From contig JARKIF010000040.1 in assembly GCA_029378245.1 (NCBI GenBank), positions 248,001 through 312,000 of the forward strand: DNA of 64,000 nt. Direction: 5' to 3'. Source of the DNA: Roridomyces roridus. Taxonomy: Eukaryota; Basidiomycota; Agaricomycetes; Agaricales; Mycenaceae. The notes under the pieces are model-generated. The model saw only the letters and a program-made list of their open reading frames with translations. It did not search any database and had not been told where the DNA came from. Shown one piece after another: positions 1 to 64,000 of the stretch; the stretch's first letter is position 1; the number at the start of each line of letters is the position of its first letter. A program made the translations under genes and the position numbers.

Positions 1-2178
1 GTCGCTCATGCTGTGAGACATGAAGGCGACAGGCCTCCAGACTCCTTCTTGGAGCTGGCTGAGCACTGCTCCAACCGCTCCGTCCGACGCATCGGCCTCA
101 AGCCGATATTCCCCATCATCCGTTGGCAACGCCAACACAACATCCTCTGCGATCCGTTCCTTCAACTTGTTGATCGCTGTCTCCTGTTCCGGTCCCCAGG
201 ACCATGCAACCTTCCCTGTCAGCTTAGTGAGGGGCCTGGCAATGTCGGCAAAGCCGCGAACAAATCGCCGATAAAAGTTAACAAAGCCGAGGAACGCCTG
301 CACTTGCTTGATGTTCTTTGGCATCGGCCACTCCATGATCCCTTTGATTTTCACCGGGTCCATCCGCATGGAGTTGTGGGAAATAATAACCCCGAGGTAT
401 TCGATCTCCGTCTTCTCGAATTCACACTTCTCGGGTTTCAAGAATAATTTATTCTTCTCTAACGTCTCCAGGACATGTGACACAATCCATCTATGCTCCT
501 CCAGGGAGTCCGTGTAAATTAAAATGTCGTCTAGGTATACAATCACATGGCCCTCGTTGATGAGATCTCGAAGGATATCGTTCATCATCGTTTGGAACGT
601 GGCCGGTGAGTTGGTCAACCCAAAGAACATCACGAGCGGTTCGAACAATCCCCGATTGGTCCGAAAAGCCGCTTTCCATTTGTCTCCTTCTTTGATCCGC
701 ACGTTGTTGTAACCCCAACGTATGTCAAGTTTGGAGAAGAACCTAGCTCCTCGGAGTTTGTTAACTAGCTCCGAGATCAGAGGCAACGGGTACTTGTTCT
801 TCACCGTCATCTCGTTGAGCTTCCGGTAATCCTGTACCGGTCGAAGGGACCCGTCCTTCTTTTTAATAAAAAAGAACGCCGAAGCCATCGGCGACTTGGA
901 AGGTCTGATCCGTCCACTCTTGAGATTCTCTTCAAGAAACTCGTTCAGCTTTTCTTGTTCGCCTAACGAGAGTGGATAGATCTTGCAATCGACAGCCTTT
1001 GATCCGGGCTTTAATTCGATCGCATGATCCCAAGGCCGCTTTTCCGGCAATGAGTCAAAGGACTCTTTTGCGAAAACCTTGACGTACTCCCGGTATTGCT
1101 CCGGGATTTTGTCTTCCGTCAATTTTTCTTTTTCTGCCGAAGCCTGTTCGGCCATCTGCTGTGCCTGCGTTGCCTTGCTCCGCAGCTCCACAACAGGTGC
1201 AAAGTCGACCAACAGGATCGACTCGCCTTCTTCCACTGCTTCCTCCCGTGTGACACCTTTTCCGGCTTCCAGTCCGGTCATGCCACACTCAGCTGGACAT
1301 CGGCTGAACTTCATGGTCTGGTCCCGCCAGTTGATCTCCGGGTTGTGTTTAAACAACCAATCATACCCAATAAATACACGTGCTTTGCCTAAGCCTGTGA
1401 TCAGGAATTTTTGTCTTTCGACATGCGGGCCGATAGACATGATCATCTCCACGTAATGAGTGATCTTGCCTTTCGTGTTCTCGGTCCCGTCGGCATTCCT
1501 GGCCACAATCGGCATGTCGAGTTTTTTAAGCTCAAAGCCTTCGGCCTTGGCATAGTCCCTGTCCATGCACGTGGTGGTACACCCGTTGTCCAGCAACGCA
1601 CGAATGGAACGTGTTTTCCCCGTGTCCAGTGTTTCCAGCTGGACGGCCACCAACATCTCGTGGTGGACACGTTGCCGTTGGAACTCACGCAGCTCCTGAG
1701 CTAGGCGTTGTTCCGTCTCTCCCATAGCACGGCGTGCCAGCCATTGTGCGGCCTCTTTCTTCTTGAGACCAAACGGCACCCGTGTATGCTTAGGCGCTAC
1801 CTCCTCTTTCGAGGATTGAGCCTCCGCGGCATCGCCGCCCTTTTTCTTCTCACTATTTTTATCACTGGTTTGGGTTCCAGGGGCCTTTTTAAAAGCGCTC
1901 CAGCGCTTGTTCTCTTCATCCATGCGACGATTCTTTAAATTACGTTTCCGGTTCTGATTCTCCAAAATACATATTTTTTGTGGCTTTTGTACTTCGCCTA
2001 CAAGAAATTCTTGTATACTACGTTGTAGGCTAGTTTTTTCTATATAATTTACAGGTACGCTATTCTGCACATTGTTCGTGCTGTCCGTAACCGCCTCTAG
2101 CGGTGTAAACTGTCCATGGATAATAGATACTGGAGGGCACGCCGGTTTGGCCTTGACCGGGCGCCCTAGCAAAAACCC
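1..2178 (-). CDS. pol: Pol polyprotein (protease, reverse transcriptase, start of RNase H), partial
   Basis: The frame is open from the gag overlap (about 2178) to position 1 and continues outside the window. A basic linker is followed by a retropepsin-like segment near 1570-1610 with ALLDNG instead of the usual D-S/T-G. The RT follows: a fingers/palm start near 960-800 (RPVQDYRKLNEMT), the LDIRWGYNN palm motif near 700-735 and the catalytic YLDD at 526-537. The connection domain carries FLGFVNFYRRF, and the RNase H entry ADASDGAVGAVLSQ lies near 60-105, whose first Asp is the expected metal ligand. Protease cleaves Gag-Pol, and RT/RNase H copy element RNA. Integrase and any chromodomain lie outside the window. 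No ATG is needed if translation enters by -1 frameshift from Gag. The DNG protease site is unusual and could mean altered or lost protease activity. Confidence 0.88.
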
Positions 2179-2345
2179 TTCTCACGGAGGATGGCGGCCA
2201 ACGCCTGCAGATCCTCCTGAGAATAGTCATCGGTCTTGATCGACCGGATATTGAACTTCTTCTTGGGAGGCTCCGGGCACTCCCGCTTCATGTGGCCCTC
2301 CTTGCCACAGTTGTAACATTTGAACACGGCCTGCCGCGTTTTTCT
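2166..2345 (-). CDS. gag: Gag C-terminus with CCHC zinc knuckle, partial
   Basis: The C-terminal 60 or so residues of a nucleocapsid-type Gag. The zinc knuckle CYNCGKEGHMKREC (C-X2-C-X4-H-X4-C) lies at about 2280-2320 and would bind element RNA. It is followed by a Lys/Pro-rich tail and the stop TAG at 2166-2168. The upstream part of Gag (capsid) is missing because sequence identity with a retroelement ends near 2340. The frame is -1/+2 offset from Pol, with only a few codons of overlap. Confidence 0.8.
   Translation of the reverse strand, partial: RKTRQAVFKCYNCGKEGHMKRECPEPPKKKFNIRSIKTDDYSQEDLQALAAILREKGFC
2172..2178 (-). promoter_or_regulatory. -1 ribosomal frameshift slippery heptamer GGGTTTT at the gag/pol overlap
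   Basis: On the minus strand the Gag frame reads AAG GGT TTT TGC TAG. GGGTTTT fits the X XXY YYZ rule, and slipping by -1 gives GGG TTT TTG CTA, which is exactly the Pol frame, open from there to the window edge. The Gag stop is two codons downstream. A stimulatory downstream structure was not evaluated. Confidence 0.6.
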
Positions 2346-4357
2346 CTCACCAGCTACCCAGATTATGAGATTACCATTGATGAAATTCCATCACCATCTC
2401 CTGAAGTCCCAGCTGTATCATGGATGATTGAAACTTCGACGGACCCAAAGGTTTTGGCACTGTGTGCTGAAATCACTTCGCAGCTCCAGTGGCCGTCTCA
2501 GGTGACGAACCTTCCCTCTCTGATGGGGCGATTCCGAGAGAAATTCCTGCAGTGTTTTGATTATCATGAGCTTCTCAGCAATGATCTTCATATTACTGCA
2601 ATACATGATGGGATGGAAGATATTGCAGTCCAATTTGGACGTGCCTATTGCACACTACGTGCCACAGACCCATTGGTGGAAATATTTCAACACTGGGACA
2701 GAATTTCGCATGGGCAACAGATCATGGATCATCACCGCCGGGTCTACACAGTACTGCAAATTGTAAGGGCCTCGGCAAAGCCTATAGATTTGCCCCTCGC
2801 GCCCTCTGATGGAGAAGAACTCAAATGGCTGATGCATGTTATTCCATCCCTAAAGTTCACAGCATATTCCCCAGTTATTGAGGTTTTTCTTCTTAGGGTG
2901 GAACAGCAGACAACAATGGCAAAAGTGGATTCCTCCTTTTTTGCTGCTTACTTGTTTTGCCTCAACTTTTTACTTTCTGATGGTACTTTCAAGGTTGGCA
3001 CAGTGTGGATGGACAAAAGGTATGCACTGCAGTTGATTCTTCAAAAACAATAAATGAACTCTTCTCCAGGGACTTTGCAGAACCTGCATTCTGGCAGATT
3101 CTCAGAAATTTAACCAAAAAGATGCAACAAGACAACCTCCAGATACAACTTGTGACATCAATTTTAAATCAAATAGCACAGGTTGCCAAAGATCTGCAAA
3201 GCACCTTCCCTATCTGGGAGCAGACCAATGCCAATATACTATTTGAGTTCTGCGGAACTCTTGCATCTCATCAATCAAGTTCAATGGATAGTATCTACAC
3301 AACAATGATGCTCATACCCATTGTAAAGGCTGCACCTGATGTGGAAGTGAAGCCGCATTATACCAATTGGGTATTGCAAGCACTAGATCAGATTCCTGAC
3401 CACCAGGACAGACATGTCCCTTTGTTTTCACTAGTTCTGCGCCTCTTGCGTGCTCTGCTCTGCTGTACAGACTGGTTCAATAAGAAGATTGCAGTTGAAT
3501 CACTTCAAACCATCATGAAACAACTTTCATTGGAAAGAGATGTTGGCTTCACCGGTTCATCCACAATTTATGCATTCATTCTTGGGATAAGCCAGCAATC
3601 ATGGTTCAAAGATGAAGATGTTCAGTCACTCATGTTGAGTTTAGATCTATGGACCTGGCTTGGAGCAATATCGAAGGATGATATATCTGTGTGCAGTGAC
3701 TATATCAGGATTGGGAGGAATCTAGCCAATATACCACATTGGCATTCATCCATGCAATCAGAACTTAGTACATGGTGGTTCACAACCACATGGGGTCTCG
3801 ATGAAGCAGTATTACCTGACTTTTGTTCAACCCTCTCAGATGTGTGGGGGTTGGATCCGGAAAACAAACTCCAAGAGCCCGCTTTGAGCAGCAACCAGAA
3901 GCCCAAAGACTTGGCTGCCACATTTCTTTGCTCAATTTGGGATGTTTTTGACTTCACAAATCCACATGCCCTCAATCAGCTGGTTCTGTCAACAATTTGG
4001 GCTGCTATTGCCAACGATAATCCTGCCAACCAAGTGACAGAAAATGAGCGGGCAGAACTTGCATCTATGATGGTAGATGCTATTTTGCATGCCGCAAAGA
4101 AAGTGTCTGCATTGCCAGCGCTGGGCACAGCGAATCAATCTGGAAGGGAGGATTATAGGGGTGAAGGAGACTTTGAGAAGCTCTCACTTATTCTTGAAAG
4201 CTTAGCGAGGACAATCAAGGGGGAAATTAAAGAATACCAAGGTGATAACACCTGGGAAGGGGTCTGGCACCAATTCAAAGTCAGACTGATATTCTGGAAC
4301 CTGTTGCCGGGGATGGGGGAGCAGCTGCCAGGCGAACTCCAGGTCACCTCAAGTTGA
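2340..4357 (+). CDS. 5'-truncated agaricomycete protein resembling the C-terminal half of DUF6535-type proteins
   Basis: Two exons, about 2340-3019 and 3070-4357, joined by a 50 nt GT..AG intron (phase 2). The joined product is about 650 residues. It contains the pattern WMIETSTDPKVLALCAEI followed by LQWPS and an F..CFD segment. I recognise this as the helical repeat-like region that follows the membrane domain in DUF6535 proteins of Rhizoctonia and relatives (function unknown). The N-terminal membrane part that normally precedes it is absent, because the coding frame runs directly into antisense gag sequence at about 2335-2345; any ATG upstream lies in retroelement DNA. The base composition is visibly more AT-rich than in neighbouring genes. 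It is probably a gene fragment. Family naming is moderately sure, truncation is surer. Confidence 0.55.
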
Positions 4358-4390
4358 GCCCAGGGTCCATGAGGTGTGGAGATGCATTTA

Positions 4391-4621
4391 CTGTACCATT
4401 TCGATCAATTCGAATGGTCACAAGTCACAAGCCCCATTTCATACGGAATTTTTCGTATGTCACAGGGTCACTGAGGCGATTTTGGCTCTGCCGAGGTGTG
4501 CCGGTGATAGCCGAGCTTAACCGACGGATCAAATTGCCTTTTTGGGCTCGGCTACGAATGGTTCCATTCGTATGAAAAGTCACAGCCCAAAGTGCCATTC
4601 GAATTGATCGAAATGGTACAG
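4391..4621. mobile_element. 231 bp MITE with 27 bp perfect terminal inverted repeats and TA target duplication
   Basis: Positions 4391-4417 and 4595-4621 are perfect reverse complements (starting CTGTACCATTTCGATC). The dinucleotide TA flanks both ends (4389-4390 and 4622-4623), the signature of Tc1/mariner-type transposition. The interior is itself partly self-complementary (CGTATG segments near 4455 and 4570) and non-coding. It lies just downstream of the truncated gene. Confidence 0.88.
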
Positions 4622-4875
4622 TACTATGTCATGTGGCACGTATATTGCATTTGACTTATTACTATCCCGGCGAGACATAAGTACTCCTTATTTCTGTCTG
4701 TTTCTAATCATGTACAATTTAAATATGTATGACCCCTGAATGAAGTTGAACCGTGTAAACACATCAAACCCAACCATATTTTGTGGACAACCAGGAGACA
4801 GCCGACAGGTAGCAGCCGTTCCTTGTTATGAATTGAGATACCAAAGTCCAACCGACAGCGAAGCCAAACTACACA
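4622..4875. other. intergenic, nothing recognised
   Basis: AT-rich spacer between the MITE and the 3' end of the minus-strand P450. No ORF, repeat or RNA gene could be supported. Confidence 0.5.
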
Positions 4876-6572
4876 TCAATATCCCTCGGCTGTGTAAGCC
4901 CTAACAACAAGCGGAAGCCCCGAAACCTGGCTCCCATCCACGCCAACCACAGCCGGCCGATGTGTGATCATCAACGCTTGTGGAACAATTCGTTCCTTTG
5001 GAATGGCTGGAGTAAATTTGAATGCACGGATGAGTGCGAAGAGGACGGCTTTGATCCTGCGTAACGAAATCAGCCGGGAACGCGGATAAAGGAGACGTGC
5101 CTACTCGAGCAGCGCGAATCGGTACCCGATACAGTTGTGTGGTCCCCCGAAGAAAGACAGGATGTGTGCGTACACACCGGGGATGGCGTTGATTTATTCG
5201 GGCGGATCGTCCCAGCGTTCAGGGCTGTGATCCGAGTCAATTGTGTTGTATGAAGCAAAGGAAGAGGGGACACCCACAAGAACTCGAGCGCATTGTCACC
5301 CCAGATCTCCGGGTCAGTGTTCACAGCGTAGATCGGTACATGGATGATTTGGCCCTTGGGAACCCTAATATGCCGGGGCTAAGCAATTCAACGGACCACG
5401 AAAAGGAGGGAGAGACTCACAGAAGACTCTGATGCTCCCTCCCACGCGGATCGACGTACGGCGCGGCAAGCGGGAGGACGTCGTCCTGCATAGCCATGCG
5501 CTGGTTGTACATAACCGATGGGTACAATCGTAACGTCTCTCGCACTATTGGAAATCACTCAGCCTGTGCGTTCTAAATATGATGGCAGTGAAATGAACGA
5601 CGCACCAACACATTCGAGGTAAGGCAGCGCGTTGAGATCGTCCATTGTCGGATTTTCGGTCGAATGCCCGAGGAGATCTGATCTGAGCTTGTTCTGTACG
5701 CAGGGATTCAAGGACAAGGCGTACAACGCCCAGCAAAGTACTGTGCTGGTGGTTTCCTGCCCCGCGAGGAGGAATGTGGGTATCTCTGCGGATGGAATGA
5801 ATTTTAGTAGTCTCGGAGAGGAGAGGAGAAGAGAGGAACGAACGAGCAGCCATATCGATGACGCCCTTGGGTTGATAGGCGACTTGACTGTTCCATACCT
5901 CGCGGAGCTGGTGGGTGTCAGGATATCGGGCACTGAGGAGACTAGGGAAAAGGAGGAACCTGGGCGGCCCTCTCGATAAAGACCTCCGTCAAGTCTCGGA
6001 TTTGTGTCGCTGAAAACGCCGTATTCTGCATGTCACATGGATTAGTGTGCTTGGATGGCCTATCTTGAACATGGGTGGCTCACCATAATCTGCCGCTGGC
6101 GTCTGTGTTCCTCGCCTTCGATAGCGAGTAGCCCATTCCCCAGAAGGTCTCGCGCATAGTTGAGACTGGACGGTGGCTTCTGGTAAATGGCACTACTGGT
6201 CACAATGTGTGCTACTGCCTTGACATCTGAAGTGTGTAGTTCCACTCTCTGTGATACCCGTCAGAGAAATTCTAACTCGATGCAGGCAACTGAATGCATA
6301 CGGCGAAAAGACTGCGAAATAGGAAATTCCGCCCGTATTGGCTGCGCCATTGGGATGGAAGCGAAGAATCGCGCTGGTAAAGCTTAGTCGGGATACGAGC
6401 ACGAGGGACTCGCAGCTCTCACCAGCATATCCTTGAAGTTGCCAAAAATCAAACTGGACGAGGGAGGACCTGGCAAGAGGCGCAGAGGAGAGGTCCATTC
6501 GCGCCAGACGTGGCGGAGTGCCAGCAGGACGGGGTACGAGAGGAGGAGGATTAGTGTCGCAGTTAGCAGCAT
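4876..6572 (-). pseudogene. cytochrome P450, internally deleted and carrying a nonsense codon
   Basis: Ten inferred exons with GT..AG introns: 6572-6423, 6373-6302, 6248-6084, 6025-5960, 5907-5844, 5785-5606, 5544-5421, 5364-5278, 5224-5105, 5056-4876. Seen in order are an N-terminal membrane anchor with the proline hinge LLPGPP, the helix C motif HRRQR, the I-helix oxygen-activation motif AGQETT, the K-helix ETLR, the PERW motif and the heme loop [14 protein letters not shown] with its Cys ligand. P450s are heme monooxygenases of the ER membrane; the substrate is unknown. The product would be about 402 residues against a usual 520-560. Helices D to H are missing between MAA and IPTF, where only a normal 58 nt intron remains. 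A TAA at 5194-5196 interrupts the frame just before the heme loop. Both defects argue for a pseudogene. Confidence 0.82.
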
Positions 6573-7138
6573 GGTACGGTTCCTGACTCTGCGGGGGTCT
6601 TTTTCGAGCTTTAAGAATGTTGCGGGGTGCCGGCACTGTTGATCGGGTTCGGTTGTACGGTCCCTCCCCTGTTAGTACGCGGCGTACCGAGGCGTGCCGA
6701 TTGAAACCAGTGGCCGGGATGCACGGGAGGCGTATACGATGGTCCTAGTCTTGGTGGAAATTCAGTGGGCGACTCGAGGCAATCGGAGTCTAGTCGTAGT
6801 AGTAGACAGAACGGTCCGAGTGACTCTGACTACGTACTAGTAGCAGATCTAGGGTCCAGACCGAAGTGACCAAAATGAGAGAACGAGATCATGATGTGAA
6901 CATGTGCAAGCACACCGGATCAACTTTCTTCTCTGTCATGAGCTTGCTCCCCGCTCCCACCGACAGCGCCCACCCCGCTATGCCACTGCACTCCAGTGTT
7001 AAGTATAGGGCACAGAATGGTTGGCCACATCCAAGTCTCTGATCAACGTGTTTCCCGATCCGCATCACAAGCGGCCGTTCCCCATCGCCGTCATTCATTC
7101 ATTCCGCTCTCTCTCTCTCTCTCCTTTCGACCTCCACC
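6573..7138. promoter_or_regulatory. shared upstream region of the divergent P450 relic and cytochrome b5 gene
   Basis: Non-coding. The last 40 bases before the cytochrome b5 ATG hold a (CT)n pyrimidine tract typical of fungal leaders, and the start context is CCACCATG. No clear TATA box was identified. Confidence 0.4.
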
Positions 7139-8489
7139 ATGTCCGACCTACCCACGTACTCTGCAGCCACCGTCGCCACACACAACTCGTTCACCGACTG
7201 CTGGGTCTCGCACAAGGGCAAGGTGTACGACATCACACGTTTCATCTACGAGCACCCTGGCGGCGATAGCGTGCTCATACAGTTTGCCGCCGGGCAGGAC
7301 GTTGAGGAGCTCATGGCGGGGAGGGATGGTGGGCCCCATGATCATTCGGAGGCCGCGTACGCCGAGTTGGACCGTTACGTTGTGGGGACTTTGGAGGCTG
7401 AAGCTGGTGCGTTTCGATGCATCCCATCCAAGCAAGATTCACTCATTCACTCAGACACGGAGCTCGACGTCCAGTTGATGAAATCTACACTGCGGGATCT
7501 ACAAACGACTGCGAGCGATCTTTTTGCGGAAGCATCTAAGCTCAGCACCTTTGGCGAGCAAGGCGCGCAGCTCCGGGAGACGTCAGAATCTGCCAAGACG
7601 GTGCGTATACCAACCCTTCCCGGTTATATCTCATTCAAGCATCTACAGCTCTTCCGTCAAGCCGTAACCGAATCGCACAAAGAGGCACTCGCCGTCTTGA
7701 ATTCTCACCCCGAAGCCCTCAAATCTTCCTCCCAAAAGATGCGCACCCGTCTAGCCTCTGTGCGCAACGCCCTCCTTCGCTTCACTGGCCAAGTCTCCGT
7801 CTGGGGCGAAAGCATAACAGTCGATAAAGAGTCGCTCATTACGACTCGCCGATATCATATGCGGAAACTCGCCTCCTCCAGCGGTGGCTCGGGACTCGAG
7901 ACAGCGCTCTATGCCGCCATTGCTGCGACGATCGCTGGTATCGCTGGTGTGGTGGCAGGTGTGAGTCCCTTGGCGGGTGCTGTCCCTCCCAACGGTGTTG
8001 CGGGGATGTCTGTACCGGTGCGTCGTTCGTCTTGCATTAGAGTTTTGAACGAACGTAACGAAATTGGTTTCAGGTCGCCGGCTCGATACTCGTTGCCGTG
8101 GAATTCGTCTCCCTAGGCGGCGTCCTTTCTTCCAAGAGCAGTATGTTCCCTCTTCCCCATCCTCAGTATGCGTATATCATATTTCAAACTCACCATTCAA
8201 TCACAGAACTCGCGAAGGAGCGCACAGCGCGAGAAAACGAGATCGCCTCCATCCAATCCGAAATCACCTCCGCCTCATCCATCCGTGGAGCGCTCGAGGC
8301 AGAGACGCAGAGCGCGTTGGCAAAGGTCGCGGTATTGCAGAAGGTGTGGGCCTCTGTGGGGCGCGATGCGGTGAGTTTTCATTTACCCCTTTACTCCTTT
8401 CCAGTGAACATGGAATACTGACGCCGCGTGTGTAGGCTACCCCGGAGAATGTAGGTGTGTATATGAGGGAGTACGTTGCGAGTGTTTGA
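7139..8489 (+). CDS. cytochrome b5-like heme-binding domain protein with helical C-terminus
   Basis: Six exons fit: 7139-7406, 7455-7600, 7649-8017, 8074-8140, 8207-8370, 8436-8489. The first two introns (48 nt each) keep the frame and could be retained. Residues 1-90 form a cytochrome b5 domain. HPGG (first heme His) and the H-D-H-S-E region (second His) match the b5 fold as found at the N-terminus of fatty acid hydroxylases and nitrate reductases. The rest is not an enzyme domain I recognise: a helical middle, an Ala/Gly-rich hydrophobic stretch and a following segment that could be membrane helices, then a charged coiled-coil-like segment (AKERTARENEIASIQSEI). It may be a membrane-anchored electron carrier. 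The start has a good Kozak context and the final exon ends in TGA. Confidence 0.8.
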
Positions 8490-8713
8490 GGGGTGGTGGA
8501 TAGTCGAGTAAACTTATTTCCTACATCAATCTCAGAGTGCGTGTCCAGCAACATGATAATGAACAGAAGGCCGCCCGACTTTTGTATCTGACTTCCGCAA
8601 CTGACGGACGTCACCGACGGTATACGATGGCATTATTGCACTCCAATTCCACGAAATACTAATGCCAACGGGGAGTTCGCCCAGCTCGATATGATATCGG
8701 AGTACACAGAGAA
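8490..8713. other. convergent 3' intergenic spacer
   Basis: Short region between the 3' ends of the cytochrome b5 gene and the F-box gene; nothing else seen. Confidence 0.4.
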
Positions 8714-10261
8714 TCACTGAAAGCTATCCGTAATGAGCGGCCGGAAGTACGTCCGACTCGACAACTCAATGAACAACCCATCCTTCTCGAGCTCCGCCAA
8801 CTGCTCCGAAACATCCACATTATACGTCGAATCAACGATCTGTGCCTTGAGCTTCCTCTCCCTCCCGCCCTGTACAGAGACCGAACGCCACTCCCGCGTA
8901 AAACCATGTATGAACTCGGGGATCAACGGCATCGTCGACGTCGTCCAGCCTGGGAGGAGGACGCCATTCAAGTCGCCGACATTCAGTACCGAGAGGTGCG
9001 GTACTTTTTGAAGGATATCAAGGACGCTGTTGGCGTGCAACGAGGGCGTGTGGAGGCGTAGCTTCTGGAGGGTATGCATACAACCCGAGCGTGCGATGAG
9101 TGCGAGGATGGTGGCGGCGTCGGCGGTGTGGTATGTTGTGAGACTTTGGAGGGAGGGTGTCGAGAGGTTGTCGAGGAGGGAGGGAAGGCGTTTGGGCCGA
9201 CCACTCCCAGTTGATCTGTCCGGGGGCGCAGAGCTCGGAGAAATGGTCTCAATTTGCAGGAGGAGGGAACGGAGATGCGGGAGAGTGATTGTCAAGGACG
9301 AGTTTGGGGCGGTGTCGAAGTCCCGGCTGGAGAATTCCAACCTGCAATCGACAATGTTGGATAATTTCTCGAGGACGCGCAATACTTCGGTGTCCGTCGT
9401 GAATGTCGTCGAGAGCCGTGTGAGCTGAGCCCACGGGAGTGTGAACGGACTGGGCAAGAGGTTGTCGTTGTTCCAGAACGACGCACATAGCGCCGTCAAT
9501 TTCGGAGCTATCGCGAACGTGTTCCAAAAATCCGGATCGACACGCAAGTCCAAATCATCCTCCAAATCCTCCAGATCGAGGACGTCCAACGACATGGTGA
9601 GTGTCGTGAGTGAGGAAAACCGATCGCGGACGGTCGCCAGTCGGAGGAAGAGGGGCAGCTTCAAATACAGATCCACATTCTGCCACCGCTCGACGTGCGC
9701 CAACGCACTGTCCAACACGCGATGCGAGCGAACCTCGTCCTGCTCGCAGTATATCTTGACGGTCAGAGGCATATTCCTCGACCGTTGATGCAGGAGATCG
9801 ACCATCCGCACGGCACCTTCCTCGCCTAGTCTGTCGAGGTCAAGAAACACCAACGTCCACAACGACGTCGTCGCTAGGGCGATATCGGCCCAACGCCGGC
9901 ACACGCGCGGAAGCACCCAAGGCGCGAGATCCGACATGGGCGCCGCGACCTCTGAGATGTCGTTGAAATGAAACGTCGATTCGACTGCGAAGGAGAAGAT
10001 GTGGGAGAGGATCTCGGGAGGGCAGCGTCGGATGGGGCAGAGGATTCTGCGGTGTGTCTCGACAGAGGCAAGAAGGTCCGCTTGTCGTCGGCGGAGGAGC
10101 GTGAGAGGTTCCTCGAGCAGCGCTAGTTGGGACTCGAGCTGTTGGATGTGCGCCCGGGTGAGCGCGGATTCGGTCTTGTCCGGGGCATCGTTCGAAGCCA
10201 CGAGTGGCGCGAGCTGGGTCGGAGGCCTGGGAAGATCGGGGAATGCGAAGGTAAGTGGCAT
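8714..10261 (-). CDS. F-box-like protein, 515 aa, intronless
   Basis: A single open frame starting at an ATG. Residues about 35-70 form a coiled coil (QQLESQLALLEEPLTLLRRR). The F-box-like motif RRCPPEILSHIFSFA follows near residue 80, with the W-x-L-P-R-V-C-R-R-W segment that is standard in agaricomycete F-box proteins. The remainder is leucine-rich (about 350 residues), the presumed substrate-binding part. Proteins of this type are thought to serve as adaptors of SCF ubiquitin ligases through Skp1. No defects are visible. It is the only intronless member of the F-box loci in this window. The substrate is unknown. Confidence 0.85.
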   Translation of the reverse strand: MPLTFAFPDLPRPPTQLAPLVASNDAPDKTESALTRAHIQQLESQLALLEEPLTLLRRRQADLLASVETHRRILCPIRRCPPEILSHIFSFAVESTFHFNDISEVAAPMSDLAPWVLPRVCRRWADIALATTSLWTLVFLDLDRLGEEGAVRMVDLLHQRSRNMPLTVKIYCEQDEVRSHRVLDSALAHVERWQNVDLYLKLPLFLRLATVRDRFSSLTTLTMSLDVLDLEDLEDDLDLRVDPDFWNTFAIAPKLTALCASFWNNDNLLPSPFTLPWAQLTRLSTTFTTDTEVLRVLEKLSNIVDCRLEFSSRDFDTAPNSSLTITLPHLRSLLLQIETISPSSAPPDRSTGSGRPKRLPSLLDNLSTPSLQSLTTYHTADAATILALIARSGCMHTLQKLRLHTPSLHANSVLDILQKVPHLSVLNVGDLNGVLLPGWTTSTMPLIPEFIHGFTREWRSVSVQGGRERKLKAQIVDSTYNVDVSEQLAELEKDGLFIELSSRTYFRPLITDSFQ

Positions 10262-11122
10262 CGCTGGGTCTGTTACAGTTAGAAATCGACGAGACGGGGA
10301 ACAGAAGCATAGGTCTCACGGAGAGGATTGAAAGCCTTTCGTCGTGGCGGAAGATGGTGGTGGAGTGAGAGAAGAGCCCAAGGGGGTACGTAATCCCGCC
10401 CGGATTAGGCAGATGACCGCTGACCGTCCGTGGGAATTGCGGCCAATGGCAGAACGGCAGAAAAAGGTCAACCGTCAAATCATGACATGATTGGCCATCC
10501 TGGGGGGTCGAACCCAAGACCAGCAGTGACATTGGAGCGCAAGGGAGGTCGGCCGGTGAGAATGTATGAAAGTTCATAGATGAACTCACCCGGAATCCGG
10601 CGTTATTCCCAGTTCATGAACCGGTTAACCGAAGTAAGGCCGGAGCAACTTTTGCAATCACGGCGGTGTTAGAATGAAGTTAAACCACGGGAATATCAGA
10701 TTTGGGCATATCTGGGTTCTACATAGACTACTGGAACAGTTCCTCTAGCTGGGTCCTTGATACATGCGGCGGGATCTGTCTTGGGTTTACGAGAACTTAC
10801 TTGTAACAAGCAGATATCAAAACGGCCCCACAAAATCGAAAGTGCGGCTTCATAGTGGTTGTCTGCTATTTCCCCCTTTGAATTGCAACCAAATTGCAAC
10901 CGCGAGGCATCTCTCCATAGGCCCTGCAAAGTCATGCATCTACCCTGAGGCTGCGCTCTGGGAGGCCGCCCGGAGTCCTATCAGTCCACTGCCTCCGCGG
11001 GAGATCGCCTGCTTGTCTAAAGTTAAAACACTTCCGCCGAGCACATGTACTCACCACTGAAATACTGCGATCGTCCGCTGTCAGGGCGGCCCTCCTTCCC
11101 CTCCTTCCCCTTGCCGTATACG
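10262..11122. other. intergenic region between divergent F-box and permease-like genes
   Basis: No gene supported. It contains a T-arm-like GGGTCGAACCC near 10505 with no tRNA around it and a weak AT-rich stretch near 10870. The last 40 bases before 11123 are C/T-rich and look like a leader. Confidence 0.4.
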
Positions 11123-12320
11123 ATGACCTGGCTCCTCACATCGTTGCTCTACAGCCTGTTCGTCGGCCTGAGTCTCGGACTATGCGCGCTGGTGAGAATT
11201 TTGATAAATGAGGAGACACGTCGGACTAAAGAATCTAGTTCGTCAGCGAGGCAGAAGTGTGGTACAACATACCCGAGTTCAACCTCCTCGCCAAAAACAT
11301 CACAGTACCCGGCCTTTCGCCACTGTTCCCGTAGGTCCACTGCACCAGCGACGAGGAGATATGCCAACTCGTGACCGGCGAAGGCGAGATCAACGCCGCA
11401 TCATCTGTCGCCGCTCTCGTTCATTCGGGAATATTCAACCTAAAAGAGACATACTTTTTGACGGCTGGTATTGCGGGTGTGAACCCGAAGGTGGCAACTA
11501 TCGGGTCGGTCACCTTTGCGCGCTACGCCGTCCAGGTCGGCTTGCAATTTGAAATCGATGCAAGAGAGATCCCGTCCAACTTCCCAACGGGTTACTTTGC
11601 CCAGGGATCGACCGGACCGGGGATGCTGCCCGTCTCGATATATGGTACCGAGGTGTGTTTTCTGGTTCGCTCTCGGCGCTTGCTCAGCCCTACGTCAAGG
11701 TCTTTGAACTCAACGACAATCTGCGACACGCAGTAGCCAATTTCGCAAAGGCAGCGCACCTCAACGACAGCGCTGATTGTCAAGCCAACCGCGAGCTGTA
11801 CAAAAACTTTGGCTCGAACGCCACAAACAAGCCTACCGTGGTGCTGTGCGATACCGTCACCTCGGATACATTCTGGAGTGGTACCCTCCTGGGTGAGGCG
11901 TTCGAGAACACAACAAAAATCTTCACCAACGGGAGCGCCACGTATTGCGCTACGCAGCAGGAGGACAACGCCGTGCTGAATGCCTTGCTGCGCGGAGCGT
12001 TGACCAAGCTCGTTGACCTTTCTCGCATTATCGTGATGCGTACCGCGTCGGATTTTGATAGGCCTCCAGCCAATGAGACCACCTTGGCATCGTTGTTGGG
12101 GCCGACGCCTGGGTTCCCTGTTGCGGCGCTGAACGTTAGGATTGCGGGCGTCAAGGTGGTTGAGGGGATCGTTGCAGAGTGGAGTACCAGGTTCGCGCGC
12201 GGGATCAAGCCGGATAATTATATTGGGGACATCTTTGGATCATTGGGAGGGGAGCCGGACTTTGGACCGGGAAGCATTTTCGGAGGCAAGCCTGCTCCGA
12301 TTCCAAAGACCTGTCCGTGA
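11123..12320 (+). pseudogene. purine nucleoside permease (NUP)-like gene with one in-frame TAG
   Basis: Three exons fit: 11123-11191 (hydrophobic signal-like leader), 11239-11652 and 11700-12320. The protein matches the fungal NUP family known from Candida. Visible blocks are EVWYNIPEFN, ITVPGLSPLFP, EICQLVTGEGEINAA, FTAGIAGVNP-like, ARYAVQVGLQFEIDARE, CDTVTSD, TYCATQQEDNA, MRTASDFDRPP and the C-terminal YIGDIFGSLGG. NUP proteins are tied to nucleoside uptake and resemble nucleoside phosphorylases. TAG at 11332-11334 replaces the residue between LFP and VHC, one base away from CAG (Gln). There are no usable splice signals around it. About 25 residues normally between leader and first block are also short. 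It is a recent pseudogene, a readthrough case or a sequencing error. Confidence 0.78.
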
Positions 12321-12734
12321 TTTGACGACCAGTGGTAGTTATTTGCCAACCATGCTTGTACCCTTCTACATACCATGACCGAATCCGTGGCCAGGGGATC
12401 GAACCCAAGATATCTGCGGTGTACTTTGTGCGTCAACACAACACATGTTGCAGATTGTCACGTCAGAGGCTGTCCTACGTGGGGGAGTGCGTGAGGGCTA
12501 TGATCAGACGACCCGCAGGACAAAACTCGAAACTCGAACAATGTCGCAGCACAGGAGAGGATGTACAATTCAAACTTTACTCGGCGTATTCATACTGGGT
12601 GTAATTGAATAATAAACCTGAAACAAACTTGAGGCGGGCAGCACGGTGTACTGATACGGAGTCCGCTCACCACACATCCTGCGAGAAGCGAGTCCCGCCT
12701 TGTTCTTCAACGTAGGAGTCTGCTTGCGTCGCCT
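12321..12734. other. convergent intergenic spacer
   Basis: No gene supported. A T-arm-like GATCGAACCC near 12400 lacks the rest of a tRNA. AATAAA-like signals occur near 12605. Confidence 0.4.
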
Positions 12735-13692
12735 TCAATCACGGACTGGCGCACTATCAAAAGTGAGTTCTCGATGAACGGAAAAAAGGACATCCATACA
12801 TTCTATTTCCCCACTCCTGCGCTTAAGAATGAAATCTTCGGCTCGGGACCAAAAATCCACACCCGTCAAGGCACCCATATGCCAATCTTTAATTTGCTCT
12901 CTGCATGCCATCTGAACGAAACGAGGATCCTCCCAGAGCCCTTGAAGCTCAGGGTGGGACTCGGATTCAATCGGCAGGTACATGCGGTATACGACGACAC
13001 GCAGAGCTTTGCATTCTTGCAATAGTCGCGGTACCTGGAAAACCGCAGCCCTATCCTCGAACGCGAGATGGGTAAGGCTCAGAATGAGGGGCAGGCCACC
13101 CAGGAGTTGGGCAGAGAAACCATTGAATATGTCGAGATGAGTAAGGTGAGTGAATATGGGATGTGTGAAATCGACTTTGTCCTCGTCTGGGAATAGCCCC
13201 TGGGGAGAGCAGTGAAGTCGCTTGAGACGTGTGGGGTGGAAAATAGACGCCAGTGGAGTTTGAGTGAAGTCATGAACGACCCAGAGATTCTCCAAGTCGT
13301 GGGTGGCCGATAGAATATGCCCCAGGACAGGATCATATGCGTAGTTGAGGCACAGATTCCGCACAGATTTCCTGAAAATCGAAGGCGGTGTAGCCAGGAT
13401 GCGAGCGAAATTGTCGTCATCCTCATGGGGGAAGCATCCTCGCCCGTTCAATCTCGGGCGATTGACGCCCATTAAGATGAGGATACGATACCGGAATGGT
13501 TCCGCCCTTGGACAAAAAGAACTATCAGCGGGAGGAGAGTGAGTATCGACGACGATCTGACCATTCCTTGACGCGGCATGCCACGAGCATGAGTTGGGGT
13601 ACGGAGAGAGGGTTTGAGTACGCCGCCAACTCGAATATTTCCTGCTCCAGTTCAGGGGGTAGGGCTGGTGAGTCCGTGGATGGAATCCCCAT
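12735..13692 (-). CDS. leucine-rich agaricomycete protein (F-box/LRR-like family), copy 1
   Basis: Two exons, 13692-13562 and 13506-12735, with a 55 nt GT..AG intron. The spliced junction restores KEWAEPFRY, a conserved block of this family. The N-terminus carries LPPELEQEIFELAAY, an F-box-like helix pair, followed by LMLVACRVKEW. Then come SVRNLCLN and leucine-rich repeats, and near the C-terminus RFVQMACREQIKDW and the family hallmark GVDFWSRAEDFILKRRSGEI. I know this as a highly expanded family in Rhizoctonia and other mushrooms, function unknown, probably F-box-like. It is a clear paralogue of the gene at 16543-17537. Confidence 0.75.
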
Positions 13693-13924
13693 AAGCTGCG
13701 GAGGTGACGTGGCGGTAAGAGTCGAAAGAGGATTGGATCAGATGGCTTAGAAATCACTTGATCCGAGTTGGCTGGCCTTTGGGACTGGACCAAAGCTGCC
13801 AAAGTACTCGGAGGATAACACATCATATGTATAAAGCAGACTAGAATGAGTACACCGGCAATCTTAATAATACAAAGAAAAAGAGACAGGCTGTGCGTAT
13901 ATCGAGCCATGCGATCGTTAAGAT

Positions 13925-15874
13925 TCAGGACCTATCACCAAGATGGAGCCGCAATTCCTTCATTGACGCAAAACTGCCCTCGCACCCAACACACACCAAC
14001 GAGAGCCCCAGATGCTGGAACCAGTGATCGTCCGAGTCCTTCCCTTTGAGCTGCTTGCCGCACATCTGATCGTCCGTGTCTGCGTCTCGCCACCCACACG
14101 TATACCACACATCGTCCGGCTTCAGCTTGATCCTATGGTCGCTGCGCTGCAAGTGTGTCCGTATGTGAACCAGACTGAGCTTGACCTGCTTCTGGCAAGC
14201 TGCACCGGACCATCGACAAATGATGCGCTTATTCTCGGCGTCGGCTGCTTGTTGCAGCGGTTTGAGTGATGCATCGACCTGTTTCCTGACGGATTCCTCC
14301 CTTAGGCACGAGGAAGAAACCCGCGGGGTAGGCGCAGCCTGGTCTTTTATGACAGGTCGGGCACTGTGGCGTCACTTGATGAGAAATCGGGCGGAAACAG
14401 TAGAAGGGACGAAAAACTCACATAGGATTGTATCGGTGGTCGTGTCGGTTCTCCACACGCTGAAGAAATTTATCTTGGCGCGAAGACGATGACGCGACGG
14501 GTGTGAGTGAAGCAACAGCGAGGGGCTGAGTCGAGGATCCGGGCAAAGATAGCCCCGTCGGTGGCGTCCCGAAAGGTCCTTGGTATCCTTGGTAGCCCGC
14601 CAAAAAGATGGGCCCGCACTGGCCCAAGGATGAGTAGAGCGCAGGATGGAGATCAGAGTCGGTGGCACGGGTGGTGGAAGGCTCTGCCGCTTCCTGAGTA
14701 CGTTTATGACCTTCCGCGACAAGAGCGGGCTGCGCAAATGACGGGTACGGAGAGGCGTACGGTGAGTAGCCGTTGCCACCCATGGGCAGCGAACTCTCAG
14801 GAAGGTCGCAGCAGGCTCGCGCGTCGGTACAATCCGCGTTAGCGCTGGTGGCAACACGAGACGTCGACGGTCCTTGCTGATGAAACGCTCGTACCCTCGC
14901 GAGATTGGGAGGCTGATACAATGAGGACGCGCTGGACGTGTGGATGCTGTTGCACCGGTGACCCTGAGGGAAGTGGGTATACACTTGCGGGTCGTCGTAC
15001 TCCACGTCATTGTCGGTGGCACGGCGTGAAATCGACTCCTCGAGCACCCCTGACGCGGTCTCGAACCCCTCGCCGGCATCGCTGTCCTCGATGAAGACGG
15101 GCGGAGGGAAGGCGGGGTAGGGAGATGCGTAGGGTGAGTAGAACTCGCCGCCCACGACCAGCTGGGTCTCAGAAACGTCGGAGTAACCTTGCACGTTGGC
15201 CCGCTCCAGATTATCGCGGGCGGCAACGTGGGTTGATGTAGGGACGTTGGCAAGGTTATTGGGGATGTCTTGATAGTCCTGCGCGTCCTCGCACCGCAGG
15301 GTGTCGTCGGTGGCAACGTGCGAAAGCGACCCAGGAGCATCGTCAAAGTTGCAGGCGCGTGGAGTGAGCACAGTCGGGTCGGTGGCAACGTCCCCTCCGT
15401 CGGTGGCACCAAGACCAGGGTCAGAATTGCAGTCGAGGTGCGGTCGTTCGTGCCACCGAGGTCGTCGAGTAGGTTGTCGGGAGAGAGAATGAGCGTATGC
15501 GCGGTGGCAGAGACACCGTCGTTCGGAACGGGGTCAGCCGTGTTGGTGACATGGGCGCCTTCGAGGAGCTCCTCAAGCAACCCGATAAAGGACTCGGAAT
15601 ACTCGAGTGCGCTGAAAAGGACCTCAATTTCACAGATCGGCAAGCACGAGACAGTACGCGCACCTCAGGGCATCCCATGATATATCCTTGAAGCTCTGCT
15701 CAAAATCCGCGGAGGGTAGTTCGCGAGCCAAGGCGAAAAAGTCGCGTAATAGGCTAGGGGTAAACGCATGAGCACGTGATGGCAATGTGAATTTGATGGA
15801 GGACGGTACCTGTCGAGCGACACGGTATTCCCGTCAGAGGGTTGCTGGGATGGAAGATGACTGAAGGGATCCAT
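13925..15874 (-). CDS. zinc-finger protein with repeated SPYASPYP motif, five exons
   Basis: Exons 15874-15810, 15753-15664, 15611-15457, 15394-14422 and 14363-13925 join in frame (introns 52-62 nt, all GT..AG) to about 573 residues. The long fourth exon encodes a low-complexity region with two copies of a unit ending in SPYASPYPAF / SPYASPYPSF, each preceded by a similar D-(V/L)-(S/P)-E segment. The last exon encodes Cys/His pairs: CRWSGAACQ with H-x3-H, CGWRDADTDDQMCG with H-x3-H, and CVGCEGSFASMKELRLH. These are like C2H2 fingers but spaced irregularly. This suggests a nucleic-acid-binding nuclear protein with a disordered linker. The third intron has a weak GGAG acceptor and is the least certain. 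I do not recognise a named family. Confidence 0.68.
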
Positions 15875-16542
15875 GCGTGAGCGAAGAGAAGGAGTGAAAT
15901 GGTTTCGAGCACAGACCTTTCATGACCGAGCTCGACGACGTCGTTTTCGCGGTGCGACGACGCCAAATTGCGCTGGGGCGATGAGAGGATGGCTGGCTGA
16001 GGGTAATGGAGGGTGCTGGGATGTGGATTCAGCAGCTGAGGATATTTACAGGGAGAATAAGGCAGACTCACTTTGTGGATGTCGTTTGCTCCAGGACGCC
16101 GTTAGGAGTGTCGGCGCTGGAATCCGTCGCAGGGATCATGGGGGAGTGTGGATGCAGGTCTGCTCGGCAGAGAGGGATATATATGAGGGTGTAGAAGATG
16201 CACCCCGCTACTGGGATGAGCGAGAGAGGAAGAGAGGACGCGTGATCAAGATCAGCAAGAACAAATTGTACAAATACTGATTCTGCACGCTATCTTTAGC
16301 CATTGTACGCACGCAAGAGTCTGGGCCTAGCTAATTACCTTCAATGCAAGCAGAGACGACAAGCGTCGTCGTCAAGATGTCATGTTGGGAATAGGCCCGC
16401 TGTGTGCACGGAGAAACCACGGGATGGGGAATATTTGGGCCGGAGTCTGCGCAGCACTGCGGCGCAGCATTAGATTTAGTATATATACAGGGGCTTGCGA
16501 GCTCAAGCCCCCCAGCTTCCTGTATTTGATCAGTTGTCGAAT
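15875..16542. other. upstream region of the zinc-finger gene and 3' flank of the leucine-rich copy 2
   Basis: No coding region supported. A TATATATAC-like stretch occurs near 16480-16490. The segment next to 15875 is the presumed promoter of the zinc-finger gene. Confidence 0.4.
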
Positions 16543-17537
16543 TCAACACGTCATGGTGCCCGCGTCCTCTTCGATAATATATTGAAGCCCTGCAAAACGG
16601 GCCAAACTTTCAGCGAGGCAACGAGGAACGGAGGCAAGCTTACTGTCTATTTGACCAGACTGGCGCTTGGCAATGAAATCTTCGGCTCGCGACCAAAAGT
16701 CGACGCCCGTCAGCGCACCCATGCGCCAATCTCGATGGCCGTCGTCATGACGCATTTGCACGAATCGCACGTCCTCCCGCAAGTCGCAGAGCACGGGAAA
16801 TTTGTCCGTGCTGTCGAAGTCACGCGAGTCGGTTTTGTATAGTAAAACCCGGAGAGTCGTGCATTCCCCGAGTAAGGAGGGACACATCTCCAGAAATTCC
16901 GAGTCTTCTGCCGCAAATGCCAGGTGGGTGAGGGTCCGTATCTGGGCCAAAACCTGCCAGATCTCGGCGTGTTTGTCTGTCGTCACTGACAAAACTTCAA
17001 TGTGTGTCAGCCTGGAAAGTATGGGGAGAGCCAACAGGTCTTGTAGACCTAAAAGATCGTGGATGTAGGTGTGGAGACGTTTCGGGGAGACCGATCCGAT
17101 AGCTTGCAACAGTGAATCCGTGGGGTTGAATCGGATAGACACCCAGAGATTCTCCACCAGCGCGGCAGCGGAAATGAAAAATTCAGCGGCATCATGGGGA
17201 AGCCAATTGAGCCACAGGTTACGGACAGAGTTTTTGAGAACGTGAGGCGGTATGGCCGATGCGCGCGTGAGAAGGCGATCATCGACGAATGGATACCCCT
17301 GCTCCGATTTCCAGTTGGTGCCCATTAACATGAGGACTCGGTACAGGAAAGGCTCGACCCTGCAAAAAAATCGTGTCATGTAGCTCCAAATGTGACTCCA
17401 TCAATTTCCTACCATATCTTCACCCGCCAGGCTACAAGCATGAGCCTTGGGACACAAAGAGGATCCGTGTATGCCGCTTGTTCGAATATCTCTCGTTCGA
17501 TTTCCAATGGAAGGGTAGACGGGGCGCATTGAGCCAT
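16543..17537 (-). CDS. leucine-rich agaricomycete protein (F-box/LRR-like family), cop​y 2
   Basis: Two exons, 17537-17413 and 17359-16543, with a 53 nt intron placed at exactly the same codon as in copy 1 (KIW/VEPFLY). The first exon gives LPLEIEREIFEQAAY and LMLVAWRVKIW. The second has SVRNLWLN, LVENLWVS, leucine-rich segments and the C-terminal GVDFWSRAEDFIAKRQSGQI. It shares intron position and all landmark blocks with the gene at 12735-13692, so the two are paralogues flanking the zinc-finger gene in the same orientation. A short C-terminal tail (about 30 residues) is unique to this copy. No defects are seen. Confidence 0.77.
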
Positions 17538-18700
17538 TGGGGGGGAAGTGACGTGGCGGTATCAGAGCAGGAAGTCGTTGATCCGTCTTATGATCGGCCC
17601 GACCAAATCCGAACTTTTGACAGAAGCATGCGCAATCAGTTGTGCAGGACTTCCGAGTTCGTAGTTTAAATCAACCATATTCTACATTCTCATTTTCCAA
17701 CCGCTATACAATCGCTATATCCAGGGCAAATTACATCCAAATCGGTGCTGTATGTACAAGTAACAACGCAGTGACCCGTCGGATCAGCTGGTGTTCTTGC
17801 TGTTCGTCGCAGCGGTCACCGCAGTCCCAACCGAAATTTTGAACCGCGAGGTGGGGAGCATTCTTCCTCATCATGGCCCGAACGTTATGCTGACTTTGAG
17901 CAGCCCGGCGTCGCCCTCCATTCCGGCATCATTCATTGCGACTTTGCCTGTAAATGCGTCGATCGAGGCAGGCACCAAAGAGAGTAGGAATACAAGAGGG
18001 ATATTATCAGAAGGACGAATTAGATACCGCCGCCAGAGGCCCGTCGTTCGGGAAGAACGTCTACCAAGACTGGTGGACGCGACTCCTCGTCGGAAGGCCT
18101 AGAATTGTTCTTGATGACGCCCAGCGGGATGGGGGCGTCCGCTGTAGCTGGGGCATCGAATGAGACGATGGGGTGTGGCATGAGACACAAACTCACTGAT
18201 TCCCGTGGTATGAGTACTTGCATGCAGCTTGGCGTTAGCACGACCGAGTTTAAGCGACTAATGAAGAGAGGTTATTTGAAGCTAGCGGGCTGGTAACCGA
18301 GGCAGAGATGTTTCGCATGGGGCCGTGTAGCTATCTAGTTGCCTACCCCAGCGGGGTGCTGGTTTGGGGAAGGGCCGCTCTCGAAGTGCATCCGCGGAGC
18401 ACGTAGCACCACTTAGCCAGCGGTTCCAAGGGGACAGCCTGTCGCTTCAAAGACGTCTCGACTGGTGTGAGGCATCCGTTCTGACCGGTAGACGAGAAGC
18501 CGAACAAGCAGAGATGGTGGTGGGAAGGAGCAAAGAAGCGATGGCAGCCAAGCGGCACCAAGCACATCAGCACAGCTCGGATCATCTTGTTCCTTCGGCC
18601 GAACAATCAATGTTCCCCTTCACTGAAGGATACCTTCAGATTGTTGATGGTGGGTTGTCCTGCCTCGTACCTTTTCTTTACTCAACCATCGAATTTAGGT
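17538..18700 (+). pseudogene. eroded coding relic(s) upstream of the unidentified gene
   Basis: No intact gene. A secretion-signal-like stretch LLFVAAVTAVPTEILNRE is encoded near 17790-17850. A second piece YQKDELDTAARGPSFG with KNVYQDWW lies in another frame near 18010-18090. They may be pieces of one small secreted protein separated by frameshifts, but I cannot identify it. The interval 18300-18700 holds only short frames. Confidence 0.3.
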
Positions 18701-19331
18701 AACAAACGCAACGGACACCGAGATGGACTTTCTGCACGCCAAGAGTGCGCTGTTGCTCCTCGACTCTCGGTCCTTGGTCGAAGAATGGGATTCCGGTAAA
18801 TTATGTAATTCCTTATTCCCTCCACTGATCTAACTACTCCCAGCATACACCCTCGAAGCAACCACCTGGCACAAACGCTACCAGCGCCTCATCGAGAACC
18901 TCACCTCCCACCTCTCTGTTGCCAAAACACCCCTCCTCGAACTCTCCTTCATTCACCCCGCCCAAATTCTCACACTCAAAACATGCATTCTCATGACCCT
19001 CGCCGCGCTCGCCAACCTACACTCCCTCTCCGCTCCGTTCCAGCCCTCCTCTCGCGCCCAACACGCAGAGGCCATAGACGACATGGCGTTGATCTCGAGC
19101 TCGTTCGTACCGGAGGATTATAGGTATTTCGAGGCGACCATTTCCGTGGCATGGGCCGTTGCTTTGCGATCGGTGTCGACAGGGACGTTTTCGCCGTTGG
19201 AGGAGGTGAACGAGATCGACGCGGAATTTGATGTGGATGGGCTGACAGGGCCGTCCCAGCGCTCGCTGGATATTATTCGGGGGTGCAATGCGACGTTTTC
19301 GAGGTGGTTTCCGTTTGTGATGGAAGCTTGA
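18701..19331 (+). CDS. unidentified protein fragment, two exons
   Basis: Exon segments about 18701-18795 and 18844-19331, joined by a 48 nt GT..AG intron, give about 194 residues ending in TGA. The N-terminal side could not be joined in frame to an ATG: the nearest upstream frame (FPFTEGYLQIVDG, near 18610) does not splice in phase. The sequence is helical and rich in Leu/Ala/Ser: WHKRYQRLIENLTSHLS, then TLKTCILMTLAALANLHSLS. It reminds me weakly of the helical C-terminal region of Zn2Cys6 transcription factors, but no motif proves it. It may be the 3' remnant of a larger gene. Confidence 0.4.
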
Positions 19332-20026
19332 GTGGGATTTTTGGGCGTGTACAGTAATTTAGGTACATATGCATACAGTCCAAGTAACATGGGTGGATTT
19401 CATTTGTGAAGGATCGATAGTACATACAGTACGGTTCTCCCTTGCATGGTCCACAGATGCAATATTAAGAGCCTACACCTACAAACCAGTGTACGTAGTT
19501 ACCTAGACTACTGGTAGGCAGTAGGATATCCCATCACGTACACGACGAATGTGATAGCTGCGCTGCCTCACAGCAATATTAATGCCACACCGCCTGGCGT
19601 ACTTGATGGCTATGGGGCAACCGCGTCAGATATGAGAAACAATATTAGCACGACGCTCTAACCAACTGAGCTAGACGGCCGGTACGCACTACTGAGCGCA
19701 GGTTGGTTCAGCCGGCGGGGGTGTATTGAAGTTTAGAGATCAAATTTCAAGTTGCTCTAAATTCTAACTGGTGTGATACTCGAAGTCCGAGTCTTGGGCA
19801 AATTCCAACGATCTGATACGCAAAATGTGGCTTCGATACTCTACCTCAGCATTTCAAAATTTCCCTGGCCTCGAAACCGCTGCAGGAGCGCACACAAACG
19901 ACGTACAGTAGACCAGTTGTTTATGATACAGGACGAACGTAGAGGAGACTGCTCTCTCTACCTTTGCACAATCGTTCGTTACAGGACTTCAAGAAACCAC
20001 CAACAGCTCCTCACCCTAGGCAAGTC
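19332..20026. other. intergenic region with a broken tRNA
   Basis: Apart from the tRNA fragment described separately there is no supported gene. 19990-20030 is the 3' flank of the F-box gene. Confidence 0.4.
19642..19680 (-). pseudogene. tRNA-Ile(AAU) 5' half, 3' half lost
   Basis: Reading minus from 19680, GGCCGTCTAGCTCAGTTGG, a D-loop and the anticodon loop CTAATA (anticodon AAU at 19644-19646) are as in eukaryotic tRNA-Ile. About 16 nt further on, CGCGG could close the anticodon stem with wobble pairs if an intron is present. No TTCGA T-arm nor the matching GACGGCC acceptor end follows. The A box is intact, the B box is missing. Confidence 0.5.
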
Positions 20027-21313
20027 TCACCCAAACGGATCATCCAAAACTGGCACCCGCGCCTTCCTCTTCTTTGCCTTCGAGTTGCCGCCAGTCTCTT
20101 TCTCCTTCTCCTTCCCATTTCCTACGCCTGCTTTCAACTCCACCCCTCCGAGTCCTAACACCTCCTCCCTCTTCAACAAAACCCCCACCCTCTCATTCAC
20201 CCCATCCAAAATCGCCGCCTTCCCCACCGGCCTGGAGCTCGATCCATAGGCAGTAGCAGAAGCAGAATGAAATTCAGATTCAGAGCACTCGCGCGGGAAC
20301 CCTTGCCGGTCCATCAAAGCGCACCACTCACCCATGAAATCGTCATCGTCGTCGTCGTCGTCGTCATCCCCACCCGTCGAAGAGGTGGAAGCGGCCTTGA
20401 GCGCAGCTTTGAACCGCGTGTCACGGGTAGTCTTGAGCGACCAGAGGCCGAGAATGTCGGATGGCCCGGTGGAGAGGATGTGTGAAGCGGTGTACCCTGC
20501 GAAGGCGTCGAACGAGTGAGGGAGGAGTCGAGACGACATAGGATACGCACAATCCGCGTTAGTCTCGAGCGCGTGTCCACGGATGACAGATACGAGCGTC
20601 CACAGCCCAGAAACGAAATGAGAGAGCTCTAGGACTTGGAGCTTTGGAAAACGAGCGAGGAAGGCTCTGTATCGCGTCATCAACAAACCGATGCATCACG
20701 GTAGACGACACGTACATTCGCGCATCCACCGTCGACAACAGGCAAAACACGGTGAATCTGTACGCGGCAGATTTGAAACGGAGTGATTCCGAGTTGGAAG
20801 GACTGGGATACACGTCGTCAGAGCTTATGTGTGGAGATGAGGGACGCGTACGAAATTTCGGGAGGAGCGCGGGCGAACTTGGTTAGGCTGGCCTTGTTGT
20901 ACACGCTGCTCTTGAATGATCAGGTTTATAAAGGAAGGAACAAAGCGAAACACGCACTCAAAGCCTCCTCCACCCTCCTGAAGCAGCCCAAACATCACCC
21001 GCTGCAACTCACACACCATCTCGGCGTTCTTTAGCAGCAGTCGCACCGTACTGCTAGACAGACCCTTGACCTTGAGCGCCTCTGACCCATCGCGTTTTTC
21101 TTGACACCGCGCAAGCAGGAGGGCTTCTGTGAAGAGGGAACCGAGTAAGTTGCGGCCGACAGAGGAGAGGACTTTGCGGCGATGTGCTTTGAAGGCGGCG
21201 TGGAGATGGCGCGTGGATAGGATGGCTGAGTGCAGGTCGGAGAATGAGGTGAGAGCGGAGAGGATAGTAGAGCGTAGTTCTTGCGGTATCGTTGCCAGCG
21301 TAGCCTTGGGCAT
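20027..21313 (-). CDS. F-box-like protein with poly-Asp tract, three exons
   Basis: Exons 21313-20954, 20905-20716 and 20666-20027, introns 48 and 49 nt. The N-terminus has IPQELRSTILSALTSFSD and LHSAILSTRHLHAAFKAH, an F-box-like start as seen in many ascomycete and basidiomycete proteins of this type. The middle exon has ESLRFKSAAYRFTVF, a block that regularly follows in that family. The third exon ends in a low-complexity tail with ten Asp codons (near 20339-20370) and Lys-rich segments (KKRKAR) suggesting a nuclear signal. It is probably an adaptor or other nuclear protein; substrate unknown. The Asp run is a GTC microsatellite on the plus strand and likely length-variable. The intron choice gives one continuous frame. 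Confidence 0.7.
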
Positions 21314-21419
21314 GGAGGCAGGAAGAGAGGAGGATGCGAGTACGTAAGCTGCGGCTTCTCCCGATCAGCGACTCTTGCGCTCACAAGGTGATCCGAATCC
21401 ACGACCCGTCGATGCCGAT

Positions 21420-23400
21420 GGACCTGAATCTCAGCTCGGTACAAATATATTTTGCGTGTACACTAATTATTCAGAACATCCAAGTGCGAAGCGAAGTATC
21501 ACAGAAGCCTGCAGAACGCCGAAAGCTCCGGAGAGCACGAACTCCCACATGAGGACTCGGAGGAAGAAGGTGAGCCGACCGTCGATGATGCACATCCTGA
21601 AAACGGGGAGGAATAATCCTCCGGCGAGACGGGGAAGGCCGATACGACTGGCGATGGCAATGGTGCATAGGGAAAATGACAGTCAGCTGCTTGGGGTCGA
21701 CGAAGTTCAGACTTGGTGTAGGGGGAGATTCCGTCCAGAAATCCCTGTCCAAGTCACTGAGGGCAGGGAGTGGCCGTCCGTAGTAGCGCGGGAGACTACC
21801 CAGGGGTGGAGACGTGGTGTAAGGCAGGCTGGGTAGCCGGAATGAAGACGCCGGATGATACCGCAGTGAATGGGCTCGCCCCTGATAGGGATACGGGTAA
21901 GGGCCAGGAACACGCTGAAGCGGTGAGCCGCACTCGTACTCGAACTCTCGTTCCAACGCAACGGTGACGCTCATGTACTCGCACGGCATCTTCTTCTTCG
22001 TGCAGCGCTCGCACGGCGACGTGAGTCCCGGCAACCGGACGCCTGTATCATACGCTGCCGTGCACTGCGTTATTCCATTTTTTTTTAGCTCTCCGCCCAA
22101 ATATAACGAGATGTCGTACTTACCCGTTGTTTCTGTCGACGGCAGTTCGAGCACGCGAGGATGGTTCGCGGGTGGTTGAGTTTCTTGTGCGAGGCGCGAC
22201 GAGATGATGAGGAGGCGGGAGGCATGGGTTTGAAAGTTGAAACGACGGTACCTAAACGAGCCCGGCGACCTGCCTTTATACTTTCCCATTGTCGCTAAAC
22301 GAAACTGATCTGCGACTCAGTGCTATATCACTACTCGCTTAGCGAAAAATCAAATACTTTTCAATGGATGGCGGCCGAGTGAAAATGACAATGGTTGCTC
22401 TCTTGTGGAGCAAGACTACGCACACGAAGCTTAGGGCGCGAGAAGTGCTGCCCGTTCCATTCGTAGTACTCTTATTTCGCTTCAAGCCTTCACCAATTGG
22501 TAAGTAATCGTCGGTAATCAACCTGTCTTAAAATCAGTGCCACCACCCAATCAGTCTGGCAGTGCCACACGCGGATCCCGAACACAGAGCCGGGCTAAAT
22601 GTGTCATCCACTTGGTGTCATCAGCCAAAAAGTGAGCCCAGGATGCAAGAAAGGGGACGGGGAGCAAGATGCTTGCAACAGAATACATTCTGTATGAATT
22701 TCGCGGCAAATTCGATGCTTCAATCGCCACAGCAGGAAGTCGGAGTTCAACTGTGCGTCATTGTTGCTGACATTTCATGCAGTACCGACTGGTGCCGATT
22801 TGCCGCCGATACTGATCTCTTTGTTCAGCCACAACCCTGCTCCCACTGCAGGCAGGCTATCGCAAGACGACTCCCATAGAGTAATCTCCCCCGATTGTCG
22901 CAGCCTCGCAAACGTGGGGGAAGTACGTACTAAACAGCACAGGCACGCAATTTCAAACGCTGGCGCGTACGGGTGATCCGGCGGGTTCCCCGGATCGGCT
23001 GGGATCAGCCTACGGCCTCGGGATGCCGTTTCAAATTGAATTGATCATGTCAAACTCCTTGGAATCGAGGACGATCCAACCATCCAAGCATATCGTAATC
23101 GCCGCCGGCGACTCGCACTTTTTTGTGCAGGGATGGTAAGTATGGGCTTTGACGTCACGGCGCGGAGTATCAATACTTACAGGCCAGGGAGTGCGGCGTC
23201 ATTGTGCCGCGATATTTTCTCTCTAACACGCAAATCTTGGAGACCCCCCTCATTTGCGAACATTCAACACAACGGCGGACTAGACGGGCGCCCCCTCGGG
23301 ATGTCGTCATCGGGTTGAAATTCAACTACGCGCCAAACGCGATTTAGACCCAGAGTTCATTGACAAGTATTCATTCAGAAGTTCAAGGCAAATTGAATTG
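21420..23400. repeat. segmental duplication copy A
   Basis: About 2 kb that aligns by eye with 23840-25450. Shared parts are the AATATATT/GCGTGTACACTA left flank, the whole Zn2Cys6 gene, its promoter (CTTTATACTTTCCCATTGTC) and downstream non-coding blocks (for example GGATCCCGA...GAGCCG near 22580 and 24875, and GGGATGTCGT near 23300 and 25295). Copy A and copy B are in direct orientation. Confidence 0.75.
21471..22225 (-). CDS. Zn(II)2Cys6 regulator-like protein, copy A, frameshifted C-terminus
   Basis: Two exons, 22225-22124 and 22064-21471. The intron splits the zinc cluster: CSNCRRQKQR ends exon 1 and exon 2 begins with the third Cys. The cluster reads C-X2-C-X6-C, a spacer of 17, then C-X2-C-X6-C (CERCTKKKMPC), the DNA-binding domain of fungal transcription factors. 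A Pro/Ser/Tyr-rich linker with LPRYYGRPLPAL follows. Compared with copy B, an extra ACTGT near 21680 shifts the frame, so the last 65 or so residues differ. The copy-B frame remains visible as SPEDYSSPFSG and SPELSAFCRLL. No typical fungal-specific middle domain exists: both copies are short (about 200-230 residues). The target is unknown. Confidence 0.72.
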
Positions 23401-23840
23401 ACCATGCATTACAAACGGGACCCTACTGAGCAACTTGAGCTTGGTAAGGCACAAAGATGACTTGGTAAGGTGGGTTGGTAAGGAACAGGGCATCATTCAG
23501 CGGCGGCTCAGTAAGCCAAGTTGAACTTGAACAAGGTGGCGCGCACACGTGATCCCGTAACTCGTAAGTATTTCCCCCCGAACCATCTGCGAAACTCGCC
23601 AAAAACACCCGGCGTCCGCAACCCGTTTCATATGTGTGTGGATTTCCCGCTACTTCAAGCTGCCCAGCTCCAGAGTTCATTTGGTTGAATCAAGCCCTGG
23701 ATCGGCATGGCGGCCATACATGCTCAGCGAATCAATCGAAGAGTCCGACCTGGAGTGGGTATATTGATTTCAGCATCAGAAACGGCCTGCAAGAGTGAGA
23801 AAACTCCTGCGGTATTGTCGATACCTTCATTCGCCCATCC
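22226..23840. other. non-coding part of copy A and spacer to copy B
   Basis: Only short frames. 22226-22330 is the promoter of the copy A gene (TATACTTTCCCATTG repeated before copy B). 22550-22880 and 23280-23340 match the region upstream of copy B. 23400-23840 is unique spacer. Confidence 0.45.
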
Positions 23841-25450
23841 AATATATTCGCATGCGTGTACACTAGTTACATATTGACATCAAAGCAAGTAGGTAAATAT
23901 CACAGAAGTGTACAGAACGGCGGAAGCTCCGGAGAGCACGAACCCCCAAATGAGGACTCGGAGGAGGAAGGTGGTGAGCCGGCTGCCGATGATGCGGTTG
24001 CGGTGAACGGGGAGGGATAATCCTCTGGCGAAACGGCGAAGGCCGATGGGGCCGGCGAAAGCAAAGGTAATGGTGCATAGGAAAAATGCAACTGCCTGGA
24101 CCGATATAGACTTGATGTAGGTGTAGATTCGTCCAAGTCCGGGTCGCTGAGGCCCAGAGCAGGCAGTGGCCGGCCGTAGTACCGCGGGAGAATGCCCAAG
24201 GGTGGGGACACGGTGTAGGGAAGTCGCAATGTAGACGGTGGATGATACCGCTGGTACGAATACTCCAACTCCCGCTCCAAGGCGACTGTGACGCTCATGT
24301 ACTCGCAGGGGATCCTCTTCTTCGCGCAGCGTTCGCACGGTGACTTGATTCGAATTCCCGGCAACTGGACGCCTGTATCATCCGCTACCGTGCACTGCGA
24401 TACACATGTAAACTTCCACCTGAGAGATGAGGATGTCGTGCGTACCCGTTGCTTTTGCCTACGACAGTTCGAGCAGGCTAGGATAGCTCGCGGATGGTCG
24501 AGTTTCTTGTGCGAGGCCCGACGAGATGGTGAGGGGGACGCGGGAGGCATAGGAAAGTTGAAACGACGGTACAGAAACGAGGCCGGAGACCTGCAGGCTT
24601 TATACTTTCCCATTGTCGCTAAACGAAACTGATCTGCGACTTGCTATATCACCGCTCGCTTATTAGTAGTACATCAAATAGATTCTGAATAGATGGCGCC
24701 CGAGTGGAAATACCAATTCCTCCGCCCACGAAGGCCGAGACGTGGTTGCCCAGCGCCGGCTTTCTTGCCTAGCCTTGCCTACTCCCAAGTTTTTATCTTT
24801 CATTTTTGCTTCGAGCATTCACCAATTGAATCGGTTCACCAACAATCAAGCCATCAGGTTAACAGTGCCATTGCGGATCCCGACCAGAGCCGAGCAGGTT
24901 AAATGTGTCACCCGCATCGTGTCATCAGCACCAGAGAACGAAAAGGGCACGGTGAGCAACATACTTCAAACAAAAATGCATTCTGGATGTAAATCCGATG
25001 GTTGAATTCCGCCGACAGTGGAAAACTGTATGTTATTTCAGAGAATCCGGCCTTCTATAGCCGTCTGTTGGGCGCTTGCATTGACAGGTACAGCGCCCAA
25101 GCCCCCGTTCTGCCGCCGATCTGCAGAGACACGTCGATGCCCCCAGTCCACGAACGATTTTGCTATTACGGAAAGGCTGCCCCAGGCCCCCAGTACATAG
25201 ACCACCAAGCCCAACGTTTCTTGCTCACGGATGGCAAACCTCTGAAATCTGGTTCTCAAATTCCCACCTGGTATGTGCCTAGATGGGCGCCCCTCGGGAT
25301 GTCGTTATCGGGATGTCGTTGAAATTCAAACCACGCGACAAACCCCGTTTGATTGCAAGGTGATTCATGAATTGAACCTGGTGAGGTCATCAGAAGTCTC
25401 TTTTGAACCGAGCACGATCTGACCATCTAAACATCGCAGCCGCAGCTCTC
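23840..25450. repeat. segmental duplication copy B
   Basis: Counterpart of 21420-23400, in direct orientation. It carries the second Zn2Cys6 gene and shorter non-coding flanks. Non-coding identity is interrupted by indels, whereas the gene and its promoter are the best preserved. Confidence 0.72.
23900..24550 (-). CDS. Zn(II)2Cys6 regulator-like protein, copy B
   Basis: Two exons, 24550-24446 (35 codons) and 24394-23900, with a 51 nt intron at the same place as copy A. Zinc cluster: CSNCRRQKQRC, an unusually long 18-residue spacer, then CERCAKKRIPC, followed by EYMSVTVALEREL. The C-terminal half is Pro/Ser-rich (LPRYYGRPLPALG, SSSESSFGGSCSPELPPF), with no membrane segments. About 199 residues, far shorter than the usual 600 or more of this class, so it may act as a DNA-binding adaptor, a competitor or a remnant. 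Copy B appears to have the ancestral frame. An ATG 63 bases upstream (24613) lies in the same open frame only if the intron is ignored. Confidence 0.75.
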   Translation of the reverse strand: MPPASPSPSRRASHKKLDHPRAILACSNCRRQKQRVRTTSSSLRWKFTCVSQCTVADDTGVQLPGIRIKSPCERCAKKRIPCEYMSVTVALERELEYSYQRYHPPSTLRLPYTVSPPLGILPRYYGRPLPALGLSDPDLDESTPTSSLYRSRQLHFSYAPLPLLSPAPSAFAVSPEDYPSPFTATASSAAGSPPSSSESSFGGSCSPELPPFCTLL

Positions 25451-25685
25451 CGCAGCACTGCTGGGCGCCTATGTACGACCCGCGAGCAGAGTGGAACCTA
25501 GACTGACATGTCAGCTACAGGCATCCGCGTTCGGTGTACGTATGAATTGAATCAACCCTTTCTAAGTGCAGGGAGAGTGATTTCTATGCAATCTTCGTTG
25601 AGGGAATAGGGCAAGCGGCGAGGACGGCCCGTGTGCGGATCAAAAATGGTCATCAATTTGAAATCACGGGAGCTTCCGGACCTAT
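24551..25685. other. non-coding upstream part of copy B and spacer
   Basis: No gene supported. 24600-24640 is the duplicated promoter; 24850-25450 matches copy A non-coding blocks. Confidence 0.4.
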
Positions 25686-26591
25686 CACTTTCGTCGCTCG
25701 GCAAGCGAGGCTTCGGGCTGTGAAATCGGAGTTAATAACATGATGTCGGGAACGGACAATGGTTCACTGGCCTTCCGTTGCGCAGGGTCCTGCGATGCCA
25801 CTGTACATAGCAAGCGATGCATGCGATGTCAAGATTTAAAGCGCGCCGGACACACTGGTACCAAGACGCACAACATGGAGACTTGAGAACGCAGGAGTCA
25901 GGATCCGGACTTGTCTCACCAAATCCGTCACTTCCCTCCACGACCGCTCGGATTCTGACGCTGAACAATGAACAGCCATGGGACTGTAAGTACTAAAGGC
26001 AACCAACCTCATTATCGACACTCCAAACTCGACTCGAAGGAGGATGTTGCACCCAAGTTCTTCCTCCTCCCGAGTCTCTGCTGTAAATGTCCTGTGCCGG
26101 GTGCCCCAAACCGCCCGATAGTGCTGTCCTGTCCTGGCCATGGATTCAGGCTGACCTATACCACAATATTCCGCTCCTAGGACCGGCGTTCACAGCTTGG
26201 ACTAGGGGAATGATGCGGACGCGGTGGCCCGGATCGTGCTGCAGTATCCATGGCGCCGAGGGAGAGTGCGGCATGATTCGGCACTGGCAAGACATTCTGG
26301 TTCTAGTCTCCTCTTTTTGATTTCCTCCCATCGGTATCTGATTCAGCAATTGTCGAAAATCCGGGCTCTCATGGTGAGACAAGTCCGGATCCTGACTCCA
26401 TTTTGTGCGTCTTGGTACCAGTGTGTCCGGCGCGCTTTAAATCTTGACATCCCACACATCGCTTGCTATGTACAGTGGCATTGCAGGACCCTGCGCAACG
26501 GAAGGCCAGTGAACCATTGTCCGTTCCCGACATCATGTTATTAACTCCGATTTCACAGCCCGAAGCTATCGCTTGCCGAGCGACGAAAGTG
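25686..26591. mobile_element. foldback/TIR element, 906 bp with arms of about 230 bp
   Basis: The left arm 25686-25922 and right arm 26364-26591 are inverted copies with few mismatches. Both begin at CACTTTCGTCGCTCGGCAAG from the outside. The interior (25923-26363) has no recognisable transposase. Flanking target duplication could not be decided. It is a non-autonomous DNA transposon or foldback element. Confidence 0.8.
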
Positions 26592-26728
26592 AGATAGCAA
26601 TCTCTATTGTCCGACAATCCTAATTACCATATTCGAACACTTAACCGCATCACGACGTCCAATCCACCCATTGTCCTCGAACGTGTATATAGGTCGTCGC
26701 CCAGCCGACCCTCTCCTCTCTCCCAACC

Positions 26729-28024
26729 ATGAGCGTCATCCACAGCTTCCCCCCCCCGAGATCCTCACGGCGATATTCGCGCTGGCGAAACGCTCCGCCC
26801 TAACCTTCTCGCACGTCTCGCGGCAGTGGCGCGACGCAGCCACCAACGACTCGTCGCTCTGGCTCAAAGTGGCCCTGTGCACCAAGGACGCTAAACACAT
26901 CTCATTCCCTCAAGACCCTCCTCGCCCGGTCCAAGGGCCGGGCCATCAGCCTCACCCTCGACTTTTCGGACCTCCCTGTACTGCAGTCGGCCCTGCATGA
27001 ATTCCAGTTCTATCGACTCCTCAATGCGGTGATCCCGCACATCCCACGCACGCGCGAGCTCCATATCCATGCGCAGTCGCGGCTGTGGTCGTGGATCGTC
27101 GTTGCGTTAGCCACCGCCAAGTACGAGTCCCTCGAGGTGCTCGACCTCGAGACTATCATCCCCACTTCAATTATGATTAAAAAACGCCGCGCCAATGGGC
27201 AGACTGTGGATGCCACCCAACCAGCCATCCCATCCGTCTTCCCCTTCCCCAAGAACCACCCCCGTCTCAAAGACCTCCGCCTAATCGGGACCTCCATCGG
27301 CACGATCCCTATCCCGCGTCTCAACCACTTGCGCGTTGGGGGCCGATCTGCGCCTGTCGTCGTCGACGTCGACGGGAAACTCAACCCTAGGCTCTTCGAT
27401 CACGCGTCGTACCTTTCCTTTGAGGACATGTGCATCCCCGCCATGGCCTTCCCCCCTGACCCGCCCTCCGACGACGACGACGACGACGACAAGGACAAGG
27501 CCAAGGCGAAGGCTAAGAAGGCCCCCGTGCCTGTGCCACCCCTTCGCAACCTAACCCTCCGCGGACTCAGCGCCTCCCGGCACTGGAACCACAACATCCA
27601 CCAAATCGACGCCGAGTACGACTGCCAGCCCTTCTTCGAGTCGCTCTCCCGTCACACATCCAACCTCCGTTTCCTCCACATCGACTCTTGGGACCTCACC
27701 GGGCGCGCGTGGTGCGATTTTCTCAATTGGATGCCCGTCAAGAGGGTCTTCATCAACGTCACCGAACTACGCATCACGGGCATGCATCTGGCGGGCAGGG
27801 CATACGCTGACGTTGCCTACATCCTCGACGCGTTTCCGCGCGTGAAGCATTTGAGGTTGGAGAATTGCAGGCCGGGGACGGTGCAGAAGGTGATGGAGGT
27901 GTTGGACGTCGATTGGACGGTTTGTCCAAAGTTGAGATGGGTGAGGTTGGACGATGTGAATGTGGTTTATAGGTCGGATCCATTCCCGTTTTTTGGGGTA
28001 GCAGAGTTGGATTACTTTGAGTAG
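26729..28024 (+). pseudogene. F-box-like gene with two compensating frameshifts
   Basis: A TATATAGG lies at 26684-26692, and ATG at 26729 begins MSVIHSF. The F-box segment PPPEILTAIFALAKRS with FSHVSRQWRDAA is in the next frame after a run of nine C at 26749-26757. The frame returns to that of the ATG near 26900, after TKDA, and continues without stop to TAG at 28022-28024 (LKTLLARSKGRAISL and on). The C-terminal 370 residues are leucine-rich, with an acidic/basic low-complexity insert (seven Asp then KDKAKAKAKK). One extra C and one fewer A would give a single frame of about 430 residues. It could be a real pair of mutations or homopolymer indels in the assembly. Confidence 0.7.
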
Positions 28025-30244
28025 ATTGGGATGTGATGGTTGTTGTACAGGGCCAGAGTTGTATTCTATATTTCACAAAAAAGACTCGAATCGAATGACA
28101 AGTTACGAGCCCGGGGATCTCTGCACGTCGTTGGCACTTGAATCGCATCGAGAGAAGGGACACGCACGATACAATGCTCAAGCGACCACACACCGGCCAC
28201 TAGTACCACTCCCACCGTCGTCGCTGCAGTTTGGCGCGATCTCAACTGCAAAAAGCCAGCATGCGTGTGAAGAGGAAGCGGGGAAAAGATCCAATGAGGC
28301 AATGAACGGAACACCTGCGGCCAGTTGCAGGCTATATGCAATAAATCCCATATTTGCTCTGTTTTTGTGCGGTTGAGCTACCTCTGAGTCCCTTTGCTTG
28401 AATCAAGTCCACAGCTCACAAGCAAAGTAGATCCCGCAATGGATTAGATGATCCCAATAAAATTCATGATCAGGCGGGAAGAACCCATAAAAATTCTACC
28501 ATTGCAGTTATGGTCAGGCGCCGAGTCGAATGGACGAGAACGTATACTTACCTGGCCAAGGATAGGTAGCATACATACAGACCATCATGCATTGCAGATA
28601 TCGCTCGTGAGCCGTTACCAGCCATTGAACCGAACGAGATTGGAACGAGGTGTGCTCATGACTCCTACTGACATATGTACGACAACACAGTCATCTGAAA
28701 GCTCAGTCGAGATCTTCTCCAGGAATTCCCTCCCTCGTGCGTCGTCCACAAGTCAGTTCCTGAACAATCGCTCTGTTGAGTATTGATCGACCTGGAAAGA
28801 TAATCACATTCCTGCCATCGCGATATCTGATGGATTCAGCAGTTCGCCGGTTATCTCACTACATGACAGGCAGAGGATGCGTCCCTCATGGTTCAGACTA
28901 TTAAGGTAGCTACGTTCGACTGACGTTGACAAGCAGTATGTTCTTGACACTTCAGTCATGCCATGCGTCACCGTTGAACGTTGAACGCTTACAATTGCTC
29001 GTAGCCAACTGGGAGCTTCAGATTTTCCGTTTACTCGGAGGCTTAGAGCAAGGGCACCATTAATTTCAGACCGTCATCCCAGTGTTCGGCGTTCACTGCG
29101 GATCGGGCTCCTGTGGACGCGCCGGGGATAGATTCCCGTGCTGGTTTCCCTTGCGACCCAGTGCGACCCTTGCGAAACCGTGATCCGCCCGGAGTACACG
29201 CATGCGCACGCGAGCAGAAATGAATACATACATACCTATACATACATCATACGATAGCCGAACGACACCGCCGTGAGCCTGAAAAAACAGCCCTGTGGAT
29301 TATAGGGCACAGAAATCCCCAAAGGTAGCAGCGATGTCAGGGAAGACATCGCCTCAGCAGCAATGGTAAGGCAAAATGTCCTTCCGAGGAAGCGACCATG
29401 CCCAACCCGACAACCCCGAGCTATAAGAGGGAAACCCAGAACCTTCTCTTCTCCTCGCACCCACAAACTAAAAATCACAGATCCGAATTCGGTTCGACAT
29501 GGCCGTACACAATACAATAACTAAAAAAAAAAAATAGCGAGATCGAGAGCAGTAAGTACATACATATGTACGCGCAGAGTGTAACGGTATATGTGCGCTT
29601 GGATGAGTGTTGTTGCGAGAGAGAGAGAGCGTCAGAGATAATTATGAACGATGAGAAGATGAAATAAACAATCAGTCAATCCAGCCAGCCACTGGCCCGC
29701 CTTCCCCGCTCGCCCCAATTCGGGTTTCTCTCCTGGTCGTCCAGAAAACGATAGGCCAGCTTCGTACTCCTTAGAGCATGATGTTCCGAATCTAGCACCG
29801 AGCGATTCATTTAGCGCCGAGGAAGAGAATGGAGATGGGCAGGGACGCACATTTTTGCTCACGATCGAGCTATACACCGTGAATTCCCCAAATGGCATAG
29901 CGTGGATAAAACGGGATGAGCGAGCGTGGGTTGCCGAGCCGAGATGACCGCGCGATCCCGATAAATCCGGAATTGAATCGAATCGCCGTTCCATTTTTGG
30001 TGGATGTACAAAGGGGCAGCAGCAGGGAGTTGTGGTAATAGGAGAACGAAAGCAGGAAAGATGGTAAATAACGTGCAAATCAACCGGACCGAGAAAGAGA
30101 AAAAAACGAAATGATGGATTAGATGAGCGCGGCGCCTTCGAGGTTTGACCGCAAAACAATGCTAAGAGCGGTGCGGGTTTGAGCAAATGTGCAATGGAGG
30201 GAGAAGGCGCTCTGGGAAGATGGGGAAAGATCAAAACGAAAGAC
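28025..30244. other. long intergenic region
   Basis: 2.2 kb without a supported gene. It holds short simple repeats: ACATACATAC near 29226-29245, an A-rich run at 29522-29535 and (GA)n near 29622-29635. Some 3' UTR of the G-alpha gene may lie in its right end. Confidence 0.4.
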
Positions 30245-32890
30245 TCACTCTAAAGAGTGTCGTCAGCATGGCAAATAGATAGGAGAGTAGTCGCGAACGC
30301 ACCTTCGACTGCGGCCATGATCACTCGCAAGTTTTCAGTATCCGTAGCTGTTGTTATGCTTTGCGCGGGTGAGCATGGAACGAAAGGGGAAAGAAAGAAA
30401 AAAGAGTTCGGGGTGGCCGCCGCCCATAGCGCCCACGATCACGCCACCATCAACCGCCGTCCTCGTGAGGTGGGTCTGGGCGTATAGCGCGAGACGCTGC
30501 CGCCCTCCCACCATCGTGAAGCAGTAAGACCTCCCCGTCAGCATCCGCAGAGGCTGCTCCGTCTCCACCCACATCACCACCTAGCCCAGCCTCACCCCCA
30601 AGGGCACCAAAACAACATAAACAAAACAAGAGTGAATCCACCACTCACTGAATATAGATCTCCCTCTCCTTGGCCCTCCCCGCCTTTTGCGCCAGCCGTC
30701 CGAAACGCTTCTTGAAGTACTCCCGACCAGCGTGCGCAGAGTGGGTTTCGCCGTCAAAGTCCTGGGTAAGAAGTTAGCAGCAGTCGGTGGGAGCGAGCGG
30801 TAGAGGAGTGGGGGAAGGAGGGGCATGTAGGGAGGAAGGAGAGTATGGGGAGTGGAAGGGTGGCACGCGAAAGTGTGGCTCTAGTCCACGGGGAAGATAT
30901 CTAGTCCACGGGGAAGATAAGGTGAGAGTCAGGTAAGTGGGGAAACGGTAAAGTGGAGAGAAGGGGGCGCCAAGTGTAAGGGTAAGGGAGTAGCGGAGGA
31001 CGAGGCTGCTAGCAACGGGGATTCTATGGGCACTGGCGAGGATCCGGGAGTACACCGACAAAGGTAAGCCCGAGTACCAGTCGCCCGCTCACCCGCTCGC
31101 CGACGGGGAAGGACTCCGTGCCACCGATCCCACGTTTCGCACCCGCTGCGTGCCTGACGACGGGAGCTGAAGGACGGGAGCGGGGAGCTGGGAGCACACC
31201 GACAAAGGCAAGCGAGTACCAGCCGCCCGCCCCACCGCCATCAAAGAATCCGCGCCACCCATCGCACAGCGGGAGCCAGTGTGCCCACGAAGGTAAGCCC
31301 GAGCCCGAGCCACCCAGAGCGAGCACGGGCCGCCCAAGGAGCGACCTCCCTCCTCCCTTTCGCAGCCCACTCGCTCGACGACATGGAGAATGCCCACGCC
31401 ACCCACGAGGACGGGGAGCGCCGCACCACTGTGAGGTAGCGAATAGTAAAGTAAAGCCGATCAGAAGCAGGGAGGGGAGAGTACGAGTAATTAGAGAGCG
31501 AGAGAGAGCCGAGGAGGGAGGATAGCGAGAAGTGGCGAGCGGGGGAGACGCGGTAACGAGTAGAAGGAGGCTCAGGGTAGGGGTGGTGGTGGGGAGTACG
31601 AGTACGAGGAGGACGAGGAGTAAAGAGAGGAGGACGAGGAGGAGGGAGAGCACGGAAAGACTCACGGGGAAGAAATTCCGTATATCCGACGTCATTATCT
31701 TCTTCTCAAAGAGGTCGTTCTTGTTAAGGAAGAGTATCTGTGTACGTGGTCAGCATCGCGTCCGGGGACGGGGACGACGGCAAAAGAACGCGACATACTA
31801 TAGACGTCTGCTTGAACCACTGCGAATGACATATCGAGTCCCATATTGTCATGGCGTCCTGCATTTGATTCTAAAAAGTATCATGAGGACGGACAGCGGC
31901 TAGACGAGCAAGGGAAGCAACGCACGGCATCCCGATCTTCGACCAAGCACTGATCGTACCCGCTCAAGCTCACGAGGAACAGTATACTCGTCACGTCCTG
32001 GAAGCAGTGGATCCACTTCCTACGCTCGGATTTTTGACCTCCGACGTCGACCATCTATTGGGGAGAGTGAGAGTGAGCGGGGTAGGTGGGGAGGGAAGGG
32101 AAGGGCACGCACCAGCATCTCATGCTCCCGTAGCTTGAATGTCGTCTCCGTGATACCAATCGTCCTTGCACGCGCTTGGACGATATCTTGCTCTGTCGGC
32201 GTGTACGTCGGGCTGAATAGCCGTTCGAGCGCAGGGAGGAAGTACGCTAGGCTGGGGGTAGATCGTCAGCACCTCCAGGGAGACAAAAAAGAAGGGCACG
32301 TACTTTTCTGGGACAGCAGCCTCGTTCCCCCTCGCCCACGCCTGCCTCACAACCTCTTCTCCCCACAGCCTATCCAACGCGCCGTAGAAGTTCATGGGGA
32401 AAGCCTCCCCATCTCGCAGGTCCTCAGCAGTCTCGATCATAGCCACGTCGGCTGCGATCTCGTCGATGCCGACCTCGGGATAATCAGCATGCCTCGGCAG
32501 GTCGTCGCCAGGCGTCTTGCCCTCCTCGCCCTCGAGCCCCTCACGCTTTGGGGCAGCATTGGCATAGACCTCGGGCATCTCGATTCCCATATCGGCCATC
32601 GAATCGAGCAGGTATTTGACTCCCCTGACGACGTTCTCCCATACGAGCTGTCTGTACGACTCGCGCTCTTGCTCGGTGAAGGGAACCTGGTGGATGACAC
32701 GCATCTGCTTGAGGACCGTGCTCTTGCCCGAGTCGCCCGAGCCAAGGAGGAGGACTTTGACCTGCGAGGCGAGCCGCGCCTTTTGCTCCTTGAGGGCTTT
32801 TTCAGCGTTGCGGTGGAGGGCACGGTCGTGATCGGTGACACTGGTAGTCCCAGCGCCAGAGCCCTCGGGAGAAGAGAGGCAGGCACCCAT
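30245..32890 (-). CDS. G protein alpha subunit, eight inferred exons
   Basis: Exons 32890-32304, 32251-32113, 32054-31926, 31870-31799, 31737-31666, 30761-30649, 30358-30303 and a last few bases near 30249-30245. The N-terminus MGACLSS fits myristoylation and palmitoylation of membrane-anchored G-alpha. G1 P-loop is GSGDSGKST, with Asp instead of the usual Glu. Switch I is RARTIGITE, keeping the catalytic Arg but with Ile for the second Thr. G3 is DVGGQ with the catalytic Gln, G4 is NKND, G5 is TTATDT. It binds GTP and relays receptor signals. An insert with an acidic stretch ([12 protein letters not shown]) lies in the helical domain. The last splice gives AAVEE and stop, so the receptor-contacting tail of about 13 residues is missing unless the 3' end is spliced otherwise. 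Confidence 0.87.
30762..31665 (-). other. 904 nt intron 5 of the G-alpha gene with internal repeats
   Basis: All other introns of the gene are 47-62 nt except the 290 nt intron 6. This one holds a direct repeat of ATCTTCCCCGTGGACTAG (minus strand, near 30886-30920) and several degenerate copies of CTTACCTTTGTCGGTGT (near 31057, 31200, 31290), and is strongly C/T-biased. It has no stop-free exon that fits the G-alpha fold, so an unspliced minisatellite-like expansion is likelier than a missed exon. Confidence 0.6.
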
Positions 32891-33990
32891 GGTGACGGAG
32901 AAAGTGAGAGTGGCGGGTTAGGAAAAGATGGTGCGGGCGGTGGTGGTGGTTAGGTGGTGACCCTGAGCGGAAAAAGAGTGGCACTCGTTATCGTCGTCTT
33001 CGGCAGCTGCGGCAGAGTCGGCGTCGAGCAGACCGACCTCCAGCGTCGAGAGGTGTGCGTTGACGTGCGAAGGGAGAGGGCCCTTGCTTAGGTAACGAAA
33101 ATCTGATCATATCATGACGTTTCATTATCCTTTTTGCCCCGCGCCATACGCGTTGCCATGCTCTTGGCATGATATCTACGGCATGATATCTACTCAAATG
33201 CGGGTCAGCGTCAGACGATTGAAATGCGCTGAAACGAGCTGAAACGCTGGTAGAAATATTCGACCACCCAACAGACGCTCGGGGCACCTCGGGGCCCGGA
33301 CAACTCCACTTCCTGGCAGATCGAAGCCTCGCTCTGAATCTAGGCTTTTAGTATCTACCCATCATCATTCTGCCCACCCAATCCCTGTTCTGCGAGAGAA
33401 ATTGACGGATCACTCCAGATGGTATGTAGCCTACCTCCGTCGCCGATCAGCACGAAAATTGACGGTTGCTCTCCGGTACTCCGCCATTGGACCTGGTCGC
33501 TCAGAAATTTTTTCGTACCTATGTCAGGGGCCTCCGTTTCTTTCGCAGCACGAACCGACGTCCAGACTCCACAACCGGGTGCTAAAAATTTAATACTTAC
33601 GCCTCTTCTCGCGTAAACTCTGACAGAAGACTCGGAATCGTTATAATCCCATCGTACCGTGATGAGTGCCACAGGCTCCCAACGTCGCCTAGCTAGCAAG
33701 AGAAACGCCTTGGCCCCACTCAAGTATGGGCGAACCGTCGGAATTGCAACGCAACCATAAAGCCGCTGCCACCACCCTGACAAGGGGAATTGTACTTATT
33801 GCGTCGAAGAATTTACTTATTGCCATTCAGCTCCCACTTGGACTTGGCGAGCCGTAAGCACTCGGACTACGAGATTTACCATACTTATTCCCTGGCCAAC
33901 GCACATTAACGATTCAGGGCCTGGCAGCAGCGTGTGGCGCGCATCTTCCGTCAGTAAAGTTCTCGAGCAGTTTGCAACAGAAGAACACCC
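32891..33990. promoter_or_regulatory. upstream region of the G-alpha gene; no other gene supported
   Basis: The first 60 bases above the ATG are pyrimidine-rich on the coding strand, as a fungal leader. A 142-codon minus frame at 33355-33783 starts with TTG and has no family resemblance; I do not count it as a gene. Confidence 0.4.
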
Positions 33991-33991
33991 T

Positions 33992-36860
33992 GTTCGACTC
34001 GGGGGCTGACCATGAGGTCAGCGTGGGCGCAAAAATGTATTTTTTTCCCCCCGAATATCAACAGGCGCTCATTGCATCACAACACCTGTGAATTTTAAAC
34101 TCGGTCCAAATGCAGCCGAGTTCTCATCTTGGAGGGACGAAGCACTTCTCAGTCGTACACGCGCAACTTGGACTCTACCCGTTCGATTCGGGGTCGCCCA
34201 GTTTGGCAACCATGACGTTTTATTTTCGCCGCGACATTTGCGCGACATCATCGTGCAACTTGGCCAAGTACTAATCAGGTGAGTAAGTACTGCACTTGAA
34301 TTCACACTGACTTTTTTCGCGACGACACTTGGACCCTTTGGCATGAAGAGAAATGTTGAAGCTCAGGTGCGTGCAGCACACGCATCTTCTTCCAGTCCTT
34401 CAATCAGCTGCAGATCTAGAGGAGCACACCGTTCGACTTGGGGGCTGATATAAATTGTGATTCTCATTTTTCTTGCACCACGTCAGGCCACGGATCTCGG
34501 ACTGGAAGTTTGAAAAGAGGCACAGTTCCGAATCCCACCAGAAATCTTATGGGCTTCAATGTACACACACGATCGCCAGTGGGTGCAAGACCATCTCTTT
34601 TGCAACAGAATCGTCGTGCAACTTATAACTCAGGATCGGCCGATAGCCAGGTGAGGCAATCGTATCTGAATCTGCACTACTCGACTAGGTATTACATCAG
34701 GCTCAAGACCGAGTAGTTGAAAGAGGGGAAATATTCGAGGTCAAGAGCGACCCATTCTTCCAGTGGTTCAATTCATCCTGTTCGACTCGGGAACCAGTGC
34801 TGAAAAACGAGGGGAGTACGTACAGTCTTTTTTTCTGGCGGAGAGTTCACCTCTGGTCTGTCAATTGAATCAATTCCAGCATCACAATGTAAGGCTCGGA
34901 GGAAAACATTGTCACATTGCCCTTTGTCCAGCCACGTACTAACGCAGTCTACCTGTTCGATTCGGGTTACACCATCCCAGAGGAACCACGTACATTTTTG
35001 CCTTTCAATATTTTTTGCTCGAGGTCTGGTCAGCGTCGCTGCCCCGCGCTCGCAAGGTGTGCTCAGTGAATTGAATTATACCGAAAAATTGATTGCCATT
35101 CGATGAGGCCCCAGGACGCGCCCAGCCACACTACAAACCTTAATTAGATATTCAAGGTCAGCGGCGCGTCCATCAGTGAACTGTTCACAAGCACCCCGTT
35201 CGACTCGGGGCATGACCGTTATGTTGAGAATTCGGACCTCCTTTTTCCCGTACACACTTCAACCTCTTATTGCAAAGGTGCGAGAGATGGGATTCTGAGT
35301 CATCGACAGGCTGTTCGAGCACCAACAGTGACCGTGGACTTCGAACGGTTCAAAAGCGGCGGAGTTCTCAATGCTCATCTTGCGAGTACAGAGTACCTGT
35401 CACCCGTACTCTCAGTTGCGCATGTGACCAACCCGTTCGATTCGGGGTCGCACAGATTACAGGAAGGTAGATTTCTTTTTTCGCCACCACCTCGTCATCA
35501 TCGTGCAACTGAGCGGCAAATGCATGAGGTGAGTGTGTATTGAATTAGAATTCATGAGTACTCCGCTTTTAGTGTGTTACAAGACACCACACTGGGAGCT
35601 GGGTATAAAGGGAAATCTCGAAACGTACCTCAGGATCAAGCACGCATATTCATCCAGTGGTTCAACTACTGCAAGGAGTGATACGAGCGGTGCATCTTCC
35701 TTCGGCAACCTTGCACTTCAATGCACTCTACCCGTTCGAATCGGGGTTGCCCCGTAGTTATGGGACACCGGTGACCAACAGTTTTGCTGAGCATCTGGTC
35801 AGCGTCAGCAGCGTGCGGCGCGCATCTTCCGTTCGAGACTTACACCAGAAGAAAACACGGTGCTAACCGTGGTGCGGAAAGACCGTGGAAACAACCTCCT
35901 TTTTTTGGATATATCAACCTCTCATTGCAAAGGTGCGAGAGCTCCGGTTTGATTCACCGTTGTTACATACACATCATGGTTTAGGCTATCAATGCTATCA
36001 TGATGGATTTTTGGACCGTTCAAATTTGGTTCAGATGAAGGGCAGTTCTCGTTCTTGCAGGCTTCACGGACGGACTAGATCTTCCCCGTCCATCCTCATT
36101 CGCCCAGCTTGTGCTTAACCCATTCGATTCGGGTCGCACGATGAAGGAATTTGGTCGTGCAACCTTTTTATTTTCTGACATCATCATGGATTTGCAGTAG
36201 CTCCATTTCTCGTAATCTTCTTGCAACCCATCCGTGGGCTCGGTCAAAGACCAGGTGAGGTAATCTGTGTACTTGAATCTAACCGCTTGACTCCACTTTG
36301 CATGACGGTCAACACCGGAGGAAGAGGAAGATACGAGCTCAACAGCGTGCTGCACGCACCTTCTTCCAGCGGTTGAGAAGAGCATCCCGTTCGACTCGGG
36401 AACGAGTATTCGCCCATGATTGTACATACTTTTTTCTGGCATAGAGATCACCTCTCATCTATCGATCGAGTCCATTCCAGGATGAATGCTAACACAGACG
36501 TCAAGGGTCGGACCCCAGATTTCGTCCAGCCACGTAATAATGCACTCTACCCGTTCGACCCGGGGTTGCACCATGTGCGAATGAGTCCATATTTTTGCTT
36601 ATTTACAATCTTTGGCTAAACGTCTGGTCAGCGTCACTCTTCCAATGCACGCGACGAAATGCATTATAATAAAAGATTCATTACCATTCACCGAAACCTG
36701 GGCACGCTCCAGCTTCCCAGCCGCGTGAAGCAACCACTGGCACACTACAAGCCTAATATCACCCGGGCCAAGACCAGAATATCAGCAGCCTGCGGCACGC
36801 AACTTCCTTCAGTGATTCTGCTCGTGTTGACAGAAGACGAACACCCCGTTTGACTCGGGG
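33992..36860. repeat. array of twelve near-palindromic GTTCGAYTCGGG motifs in degenerate tandem units
   Basis: Copies of CCCGTTCGA(C/T)TCGGG start at 33992, 34181, 34431, 34780, 34955, 35198, 35435, 35734, 36122, 36389, 36553 and 36848. Two flavours alternate in most of the array. One is followed by GGGCTGAC or similar; the other is preceded by CTCTACC and followed by GTCGCAC or GTTGCAC. Between them the spacers also repeat, for example TCATTGCAAAGGTGCGAGAG (two near-copies) and GTCCAGCCACGTA (34927 and 36526). The stretch 34740-35250 reappears about 1.6 kb later at 36345-36860. No ORF is conserved between units, so the array looks non-coding. Confidence 0.75.
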
Positions 36861-37374
36861 GCTGACGTTGGGTCCACGGAGAGTCGGTTTTTCCCGAGCA
36901 TATTGAAAAGCGAAGTTGCAGGAGATTCAACTTTTCTTGCATCTTTGTTGCATGTCACCGTCGCCAGACCATCAAGTAGAGGCATCTCGGAAGGTTACAA
37001 GTCAGGGATATCTACGCTATACCTGTCTGGTCTCAAACAAACGGAAAGACATGTACCTCTTCTTCAGTATATCCTGTGTCATCCCCCTCCGCAGTCGGGA
37101 CGAACACCAAACCCATCGAATTATCCAACGCGATCGTGGAATCATACTTGATCGGCAACGCCCCCACACCCAACTTATTATTTGAACCGCGAAGTCGCTG
37201 CTGGCGGAACGTGAACCGCGGAGTCGCTCGTTCAATGGCAGATCCGATTGTATGTGATCAAGAACAGGCAGCTGGTTGCGCGGTAAGGTGAGAAGGTTAG
37301 GCTTGGTCTCTACCGCTCCCATCGAATGCAGAAATGAGTATTGAAGAGATAAAGGCCATCGTTGAATATGTGGT
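36861..37374. other. spacer after the palindrome array
   Basis: Only shadow frames. Nothing recognised. Confidence 0.35.
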
Positions 37375-38292
37375 TCAATGGCAGAATTGAACAAGTAGAA
37401 AGTAAGCACATTGTTCAATTGCCGGGAGGTCATCAAAGTCCGTGAGATAGATGTTGAACCTCCGCAGCTTCGGGCAGTCGAGCGCCTCGATGAACTGGGT
37501 GCAGTTGTGAGCACTGTGCGCGAGACGGAGATCCCGGAGGACCGGGAGGGAAATTGTTTGCAGTTTTTCGGAGGGAGGCACTGGGAAGGAACGGAGTGTG
37601 AGTTCGGAGAGTTGTTGCAGTTGGTTGAGCCTTTGGTTGAGCCTGAGGGATAAGCTATCCCAGGTAATGGTAATTGATCCCTTGAAATATATTCCAAGGG
37701 ACACCACCTGTTCCGGGATTGCAGGAATATACGAATCGTCGGGGTGAGTCCAAACAGATATGGACCGCAGCGCGGGAAACGGAAGAACAGTCAGCGGAGG
37801 GAGCCCACCGGCCGGAGCGAGGAAATTTTCCACAGTCAAGTCTGTCACATGCGGGAATGGGCCAGAGAGGAGCTGGTTCAGCACATCCTGGCAAGCGAAT
37901 CTGCAGATTATATTGATCCGCCCAATTCTTTCCTTCTGCGCCAACACGTCACGCACCCAAGTCTCGACGAGAGACGTGTGAATATCCACGTGCACGACCA
38001 AGAAGGAGGATTTCGATCGCTCGAGACAAGTGTCAACCCAGACACGAGATTTGAAGACGACGTGGCTCCAGAGCTGCGGGAGTCGTGACGCATCGCGCTG
38101 TGCTCCACGCGTGGTGCTGGGTTGCCGAGAGCAACATGTACATTTCGAGTCGTGTCGGGGGCTGTCGGGGGCTGTCGGGCATTGGTCGGGCAGGCGGGTC
38201 AAAATGCCGCCAAATAAGTTGGTACAAAATGCGGTATTTGTTGGAAAGAGGGGTTTCACGCGGGACTGGTTTTCGGCTCGTTTTTCACTCAT
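37375..38292 (-). pseudogene. leucine-rich F-box-like gene fragment
   Basis: An open minus frame in which the part from about 38090 to 37400 is clearly of the agaricomycete leucine-rich F-box type: LPQLWSHVVFKSRVWVDTC, LERSKSSFLVVHVDI, CPKLRRFNIYL. The N-terminal 75 residues (before RDASRLPQLW) have no family character, and no F-box precedes it. The C-terminus ends abruptly after DFDDLPAIEQ. It therefore looks like an internal fragment of a longer gene, with both ends replaced. Expression is uncertain. Confidence 0.5.
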
Positions 38293-39179
38293 TTTTGTTC
38301 AAAAAGAACTTCCAAAATCCACTGAAAATGAAGCCAAAATCGATCGAAAATGGACGCGTGAAACGCCCTATTCATTGTTACGATTCCTAACTTGCTTAGG
38401 AATCGTTCTTTTTAACCTGGGCCTTTGGGCATCAAACGATCCCCGATATCCATTTGGAAGTCGGGGCATGTTCCGATGTCCGTCCCGCATGTTTATCTGG
38501 TTGCCGCCGGGGCACACGGTGGATCAGCCGTGTCGCAAGTTGATACATAACGAGTGCTGCCCTCTGACTCAGCCGTCATGCGGCGCTGCTCAACTCACCT
38601 CAAACTCACCTTTCACTTGCTAGTAGCTACTCTTTGTCTCGGAGACAACTCGGAAAGAGATTAGACCACAAGCCCCGCGTGCCGAGGATGTTGCGGGTGT
38701 TTTAGATCAAGATCTCACGATGATCGCTCTCGCCGCAGACTACCGGCGATCATCCGCTTCGGAGCCGTCAAGGTGCCCGATGATCCCACCGGGTGTGCAC
38801 ATGCAGAACAACTGTTTTGATCCCGCGAAGACCTTACTTACATTCACCCCCAAAACTTCCTGGGCTCCTCTTTTCCCGCTTTCTCGGCATCGGCGAGCCA
38901 GGGTCCTGGCCCAGGGAAAATGATTGGAAAATGATGGTTTTCAGTTCAACGCCCAAGTCCAACACTGTCCGCATCAAGTCCGTCAAATAATTAACTGGAT
39001 GCAAACTTATGAAGGAGCAAAAACAGAATCGTACCTGCCATGCGGAGCAATGGCCTCAAGCCCAGGTCAATGGTGCTGAGTAATCGGTATCATCACGTCA
39101 TGCATCGCCATCCGCGGCTCTTCTCTCCCACCACAAGTCGCTCGCATACTTATGCCGCCCATGGTGCGTCCAATTTGCG
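38293..39179. other. intergenic region with one hairpin
   Basis: No gene seen. A perfect 10 bp stem with 7 nt loop, ACGATTCCTA at 38380-38389 and its complement at 38397-38406, stands out. 39100-39179 is the leader of the next F-box gene. Confidence 0.4.
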
Positions 39180-40560
39180 ATGTATCCTCCACAGACTGAA
39201 CGCCGAGGCTCCTCTCAGCCATCCATCAACTCTGTGCTCTCTCAGGACCTTATCTTGGACATCCTCGACCACCTCGCCGTCCCACTCGCCTTTCACGAAC
39301 GCAAATGCGACCTGCCCGTCCTCTCCGCCTGCAGCCAGGTTTGCCGTGTGTGGTCCTCCCAATCCCAGCGCCTCCTCTTCCGACGCGTCATCATCCCTCA
39401 CAACATCCACCGCTTGCCTTATCTAAGGGGCACGAGTCGAAACGCCCTCCCGAGCTTTCTGGATGCCATCGACCCCACGACGGAGCGTGGACGGCATCTC
39501 GGCTCCTGCGTCCTGAGCTTCACCCTCCGACACACAGGCCGTGATGCCGACGTCGTGGTCACATATCCCGTCTGGCTTGCGACTGCCTTGCTGCGCACGC
39601 CCAACCTGCGGCACCTCAACGTCACGACTCTGCTATGTGATTTTACCCAGGAGGCACTCGAGGATATCCGGAAACGCGGACCCAAGATCACTTCCTTGTG
39701 CATCTTGCAGGATTTCTCGCCTGCGGTGGTGCAGCATAGACGAATCATGCATCAGCTCGTCGCTGCGTTTCCGACTATCCGGCTTCTTGAAGTCACGGCC
39801 AATTTAAGCCCCACCTTGACACCCTTTGACCCGCCCGTCAGCCTTGCGCTGGTGTCGGTCAAGTTTAACGCGATGCTGGCCACGGACTTTGGGCCGTGCC
39901 TTGCGTCGTTGATGCAGAAACCAACCGAGGAGGGTGAAGTCGACTCTCCTCCCAAACACTCGGAAGGACTCCAACTAATCTCCCACACTTCCACACGCGA
40001 CTCGCGCCCCACACTCTCCGCAATCCTCAACCAACACGCTTCTTCCCTGCGATCCCTCTCGCTCAAGACAGTCGCGCTGGATTCGCCCGAGTCGCAGGCA
40101 GCGCTACGCAACTGTACGCGCCTCGAGCGGCTCGAACTTGGCACTCTCCCTTCCTCTTCCTCAACCTCCATAGCGGCATCCCTCTTCGCCCTCCCACCAA
40201 CTCTCACGACTCTCCTCATTGGCGGTCCACGTGCCGCGCCTCCCGACCCACTTGCCGTCGAGGCACTCACGCGGCACATCCAGATGGACTCGGCGCTTCC
40301 AAAGTTACGGACGTTGAGCTGGCATGTCAGCGGGTCGTCTCCGACGCAAGAGTTGATTGAGGTTTGTCGGGGGAGGGGGGTGGAACTGAATGTTAGGACA
40401 GGGCCGGGCGTTAATGTTGATGTGGGGTTGCTTGACGGTGGGCGGGATGGAGGTGATTTGGTGAGTCTCGTTTCACTTTTGTGGGGAGTAGCTGACATTG
40501 TTTCAGATTGAGGAGAATGCCGTCGAGGTGGAGTTGAGGAGGAAGTATCTGCGGATTTAG
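39180..40560 (+). CDS. F-box/LRR-like protein, two exons
   Basis: Exons 39180-40460 and 40507-40560 (46 nt intron) give 444 residues. After a short Ser/Arg-rich start comes an F-box-like region: SQDLILDILDHLAVPL, then VLSACSQVCRVWSSQSQRLLFRRVII. A leucine-rich C-terminal part includes LRTPNLRHLNVTTL, CTRLERLELGTL and LPKLRTLSWHV. The terminal exon encodes a charged tail IEENAVEVELRRKYLRI. It is probably an SCF adaptor; the target is unknown. Start and splice sites are clean and there is no defect. Confidence 0.82.
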
Positions 40561-40880
40561 TTTTGCTTTGCTGGGCAATATAGATTTTCGTCCTTTCGCT
40601 CGGGCTTTCGGGAACGTCTCGGTGAACTAATTCAATCTTGGTTTTGCCGTCTTTAGGGCTCGTGCGTCCCGTGCCTCAACTTTCTACCGAGCTCCGTGTT
40701 CCGTGTCCATTCTTGTTGGCCTGGAACCGTAGAGCATAGACTTTACGACTATCAATCCTTCAAGACAGCCTGAGTTGTGTGGTTACCGGCACATTTTGGG
40801 CGAATTGCTTTGAACCAGGGTTTACATGAATCTATTAGAATTTCATTGAATTTCGAACATGCACTATGCATATTGAGCGA
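40561..40880. other. convergent intergenic spacer
   Basis: 3' ends of the F-box gene and of the small membrane protein gene face each other; nothing further seen. Confidence 0.4.
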
Positions 40881-41207
40881 TCAACGGCGCACGAGCTCCT
40901 TGGGTCCAGAACCATGACCAGGCTCATCTGAAGGCGGAGGGTCGGCGAGGAGCTTGTCTGTGCATGTCTCTCGTATCAGACCTCCCTCAAAAGAACACAG
41001 AATTCCAAGAAACTCACCAAGCAACTCGGCATCATTCTTCCATCCGACGAATACACCGTATAGGTAGCAGGCGAGCGTGTAAATGAGGACGATCGCAGCG
41101 ATTTCGACGAGGCAGATGATCTGGGATTGCCAAGTTTGGGTGGGGACGATGAGGGGGTGGGTGGGCGTGATCTGCTGGTGCGCATAGTGGTGGTTGATGG
41201 GTGCCAT
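40881..41207 (-). CDS. small single-span membrane protein
   Basis: Exons 41207-41018 and 40957-40881 with a 60 nt intron give 88 residues. The intron could also be read through in frame, adding 20 residues. One long hydrophobic segment IICLVEIAAIVLIYTLACYL (residues about 30-50) is followed by a short polar tail rich in Pro and acidic residues. The N-terminus is His/Pro/Thr-rich. No family is recognised. It lies just downstream of the DUF6533-like gene on the same strand. Confidence 0.5.
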   Translation of the reverse strand: MAPINHHYAHQQITPTHPLIVPTQTWQSQIICLVEIAAIVLIYTLACYLYGVFVGWKNDAELLGEFLGILCSFEGGLIRETCTDKLLADPPPSDEPGHGSGPKELVRR

Positions 41208-41404
41208 GATATTCTTGAGCGAGCGAGGGGGGATAGGGTGTGCGATGTGGTGGTGGTGGTAAGAGCGAGAGTTGCTCGATGGTGGCTGACAGCGTGAGGG
41301 TCGAGGAAATGAGATCGGTCAGCCACCGAATCAATTACCCCGCAGACTTTGCAAAGTACAATCGCAGAGACTCGGAGGCACATCAGCTGTGCGCTCCAGG
41401 ATCG

Positions 41405-41600
41405 CTTGGCTTGTTCGAATCGGGCATTGGGTCATTGGTGTTGCCGGTAAGCGCTTTTTCTAAAGCAAGAGAGAGAAAATTGTCGTTCCCGAATCTGACG
41501 AATGGTCCCGGCGCTCCATTGCTACGCCCACTGAGCACTTCCCACTGGCTTCTTCTGGGGTCTTGAGCTCGTTCGAATCGGGCGTTGGGATTTTGGACGT
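41405..41600. repeat. two further GTTCGAATCGGG motifs outside the main array
   Basis: TTGTTCGAATCGGGCATTGGG at 41411-41431 and CTCGTTCGAATCGGGCGTTGGG at 41569-41590, in the spacer between the small membrane protein gene and the DUF6533-like gene, 160 bp apart. Confidence 0.55.
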
Positions 41601-41678
41601 GCGTGACCATTTTGGGGGTCTCTGGAATCGACATGCATAGTGTGCTACATTTACACTGGCTGCGACCCACTACATGCA

Positions 41679-43403
41679 TCATCGCCTAACCAACAGTCGA
41701 GTCCCATCTGCATATGCATTCACTCTCTCCGCGTCCTCCTCCCCGGCCTCCCCTGGAATCCCAAACTCCAGCAATCGCCCATCGGCCTCACGGATGTGCA
41801 AAAGAATACGACAGGAGAATATGGCGTGTGTCATGCGTAGGTTTCTGTATCGTCGTGAGATGCAGATAGATTCCAGAGCGAGAGCTGGATCCGGAATATG
41901 TGGAACGCACCCGTTGAGCAAATCCTGTAACCCTGGCTGCGTGGGACGTGTTCCATATGAGCAAATGACGCACGGAGAGTCAGGATGATTGCTCACAGGA
42001 CCAGCGAGGAGAACAACTACATTCAACACCGAGCCCAAAGTGAGGATTACGAAATACATAATGCCGTCGCGGTAGAGCGTGATGATGAGCGGATTGCGCG
42101 AGTGCCGGTAGGCGTGAAGGCCGATCCAGAGGGTGTATATCATCAAAACTGTGGAGAGTCGACTCGAGGGAAATAGGTTAGTTGAATACGAATACGAGTA
42201 CGTACCGAGTTCGTAGAGCATGATGATGATGAATGGGATGCCGACGAGGATGAAGGGGCCACCGACGAGTGCGCACCCGGGAACATTGAGTGGTGGCTTG
42301 CCGTCTGGAACACCGAATAATGCATATGAGCGAGTCGCAGATCGATATTGGACAATTGAACTCACATATGGATGCTTTGACGAAGATGCTAAGCGTCAGA
42401 ATTGAGACGGAGACCCCGATCTAAGATGATGATTTCTGCATTTTTACACAATTGAGAGAGCTTGGTGTGCGTACAGCGTAAAGCAGAATGAAGACTCTTG
42501 ATAGACGCGGAGATTGCCCGCTGAGAGCCAGTGTGCGGAGAAGGAGGATTGCTGCAACGGTGAGAGCCGCGAGAGACACCGACACCCAACCTCACCTTCT
42601 GCGACAGCAATCCCAACGACACGGAACACTAGCTTGTGATTGGCATAATCATTCAGAGACAGACGGTGCACACCCACTGATCACCGCCGAATTGATGATT
42701 TTGCAACTCTGGGTGAACGCAGAAGTCGCCGGCTACAAATACATAGCTGTACTCACGGACAGGGAGATATGCGGCACGAATATATCTAAGTATGATGACA
42801 GCATGAGTAAGGGCGATTGAGGCGACGCAATTGGACTCACAGAAAATCGCGAGTGGAATCTCGAGGAAAGGCAGGTAACGAGACAATAGGAAGAGAATCT
42901 TGGTTAGCGATCGTCTGGATGGCCAGATGAAGGACTTCTGGGTTCAACGGCATATCGTATCGGAAGTCGAAAGAAGGAGACAAGTTGTACCTCGAGGTCG
43001 AATGTCAAGGCGTAGTCGAGGAGCTACAAAACAGTCAGCTGGACGAAGAGGCTGACATGGTTATGACCACACACCATGAACGCGAAGCTTGCGACTGAAA
43101 CGGAGTTGAAGACGAGTAAAGATGGACATAAGGACACAAACCATCAGCATACTAAACTGGATTGTCGGGAGCGTCCAAAGGCAGAGATTCTTCTTCGCAC
43201 CTTTCCTGCCTGCAGACGCGATGCTGCCAGGATTGCTGCTGGACTGGCCATCGAGTAGTCTGTGGGCGAAAGAGACTGCGTAATCGGTGGTCACACACTG
43301 TGGGTATATCATCAAACCGAGCCATGAGCACAGAGTCCACCGGCACCACCAGCACGCGGGGTATAATAATGCTATCTAGAGCAAAAATGGATGCAGCGCT
43401 CAC
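41679..43403 (-). CDS. DUF6533-type multi-pass membrane protein, exon limits approximate
   Basis: Several exons on the minus strand. Blocks in order are [14 protein letters not shown] (near 43300), [11 protein letters not shown] (43024-42992, the DUF6533 hallmark), [14 protein letters not shown] (near 42880), hydrophobic [29 protein letters not shown] (near 42510), [33 protein letters not shown] (near 42130), [15 protein letters not shown] (near 42030) and a C-terminal [21 protein letters not shown]. The six to seven hydrophobic segments agree with this seven-helix family, common in mushrooms and of unknown function. Introns of about 50 nt can be placed between most blocks. Two joins are ambiguous and one may hide a frameshift, so integrity is not certain. 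Confidence 0.6.
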
Positions 43404-44339
43404 TATAATGAAAATTCCGGCATCCGGTGAGAAGTCGCGCGGGCGGCTCGCTGAGTTTAGACTCGAGGGGGCATGAGAAGAGTTGTGATGAGAATAGACA
43501 CGGTTTTAATGCTGCTTCTCGAGGAAGGTGCGGCGCTCACCCGGCATCGTACCTGTCCCGACGGTCCATTTGACACACACAAAGTCAAAAGATGAGGGAA
43601 CGTGTGTCGTGGCTCCTCGAGGATGTGGGAACAAGGTAAAGATGGGGTTCGTCGTCTCCCAAAGTCCCAGACGAGCCCGAGGACATGCAGTTAAGCCGCT
43701 TGAATCTTGGAAGAGAGAGCCAATGAGTGGACACGAGTACAATGTGCTATATCACCCAGTCGAAAGCCGATGCGCAGCGATAACCATAAACAGCATTCCT
43801 TGGGAGATAGCGGCAGAACTCGGCAGAGAGAGAGCGTGGGACTGTGACGACCTCACGACAAGGTCGGTACCTTCAAGTTTCGTGAGACCGCGGATGCATT
43901 TGGGCGGCCGACTCGACGTTCAGGTTACCCAGGACCCGCAAGGAACCACGCGCTGAGACACCCGAGGACTGAGTACTGAGGTCGTGGTGGTGGGAAACAA
44001 GGACACAAATCAGATCATGATGCAGGTCAGCCGAGATGCCACTCTTTGTCCCGCCACCACTGGCAGTTGAACACGTGATATGTGACTCTGCCTCTAGCCC
44101 TCTCAGCCCGCCAGCAGCCCGCCGCCTCTGTGCCTGAGGTCGGACGCTTTCACTTCTGCAGCGTGCTCTCAAAGTGACCCGAGGTCCCGAGCGATATTGG
44201 AGCGACAAATCTCGAGCAGCCTCGGGGACCTTCAAAGTGCCGTGCACAAGCCGTACACCTACAAGGAGATTGAGAAGGTTCGGGGCTAATCAGAATCTCG
44301 TGTTTCAATCCTCCTCTCTGAATTTCCGGCAGGAAGTCA
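43404..44339. other. intergenic region
   Basis: No gene or repeat could be supported; only shadow frames. Confidence 0.35.
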
Positions 44340-44590
44340 CTCTAGTAAACCACAATTCGAGAAGAGCCCATTCTCCACCATCTAGGTAGCACGCGCACGT
44401 CAACCCACTTCCCCCAGTGCACAGTTTTGTAAATGGTATACAGTGTGTCCGACAACACTGAGCGAGGCCAGTTGAACATAGATAAAGAGTGTCCCGTGGA
44501 GGGAGGATTGGGTTATTTCGGCCTCGTCGAACTTGTTGGTCTGGCACTAATAAGGGCATGGTTGTCAGCACCTAGGGCTAAGTCGGGTTC
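44340..44590. repeat. dispersed repeat, copy 1
   Basis: Blocks GAAGAGCCCATTCTCCAC, CAGTTTTGTAAATGGTATAC, TGTCCGACAACACTGAGC, TCCCGTGGAGGGA.GATTGGG and GTTGGTCTG reappear in the same order at 54305-54590. It could be a fragment of an LTR: on the minus strand it would carry a TATATA-type promoter in copy 2. Confidence 0.7.
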
Positions 44591-44668
44591 TAGTCGGCAA
44601 CGAACGAGGCGACCGAGCGAAGAGCAGCAGACGAGACTCAAGAGGTAGAGCAAGCCGTAGGGAGAATA

Positions 44669-47396
44669 CATCAGTAAAACTACAGAAAGCACTCTGAGGT
44701 CTTCGGACTCTGAACGAGGTCTTCGGACTTGGAGACGTGAGCTATGAAGGACTTTAAAGGACTTTGATTCCGACAAGGACTCTGATGTAAGTTGACCAAA
44801 AACAGAAACGACCACTTCTTTTGAGGCATCCAGGGTATGTACATGGAATATTCTTGGCCTGGAAGGTGTGGCGGCCCATGGAAGTCTGAAGATGTCGAGG
44901 AGGTATATGCCAATGTAGCGGGCTTGCTGTCCGATTTGTTTAGCGAATTTGAAACGCAAAAAAAATTACCGAGCCGAGCAAGAGCCGAGTCGGACCATTC
45001 TTTCTCCCTTCCCCCATGTCCACCCTCTCAGCTCCAAAGAGGAGGCGCCCCACCACTCGATCCCAGGCCCATGAAGACGACGCTCCTCCGGACGAAACCC
45101 AGCCAACTCGACCTGGTCTCGCCACTCGCCCAGGAAACGACCAGATCCACCCCGCCGTCGAGGCAGGTGTTGTCAGCACTCGTCGCACCCCGACACAGAA
45201 GGCGGCCGACGACAAGAAAGCTGCCGCGGCACAGAAGCGTGCAGAGGCTGAGGAGGCTGAAAAGCTTGCGCGCGTCGCTGCCATCGAAGATAAGCAGCGC
45301 CAGCAGGACGACAAGTATCAACAGACGGCTCATCATCCAGTCGACCCCCCACGCTCGAGTCGACCGTCCCAGCGTCCGCGTGAGCCTGATTTCGATGCCG
45401 AGGAACTGGAGGAGATGGAAAATGGTCAGTGTCGCAATCTCTTCATCGCTGTTCTAATTCGCATCCAGTGAGGAGGAAGACGACGAGGATGGGTCTGACG
45501 CCGAGGAAGAAGCGCCCCAACGCAAGAAGAAGCAGCCCAAGAAAACCCGCGAGGACATCCTCTCCGTGCGCGACACTCAAGATGCGACGGGTACCCCCGT
45601 ATCCAGCGGGCACAAGCGCAGCCGGTCGACGACGAGGTAAGCTCAAAGCATCCTTCTTTTCAGTCTGACCAATTCTCAGTGCAAACGAGACCGTGACGAA
45701 GAAGAAGGCCAAGAGGGGCAAGACGTCGGGCCTCTCGGAGGGTGTGAAGAAGGCCCTCAAAAAGGGGAAGGTAGACGAGGGTGCGGCTGAGATTGTGAAG
45801 TACGGAGGGCCCGCCAAAGACGACGACAAGGAGGAGGACGTCGAGCGGGCAAAGGGCGGCCAGAAAGGCTTGCCTCAAGCAAGTCGTGCCGTGCTCACGT
45901 CACCTGATACTCATCTCTCTTGCCTTCTCCCACCACCAGACCATCGTCAAACTCGCCCCAGTCAAATCCCTCACCCAGAAGGCCCAGCGTGGTGATGGCT
46001 CGAAGCGCTGGTCCACGGCCCACATCCCCGGCCCCGCCGGTAACGCCAAGAAGTTCAATGACGAGGTCGCACCCCGCATCCGCATCGAGGTAGCAAAGCT
46101 CGGGCCTTGGGACCAACTCACCGTCGAAGCACGTCAAGGTATCCTCGACAAGATCTACACTGACACGAAAATGGACGCCGATAGTGATCTCTGGTCGTCC
46201 CTCGTACGTCTCCCGTCAACATTGCACGACGGCCGCTAACGACCTTAGTGCCGACAACGCACCTCCGCATACCGGACGTCGTTCCCACCCCAAGCGCATC
46301 TCTGCATGCAGCAGTTCATCCAGCAGTCGATCGAAAGTATGTCATCCACTCCTCCTCGTTCCTCGCCACTGACTCTGGTCAGCTGTAAAGAACATGACCG
46401 CGGCGCAGTTGGAGGAGTGGGACGGCTTTCAGCTCGACAAGCCAGACGACATGCGGGAATACGTTGCGGGCCTGCCCGTCGAGCTCAAGGACAAGAACAA
46501 GGTGCTTCATTATCGGGACTTCGAGAGCGAGGAGGTGAAATCGGTGCATTAGTTTCGCTGCATCCATGGGTATGACTCATACATATTTCAGGCCTACTGT
46601 CAATCCCAGCCAATACTCTACACCTACGCCGCGCATCTGGCGTACCTCAAGAGCCTCCCCGCCGGCATTGATTTCAAGTCAGCCAATGTCAGCGCGCTGG
46701 CCTTGGCCGCGCTAGCGGTGCGTCACTGTCACGTTTCCCGTCTCGCTTCTGATTTCGTCCCAGTGGGAACGTGAGCTCAGCTTCTGGGCGTCCGGGGTGT
46801 ACGTGGGCCCGACCCGCAGCCAGACCGATCACTTCTCGCAGGACAACTGGGGCGATTACGTGGAGGAGCGCGGTGACAAGAGGGTCAAGGTTAGCCGCGC
46901 CACTCGCCCTGTCCCGTCACTCAAGCTCTGGACGTCCGACAAGTGGGAGGCGGTTAACAAGCTTGCGTCGAAGTATATCCCGGAGGATACGAACAAGGGT
47001 CCGGGGTCGAAGGCCGCTGCTAAGCGCCGTTCCGCGTCGCTCTCATCCTCGGATGCCGAGAGCACCGGGGTGGAGGAGGAGCAGGACGTCATCATCATTG
47101 ATTAATGTCCGTATATAGAAATTGTTTCGCCCATTTTAGAATATGATCGCCATTATTTGTCATCCATAAACCTCTCTGAAGACCACTGGGGAGACCCGAA
47201 TACAAACTATGGAAAGATCGGATACGTCTTTGACAAGCGGTGATTTGACTTTGAAAGACCTCGAGGTCTTTGGGGTGCTGATGGACCCTCCTCCGTGAAG
47301 ACCTAAGCACTTTGGACTCGAACGGGTCTTCTTGGTCTTTGAGGACTTCCCAAATTCCTCAAAGTCCTCATAGTGCATCTTGTAGTTTTACTGATG
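44669..47396. mobile_element. 2.73 kb TIR element with TA duplication enclosing a gene with eight exons
   Basis: CATCAGTAAAACTACA at 44669-44684 is repeated exactly in inverted orientation at 47381-47396. Including the next 15 bases, the 31 bp ends agree at 27 positions. TA flanks both ends (44667-44668 and 47397-47398). Inside each end are repeated AGGTCTT-type subterminal motifs: GAGGTCTTCGGACT twice at 44696-44730, and AAGACC/GGTCTT copies at 47250-47340. The only gene inside is the one at 45016-47105, which has no transposase motif known to me. The left end abuts the dispersed repeat and the right end abuts LTR sequence. Confidence 0.78.
45016..47105 (+). CDS. charged nuclear-type protein of unknown family, eight exons, inside a TIR element
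   Basis: Exons 45016-45428, 45469-45636, 45680-45890, 45940-46203, 46249-46336, 46383-46534, 46592-46717 and 46764-47105 join in frame with GT..AG introns of 40-57 nt to about 587 residues. The first 250 residues are low-complexity and charged: an Arg/Pro-rich start, the coiled coil AAAAQKRAEAEEAEKLARVAA, an acidic block, and basic clusters KKKAKRGK and RKKKQPKK, typical of nuclear proteins. The ordered part has KLGPWDQLTVEARQGILDKIY, a Cys/His-poor middle, SFWASGVYVGPTRSQTDHFS and LKLWTSDKWEAVNKLASKY, then an acidic tail. No DDE, CCHC or helicase motif is seen. Similar tails occur in multicopy agaricomycete hypothetical proteins as I recall. Whether it is cargo or a new kind of transposition protein is open. 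Confidence 0.75.
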
Positions 47397-47398
47397 TA

Positions 47399-47654
47399 GA
47401 CTAGATTCGTCTACAGTACTGAGACTGTGGACGGGTATATATACTACATGATCGAATTAGGTACGAGGGGTAGGGGGTAGGAGCAGGGGCGATCGCGACA
47501 AGTAGGGGTTTAAATGCAGGGGAGAGTGGAGTACCAAGCAGGGGTTGAGACAAGACCTGGCCGATCAGTGATGATCACTGATTAGGGTATTGATGGTTGA
47601 TGATTGATCGGGTTACAACCCGTCGGGTTGTGGCCTGGGGTCATATCATGACAT
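47399..47654 (-). repeat. 3' LTR (part) of the decayed chromovirus
   Basis: On the minus strand a polypurine tract GGGGGGGATAA at 47655-47667 is followed by TGTCATGATATGACC, a typical LTR start. The segment contains TATATATAC near 47436. The left limit coincides with the TA next to the TIR element at 47396, so that element may have inserted into or beside the LTR. Confidence 0.5.
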
Positions 47655-50127
47655 TATCCCCCCCGTTCAAGCGCTCAGGACACGATCTTCCATCGTCCGT
47701 TAACCCATTCTTCACGGAGTGCGGTCGGGTTCTTCTGGTAGAACTCCTCTATGCATTCCTCCGCCCCATCCAGCAAGGTGCATTTCTCCCAAGTCCATTC
47801 GGCCGATGGATAATCCTTCCATTTGATGAAGTAGCGCAAGGTGTTGCGCTGATTCCCACCGCCTCTCTTGACTTTCAGAATCTCCTCCACCTCGTACTCA
47901 TAGTGACCGTCAACCACGTCTGGGGGTGGTGGGTCCACCGCCTTCTGATGTTCGGCCACTGGTGGCACCCAGGTCGAAGGTAGACCGTATTAAAAACCGG
48001 GTGAACCTTCCAGGATGCTGGCGTCTTGATTTCGTACAAGAGGGACCCAATCTTGCGCACCACAGGGAAAGGACCATAACGTCGGTCCTCGAATTTCTTG
48101 GTGGGTTGGTGCGTCTGCAGATTCTTTCCCTCTAGCCACACCTTATCGCCTGCTTTGTACCCCGGGTCGGGTTGTTGACTTCGATCATAGTATTTCTTCA
48201 TAACTTCCTGCGCATGGCGCATTGCCGCTGCGGCTTCTGCCCGTACCTTCTCCATTCGCTGTGCGAATTCCATCGCCTTCTCCGTCGGAACTTCTCGCAA
48301 CGGCTCAATCCCTTTCCGCAGGTGGAACCCGAGAGTCATAAAGAAGGGGCTAAAGCCCGTCGTCGTGTGGACCTTGTCATTGTAGGAGAATTCGGTCAAG
48401 GTCAACCACTCTGTCCAGTCGTCCTGCATGAAGTTGGTAAAGATTCGGAGGTACTGCTCCACCTCTTGGTTCACCCGCTCCGTTTGACCGTCGGTTTGCG
48501 GATGATACGCTGTCGACGCATTCGACTTCATTCCCAGAAGCTTCATCAAGTCTTGCATAGAGTGGCCCACGAATTGTGTTCCACGGTCGCTGATCACCAC
48601 CTCTGGTAACCCGTAATCCTTCCACACATTATCTCGATATATCCGGGCGATCCCTTCGCCTGTAATCTGTTCCCCGGCAGGGAATAACCCAAATTCCCTT
48701 GCCCAGTCGGTCCACAATCACCACAATACTGTCATACCCTTTTGACCCAGGTCACTTCGTGATTAGGTTGATCGAGACGTTGTGCCATACTCGTTCGGGT
48801 ACTGCCATGGTCCACGAGGTTTGGATGGAAATGTCTTCGTCTTCTGGCACGTCGAACAAGCAGCTACGTATCGCTTGATGTCCCGGATCATGGATGGCCA
48901 ATAGTAATTCCGCGCTACCAATTCCGCCGTTCGATATTGCCCAGGATGACCGGCCATGTACGTATCATGGTGAGCCCGGGTTATGTGATGGCGTAGCTCT
49001 TTGTCGGAAGGAACATATACCGATCCATGCCTAGTCAAGAACCCGTCATGTTCTTGCCAGGTCGGGTTCTCCTCATCGGCTTCTTCATCCTTGCTCTTGG
49101 ACAAACCCTCTTTGGCTGCATCCTCCCACTTGTCGCGGGCGTCCTTGATGCGTTGTAAAAATTGGTCCCCTCCTTCCTGGTCCGGAATTCCTCCTTCGGT
49201 ATCTGTTGAAATTTATCCGCCGGTAGCAACGTGATATCGCTGTTATCCTTTGCCCCCTTTTCATGGCCATTTCGCCTCGAAAGGGCATCTGTCTTGTTGT
49301 GCGTCTTGCCCGGCTTGTGGATCCGCAGAAAGTCCTATTCACTTAGCTCCAGCGACCACCGTGCCTGTCTTCGGTTCAGCTTCTTCGTCGTCATGAAGTA
49401 AGCCAAATTCTTGTGGTCCATCAAAATCTCGAAAGTTTTGTTGCTGCCTTGAAGGGAATGCCTCCACTCGTACAAACCTCGCATAATCGCCAACATTTCC
49501 TTGTCGTGGATGTCGTAATTTCGTTCCGTGTCGTTAAGAGATTTGGACAAGAACCCGATCGGGACCCAGACGCCGTTCTGGAGTTGAGAAAGCACAGCCC
49601 CGGTGGCGAAATCCGAAGAGTCGGCTTCCATCCGCCATTCGCCATGGTTGGTCGGAAAGTGCAGCACCGGTTCGGCGGTGACCAAATCCTTCAATGTTTC
49701 AAACGCTCTCCTCTCTTCACCTCCCCATCGCCACCGGGAATCTTTCCTCGTCAAACGTGTCAGGGGTTTGGAGTGGATCCCGAACCCCGCAATAAACCGA
49801 CGGTAGAAGTTGAGGAACCCAAGGAAGCTTTGAACCTCCTTGACCGTCTTGGGTTCCGCCCACTCCCGTACCCCCGCAACTTTCACGAGGTCCATCCGAA
49901 TCTTCCCATCTCTGATAATCACACCGAGGTATTCGACCTCGCATTTCTCGAACTCCCACTTCTCGGGCTTCAAGTACAAATCGTTCTCCTGCAGGATTTG
50001 CAGCACCTCACGCACCGTCCTCTGATGCTCCTCCTTGTTGGAGGAATAAATCAAAATATCGTCCAAGTAGACAATAACCCGACCCTCCGCGATCTGTCGG
50101 GCAAAGATATCGTTCATCATGCACTGG
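47655..50127 (-). mobile_element. decayed Ty3/gypsy chromovirus (RT, RNase H, integrase, chromodomain)
   Basis: Minus-strand order: RT from about 50127 with CMMNDIF and YLDDILIYSS, FLGFLNFYRRF, RNase H ADSSDFATGAVLSQ and the tether MDHKNLAYFMT. Next comes the integrase zinc finger (H-H in TRAHHDTYMAGH, C-C in CSTCQK, near 48850-48970), then the integrase core with ISDRGTQF and ERVNQEVEQ, and a chromodomain YEVEEIL...YFIKWKDYPSAEWTWE (about 47750-47900). Defects seen are the 5' truncation inside RT at about 50127, TAG at 49335-49337 after LSE, a frameshift near 49170, a frameshift near 48780 in the integrase entry and another near 47985 before the chromodomain. It is not autonomous. Chromodomains direct such integrases to marked chromatin. 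Confidence 0.88.
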
Positions 50128-50830
50128 TGACAGGACACCTAGGGTTATAGGGAAAGTACGGAAATAGGGACGGCAGGCGCGTAATAGTAGTTATATCATC
50201 AGATCAGTAGGGAGTAGTATATAAGGCCTGTAGATCCCGCCCTTGCAGCATTGCATTGTACGCCTTCTTGCCTAGACATTGGGTCGACACTTGATCTGTG
50301 GTTATAGTGCAGTCTTGTGACTTCCGCGGAGATTTGTTGTATCATTTCTCTTAGCTTAGACGCAATATCAAAGGCACCCGAGCTCTGGTTCAACTTGGGT
50401 CAGCTATAGTAACATACTTAAGGGGTAGTGGGTTGCCCTCTGTGCTATAGTTCCTCTTCGTGTTGTATCGAAGTTGTATTGGTGTTTGGATATTGTGTGT
50501 TTCGGTCAATAAAATATAAAACCTTTTAACATCGTAACCTCGTGTTCGTTGTGAGCAGTCTACAAACCAGTCAAGAGATTCCTCTTAGTTCAAAGACATT
50601 GAACTTGGTGAGAAACCTCGAGAATCAACCTACAAGCTTCCGAGAACCAAACCGCGGAGTATCAGTCTTATCTGTATACTTCAGACGACCCCGAACTCGA
50701 CCGTTAGGTGTCAGCGTGCTAGTCAAGGAATTGTGTGTGTGTTGTGTGGTTAGTGTGTTGTGGAGTTGAATCACTTCGCGGTCTACTTCTAGGACATTAC
50801 CTACTCGAGCTATCTACTATACACTAGTGC
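50128..50830 (+). repeat. LTR-like segment
   Basis: It begins TGACAGGACACC exactly where the RT similarity ends. It contains TATATAAGG at 50218 and a polyadenylation-like CAATAAAATATAAAA at 50505-50520, followed by a U5-like stretch ending near TATACAC at 50827. No second copy, primer-binding site or target duplication could be shown, so this is a structural guess. Confidence 0.35.
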
Positions 50831-51067
50831 GCGTGACGCTGCGTATCAACGGCAATATTCATTTTTCAGTGAGACAATGGTCAGGAAGGGTGAGCATTAC
50901 TGTCATTCCTGAATACATGAAGTCACTGGAAAAGGAGGCCGGCCAGGTATGCAGTGCTCATTTGCTGTGCATGGAGTTGCACGGACATGACACTGATCAT
51001 CGTGAGACATAGCATTACTATTTACTGCTTAGTACTATGCAGAAATAGGTACAAATTTTTGCGGGAG

Positions 51068-51633
51068 ATCAGAACATTTCAGCCCCACAGAACCCTCCTC
51101 TTGACAGAGTAGGAGATCCTTTGTAATTGTCTGATCCCCTCAGGTTCGACTCCCGGCGAGTATGATTCGAGTATGTCTCTGTTGGTAGGTGGGACGGGCA
51201 GTCCCTTCTGGCCTCTTGATCACTCTAGAGCAATGGTACACAGTCGTCAGCTAATTCCCAGAGCTCTCAAGTCTAATACACTGCCCCCTGAGGTGGACAT
51301 GTACCCTCAATATTATAATTATGCCTCACTAGTCCCTGTTACGTCCCGTTCCATTCTCACCAACTCCGGATCAATCTTGACCGGACTCCAGCCAACAATC
51401 CAGATCAATCTTGATGGGACTCCGGTCCTCCGGTCCTCGACCAGATTTTCACCCTTCTTCGACTTCATTCCATCCTTCACCCACTCGACCTTACTCCGGT
51501 GGAGATATCCATTCATTACCCCCTCCGGTTTCTCCGGGGTATCCACCTCCACTCCGGGGTCCGAGTTTTTTTTACCTCGTCACTTTCCCCTACTCTGTCA
51601 AGAGGAGGGTTCTGTGGTGCTGAATTTTCTGAT
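51068..51633. mobile_element. short inverted-repeat element
   Basis: 51068-51113 and 51589-51633 are inverted copies, with a 29 bp core that is exact (ending CTCTTGACAGAGTAGG). The outer parts ATCAGAA and TTCAGC also match with small gaps. The 475 bp between is C/T-rich with repeated TCCGG(A/T)C elements and codes for nothing recognised. A T-arm-like GGTTCGACTCC at 51144 has no tRNA around it. Confidence 0.65.
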
Positions 51634-51887
51634 GACCTGCAAAACACATCCCATCAATTGACATCTCTTTGTGCCATTTACTCAGCATTCAATTGTAATG
51701 TTAAATCTGATGGTGATCTGGATCATCTCCATTGATGCCCTGCATTCTTCTGTTTGATTTTGTGGGTAGCTGAATTTTAAAAATCTGGGGCTAGAGAAGT
51801 CATCATGAGGTTTTTACCCAGAAAAGCCAACTACAAGTCTCCTTGGCTACTTCCAATCAATGGTGTTTGATCAGGCTTTGATGTTTA

Positions 51888-53102
51888 CAGCTAAATGCGG
51901 AACATAAGGCGCGGCTCGATTTTTGTCAAATTTCTTGAGATTTCGATCACTTGCAGTATTTACGCTGTTCTGAGCTCAATTCTCGTCCGATGGCCTTCAA
52001 ACATGGACCAATCGATTCCCACGGTTGTTTTACAGTGCTTAGGACATGAAAATCAATTACATAATACTGTCATTGGATCTAATCACATCAAACAGTGTTT
52101 TTTCACTGTTGGGCACTCTGGATGCTATTCCCAGTAGATCATACCATCGGATTGTGCGGAACAGCTAGAGGGAGTATTATTACAGTGCACCAAAGGCTCA
52201 CTTTGACAACACCTACCGTCTGTGGGACGAAATACACCTGGGTAATGATGCCCTGTTTCTCCACATACCATGTGCCTCTGGATTGATACCTTGACAAATG
52301 AAGGTCACCACACACTCTGGTATGCTAAGGAGAGTAAATTGAAAGAGTCGTGAGACCTAGGAATCCCCCAGTAGGTACTTACAGTGTAAATGGTTGAAAT
52401 TCATGTCCCCTCATGACATGACCTAGCAAATGATAAGAACAGATAATCTGTGTGCCATAGGGGCTGTAAAACCACCATGGGAATCTATTGGTTCATATCC
52501 GAACACAATCGGACAAGAATTGGGCTCAGGACGCCATAATCAGTCTGAAAGATCCAACTTTGACAGACATGTTACGTAAATTGTGACTGACGCCGTCGGG
52601 CACCGTTCTGCTCGATACCCAGGGTGCAGATTACCCCCGGATGCGACGGGATTGTCAGATGGGATGTTTCTGCATGGCGCTGCATGCACAGTTTGAACAA
52701 AGTCGCCTGCCGCGAGTGGAGATGAAGTGGAACAGTAATGGGAGCAGATTTCGACACACCAGCTTTCTCCTTAGTTATCTGGGCACAGAGAAACACCTTG
52801 GCGCACTTTATTACACCTACCAGAGTACCCCAGTCAAATATCGAGACGCCAGGAGATTCCCTTCCCATACTGGTGTGTCAATAGTCGAAATTGATTATCT
52901 GCTTCTTTATGGCTGACATGTACATGAAATCAATTGACTGGGATACCTCAAGCACTGTAAAAGGATCGCCCGAGTCGTTTGGTCCATGTCCGAAGGCAAT
53001 CCGATGAGAATTACAGTCAGAACAGCGCAATTACTAGAAGTGATCAAAATATCAAGAAATTTGACAAAAATCGAGCCGCGCCTTATGTTCCGCATTTAGC
53101 TG
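51888..53102. mobile_element. 1.2 kb element with long inverted ends and TA duplication
   Basis: The left arm from 51888 (CAGCTAAATGCGGAACATAA) and the right arm ending 53102 are inverted copies for about 170 bp, with scattered mismatches. TA flanks both ends (51886-51887, 53103-53104). A third, diverged copy of the arm interior lies at about 52470-52540, in the orientation of the right arm, so the element contains a nested or rearranged piece. No transposase frame is visible. Confidence 0.8.
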
Positions 53103-53426
53103 TAAGTGCAATGACCAATTTGACTCCAATGCAAGATGATTGTCATGCCCACCCACATGCCTGTCCGGAGGAGCTCTCACTGTCAGAGAGACTAGGGGAA
53201 CGGCGCTTGCGCCGCTATGGATCTTCATATTCATCTGTGTACACATCAGTGGCCATTTAGTATATAAACCTCTGTACAACCGCCATGTAACTCAGTTGGA
53301 ATATTAATGTTCCTGGTCTATTCAACCTTGGCTGCTCCGAGCCCTTCCTCTTGCTCTCTTTCGTGCTCTCCTCTTGGCTTTTGTCCTCTCGTCCGGATTG
53401 CTTCCCTGGGAAATAGCATAGGGAAC
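53103..53426 (+). other. LTR-like segment interrupted by the hAT MITE
   Basis: From TGTCATGCCC at 53141 through a TATATAAACC at 53258, and, after removal of the MITE and one duplicate, on to CACCTAACA near 54215. The TG...CA outline and the TATA box resemble an LTR, but no partner was seen. Confidence 0.3.
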
Positions 53427-54056
53427 TAGGAATGCGCACCGTACCTGTCGCAAGCCGTTCGACGGCCGTCCGTACACGGGTACGTACCCGTACCCGTCGG
53501 GCCGTTGATCGAAGAAATGTACGGGACGGGTACGGGACGGCAACATTGCCGTCCGTCCCGTCAATGTGTCAGATTGACGGCCCGTCTACGGGTTGGGGCC
53601 CGGGATGGTCGGATCAAACATGTTTTGTGCAGAAACCAAGCGAGTCTGTAATAGGACGCGTGGTGCAACCGCATGTTGCCCATTTCCAGTGCATATGGAG
53701 CCTATGGGGGCTGATTCTGGGCCTATTGATGGGATATCTGACATCAAAGTTACATCAAATGTCCTCCAAATCTGAGAAGTACATGTTTGCTCACCTGAAT
53801 GCAGAGGAATGACAGGTGCAGGCAGCTTGGGAGAATGTTTGGAAGGCGGAGGACATTTTTTGCGGCTCAAATGAAGCACATCGATGAGGTTCGCACCCAA
53901 CCCGTCTTTTGACGGCCCGTACCCGTCCATTTTGCCGTCCCGTCCCGTCGGACCCAGGGAGATGTCAAAAAGACGGTCGTTGATTTGACGGCCCGTAACC
54001 GTCTCGTGCCATCAATTTGATGGCCGTCACCCGTACACGGGCGGTGTTCATCCCTA
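53427..54056. mobile_element. 630 bp hAT-type MITE with 8 bp target duplication
   Basis: TAGGGAAC occurs directly before (53419-53426) and after (54057-54064) the element. The ends TAGGAATGCGCACCG and, inverted, TAGGGATGAACACCG are imperfect TIRs. Many GACGGCC and CCCGTACCCGT copies lie near both ends, as subterminal repeats. The 8 bp duplication and TAGGG ends are the hallmark of hAT elements. The interior has no transposase. Confidence 0.85.
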
Positions 54057-54304
54057 TAGGGAACCCGGTCATCCTGGGTCTTTGTGGTGTCCCCGGTTGG
54101 ACTCCATTTCCCTCCTCCGACTTTTTTGTCCCTCCTTGGAGTCCTTCGTCCCGGAGTTCCGGTCAATCTCCGTCTGGTCATCCTCATCCGGGATTCCAGT
54201 CAGCCTCGGATCCGGCACCTAACAGTCCCGGGACTTGATTGTAAGCTAGAATCACGAAAACACGTGAATTCCCCGCGTGTAAAAATACACTGCTTATCAA
54301 CGCA

Positions 54305-54595
54305 ATTCAAGAAGAACACATTCTCCACTACGTAGTACACACGTCAACCCACTAGTACTGTGGGCAGGTCAAATTCCTTCCCGATAAACGTGAGCACGTG
54401 TGCTCCCACAATGCACAGTTTTGTAATTGGTATACAGTGTGTCTGACAACACTGAGCAAGTACAAAACACAATAAATGCCGGGTGAATATATAGATAAAC
54501 AGCATCCCGTGGAGGGAAGATTGGGTTATTTCCGCCGCGTCGAACCGGTTGGTCTGACACCAATACGGGCCTGGTACCGTTGAATCTGTTCAGAT
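54305..54595. repeat. dispersed repeat, copy 2
   Basis: Same block order as 44340-44590, with an extra segment around 54375-54410 (CGTGAGCACGTGTGCTC) and an AT-rich TATATAGATA near 54490 absent from copy 1. Confidence 0.7.
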
Positions 54596-54677
54596 CACAG
54601 ACCACAGAGGGCACGACCTGGGCAACGCACCATTGTCGAAGATAGCATTCTCTTCTTCAGCGACTGAGCCCGTTTCA

Positions 54678-55763
54678 TCAGTCGCACGATCCACGACCTT
54701 GATTGAGATTCATAGTCTCTCCCAACATTTTCCCGTCCGAAATTCCGCCCTGATATCTCATTTCAGAAACATCAACATCAGTGAGCAAAGACTTACGATA
54801 AGCGTGCAACTCCTCCTCCTCGCAGGCGATCTCGCACAGGGGATAACCCAAATCCTTCACTAACCCCAGCGTATCAGGGTCATACCCTTTGGCCGCATGA
54901 AATTCTCGCATGCCTGCATACACCTCGTCCGTGAAGAAGAGCCCACGTATCTTCACATCCACCAGGAATTCAGGGAATCCCAGACGCGCTGCCTCCTCCG
55001 GTGTGAGACGTGCAGCACCCGATGGGTCGAGGGACCAGTAGGCGGGGCAGTCGGATCGGGGATCAATTGCAAATTGATCTGGGGAACAGAGAAAGAGATA
55101 TCCTGGGGGCAAATGATCTAGGGAGCCTGAGAAGTGCATTATTGACTGCACACTCCTTAGAAATACTGGTTAATCATCAGCCACGCGTCGCGAATAGTAT
55201 CCAATCTCACCGTAGTCTTCTCGGTTCGTCTGAATATCCAGGGAAGAGAATATGTGTGCTGCCTGTACCATCCAAGTGTGGGCCATGGACGGGTGAACAT
55301 CTCTATACAAGAGATATCCATCCACAACACATGTGGAATGCACCCTAAAAATGATTGTGTCAACACGCGAGCACGAAAACACCCCAACATTGGCGGCGGT
55401 ACCGAATCCAACCGCTCTCAGGCAAAATCACAGTTCCCTGATCAAAGATTATCCTTGAGAACCGAATAAGTACCCAACGCGTGAAATAACGAGCCATACT
55501 GACGGCTGCCAATAGTCGTCCACATGGGCATCCTCTGTACACCAAGCGCTGGTGGCGAGAACGGCTGGGATGCCTGCAATTTGAAATGCCTCATCCAATC
55601 TCCCGCCTCCCTCAACGGAGCTGGGAACGTAAAAGATGGATCCCAGCTGAACCTGCATGCCAGCGGGAGCAGAGAACCAATGGTATTGTCCGAAGTCCCA
55701 ATAACAGATGCTGTGATAACCGTTCAGCGAGATTGAGGACATCAATTGCGATGGATGGGGTGG
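54678..55763 (-). pseudogene. agaricomycete conserved protein of unknown function, eroded middle
   Basis: Recognisable blocks of a mushroom protein family that has no named function are present. Exon A (about 55763-55510) has NGYHSICYWDFGQYHWFSAP, VQLGSIFYVPSS and a mid-segment TSAWCTEDAHVDDYW. Exon B (from about 55350) has VVDGYLLYRDVHPSMAHTW and DYGEIGYYSRR. A clean 45 nt intron leads to exon C (55151-54790) with LPPGYLFLCSPDQF, CPAYWSLDPSGAARLT, EEAARLGFPEF, GMREFHAAKGYDPDTL and LGYPLCEIACEEEE. Between A and B (55340-55510) no frame stays open and joinable, so the gene is probably broken there. The 3' exon after HAYR is also ambiguous. Confidence 0.55.
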
Positions 55764-56144
55764 ATTCAGGAAGGAGAAGGAGGGTGGGAGGGGAAGATGG
55801 TGTTGATGTAAAGTCCCGAGAACGGTTGCAAGGGATTCGGGGGGAGTGAGTTCAATGTGGAGAATGCCCTTGGAAGGCCGGATCCACACAGTGTAGTCCG
55901 TTTGTTCCTACATGTACGGTGATCGGTTAGAGTTGTAATGTCGCGAGAAATAACAAATGAATAACCAGTTGTCTTCCTGAGACTTGCTGCACATGTTCGC
56001 TGGCCACCTAGAGAGACAGACTAAGCAATTCGCTATCAAGGGTGCAAGTTCTTTCACATGTATCTGAGTTTTCTACTGCCGCTTTAGACGTAGCTTGAGC
56101 CAGGGAGACATGGTACACTCACCATGCTTGTTATGAAAAAGACT
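55764..56144. other. intergenic spacer
   Basis: Nothing recognised besides short frames. Confidence 0.35.
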
Positions 56145-57187
56145 TTAGAGACATGGCATGTGTCCCATTGTCGACCAAAGTCTCTCCAAGGAACAAGGAC
56201 TAAACAAAGGCATAAATGGACTCGGTGCAGATGCGATTGGAAAAAAAAGGTCAACCGTCATGAAAAATGAGAGCATGAATCCTGCCGTTGCTTGTGATCC
56301 CGTACAGATGTAATACATTTGGGTGACTATTGCATCAGTCTGTTCAGCTCCCTCGGGAGAGTGATTATCTTGTGAAACACACCGAATATTGCTATAACGC
56401 GCCACTTCATTTTGCCATTGCTAACGGAAAGGTAGGGGAAATCAGCATCCGAGACACGGGTGGTATGCCTACCTCCTCCGCACCGGGCCCACTGATAACG
56501 GCCACCGTTGTCGGTGACTGCAGACCCACAATTTCCGCTGAGTACATCTTGCGCACGTAATTCCTGGGTCTGCGCAGACGAACAACCGAAGGATCGGTTG
56601 AACTGTATATTTCATGATTCAAGATGAGATCTCCGAGCGGGATCCGACGAAAATCTTTCGTGTCCGGGCAGTCGAATGAATTTACGTAGAGAGACACAAA
56701 GTTGGTACGCACTGGGTGGCCCGGGATCACTCGGTGGAGGTGGGTGGTTGATGTTCGTGAAGTTTCCTCCGTTAATGACAACGTCCTTTGCATGCGCAAA
56801 GACCGCACTAACGGAGCTGTATTGTCCGGGTACCTCAGCGTCTGCGATCATGAGTGACTGTATTCGCACCTCTCGGAAGACCTCACTTCCCCTGCATCCC
56901 GCCGGCCTTGAGGGGGGTTGCTCGGGGTCGCAGATGTAGCTTTGTCCATCGGTGGTGGTGGTGGTGGTAAGAAGGAAAGAGGGGAGGCGCTCAAGGCAGT
57001 GCTTGTGACTCGTGAGACAGCTGCAGATAAATTTGGGCGGAATGCTGTTGACCTTCTGATATCTACACAGTTTACATCTTCTGATCATCAAGGGTGAGAG
57101 TCTGGTCCCGAGACTATTTCTGATATAGTGGACGTGCTGCCGCGTAGAGTCCTGTTTATAATCCCCACCGGAATGGTGGGGTCGCAT
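56145..57187 (-). pseudogene. eroded N-terminal module of a mushroom signalling protein
   Basis: Minus-strand pieces: VFAHAKDVVINGGNFTNIN (near 56780), DFRRIPLGDLILNHEI (56650), VRKMYSAEIVGLQSPTTVAV and GAE (56550-56470). A well-formed intron (GTAGGC to TTAG) then leads to QWQNEVARYSNIR. I know this module from agaricomycete proteins, where it stands before a kinase or NACHT-type domain; its role is unclear. After RYSNIR the expected continuation is only found in shifted frames (NGRIHALIFHDG near 56280), so the gene is broken and ends by 56145. A GGT/ACC triplet run lies at 56952-56968. Confidence 0.45.
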
Positions 57188-57518
57188 TTTTTTTCGATGA
57201 TGTCAGTATCGGTAGGTGTCGGTGGTGGGATCACTTCCATTTAAAGTAATTTTTCGATCACTTTGTCTCTTTTTGGTAGGCACCTTGTCATTTCTGATTA
57301 CGCGTTGAACCTGAATCTTATCACATCTTATCATCTTACCCCGGCCCGCCGGCCCAAGTCGAAGGTTAAGATCTCCACCGACCGCGTATTACTACTATTC
57401 TTCCGTGTGCCTGATGAAGCGCTTTCTCTCTTCTGCTCCGGATCAGGATTGTGCTAGTGTCAGAATCCGAGGTCTTCAACTTAACTGCCGTGAATGCCCC
57501 AGTTTCAACCTCTGTGTA
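57188..57518. other. intergenic spacer
   Basis: AT-rich, no gene recognised. Confidence 0.35.
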
Positions 57519-58197
57519 TGGCAGGTATAGTGTAGCAAAACCCTTTTTTGACACACCTGGTGGTTTTGAGAAAAGAAACAGCACAACTTGGGTCATTTTT
57601 GAACAAAGAAAGCACCAGCTGGGCCGAGTAGAAGGGAAATGACACAACCTAAGCATTAGCCAAAACGATCAACACAACTCTCAAAATCATGTTGAAAACC
57701 AAAAGTGCAACCACTCACCTCAGCCCCTTAGTGTTGAATTAAAAGTTCACTTTCATTTGACGAATGATGGCCGTTGATTTCCCCTCAGTCACAGGATCAC
57801 GCCGTTGACCAGGAACCAACGGATCTTCTGAGTTGAATATTTGAATCTCGGCGATTATCATTTCTGCTTGCCTCGGCAGGGCTTGGATTCATCTCCCCAG
57901 ATTCTACCGCTCATACACTCCGGCGGATCCGCCCAAAGCTACCGTGAGTATACCCGTATTACCTCCATCCCTCCATCAACATGCCGGCGGCAATGTAGAT
58001 GCCAAATACCCGGTGGATCAAAATTTGATGTCCAGGATACTGTTCCGTCTGCCGCACTTTGATTTCAACATGCAGTTGAAGTTTGCTGCAGAGTCGGGCT
58101 GTGTCGTTTTACTGTCAGAAGTTGAACCTGTGTCGTTTCTGCAGGTTGTGTTGTTTTGCGTGGATTTGTGTCTGGTTTTGCTACAGTATACCTGCCA
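57519..58197. mobile_element. 679 bp Tc1/mariner-type MITE
   Basis: TGGCAGGTATAGTGTAGCAA at 57519 matches the inverted right end (58197 backwards) with one mismatch over about 24 bp. TA flanks both ends (57517-57518 and 58198-58199). Subterminal ACACAAC-type motifs recur on both sides. No coding capacity. Confidence 0.82.
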
Positions 58198-58782
58198 TAT
58201 CTGTGCATTGTACAATAAGTAGAGTAGACATATGTTGGTATTTATGTCAAACTGCAAATAGTCTTCAATTCAGACTCCACGGCCCCAGTCAGTCACGGCC
58301 CAAGACTCGGATTGCCATGCAACAGCAATGGCCCATAAAAGCAGGTTCCTTTGTTCTGACGGTGGCCGAGTAGATTGAAGGATTGGGAAGAGAGCCCTGA
58401 GTCCGAGACGCCGAAGCCCGACGCCCGATCGGCTACCATTGCAACCTGAAGATGTAATGCGGCAGAGAGTGGTTTATCGAGTGGATTCGCATGTAAAGCA
58501 TGAGCAATAAATTAATAACGAGGGATTTGGTGATCAACAAGCCTCGAGAGCAGAGTCAAGATGGAACTTTTGGAAGTTGGAAGCAAGGAGCGATGAACTT
58601 GTGAGGGAATGAAATAAGCATATTTCGATTGATCAAAGCTCTTACATGGTACATAACAAAGACCTACATCAAACCTACATCAAGGCCGTAGATGCATCAG
58701 AAAAACAGTCGCCGCCTCGGTCCCCAGAATTGCAGCGTCGAGGGTGGCGGGTAGCAACGCCAGCTTCTCCTTCACCACTGCC
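58198..58782. other. intergenic spacer
   Basis: 3' flank of the F-box pseudogene; nothing else recognised. Confidence 0.35.
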
Positions 58783-60252
58783 TCAAAGTCTGGTGGTTCG
58801 GAGCGCGAGAACCCGTACCGAGTTCAGCCCAAGGCGAGATTGGAGCATGGCGAAGAACGAGTCGATGATCTCAAATCCGTAATAGTTGAGGTCCTGTGGA
58901 CCTCTCCATCCGTAGACTACGGATGAAAGAGCAGGGCACAAAGCCGCCCGATTGCTGGATACGGTCAGCGCACCCCAGACGTCCGGTACACGACGATCGC
59001 TACAAAGCAGACCGAATTCCTCTAGAGTCGGAAGCTGCTCTAAAATGGCGATGATCTCCTCCATTGGCGACATTGGCGAGGGGAGCCACATATAGATATC
59101 GTCCAGGAATAGTCGTGTGAGCTGGCACGAAGATCGATGAATGAAAGGCATTATATTCCGGTATGGGGGGCCGGCGGATAGGTCGCGTAGGACAGGTGCA
59201 TGGATATGCGCTGGGATACGTGCCGCCTCACGTGATGGCTCGAGGAAAAGCCGACACAGACGCGGCAGCTTCGCTGTTGCCCCAGAGTCGTCGAAATGAA
59301 AGTCGGTGGTGATCCCCATCGAGCATTCGACGAGATTGGGAGCACCCCGCAGAATGTCAAGCTACTCCCGCAGCGAATACCGGCCGCGATAACGGGTGAT
59401 CTGGGCCCAAGGGAGCACCAAGGATGGGGACTCGTTGCTGAATCTGTTGTTGACCAGTGTGATTTCGCGCAGCCGCGGGGCGACCGATAAATAGTCGTAT
59501 CCTCGGTCTGAAGCAAATCAGTCACTTGTAGTCAAACGCAGTAATCTCAACCTCGTACATCCCTCTGTTCCATATCCATCGCACGGCTCGCGCACCAACC
59601 TGAACTCTTTGAGCAGAGGAATCCGACCTCGAATTCTGGAAAGCACAACGTCGATGTTTGAATCGATTTTGTAGCGTGCATAGAAGGACCCCCAACGATG
59701 AGAATTAGCGAGGAGGATGTCCCAGAACTCCATCTGCACCGCCGCGTCGCCGCGAAGCCAGGTGATGGACATATCCAGCGGCAGATCACCGGAGCGGAGA
59801 AGCTGAGCCTCGAGCATGGATGAAGAGTACGTGCGGGAGATCGAATTGAGGAAGGGCTGGTATACTCGGATGGAATTCCACAAGGAGGGAACGGAGAGCG
59901 CCACAGCCCGCCAGAATTGGCATATGTGTCCAAGACACCAAGGAGGAGACGGTACCGCTGCTTTGCCCACTCGACGGGACTCGGTCATATGGCTGAATAT
60001 TTCAGCGACCAATTCCGCTGGGACCCGACGAGAGGCACCGAGAATGCCCGTGTGCGACCGAATAAAATGCACAACATCTTCAAGCTCCGTTAGTAGATCT
60101 TCCGATGCATCATTCAGGAGGTCAGAATTTTGGGCCTGGATTGTCTCGAGACGCGTCTGCGCTTCAGACAAGAGCCCTCGGATGAGTGAGATTTCTCGGT
60201 CGTCCGGAGGTTCGTTGCAGGCGAGAAGATGGGCGATGCGGGAGGAATCCAT
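58783..60252 (-). pseudogene. F-box-like gene with two in-frame stops
   Basis: ATG at 60252 gives MDSSRIAHLL, a coiled-coil segment (LIRGLLSEAQTRLETIQ), the F-box-like RRVPAELVAEIFSHM and LGHICQFWRAVALSVPSLW. The leucine-rich part includes PLLKEFRLV, CTRLRLLRLTT, VAPRLREITLVNN, GAPNLVECSMGI and LPTLEEFGLL, ending with TTRL and stop. The reading frame is constant over the whole locus but is broken by TGA at 59518-59520 and TAG at 59362-59364. The latter lies where relatives read E-(Y/C)-L-(D/E)-I-L-R-G. Only an 18 nt GT..AG could remove the first stop, too short for a normal intron. It is an intronless, recently lost member of the family. Confidence 0.78.
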
Positions 60253-60523
60253 GTCTATCAATGCTCAACCAACGATGAGTGCGGACAAAGGGTGTGTGCT
60301 CGCCTGGTGCGATGGGTGGCGATTCCAATATGACGGTCGAGATGAAAGGGCTTGCCGACGCCACGTGTCTCCCACATGACACGGGCATCAGCTGACCACG
60401 TTAGATAATCGATCAATTCCTTTTTCCCCCGACCTTCATGGCGGAGCAAGTTATTCTCACAAATTTCCGCGTAGCATGGGATATTCTTGGTCGAAAGGTC
60501 CACCGTGCACTCCCAGATGATGG
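60253..60523. promoter_or_regulatory. divergent upstream region of two F-box loci
   Basis: Short region between the start codons of the minus-strand pseudogene and the plus-strand interrupted F-box gene; no clear elements. Confidence 0.35.
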
Positions 60524-62697
60524 ATGCCTTATGGGTCAACTGAGGTGGGAAGTCCAACGGTTTCTCTACAGCGTGCAACGAGTGCGTCGTTACTACATTC
60601 TAGTGTCAAAGCAGTGGCTCATGTCCTTCAGAATCGTTCAGTCTTCTCCGAGGAAGAATTTTCTGGCCTGGAGCAAGAGATCTCGGACATGATCCAGTCC
60701 TTGGTGAAGGCAACACGAGCCACGTCACCACTGAACTCCTCCCCTACGAACACACCTCGGGAGATGCACCGCGCCTTGTTGATCCCCGAGATCGTGCAGA
60801 GTATAATACTGCAACTTGCTCACGAAATCTTCAGGACCGAAGGGGCCCTCGCATGTCTCGCAAGAACTTGCACGCTCTTTTCTGAGCACGCCCTGGATTT
60901 CTTGTGGCGCGATCTTCGGGAATTGCAGTACTTGATCATGTGTATGCCTCAAGATGTGTGGGCGACCCACAAGTCTGGTCCTGAAACTATATTCGTGAGT
61001 GTCATCTGTCCGCCTCCGGTAATTTTGAGCTGAGACGCTTCTTTTTGAGACAATCCGCCGTCCCATTGTCGACACAGATTGGGAACGGGTCTCGTACTAC
61101 TCTCACCGTGTTCGCCACCTAAGATATCTAGCTAGCAATAAGGACAGTCGCCACAATATCTGCGCTGCTCTTCTGGAAACCACAATCCCCGGCGGATACT
61201 TGCTTCCGAACCTGGTGTCGTTGTGGGACTGCCGTTTAGAATCGCCCCGCGATCTGGATTTGTTCCTCAGTTCACGACTAGCCCACCTTCGGTGGAGTAT
61301 CCACGACGAGACCCTATTGCCCGTTTTTACGGAGCGATTCCCGGCTCTGCAACGTGTGCATCTTGACGGGAGGTATTCCGGGGCCGAAATTCTGCGTATC
61401 TCCACCTTTATCCGTGGCTTGAAGAAGGTCCAAGACCTAAAGGCCCCCGTGGTTGATCTCCTCGCTCTCGGGCATCTAGGGAACCTGATAAGCCTGCACA
61501 CACTGTACCTGGTTTCCCTCCAGACAACGCCTCTTTCGACCTTCCACGGTCAAGGTCTCTTCGGTCATCTGAAACAAATCGGCTTTGGTCCTGGGCCCAC
61601 CCCCTTCAAGTCTGTGATAGATTTTGTTCGGACGTGGACCAATGCACCTTTGCAATCGTTTCGCCTCACCTTCAGCCATAGACCCACACGCGACGAGTTG
61701 GGAGAACTTTTCAGTGCACTCTCGGAGCATTGCAGTTCTCATTCGCTGAAAAAACTCTACCTCGTCAAGGCTTCTCTCAGTGTCGCAACGCTCATGGATA
61801 TAATCCCTGGCGACGCATTCCGGAATCTGACTTGTTTCGGCCGTCTGACCGAGCTGTCGATCCAATCGAGACGCGGATATAGTCTTGACGACACAATGGT
61901 GGAAGAGCTAGCCCGTGCCTGGCCCTCCCTCGAGTTGCTTCACTTGGAAGCTCATTCGCACGACCATCGGCCATTGGTCACGATTAGGGCTGGACGCCGT
62001 GCCCGTGACGGGCACGGCCGTCGTTTTGACGGGGATACAACGGGGACGGTCCGTCGCTCGACGGCCGTCGTCGCGTGACCAAAAATCATTCAGCAGTGTG
62101 CAAGTTTAGATGTCAAAATGTGCCCAACTGTACCATAAGTAAGGTGCATACCTGCATCAGAGTGTCCGCCTAAAGCTGAGGCAGTTATGCCTCGTTTTAG
62201 GCGTCCGTCGGCCCGTCGCCGGCCGTTGTTGACGGAAACGGCCGTCGAAATCACCAGTGAAATGCCAACGGAACGGGTCGGCTTACCCGTCGACGGGAGC
62301 CGTACAACCGGCGCGACGGGCACGGCGTCCAGCCCTAGTCACGATTCGCAGTCTGCTCGCACTCGCACAGTACTGTCCGCGCCTCCGCCAAATCCGACTT
62401 GATTTCGATGCATCCTCCGTTCCCGAGCACCCTGCTAACGCTCACCGCCGTGAGACTTTCCGTCAACCAAATGTCCGGTGGTTGGACGTCTCACATTCGC
62501 CCATTTCCTCTGCCGTAGATGTCGCGCGCTATCTGGCCGCGCTATTCCCCAAACTCAGTATGATGCATAGTGCAAAGCAGGACTGGCCACGCAATCACCC
62601 CGATAATACTGCTCGGGTTCTCGTCGAGATTGGGTATGCGGATTTATGGTGGCGAGTGCCGAGTTTGCTTCGTGTGTTCCAAATAATTGAGCAGTGA
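60524..62697 (+). pseudogene. F-box/LRR-like gene interrupted by a hAT MITE
   Basis: Exon 1 60524-60994, intron 60995-61034 (40 nt), exon 2 61035-61984, then the MITE with its 8 bp duplicate, then 62346-62697. The N-terminus is coiled-coil (EEFSGLEQEISDMIQSLVKA). The F-box-like part is LLIPEIVQSIILQLAHEI and CLARTCTLFSEHALDFLWR. The second exon is leucine-rich (LLPNLVSLWDCRLESP, FPALQRVHLDG, LEELARAWPSL-like). After the insertion RSLLALAQYCPRLRQIRLDF continues the same protein in the frame shifted by +1, exactly what a 361 bp insertion causes. The C-terminus ends WWRVPSLLRVFQIIEQ. The uninterrupted protein would be about 590 residues. As it stands, translation ends inside the element at 62078. 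Confidence 0.85.
61985..62337. mobile_element. 353 bp hAT-type MITE with perfect 22 bp TIRs and 8 bp target duplication
   Basis: GTCACGAT stands at 61977-61984 and again at 62338-62345. The ends 61985-62006 and 62316-62337 are perfect inverted repeats starting TAGGGCTGGACGCCGTGCCC. GACGGCCGT subterminal repeats link it to the 630 bp element at 53427-54056. It sits within the coding exon of the F-box gene. Confidence 0.93.
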
Positions 62698-62934
62698 GTG
62701 GATTCATTCGTGCTCGGCGATTGGCGCGGCTTACATGTGGTTAAGGGAGGAGGATACGCCATCAGACTCTTCCTCAGTGGATTCGACGGGATAGCACACC
62801 ACCGGTCAAGCAGAATTGGTTGCATGGCCATTCTTCAGTTCCCGATAGATTACTCGTTCCACAATAGACATAAATGCATGGGTTTGAAATGTCTTTGAAA
62901 TTGAAATCTAACGCCGACTCTCCGTCGAATTCGT
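62698..62934. other. convergent spacer
   Basis: 3' ends of the interrupted F-box gene and the NUDIX gene; nothing else seen. Confidence 0.35.
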
Positions 62935-64000
62935 TCACCACCGCTCATAATCGAGCCCCCCATGCAGCCCAGTGATAATCCTAAAATAATCAGGCTCCTT
63001 GTCTGGTGTTATGTACCCGAGACGGATGAAAAGGTCCACGAGCACTGTCAGCAAGCAATTATCAGTACATCGTCGACTCCGGGGAACGGCGATGGATTAT
63101 GGGGACGCACCGATAGCGCAGTTGGGTTTAAACCGCCCAGCGCGGAGTGCTGTGTCGATTTGCGATTTCTGCATGAGCTAAGGAAGGCACAGTTATCGTT
63201 CGTGAGATGAGGTGAGTGAGGAGATGCTTACCTCGAAGAATTCTACTTCGCCGTCCAGTACTTCGGGCTTGAAGGGCAGGGAGGAAGGGTCGGCGGTGGG
63301 AGGGATGCGGAAGTCGTACATGTATCTGCGGTACTTGGTTCAAGATTCAAAGGCGGAAGGTTGACACGCACTCGATTTCGGGCTGCAGCCATCCTTGGTC
63401 TGTTCTAAATCCAAAGTGAAGTGAAAATCGCGCAGCAAATAGCGAGTTGATTCATACCTGAAGAGATAACTAACACACCCGACGGGGCGCAGATGGCGTC
63501 GGCAGAGCACCTCGTCGAGTTTGGCTTCCTCTCCGCACTCCTTGATCAACGCGTCGAGCATAGAGATCCCACTCGGTATGCCACCTGCTACTGTATTGTC
63601 TAGAAAGCCCGGCCACCTAGGGAAATAAATGAATGAACGGACGATAGAAAAAGGAACCGTCCACGCACTGAGATTTCGTCATCGCTCTTGTAGGTATCCA
63701 CATCCTCAAACCCTTCTTACCGTTAGAGGTCTCGTACTCTTGATACATGTTCATGTTGACGCTGTACGTGACAATCCCGAACAGCGCACACGCAGCGCGT
63801 TCCATTTCGAAGGCGAAATTCAGAAGCTCGGAGTCGGGATTGTTGACTTTTGGGTAATCGTGCACCCCGAATGGATCACGATAGACAGCGTACAGCTCGT
63901 CCCGCCACTTTTTCGCCCCGATGATGGATGGGAACAGCCCCGCCCGACTCCACCGCTCGCACATCTCGCGCATGAGGGCGCTGCGGGCCGAGTGCGTGTC
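62935..64000 (-). CDS. NUDIX hydrolase of the DUF4743/thiamine pyrophosphokinase-related type, 5' end outside window
   Basis: Exons (minus) >64000-63669, 63616-63458, 63404-63372, 63325-63232, 63168-63111 and 63044-62935, all with GT..AG introns of 46-66 nt. The visible start continues from outside: MREMCERWSRAGLFPSIIG and YAVYRDPFG belong to DUF4743. Then RMWIPTRAMTKSQWPGFLDN leads into the NUDIX box GGIPSGISMLDALIKECGEE, with the catalytic E-E pair in KECGEE. The following GWLQPEIEYMYDF, PFKPEVLDGEVEFF and a C-terminal RLGYITPD agree with yeast YJR142W/Tnr3-like proteins. These act on damaged thiamine diphosphate forms, as known for that family. Exon 4 and the 33 nt exon 3 were chosen to restore DQGWLQPEIEY. 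No defect is seen. Confidence 0.88.

Follow-up and report, generated by a model that had tools for sequence, protein, structure and literature searches.

Plant En/Spm transposons need two proteins, the transposase TnpD and TnpA, a binder of the subterminal repeats, and among CACTA elements the DNA-binding proteins and the repeats diverge faster than the transposases, as outlined in PMC2613891. Plavaka has been placed in the CACTA/EnSpm-Mirage-Chapaev-Transib clade and is related to the En/Spm transposase. In the main text of Kojima 2025 (PMC12730594), PlavakaB is described by CATCA..TGATG termini and target-site duplications (TSDs) of 2 or 3 bp, and EnSpm in the strict sense by CAC..GTG termini and a 3-bp TSD; we found no mention of a second, non-TET companion gene in the passages on Plavaka that were compared here. 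The domain DUF6532 is merely listed with Plavaka in PMC8955403, among the additional domains of two Ganoderma species, and in the open-licence literature, as distinct from print as a whole, we found only this bare listing.

The window element and its family

The window is the whole 64-kb stretch of Roridomyces roridus DNA that was analyzed, and its positions 44669-47396 are a 2.7-kb DNA transposon. Its parts are listed here; the C112 element is a longer relative described below.

44667..44668, no strand: TA, left TSD copy (flank reading; joined flanks)
44669..44703, plus strand: left terminal inverted repeat, CATCAGTAAAACTACA..., first 16 bp exact
44695..44770, plus strand: left subterminal array of AGGTCTT/AGGACTT and GWCTTTG-type repeats (6-mer counts versus shuffles)
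44816..44821, no strand: internal-deletion junction (element positions 148/153 correspond to positions 147/3410 of the C112 element)
44820..44879, minus strand: transposase-gene remnant, a start codon plus the first half of a C2H2-like zinc finger
45016..47105, plus strand: gene B (FB45DRAFT_1066877), 590 amino acids, eight exons
45016-45428, 45469-45636, 45680-45890, 45940-46203, 46249-46336, 46383-46543, 46592-46717, and 46764-47105, plus strand: exons of gene B
47226..47368, minus strand: right subterminal array of GWCTTTG and AGGTCTT/AAGACCT repeats (6-mer counts versus shuffles)
47362..47396, minus strand: right terminal inverted repeat, pairing with the left repeat
47397..47398, no strand: TA, right TSD copy (flank reading; joined flanks)

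With the TA on each side included, the inverted ends (44667-44703 and 47362-47398) are 37 nt long and 86% complementary, and the outermost 16 bp of the element match exactly. At up to three mismatches, this 16-mer occurred in the window solely at these two ends; shuffling gave an expectation of 0.27, with two or more occurrences in 1 of 100 shuffles. An earlier note, made from the letters of this DNA, had described the inverted ends with 16 exact bp, the TA on both sides, AGGTCTT-like subterminal motifs, and an eight-exon gene at 45016-47105. All of these are present, with AGGTCTT/AGGACTT at both ends and a protein of 590 rather than 587 residues; our final splice model equals the annotated FB45DRAFT_1066877 letter for letter.

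In the 90.8-Mb R. roridus genome, the 16-bp end has 44 exact occurrences, or 62 when up to one mismatch is allowed, while the reversed control pattern, searched on two strands of the same genome, gave 0 and 1, respectively. These ends could be paired into 20 elements, which range from 0.7 to 7.3 kb and include one with the variant ends CATCAGC, and at least two further elements carried one degenerate end (C201, 9.4 kb, and C35:228945-230199). The paired elements had ends of approximately 60 to 150 bp in common and unlike interiors. Matching 2-bp flanks (GA, CA, TA, TG, TC, GG, or TT) bordered 17 of the 20 and were missing from the other 3; three of the 17 were copies of one site, which leaves 15 of 18 independent sites. 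When the flanks of the window element were rejoined with one TA, 123 candidate loci were obtained, and the 40 that were scored and listed matched at 95 to 99% across the junction. Since these alignments were continuous, the listed loci lack the element at the junction, at the level of the alignments. These results show by copies, TSDs, and empty sites that the family of the window element is mobile. Thus, as the earlier note had proposed, the element is a real, non-autonomous DNA transposon, and related insertions are numerous; the further copies and empty sites that the note suggested looking for were found; the TA duplication that it took as the mark of such copies holds for the window copy and not for the family, in which GA, CA, TG, TC, GG, and TT occur elsewhere. 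TA flanks can therefore mislead, the actual TSD being two bases of varying sequence.

The termini of the window element are CATCA..TGATG, as in PlavakaB, and the TSDs of its family are 2 bp long with varying sequence. A PF18759 transposase is encoded by the C112 element, which has the same ends, and the window copy keeps only the first codons of that gene; the translated C112 transposase has candidate stretches, picked out by eye, for the DDE triad with its C(2)C and its H(3-4)H motif that characterizes PlavakaB. In its termini, its TSD length, and the transposase of its long relative, the window element fits a non-autonomous PlavakaB derivative, and it belongs to a known group of transposons rather than to the undescribed one suggested earlier. 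A Tc1/mariner-type element, with TA-specific TSDs, was ruled out by the TSDs GA, CA, TG, TC, GG, and TT found besides TA, and a strict EnSpm/CACTA element was ruled out by the CAT..ATG termini and the 2-bp TSD.

The surroundings of the insertion and some other members of the genome deserve separate mention. The host sequence around the insertion (44562-44668 and 47399-47648) is repetitive, at least 40 copies matching at 95 to 99%, and the left flank 44410-44562 has a second copy approximately 10 kb downstream, at 54404-54575, that is 86 to 93% similar. Three near-identical 5.3-kb elements (C90, C124, and C458) with the same flanks consist of a 1.4-kb ends-only element and a 3.9-kb insert with an 8-bp overlap at its bounds; within the insert is an open frame of 543 residues, for which no Pfam family scored above the cut-off. 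At C2:989600-998500, a 1.35-kb ends-only element is split by a 5.9-kb insert with a 5-bp overlap at the junction and one 1715-residue open frame, gag-pol-like by eye. A 2689-bp element at C79:449900-454400 has the variant ends CATCAGCAAAACTACA and the TSD TG; BLAST gave no stretch longer than 60 bp in common between it and the other elements, and additional isolated ends of this type are found in the genome.

Long relatives and the loss of the transposase gene

The C112 element (3649043-3654643; 5601 bp, TSD TC) has the same ends as the window element and contains two divergent genes, a Plavaka transposase and a homologue of gene B. The tested piece of the transposase matched PF18759 with an E value of 2e-61, and profile positions 1-325 were covered by three matches without stops. 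The two copies of gene B were 80 to 86% identical in DNA over the longer pieces and 76% and 84% identical over longer gapped pieces. Approximately 400 bp of the middle exons are absent from the C112 copy and its frame is lost in the splice model, so this copy is probably broken. When the window element was aligned to the C112 element, the alignment jumped from position 147 to position 3410, with approximately 3.3 kb missing that includes nearly all of the transposase gene, and the remnant on the minus strand at 44820-44879 reads MGRHTFQAKNIPCTYPGCLK versus MVRRAFHERNIPCPYPRCLK... in the C112 copy (its C2H2-like zinc finger was named by eye). The window element is best read as an internal-deletion derivative of a two-gene element in which gene B was kept. 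Other members, of 1.3 to 1.4 kb, have only the ends in common with the window element; because such ends-only members exist, gene B is dispensable in cis.

B-like sequence was counted at three loci in the R. roridus genome (window, C112, and C101) by a search with three family queries (window B, P0006, and P0003). We left out of this count two matches in C205 and C480 (E values of 0.003 to 0.005), which covered only a charged stretch of approximately 76 to 78 residues. The C101 element (646295-659443) has the TSD GA and exact 18-bp ends, CATCAGTAAAACGGCCGG, of which only the first twelve bases agree with the window family; its transposase (minus strand) and its B-like gene (plus strand) both lack their N-terminal parts. 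An intact element with transposase and gene B was thus not seen, the C112 copy of gene B being damaged and both C101 N termini missing. Nested in the C101 element is a 7447-bp element with TGTCGG..CCGACA ends. This element is found at C101:650140-657586 and within C201:455880-465870 (99.6% identical), that is, in two different CATCA elements, with the 2-bp TSDs TG and TA as read from the flanks; its termini fit the description of PlavakaA (TGT..ACA), and it has frames on both strands with no Pfam match in the pieces tested.

Between C101 and C112, the transposases aligned in 12 pieces with 50 to 83% identity, 11 of them at 60% or more. For gene B, the same pair of elements aligned in one piece of 82 residues at 24% identity and one of 17 residues at 59%; window B matched C101 at 31% over residues 467-577 (the last exon), and other B relatives matched it at 27 to 42% over longer pieces, some of them read through introns. 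By these alignments, gene B evolves faster than the transposase.

This recurrence bears on the possibility, raised in the earlier note, that gene B was captured from the host and is carried as passenger cargo by a non-autonomous element. Transposons do capture genes, and the window copy has no transposase. However, the divergent pair of transposase and gene B occurs in two diverged element families, and it is the presence of the pair in the C101 family as well that disfavors cargo. Orthologues lacking the inverted ends, which the earlier note had named as the sign to look for, were not among the loci counted within R. roridus: 3 of 3 B-like loci lie inside CATCA..TGATG elements, a linkage that refers to the one genome examined. 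Several Mycena genomes, furthermore, have more than one family member each. We regard host cargo as the least probable of the explanations considered, and gene B is probably a standing companion gene of the element.

Gene B protein and its possible relation to DUF6532

Of the 50 proteins found in the third protein search, 49 are named and one is a metagenomic fragment without a name; all searches together gave a gene B family of 52 members, of which the 51 named ones come only from Mycena, Roridomyces, and Favolaschia. Mycena sp. CBHHK59/15 alone has 16 members, each on a different contig. Comparison of the window copy with the C112 copy gave a dN/dS of 0.26 (bootstrap, 0.19 to 0.34; 452 codons), which indicates that gene B is under constraint; because the comparison is with a transposon copy, the value mostly reflects selection within the element. 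An intact, annotated reading frame together with this dN/dS is also what would be seen if the window copy had been domesticated, that is, if a former transposon gene were retained for a host function. We think this very unlikely, since the insertion sits in a repeat of at least 40 copies, its ends and TSD are intact, and the dN/dS was measured against a transposon copy.

In an AlphaFold2 model built from the 52 sequences (mean pLDDT, 71), residues 271-410 and 441-550 are predicted to be helical, with ten-residue pLDDT means of 84 to 96, and two short strands are modelled, at 509-513 and 516-520. Most of the N-terminal half has pLDDT values below 50, except for one long predicted helix at 59-103; it includes an acidic stretch at 116-160 (19 D/E, 7 K/R) and a basic stretch at 161-270 (26 K/R, 16 D/E). 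No Pfam family scored above the cut-off, no PDB structure matched the fold at E values of 0.001 or lower, which does not amount to a new fold, and no DNA-binding motif or fold was recognized by Pfam, the model, or the PDB comparison. As modelled, gene B does not resemble an RNase H-like catalytic domain. The proposal that the protein belongs to no known transposase family therefore agrees with a helical model that has no RNase H-like sheet and no PDB match at this threshold. The accompanying suggestion to look for a hidden RNase H-like DDE fold returned helices and two short strands, with the proviso that the absence of a match is no proof.

Among weak Pfam matches of the 52 members, DUF6532 was the commonest, appearing in 10 at E values up to 10 (best, 0.0015), and DUF6760 was the next commonest, with 4. 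The window protein itself matched PLD_C first (E, 0.066) and DUF6532 (PF20149) second (E, 0.15), the latter at 12.4 bits, below the gathering score of 24 bits; its residues 394-507 align to DUF6532 positions 71-181 of 194. The DUF6532 matches viewed singly (P0001 and 4 of the 20 members scanned) involve the C-terminal helices and DUF6532 positions 71-182. Profile-profile comparison of gene B with DUF6532 gave P values of 0.003, 0.002, and 0.005 at hhalign probabilities of 6.7 to 12.5%, with a score of 28.0 versus 19.4 for the reversed profile. In 100 column shuffles, 99 scored at most 22.2 and one scored 133.4, and in 300 further shuffles, 295 scored at most 24.3 and five exceeded 130 on 3 to 18 columns; we take the scores above 130 for a program artefact. 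On this weak sequence evidence, gene B may be a distant, fast-diverged relative of DUF6532, and we judge a common origin to be likely.

Most DUF6532 genes of R. roridus are themselves neighbors of Plavaka transposases. Of the 35 DUF6532 loci in the genome, 25 have a PF18759 locus no more than 6.5 kb away, against an expectation of approximately 1%, and 23 of the 25 are divergent to the nearest one. The counts were reduced by hand, to 35 DUF6532 loci from 57 rows and 68 PF18759 loci from 142 rows. Of the 68, 25 neighbor DUF6532, 2 neighbor a B-like gene, and 41 neighbor neither, many of the 41 being weak or partial. In the three insertions checked, CATCA..TGATG ends bordered by identical 2-bp flanks enclose both the DUF6532 gene and the Plavaka transposase:

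C35 (TSD CC) and C323 (TSD TC): two DUF6532/Plavaka insertions that belong to a single family and share 99.96% identity over 5.36 kb
C334 (TSD CG): DUF6532/Plavaka insertion of 6194 bp

Among 49 CATCA/TGATG pairs, the one chosen for C334 has the best-matching termini, with 12 of 14 bases in agreement. Gene B and the DUF6532 genes hold an equivalent place and orientation relative to the transposase.

A putative accessory protein and its known counterparts

The ends of the gene B elements are rich in short repeats. Counted on both strands, GGTCTT occurs 7 times in the window ends, and no 6-mer occurred more than 6 times in any of 200 shuffles; ACTTTG occurs 10 times near the C112 ends (shuffles, at most 5) and TGTCTT 8 times near the C101 ends (shuffles, at most 6). 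In the DUF6532-type C35 element, ATGTAG occurs 6 times, not above the 6 of the shuffles. A GWCTTTG core is present 5 times in 280 bp of ends both in the window element and in C101, whose end sequences differ (shuffle mean, 0.06 to 0.09) and is not found in the C35 ends; it was picked after the ends had been viewed and serves as a lead only.

The long form carries a Plavaka transposase and gene B, divergent, between CATCA..TGATG ends, and we propose that internal deletion of the transposase gene produced the non-autonomous window element. By analogy with TnpA, the gene B protein would be an accessory transposition protein that binds GWCTTTG-type subterminal repeats and helps the transposase to assemble on the ends; elements with ends only, or with ends and gene B, would move when a fuller relative supplies the transposase. 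The TnpA-like role is favored by the combination of subterminal repeats, a conserved transposase, and a fast-evolving companion. Overall, we consider it likely that the window element is a non-autonomous PlavakaB element derived from a two-gene element by deletion of the transposase, with gene B encoding an accessory transposition protein.

The main rival is that gene B encodes a transposon-borne anti-silencing or chromatin factor that shields the element and stands outside the transposition reaction. Precedents are the TET/JBP genes carried by Plavaka and other fungal elements, in the main text of PMC12730594, and VANC, the anti-silencing companion of the Arabidopsis VANDAL elements, as described in PMC5735166 and PMC10398659; fast divergence, a charged and disordered N-terminal half, and subterminal repeats would fit such a factor too. 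However, no Pfam family scored above the cut-off, and by eye the predicted model is unlike a TET/JBP dioxygenase. We judge an anti-silencing role to be unlikely, though to be kept in mind beside the accessory transposition protein that we prefer.

A broader and more tentative reading, to which we give somewhat less than even chances, is that Plavaka elements of mushrooms are largely two-component systems, in which the transposase is paired with a divergent companion of a DUF6532/gene-B superfamily that would bind the ends in a family-specific, TnpA-like manner. If true, an orphan domain family of mushroom genomes would gain a function, and the retention of gene B in an element with no transposase would be explained. 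If the companion is conserved, "hypothetical proteins" and DUF6532 genes would be transposon genes instead of presumed host genes, gene counts would be affected, as would claims that genes have expanded in particular lineages, and a concrete two-gene system for testing would be at hand.

Compared with known systems, the window element resembles PlavakaB in its CATCA..TGATG termini, its 2-bp TSDs, and its 5.6-kb relative with a PF18759 transposase, and differs in that the window copy has no transposase. Harbinger-type elements, with a transposase and a Myb/SANT protein, share the design of a two-protein DNA transposon; however, their transposase and companion are of different kinds, and the TSD of Nuwa is 3 bp (PMC12730594). 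With plant En/Spm, the system shares a related transposase clade, two proteins, subterminal arrays, and a companion that diverges faster; in contrast, the termini here are CATCA rather than CACTA, gene B is a separate, divergent gene, and the Pfam matches of gene B include no TnpA-type family. The DUF6532 genes are alike in lying beside Plavaka transposases within the same kind of ends and in the weak match of the C-terminal helices, whereas the window protein reaches 12.4 bits versus a cut-off of 24. What is known here is the transposon group, and what is new is the companion gene and a possible larger companion family of DUF6532 genes.
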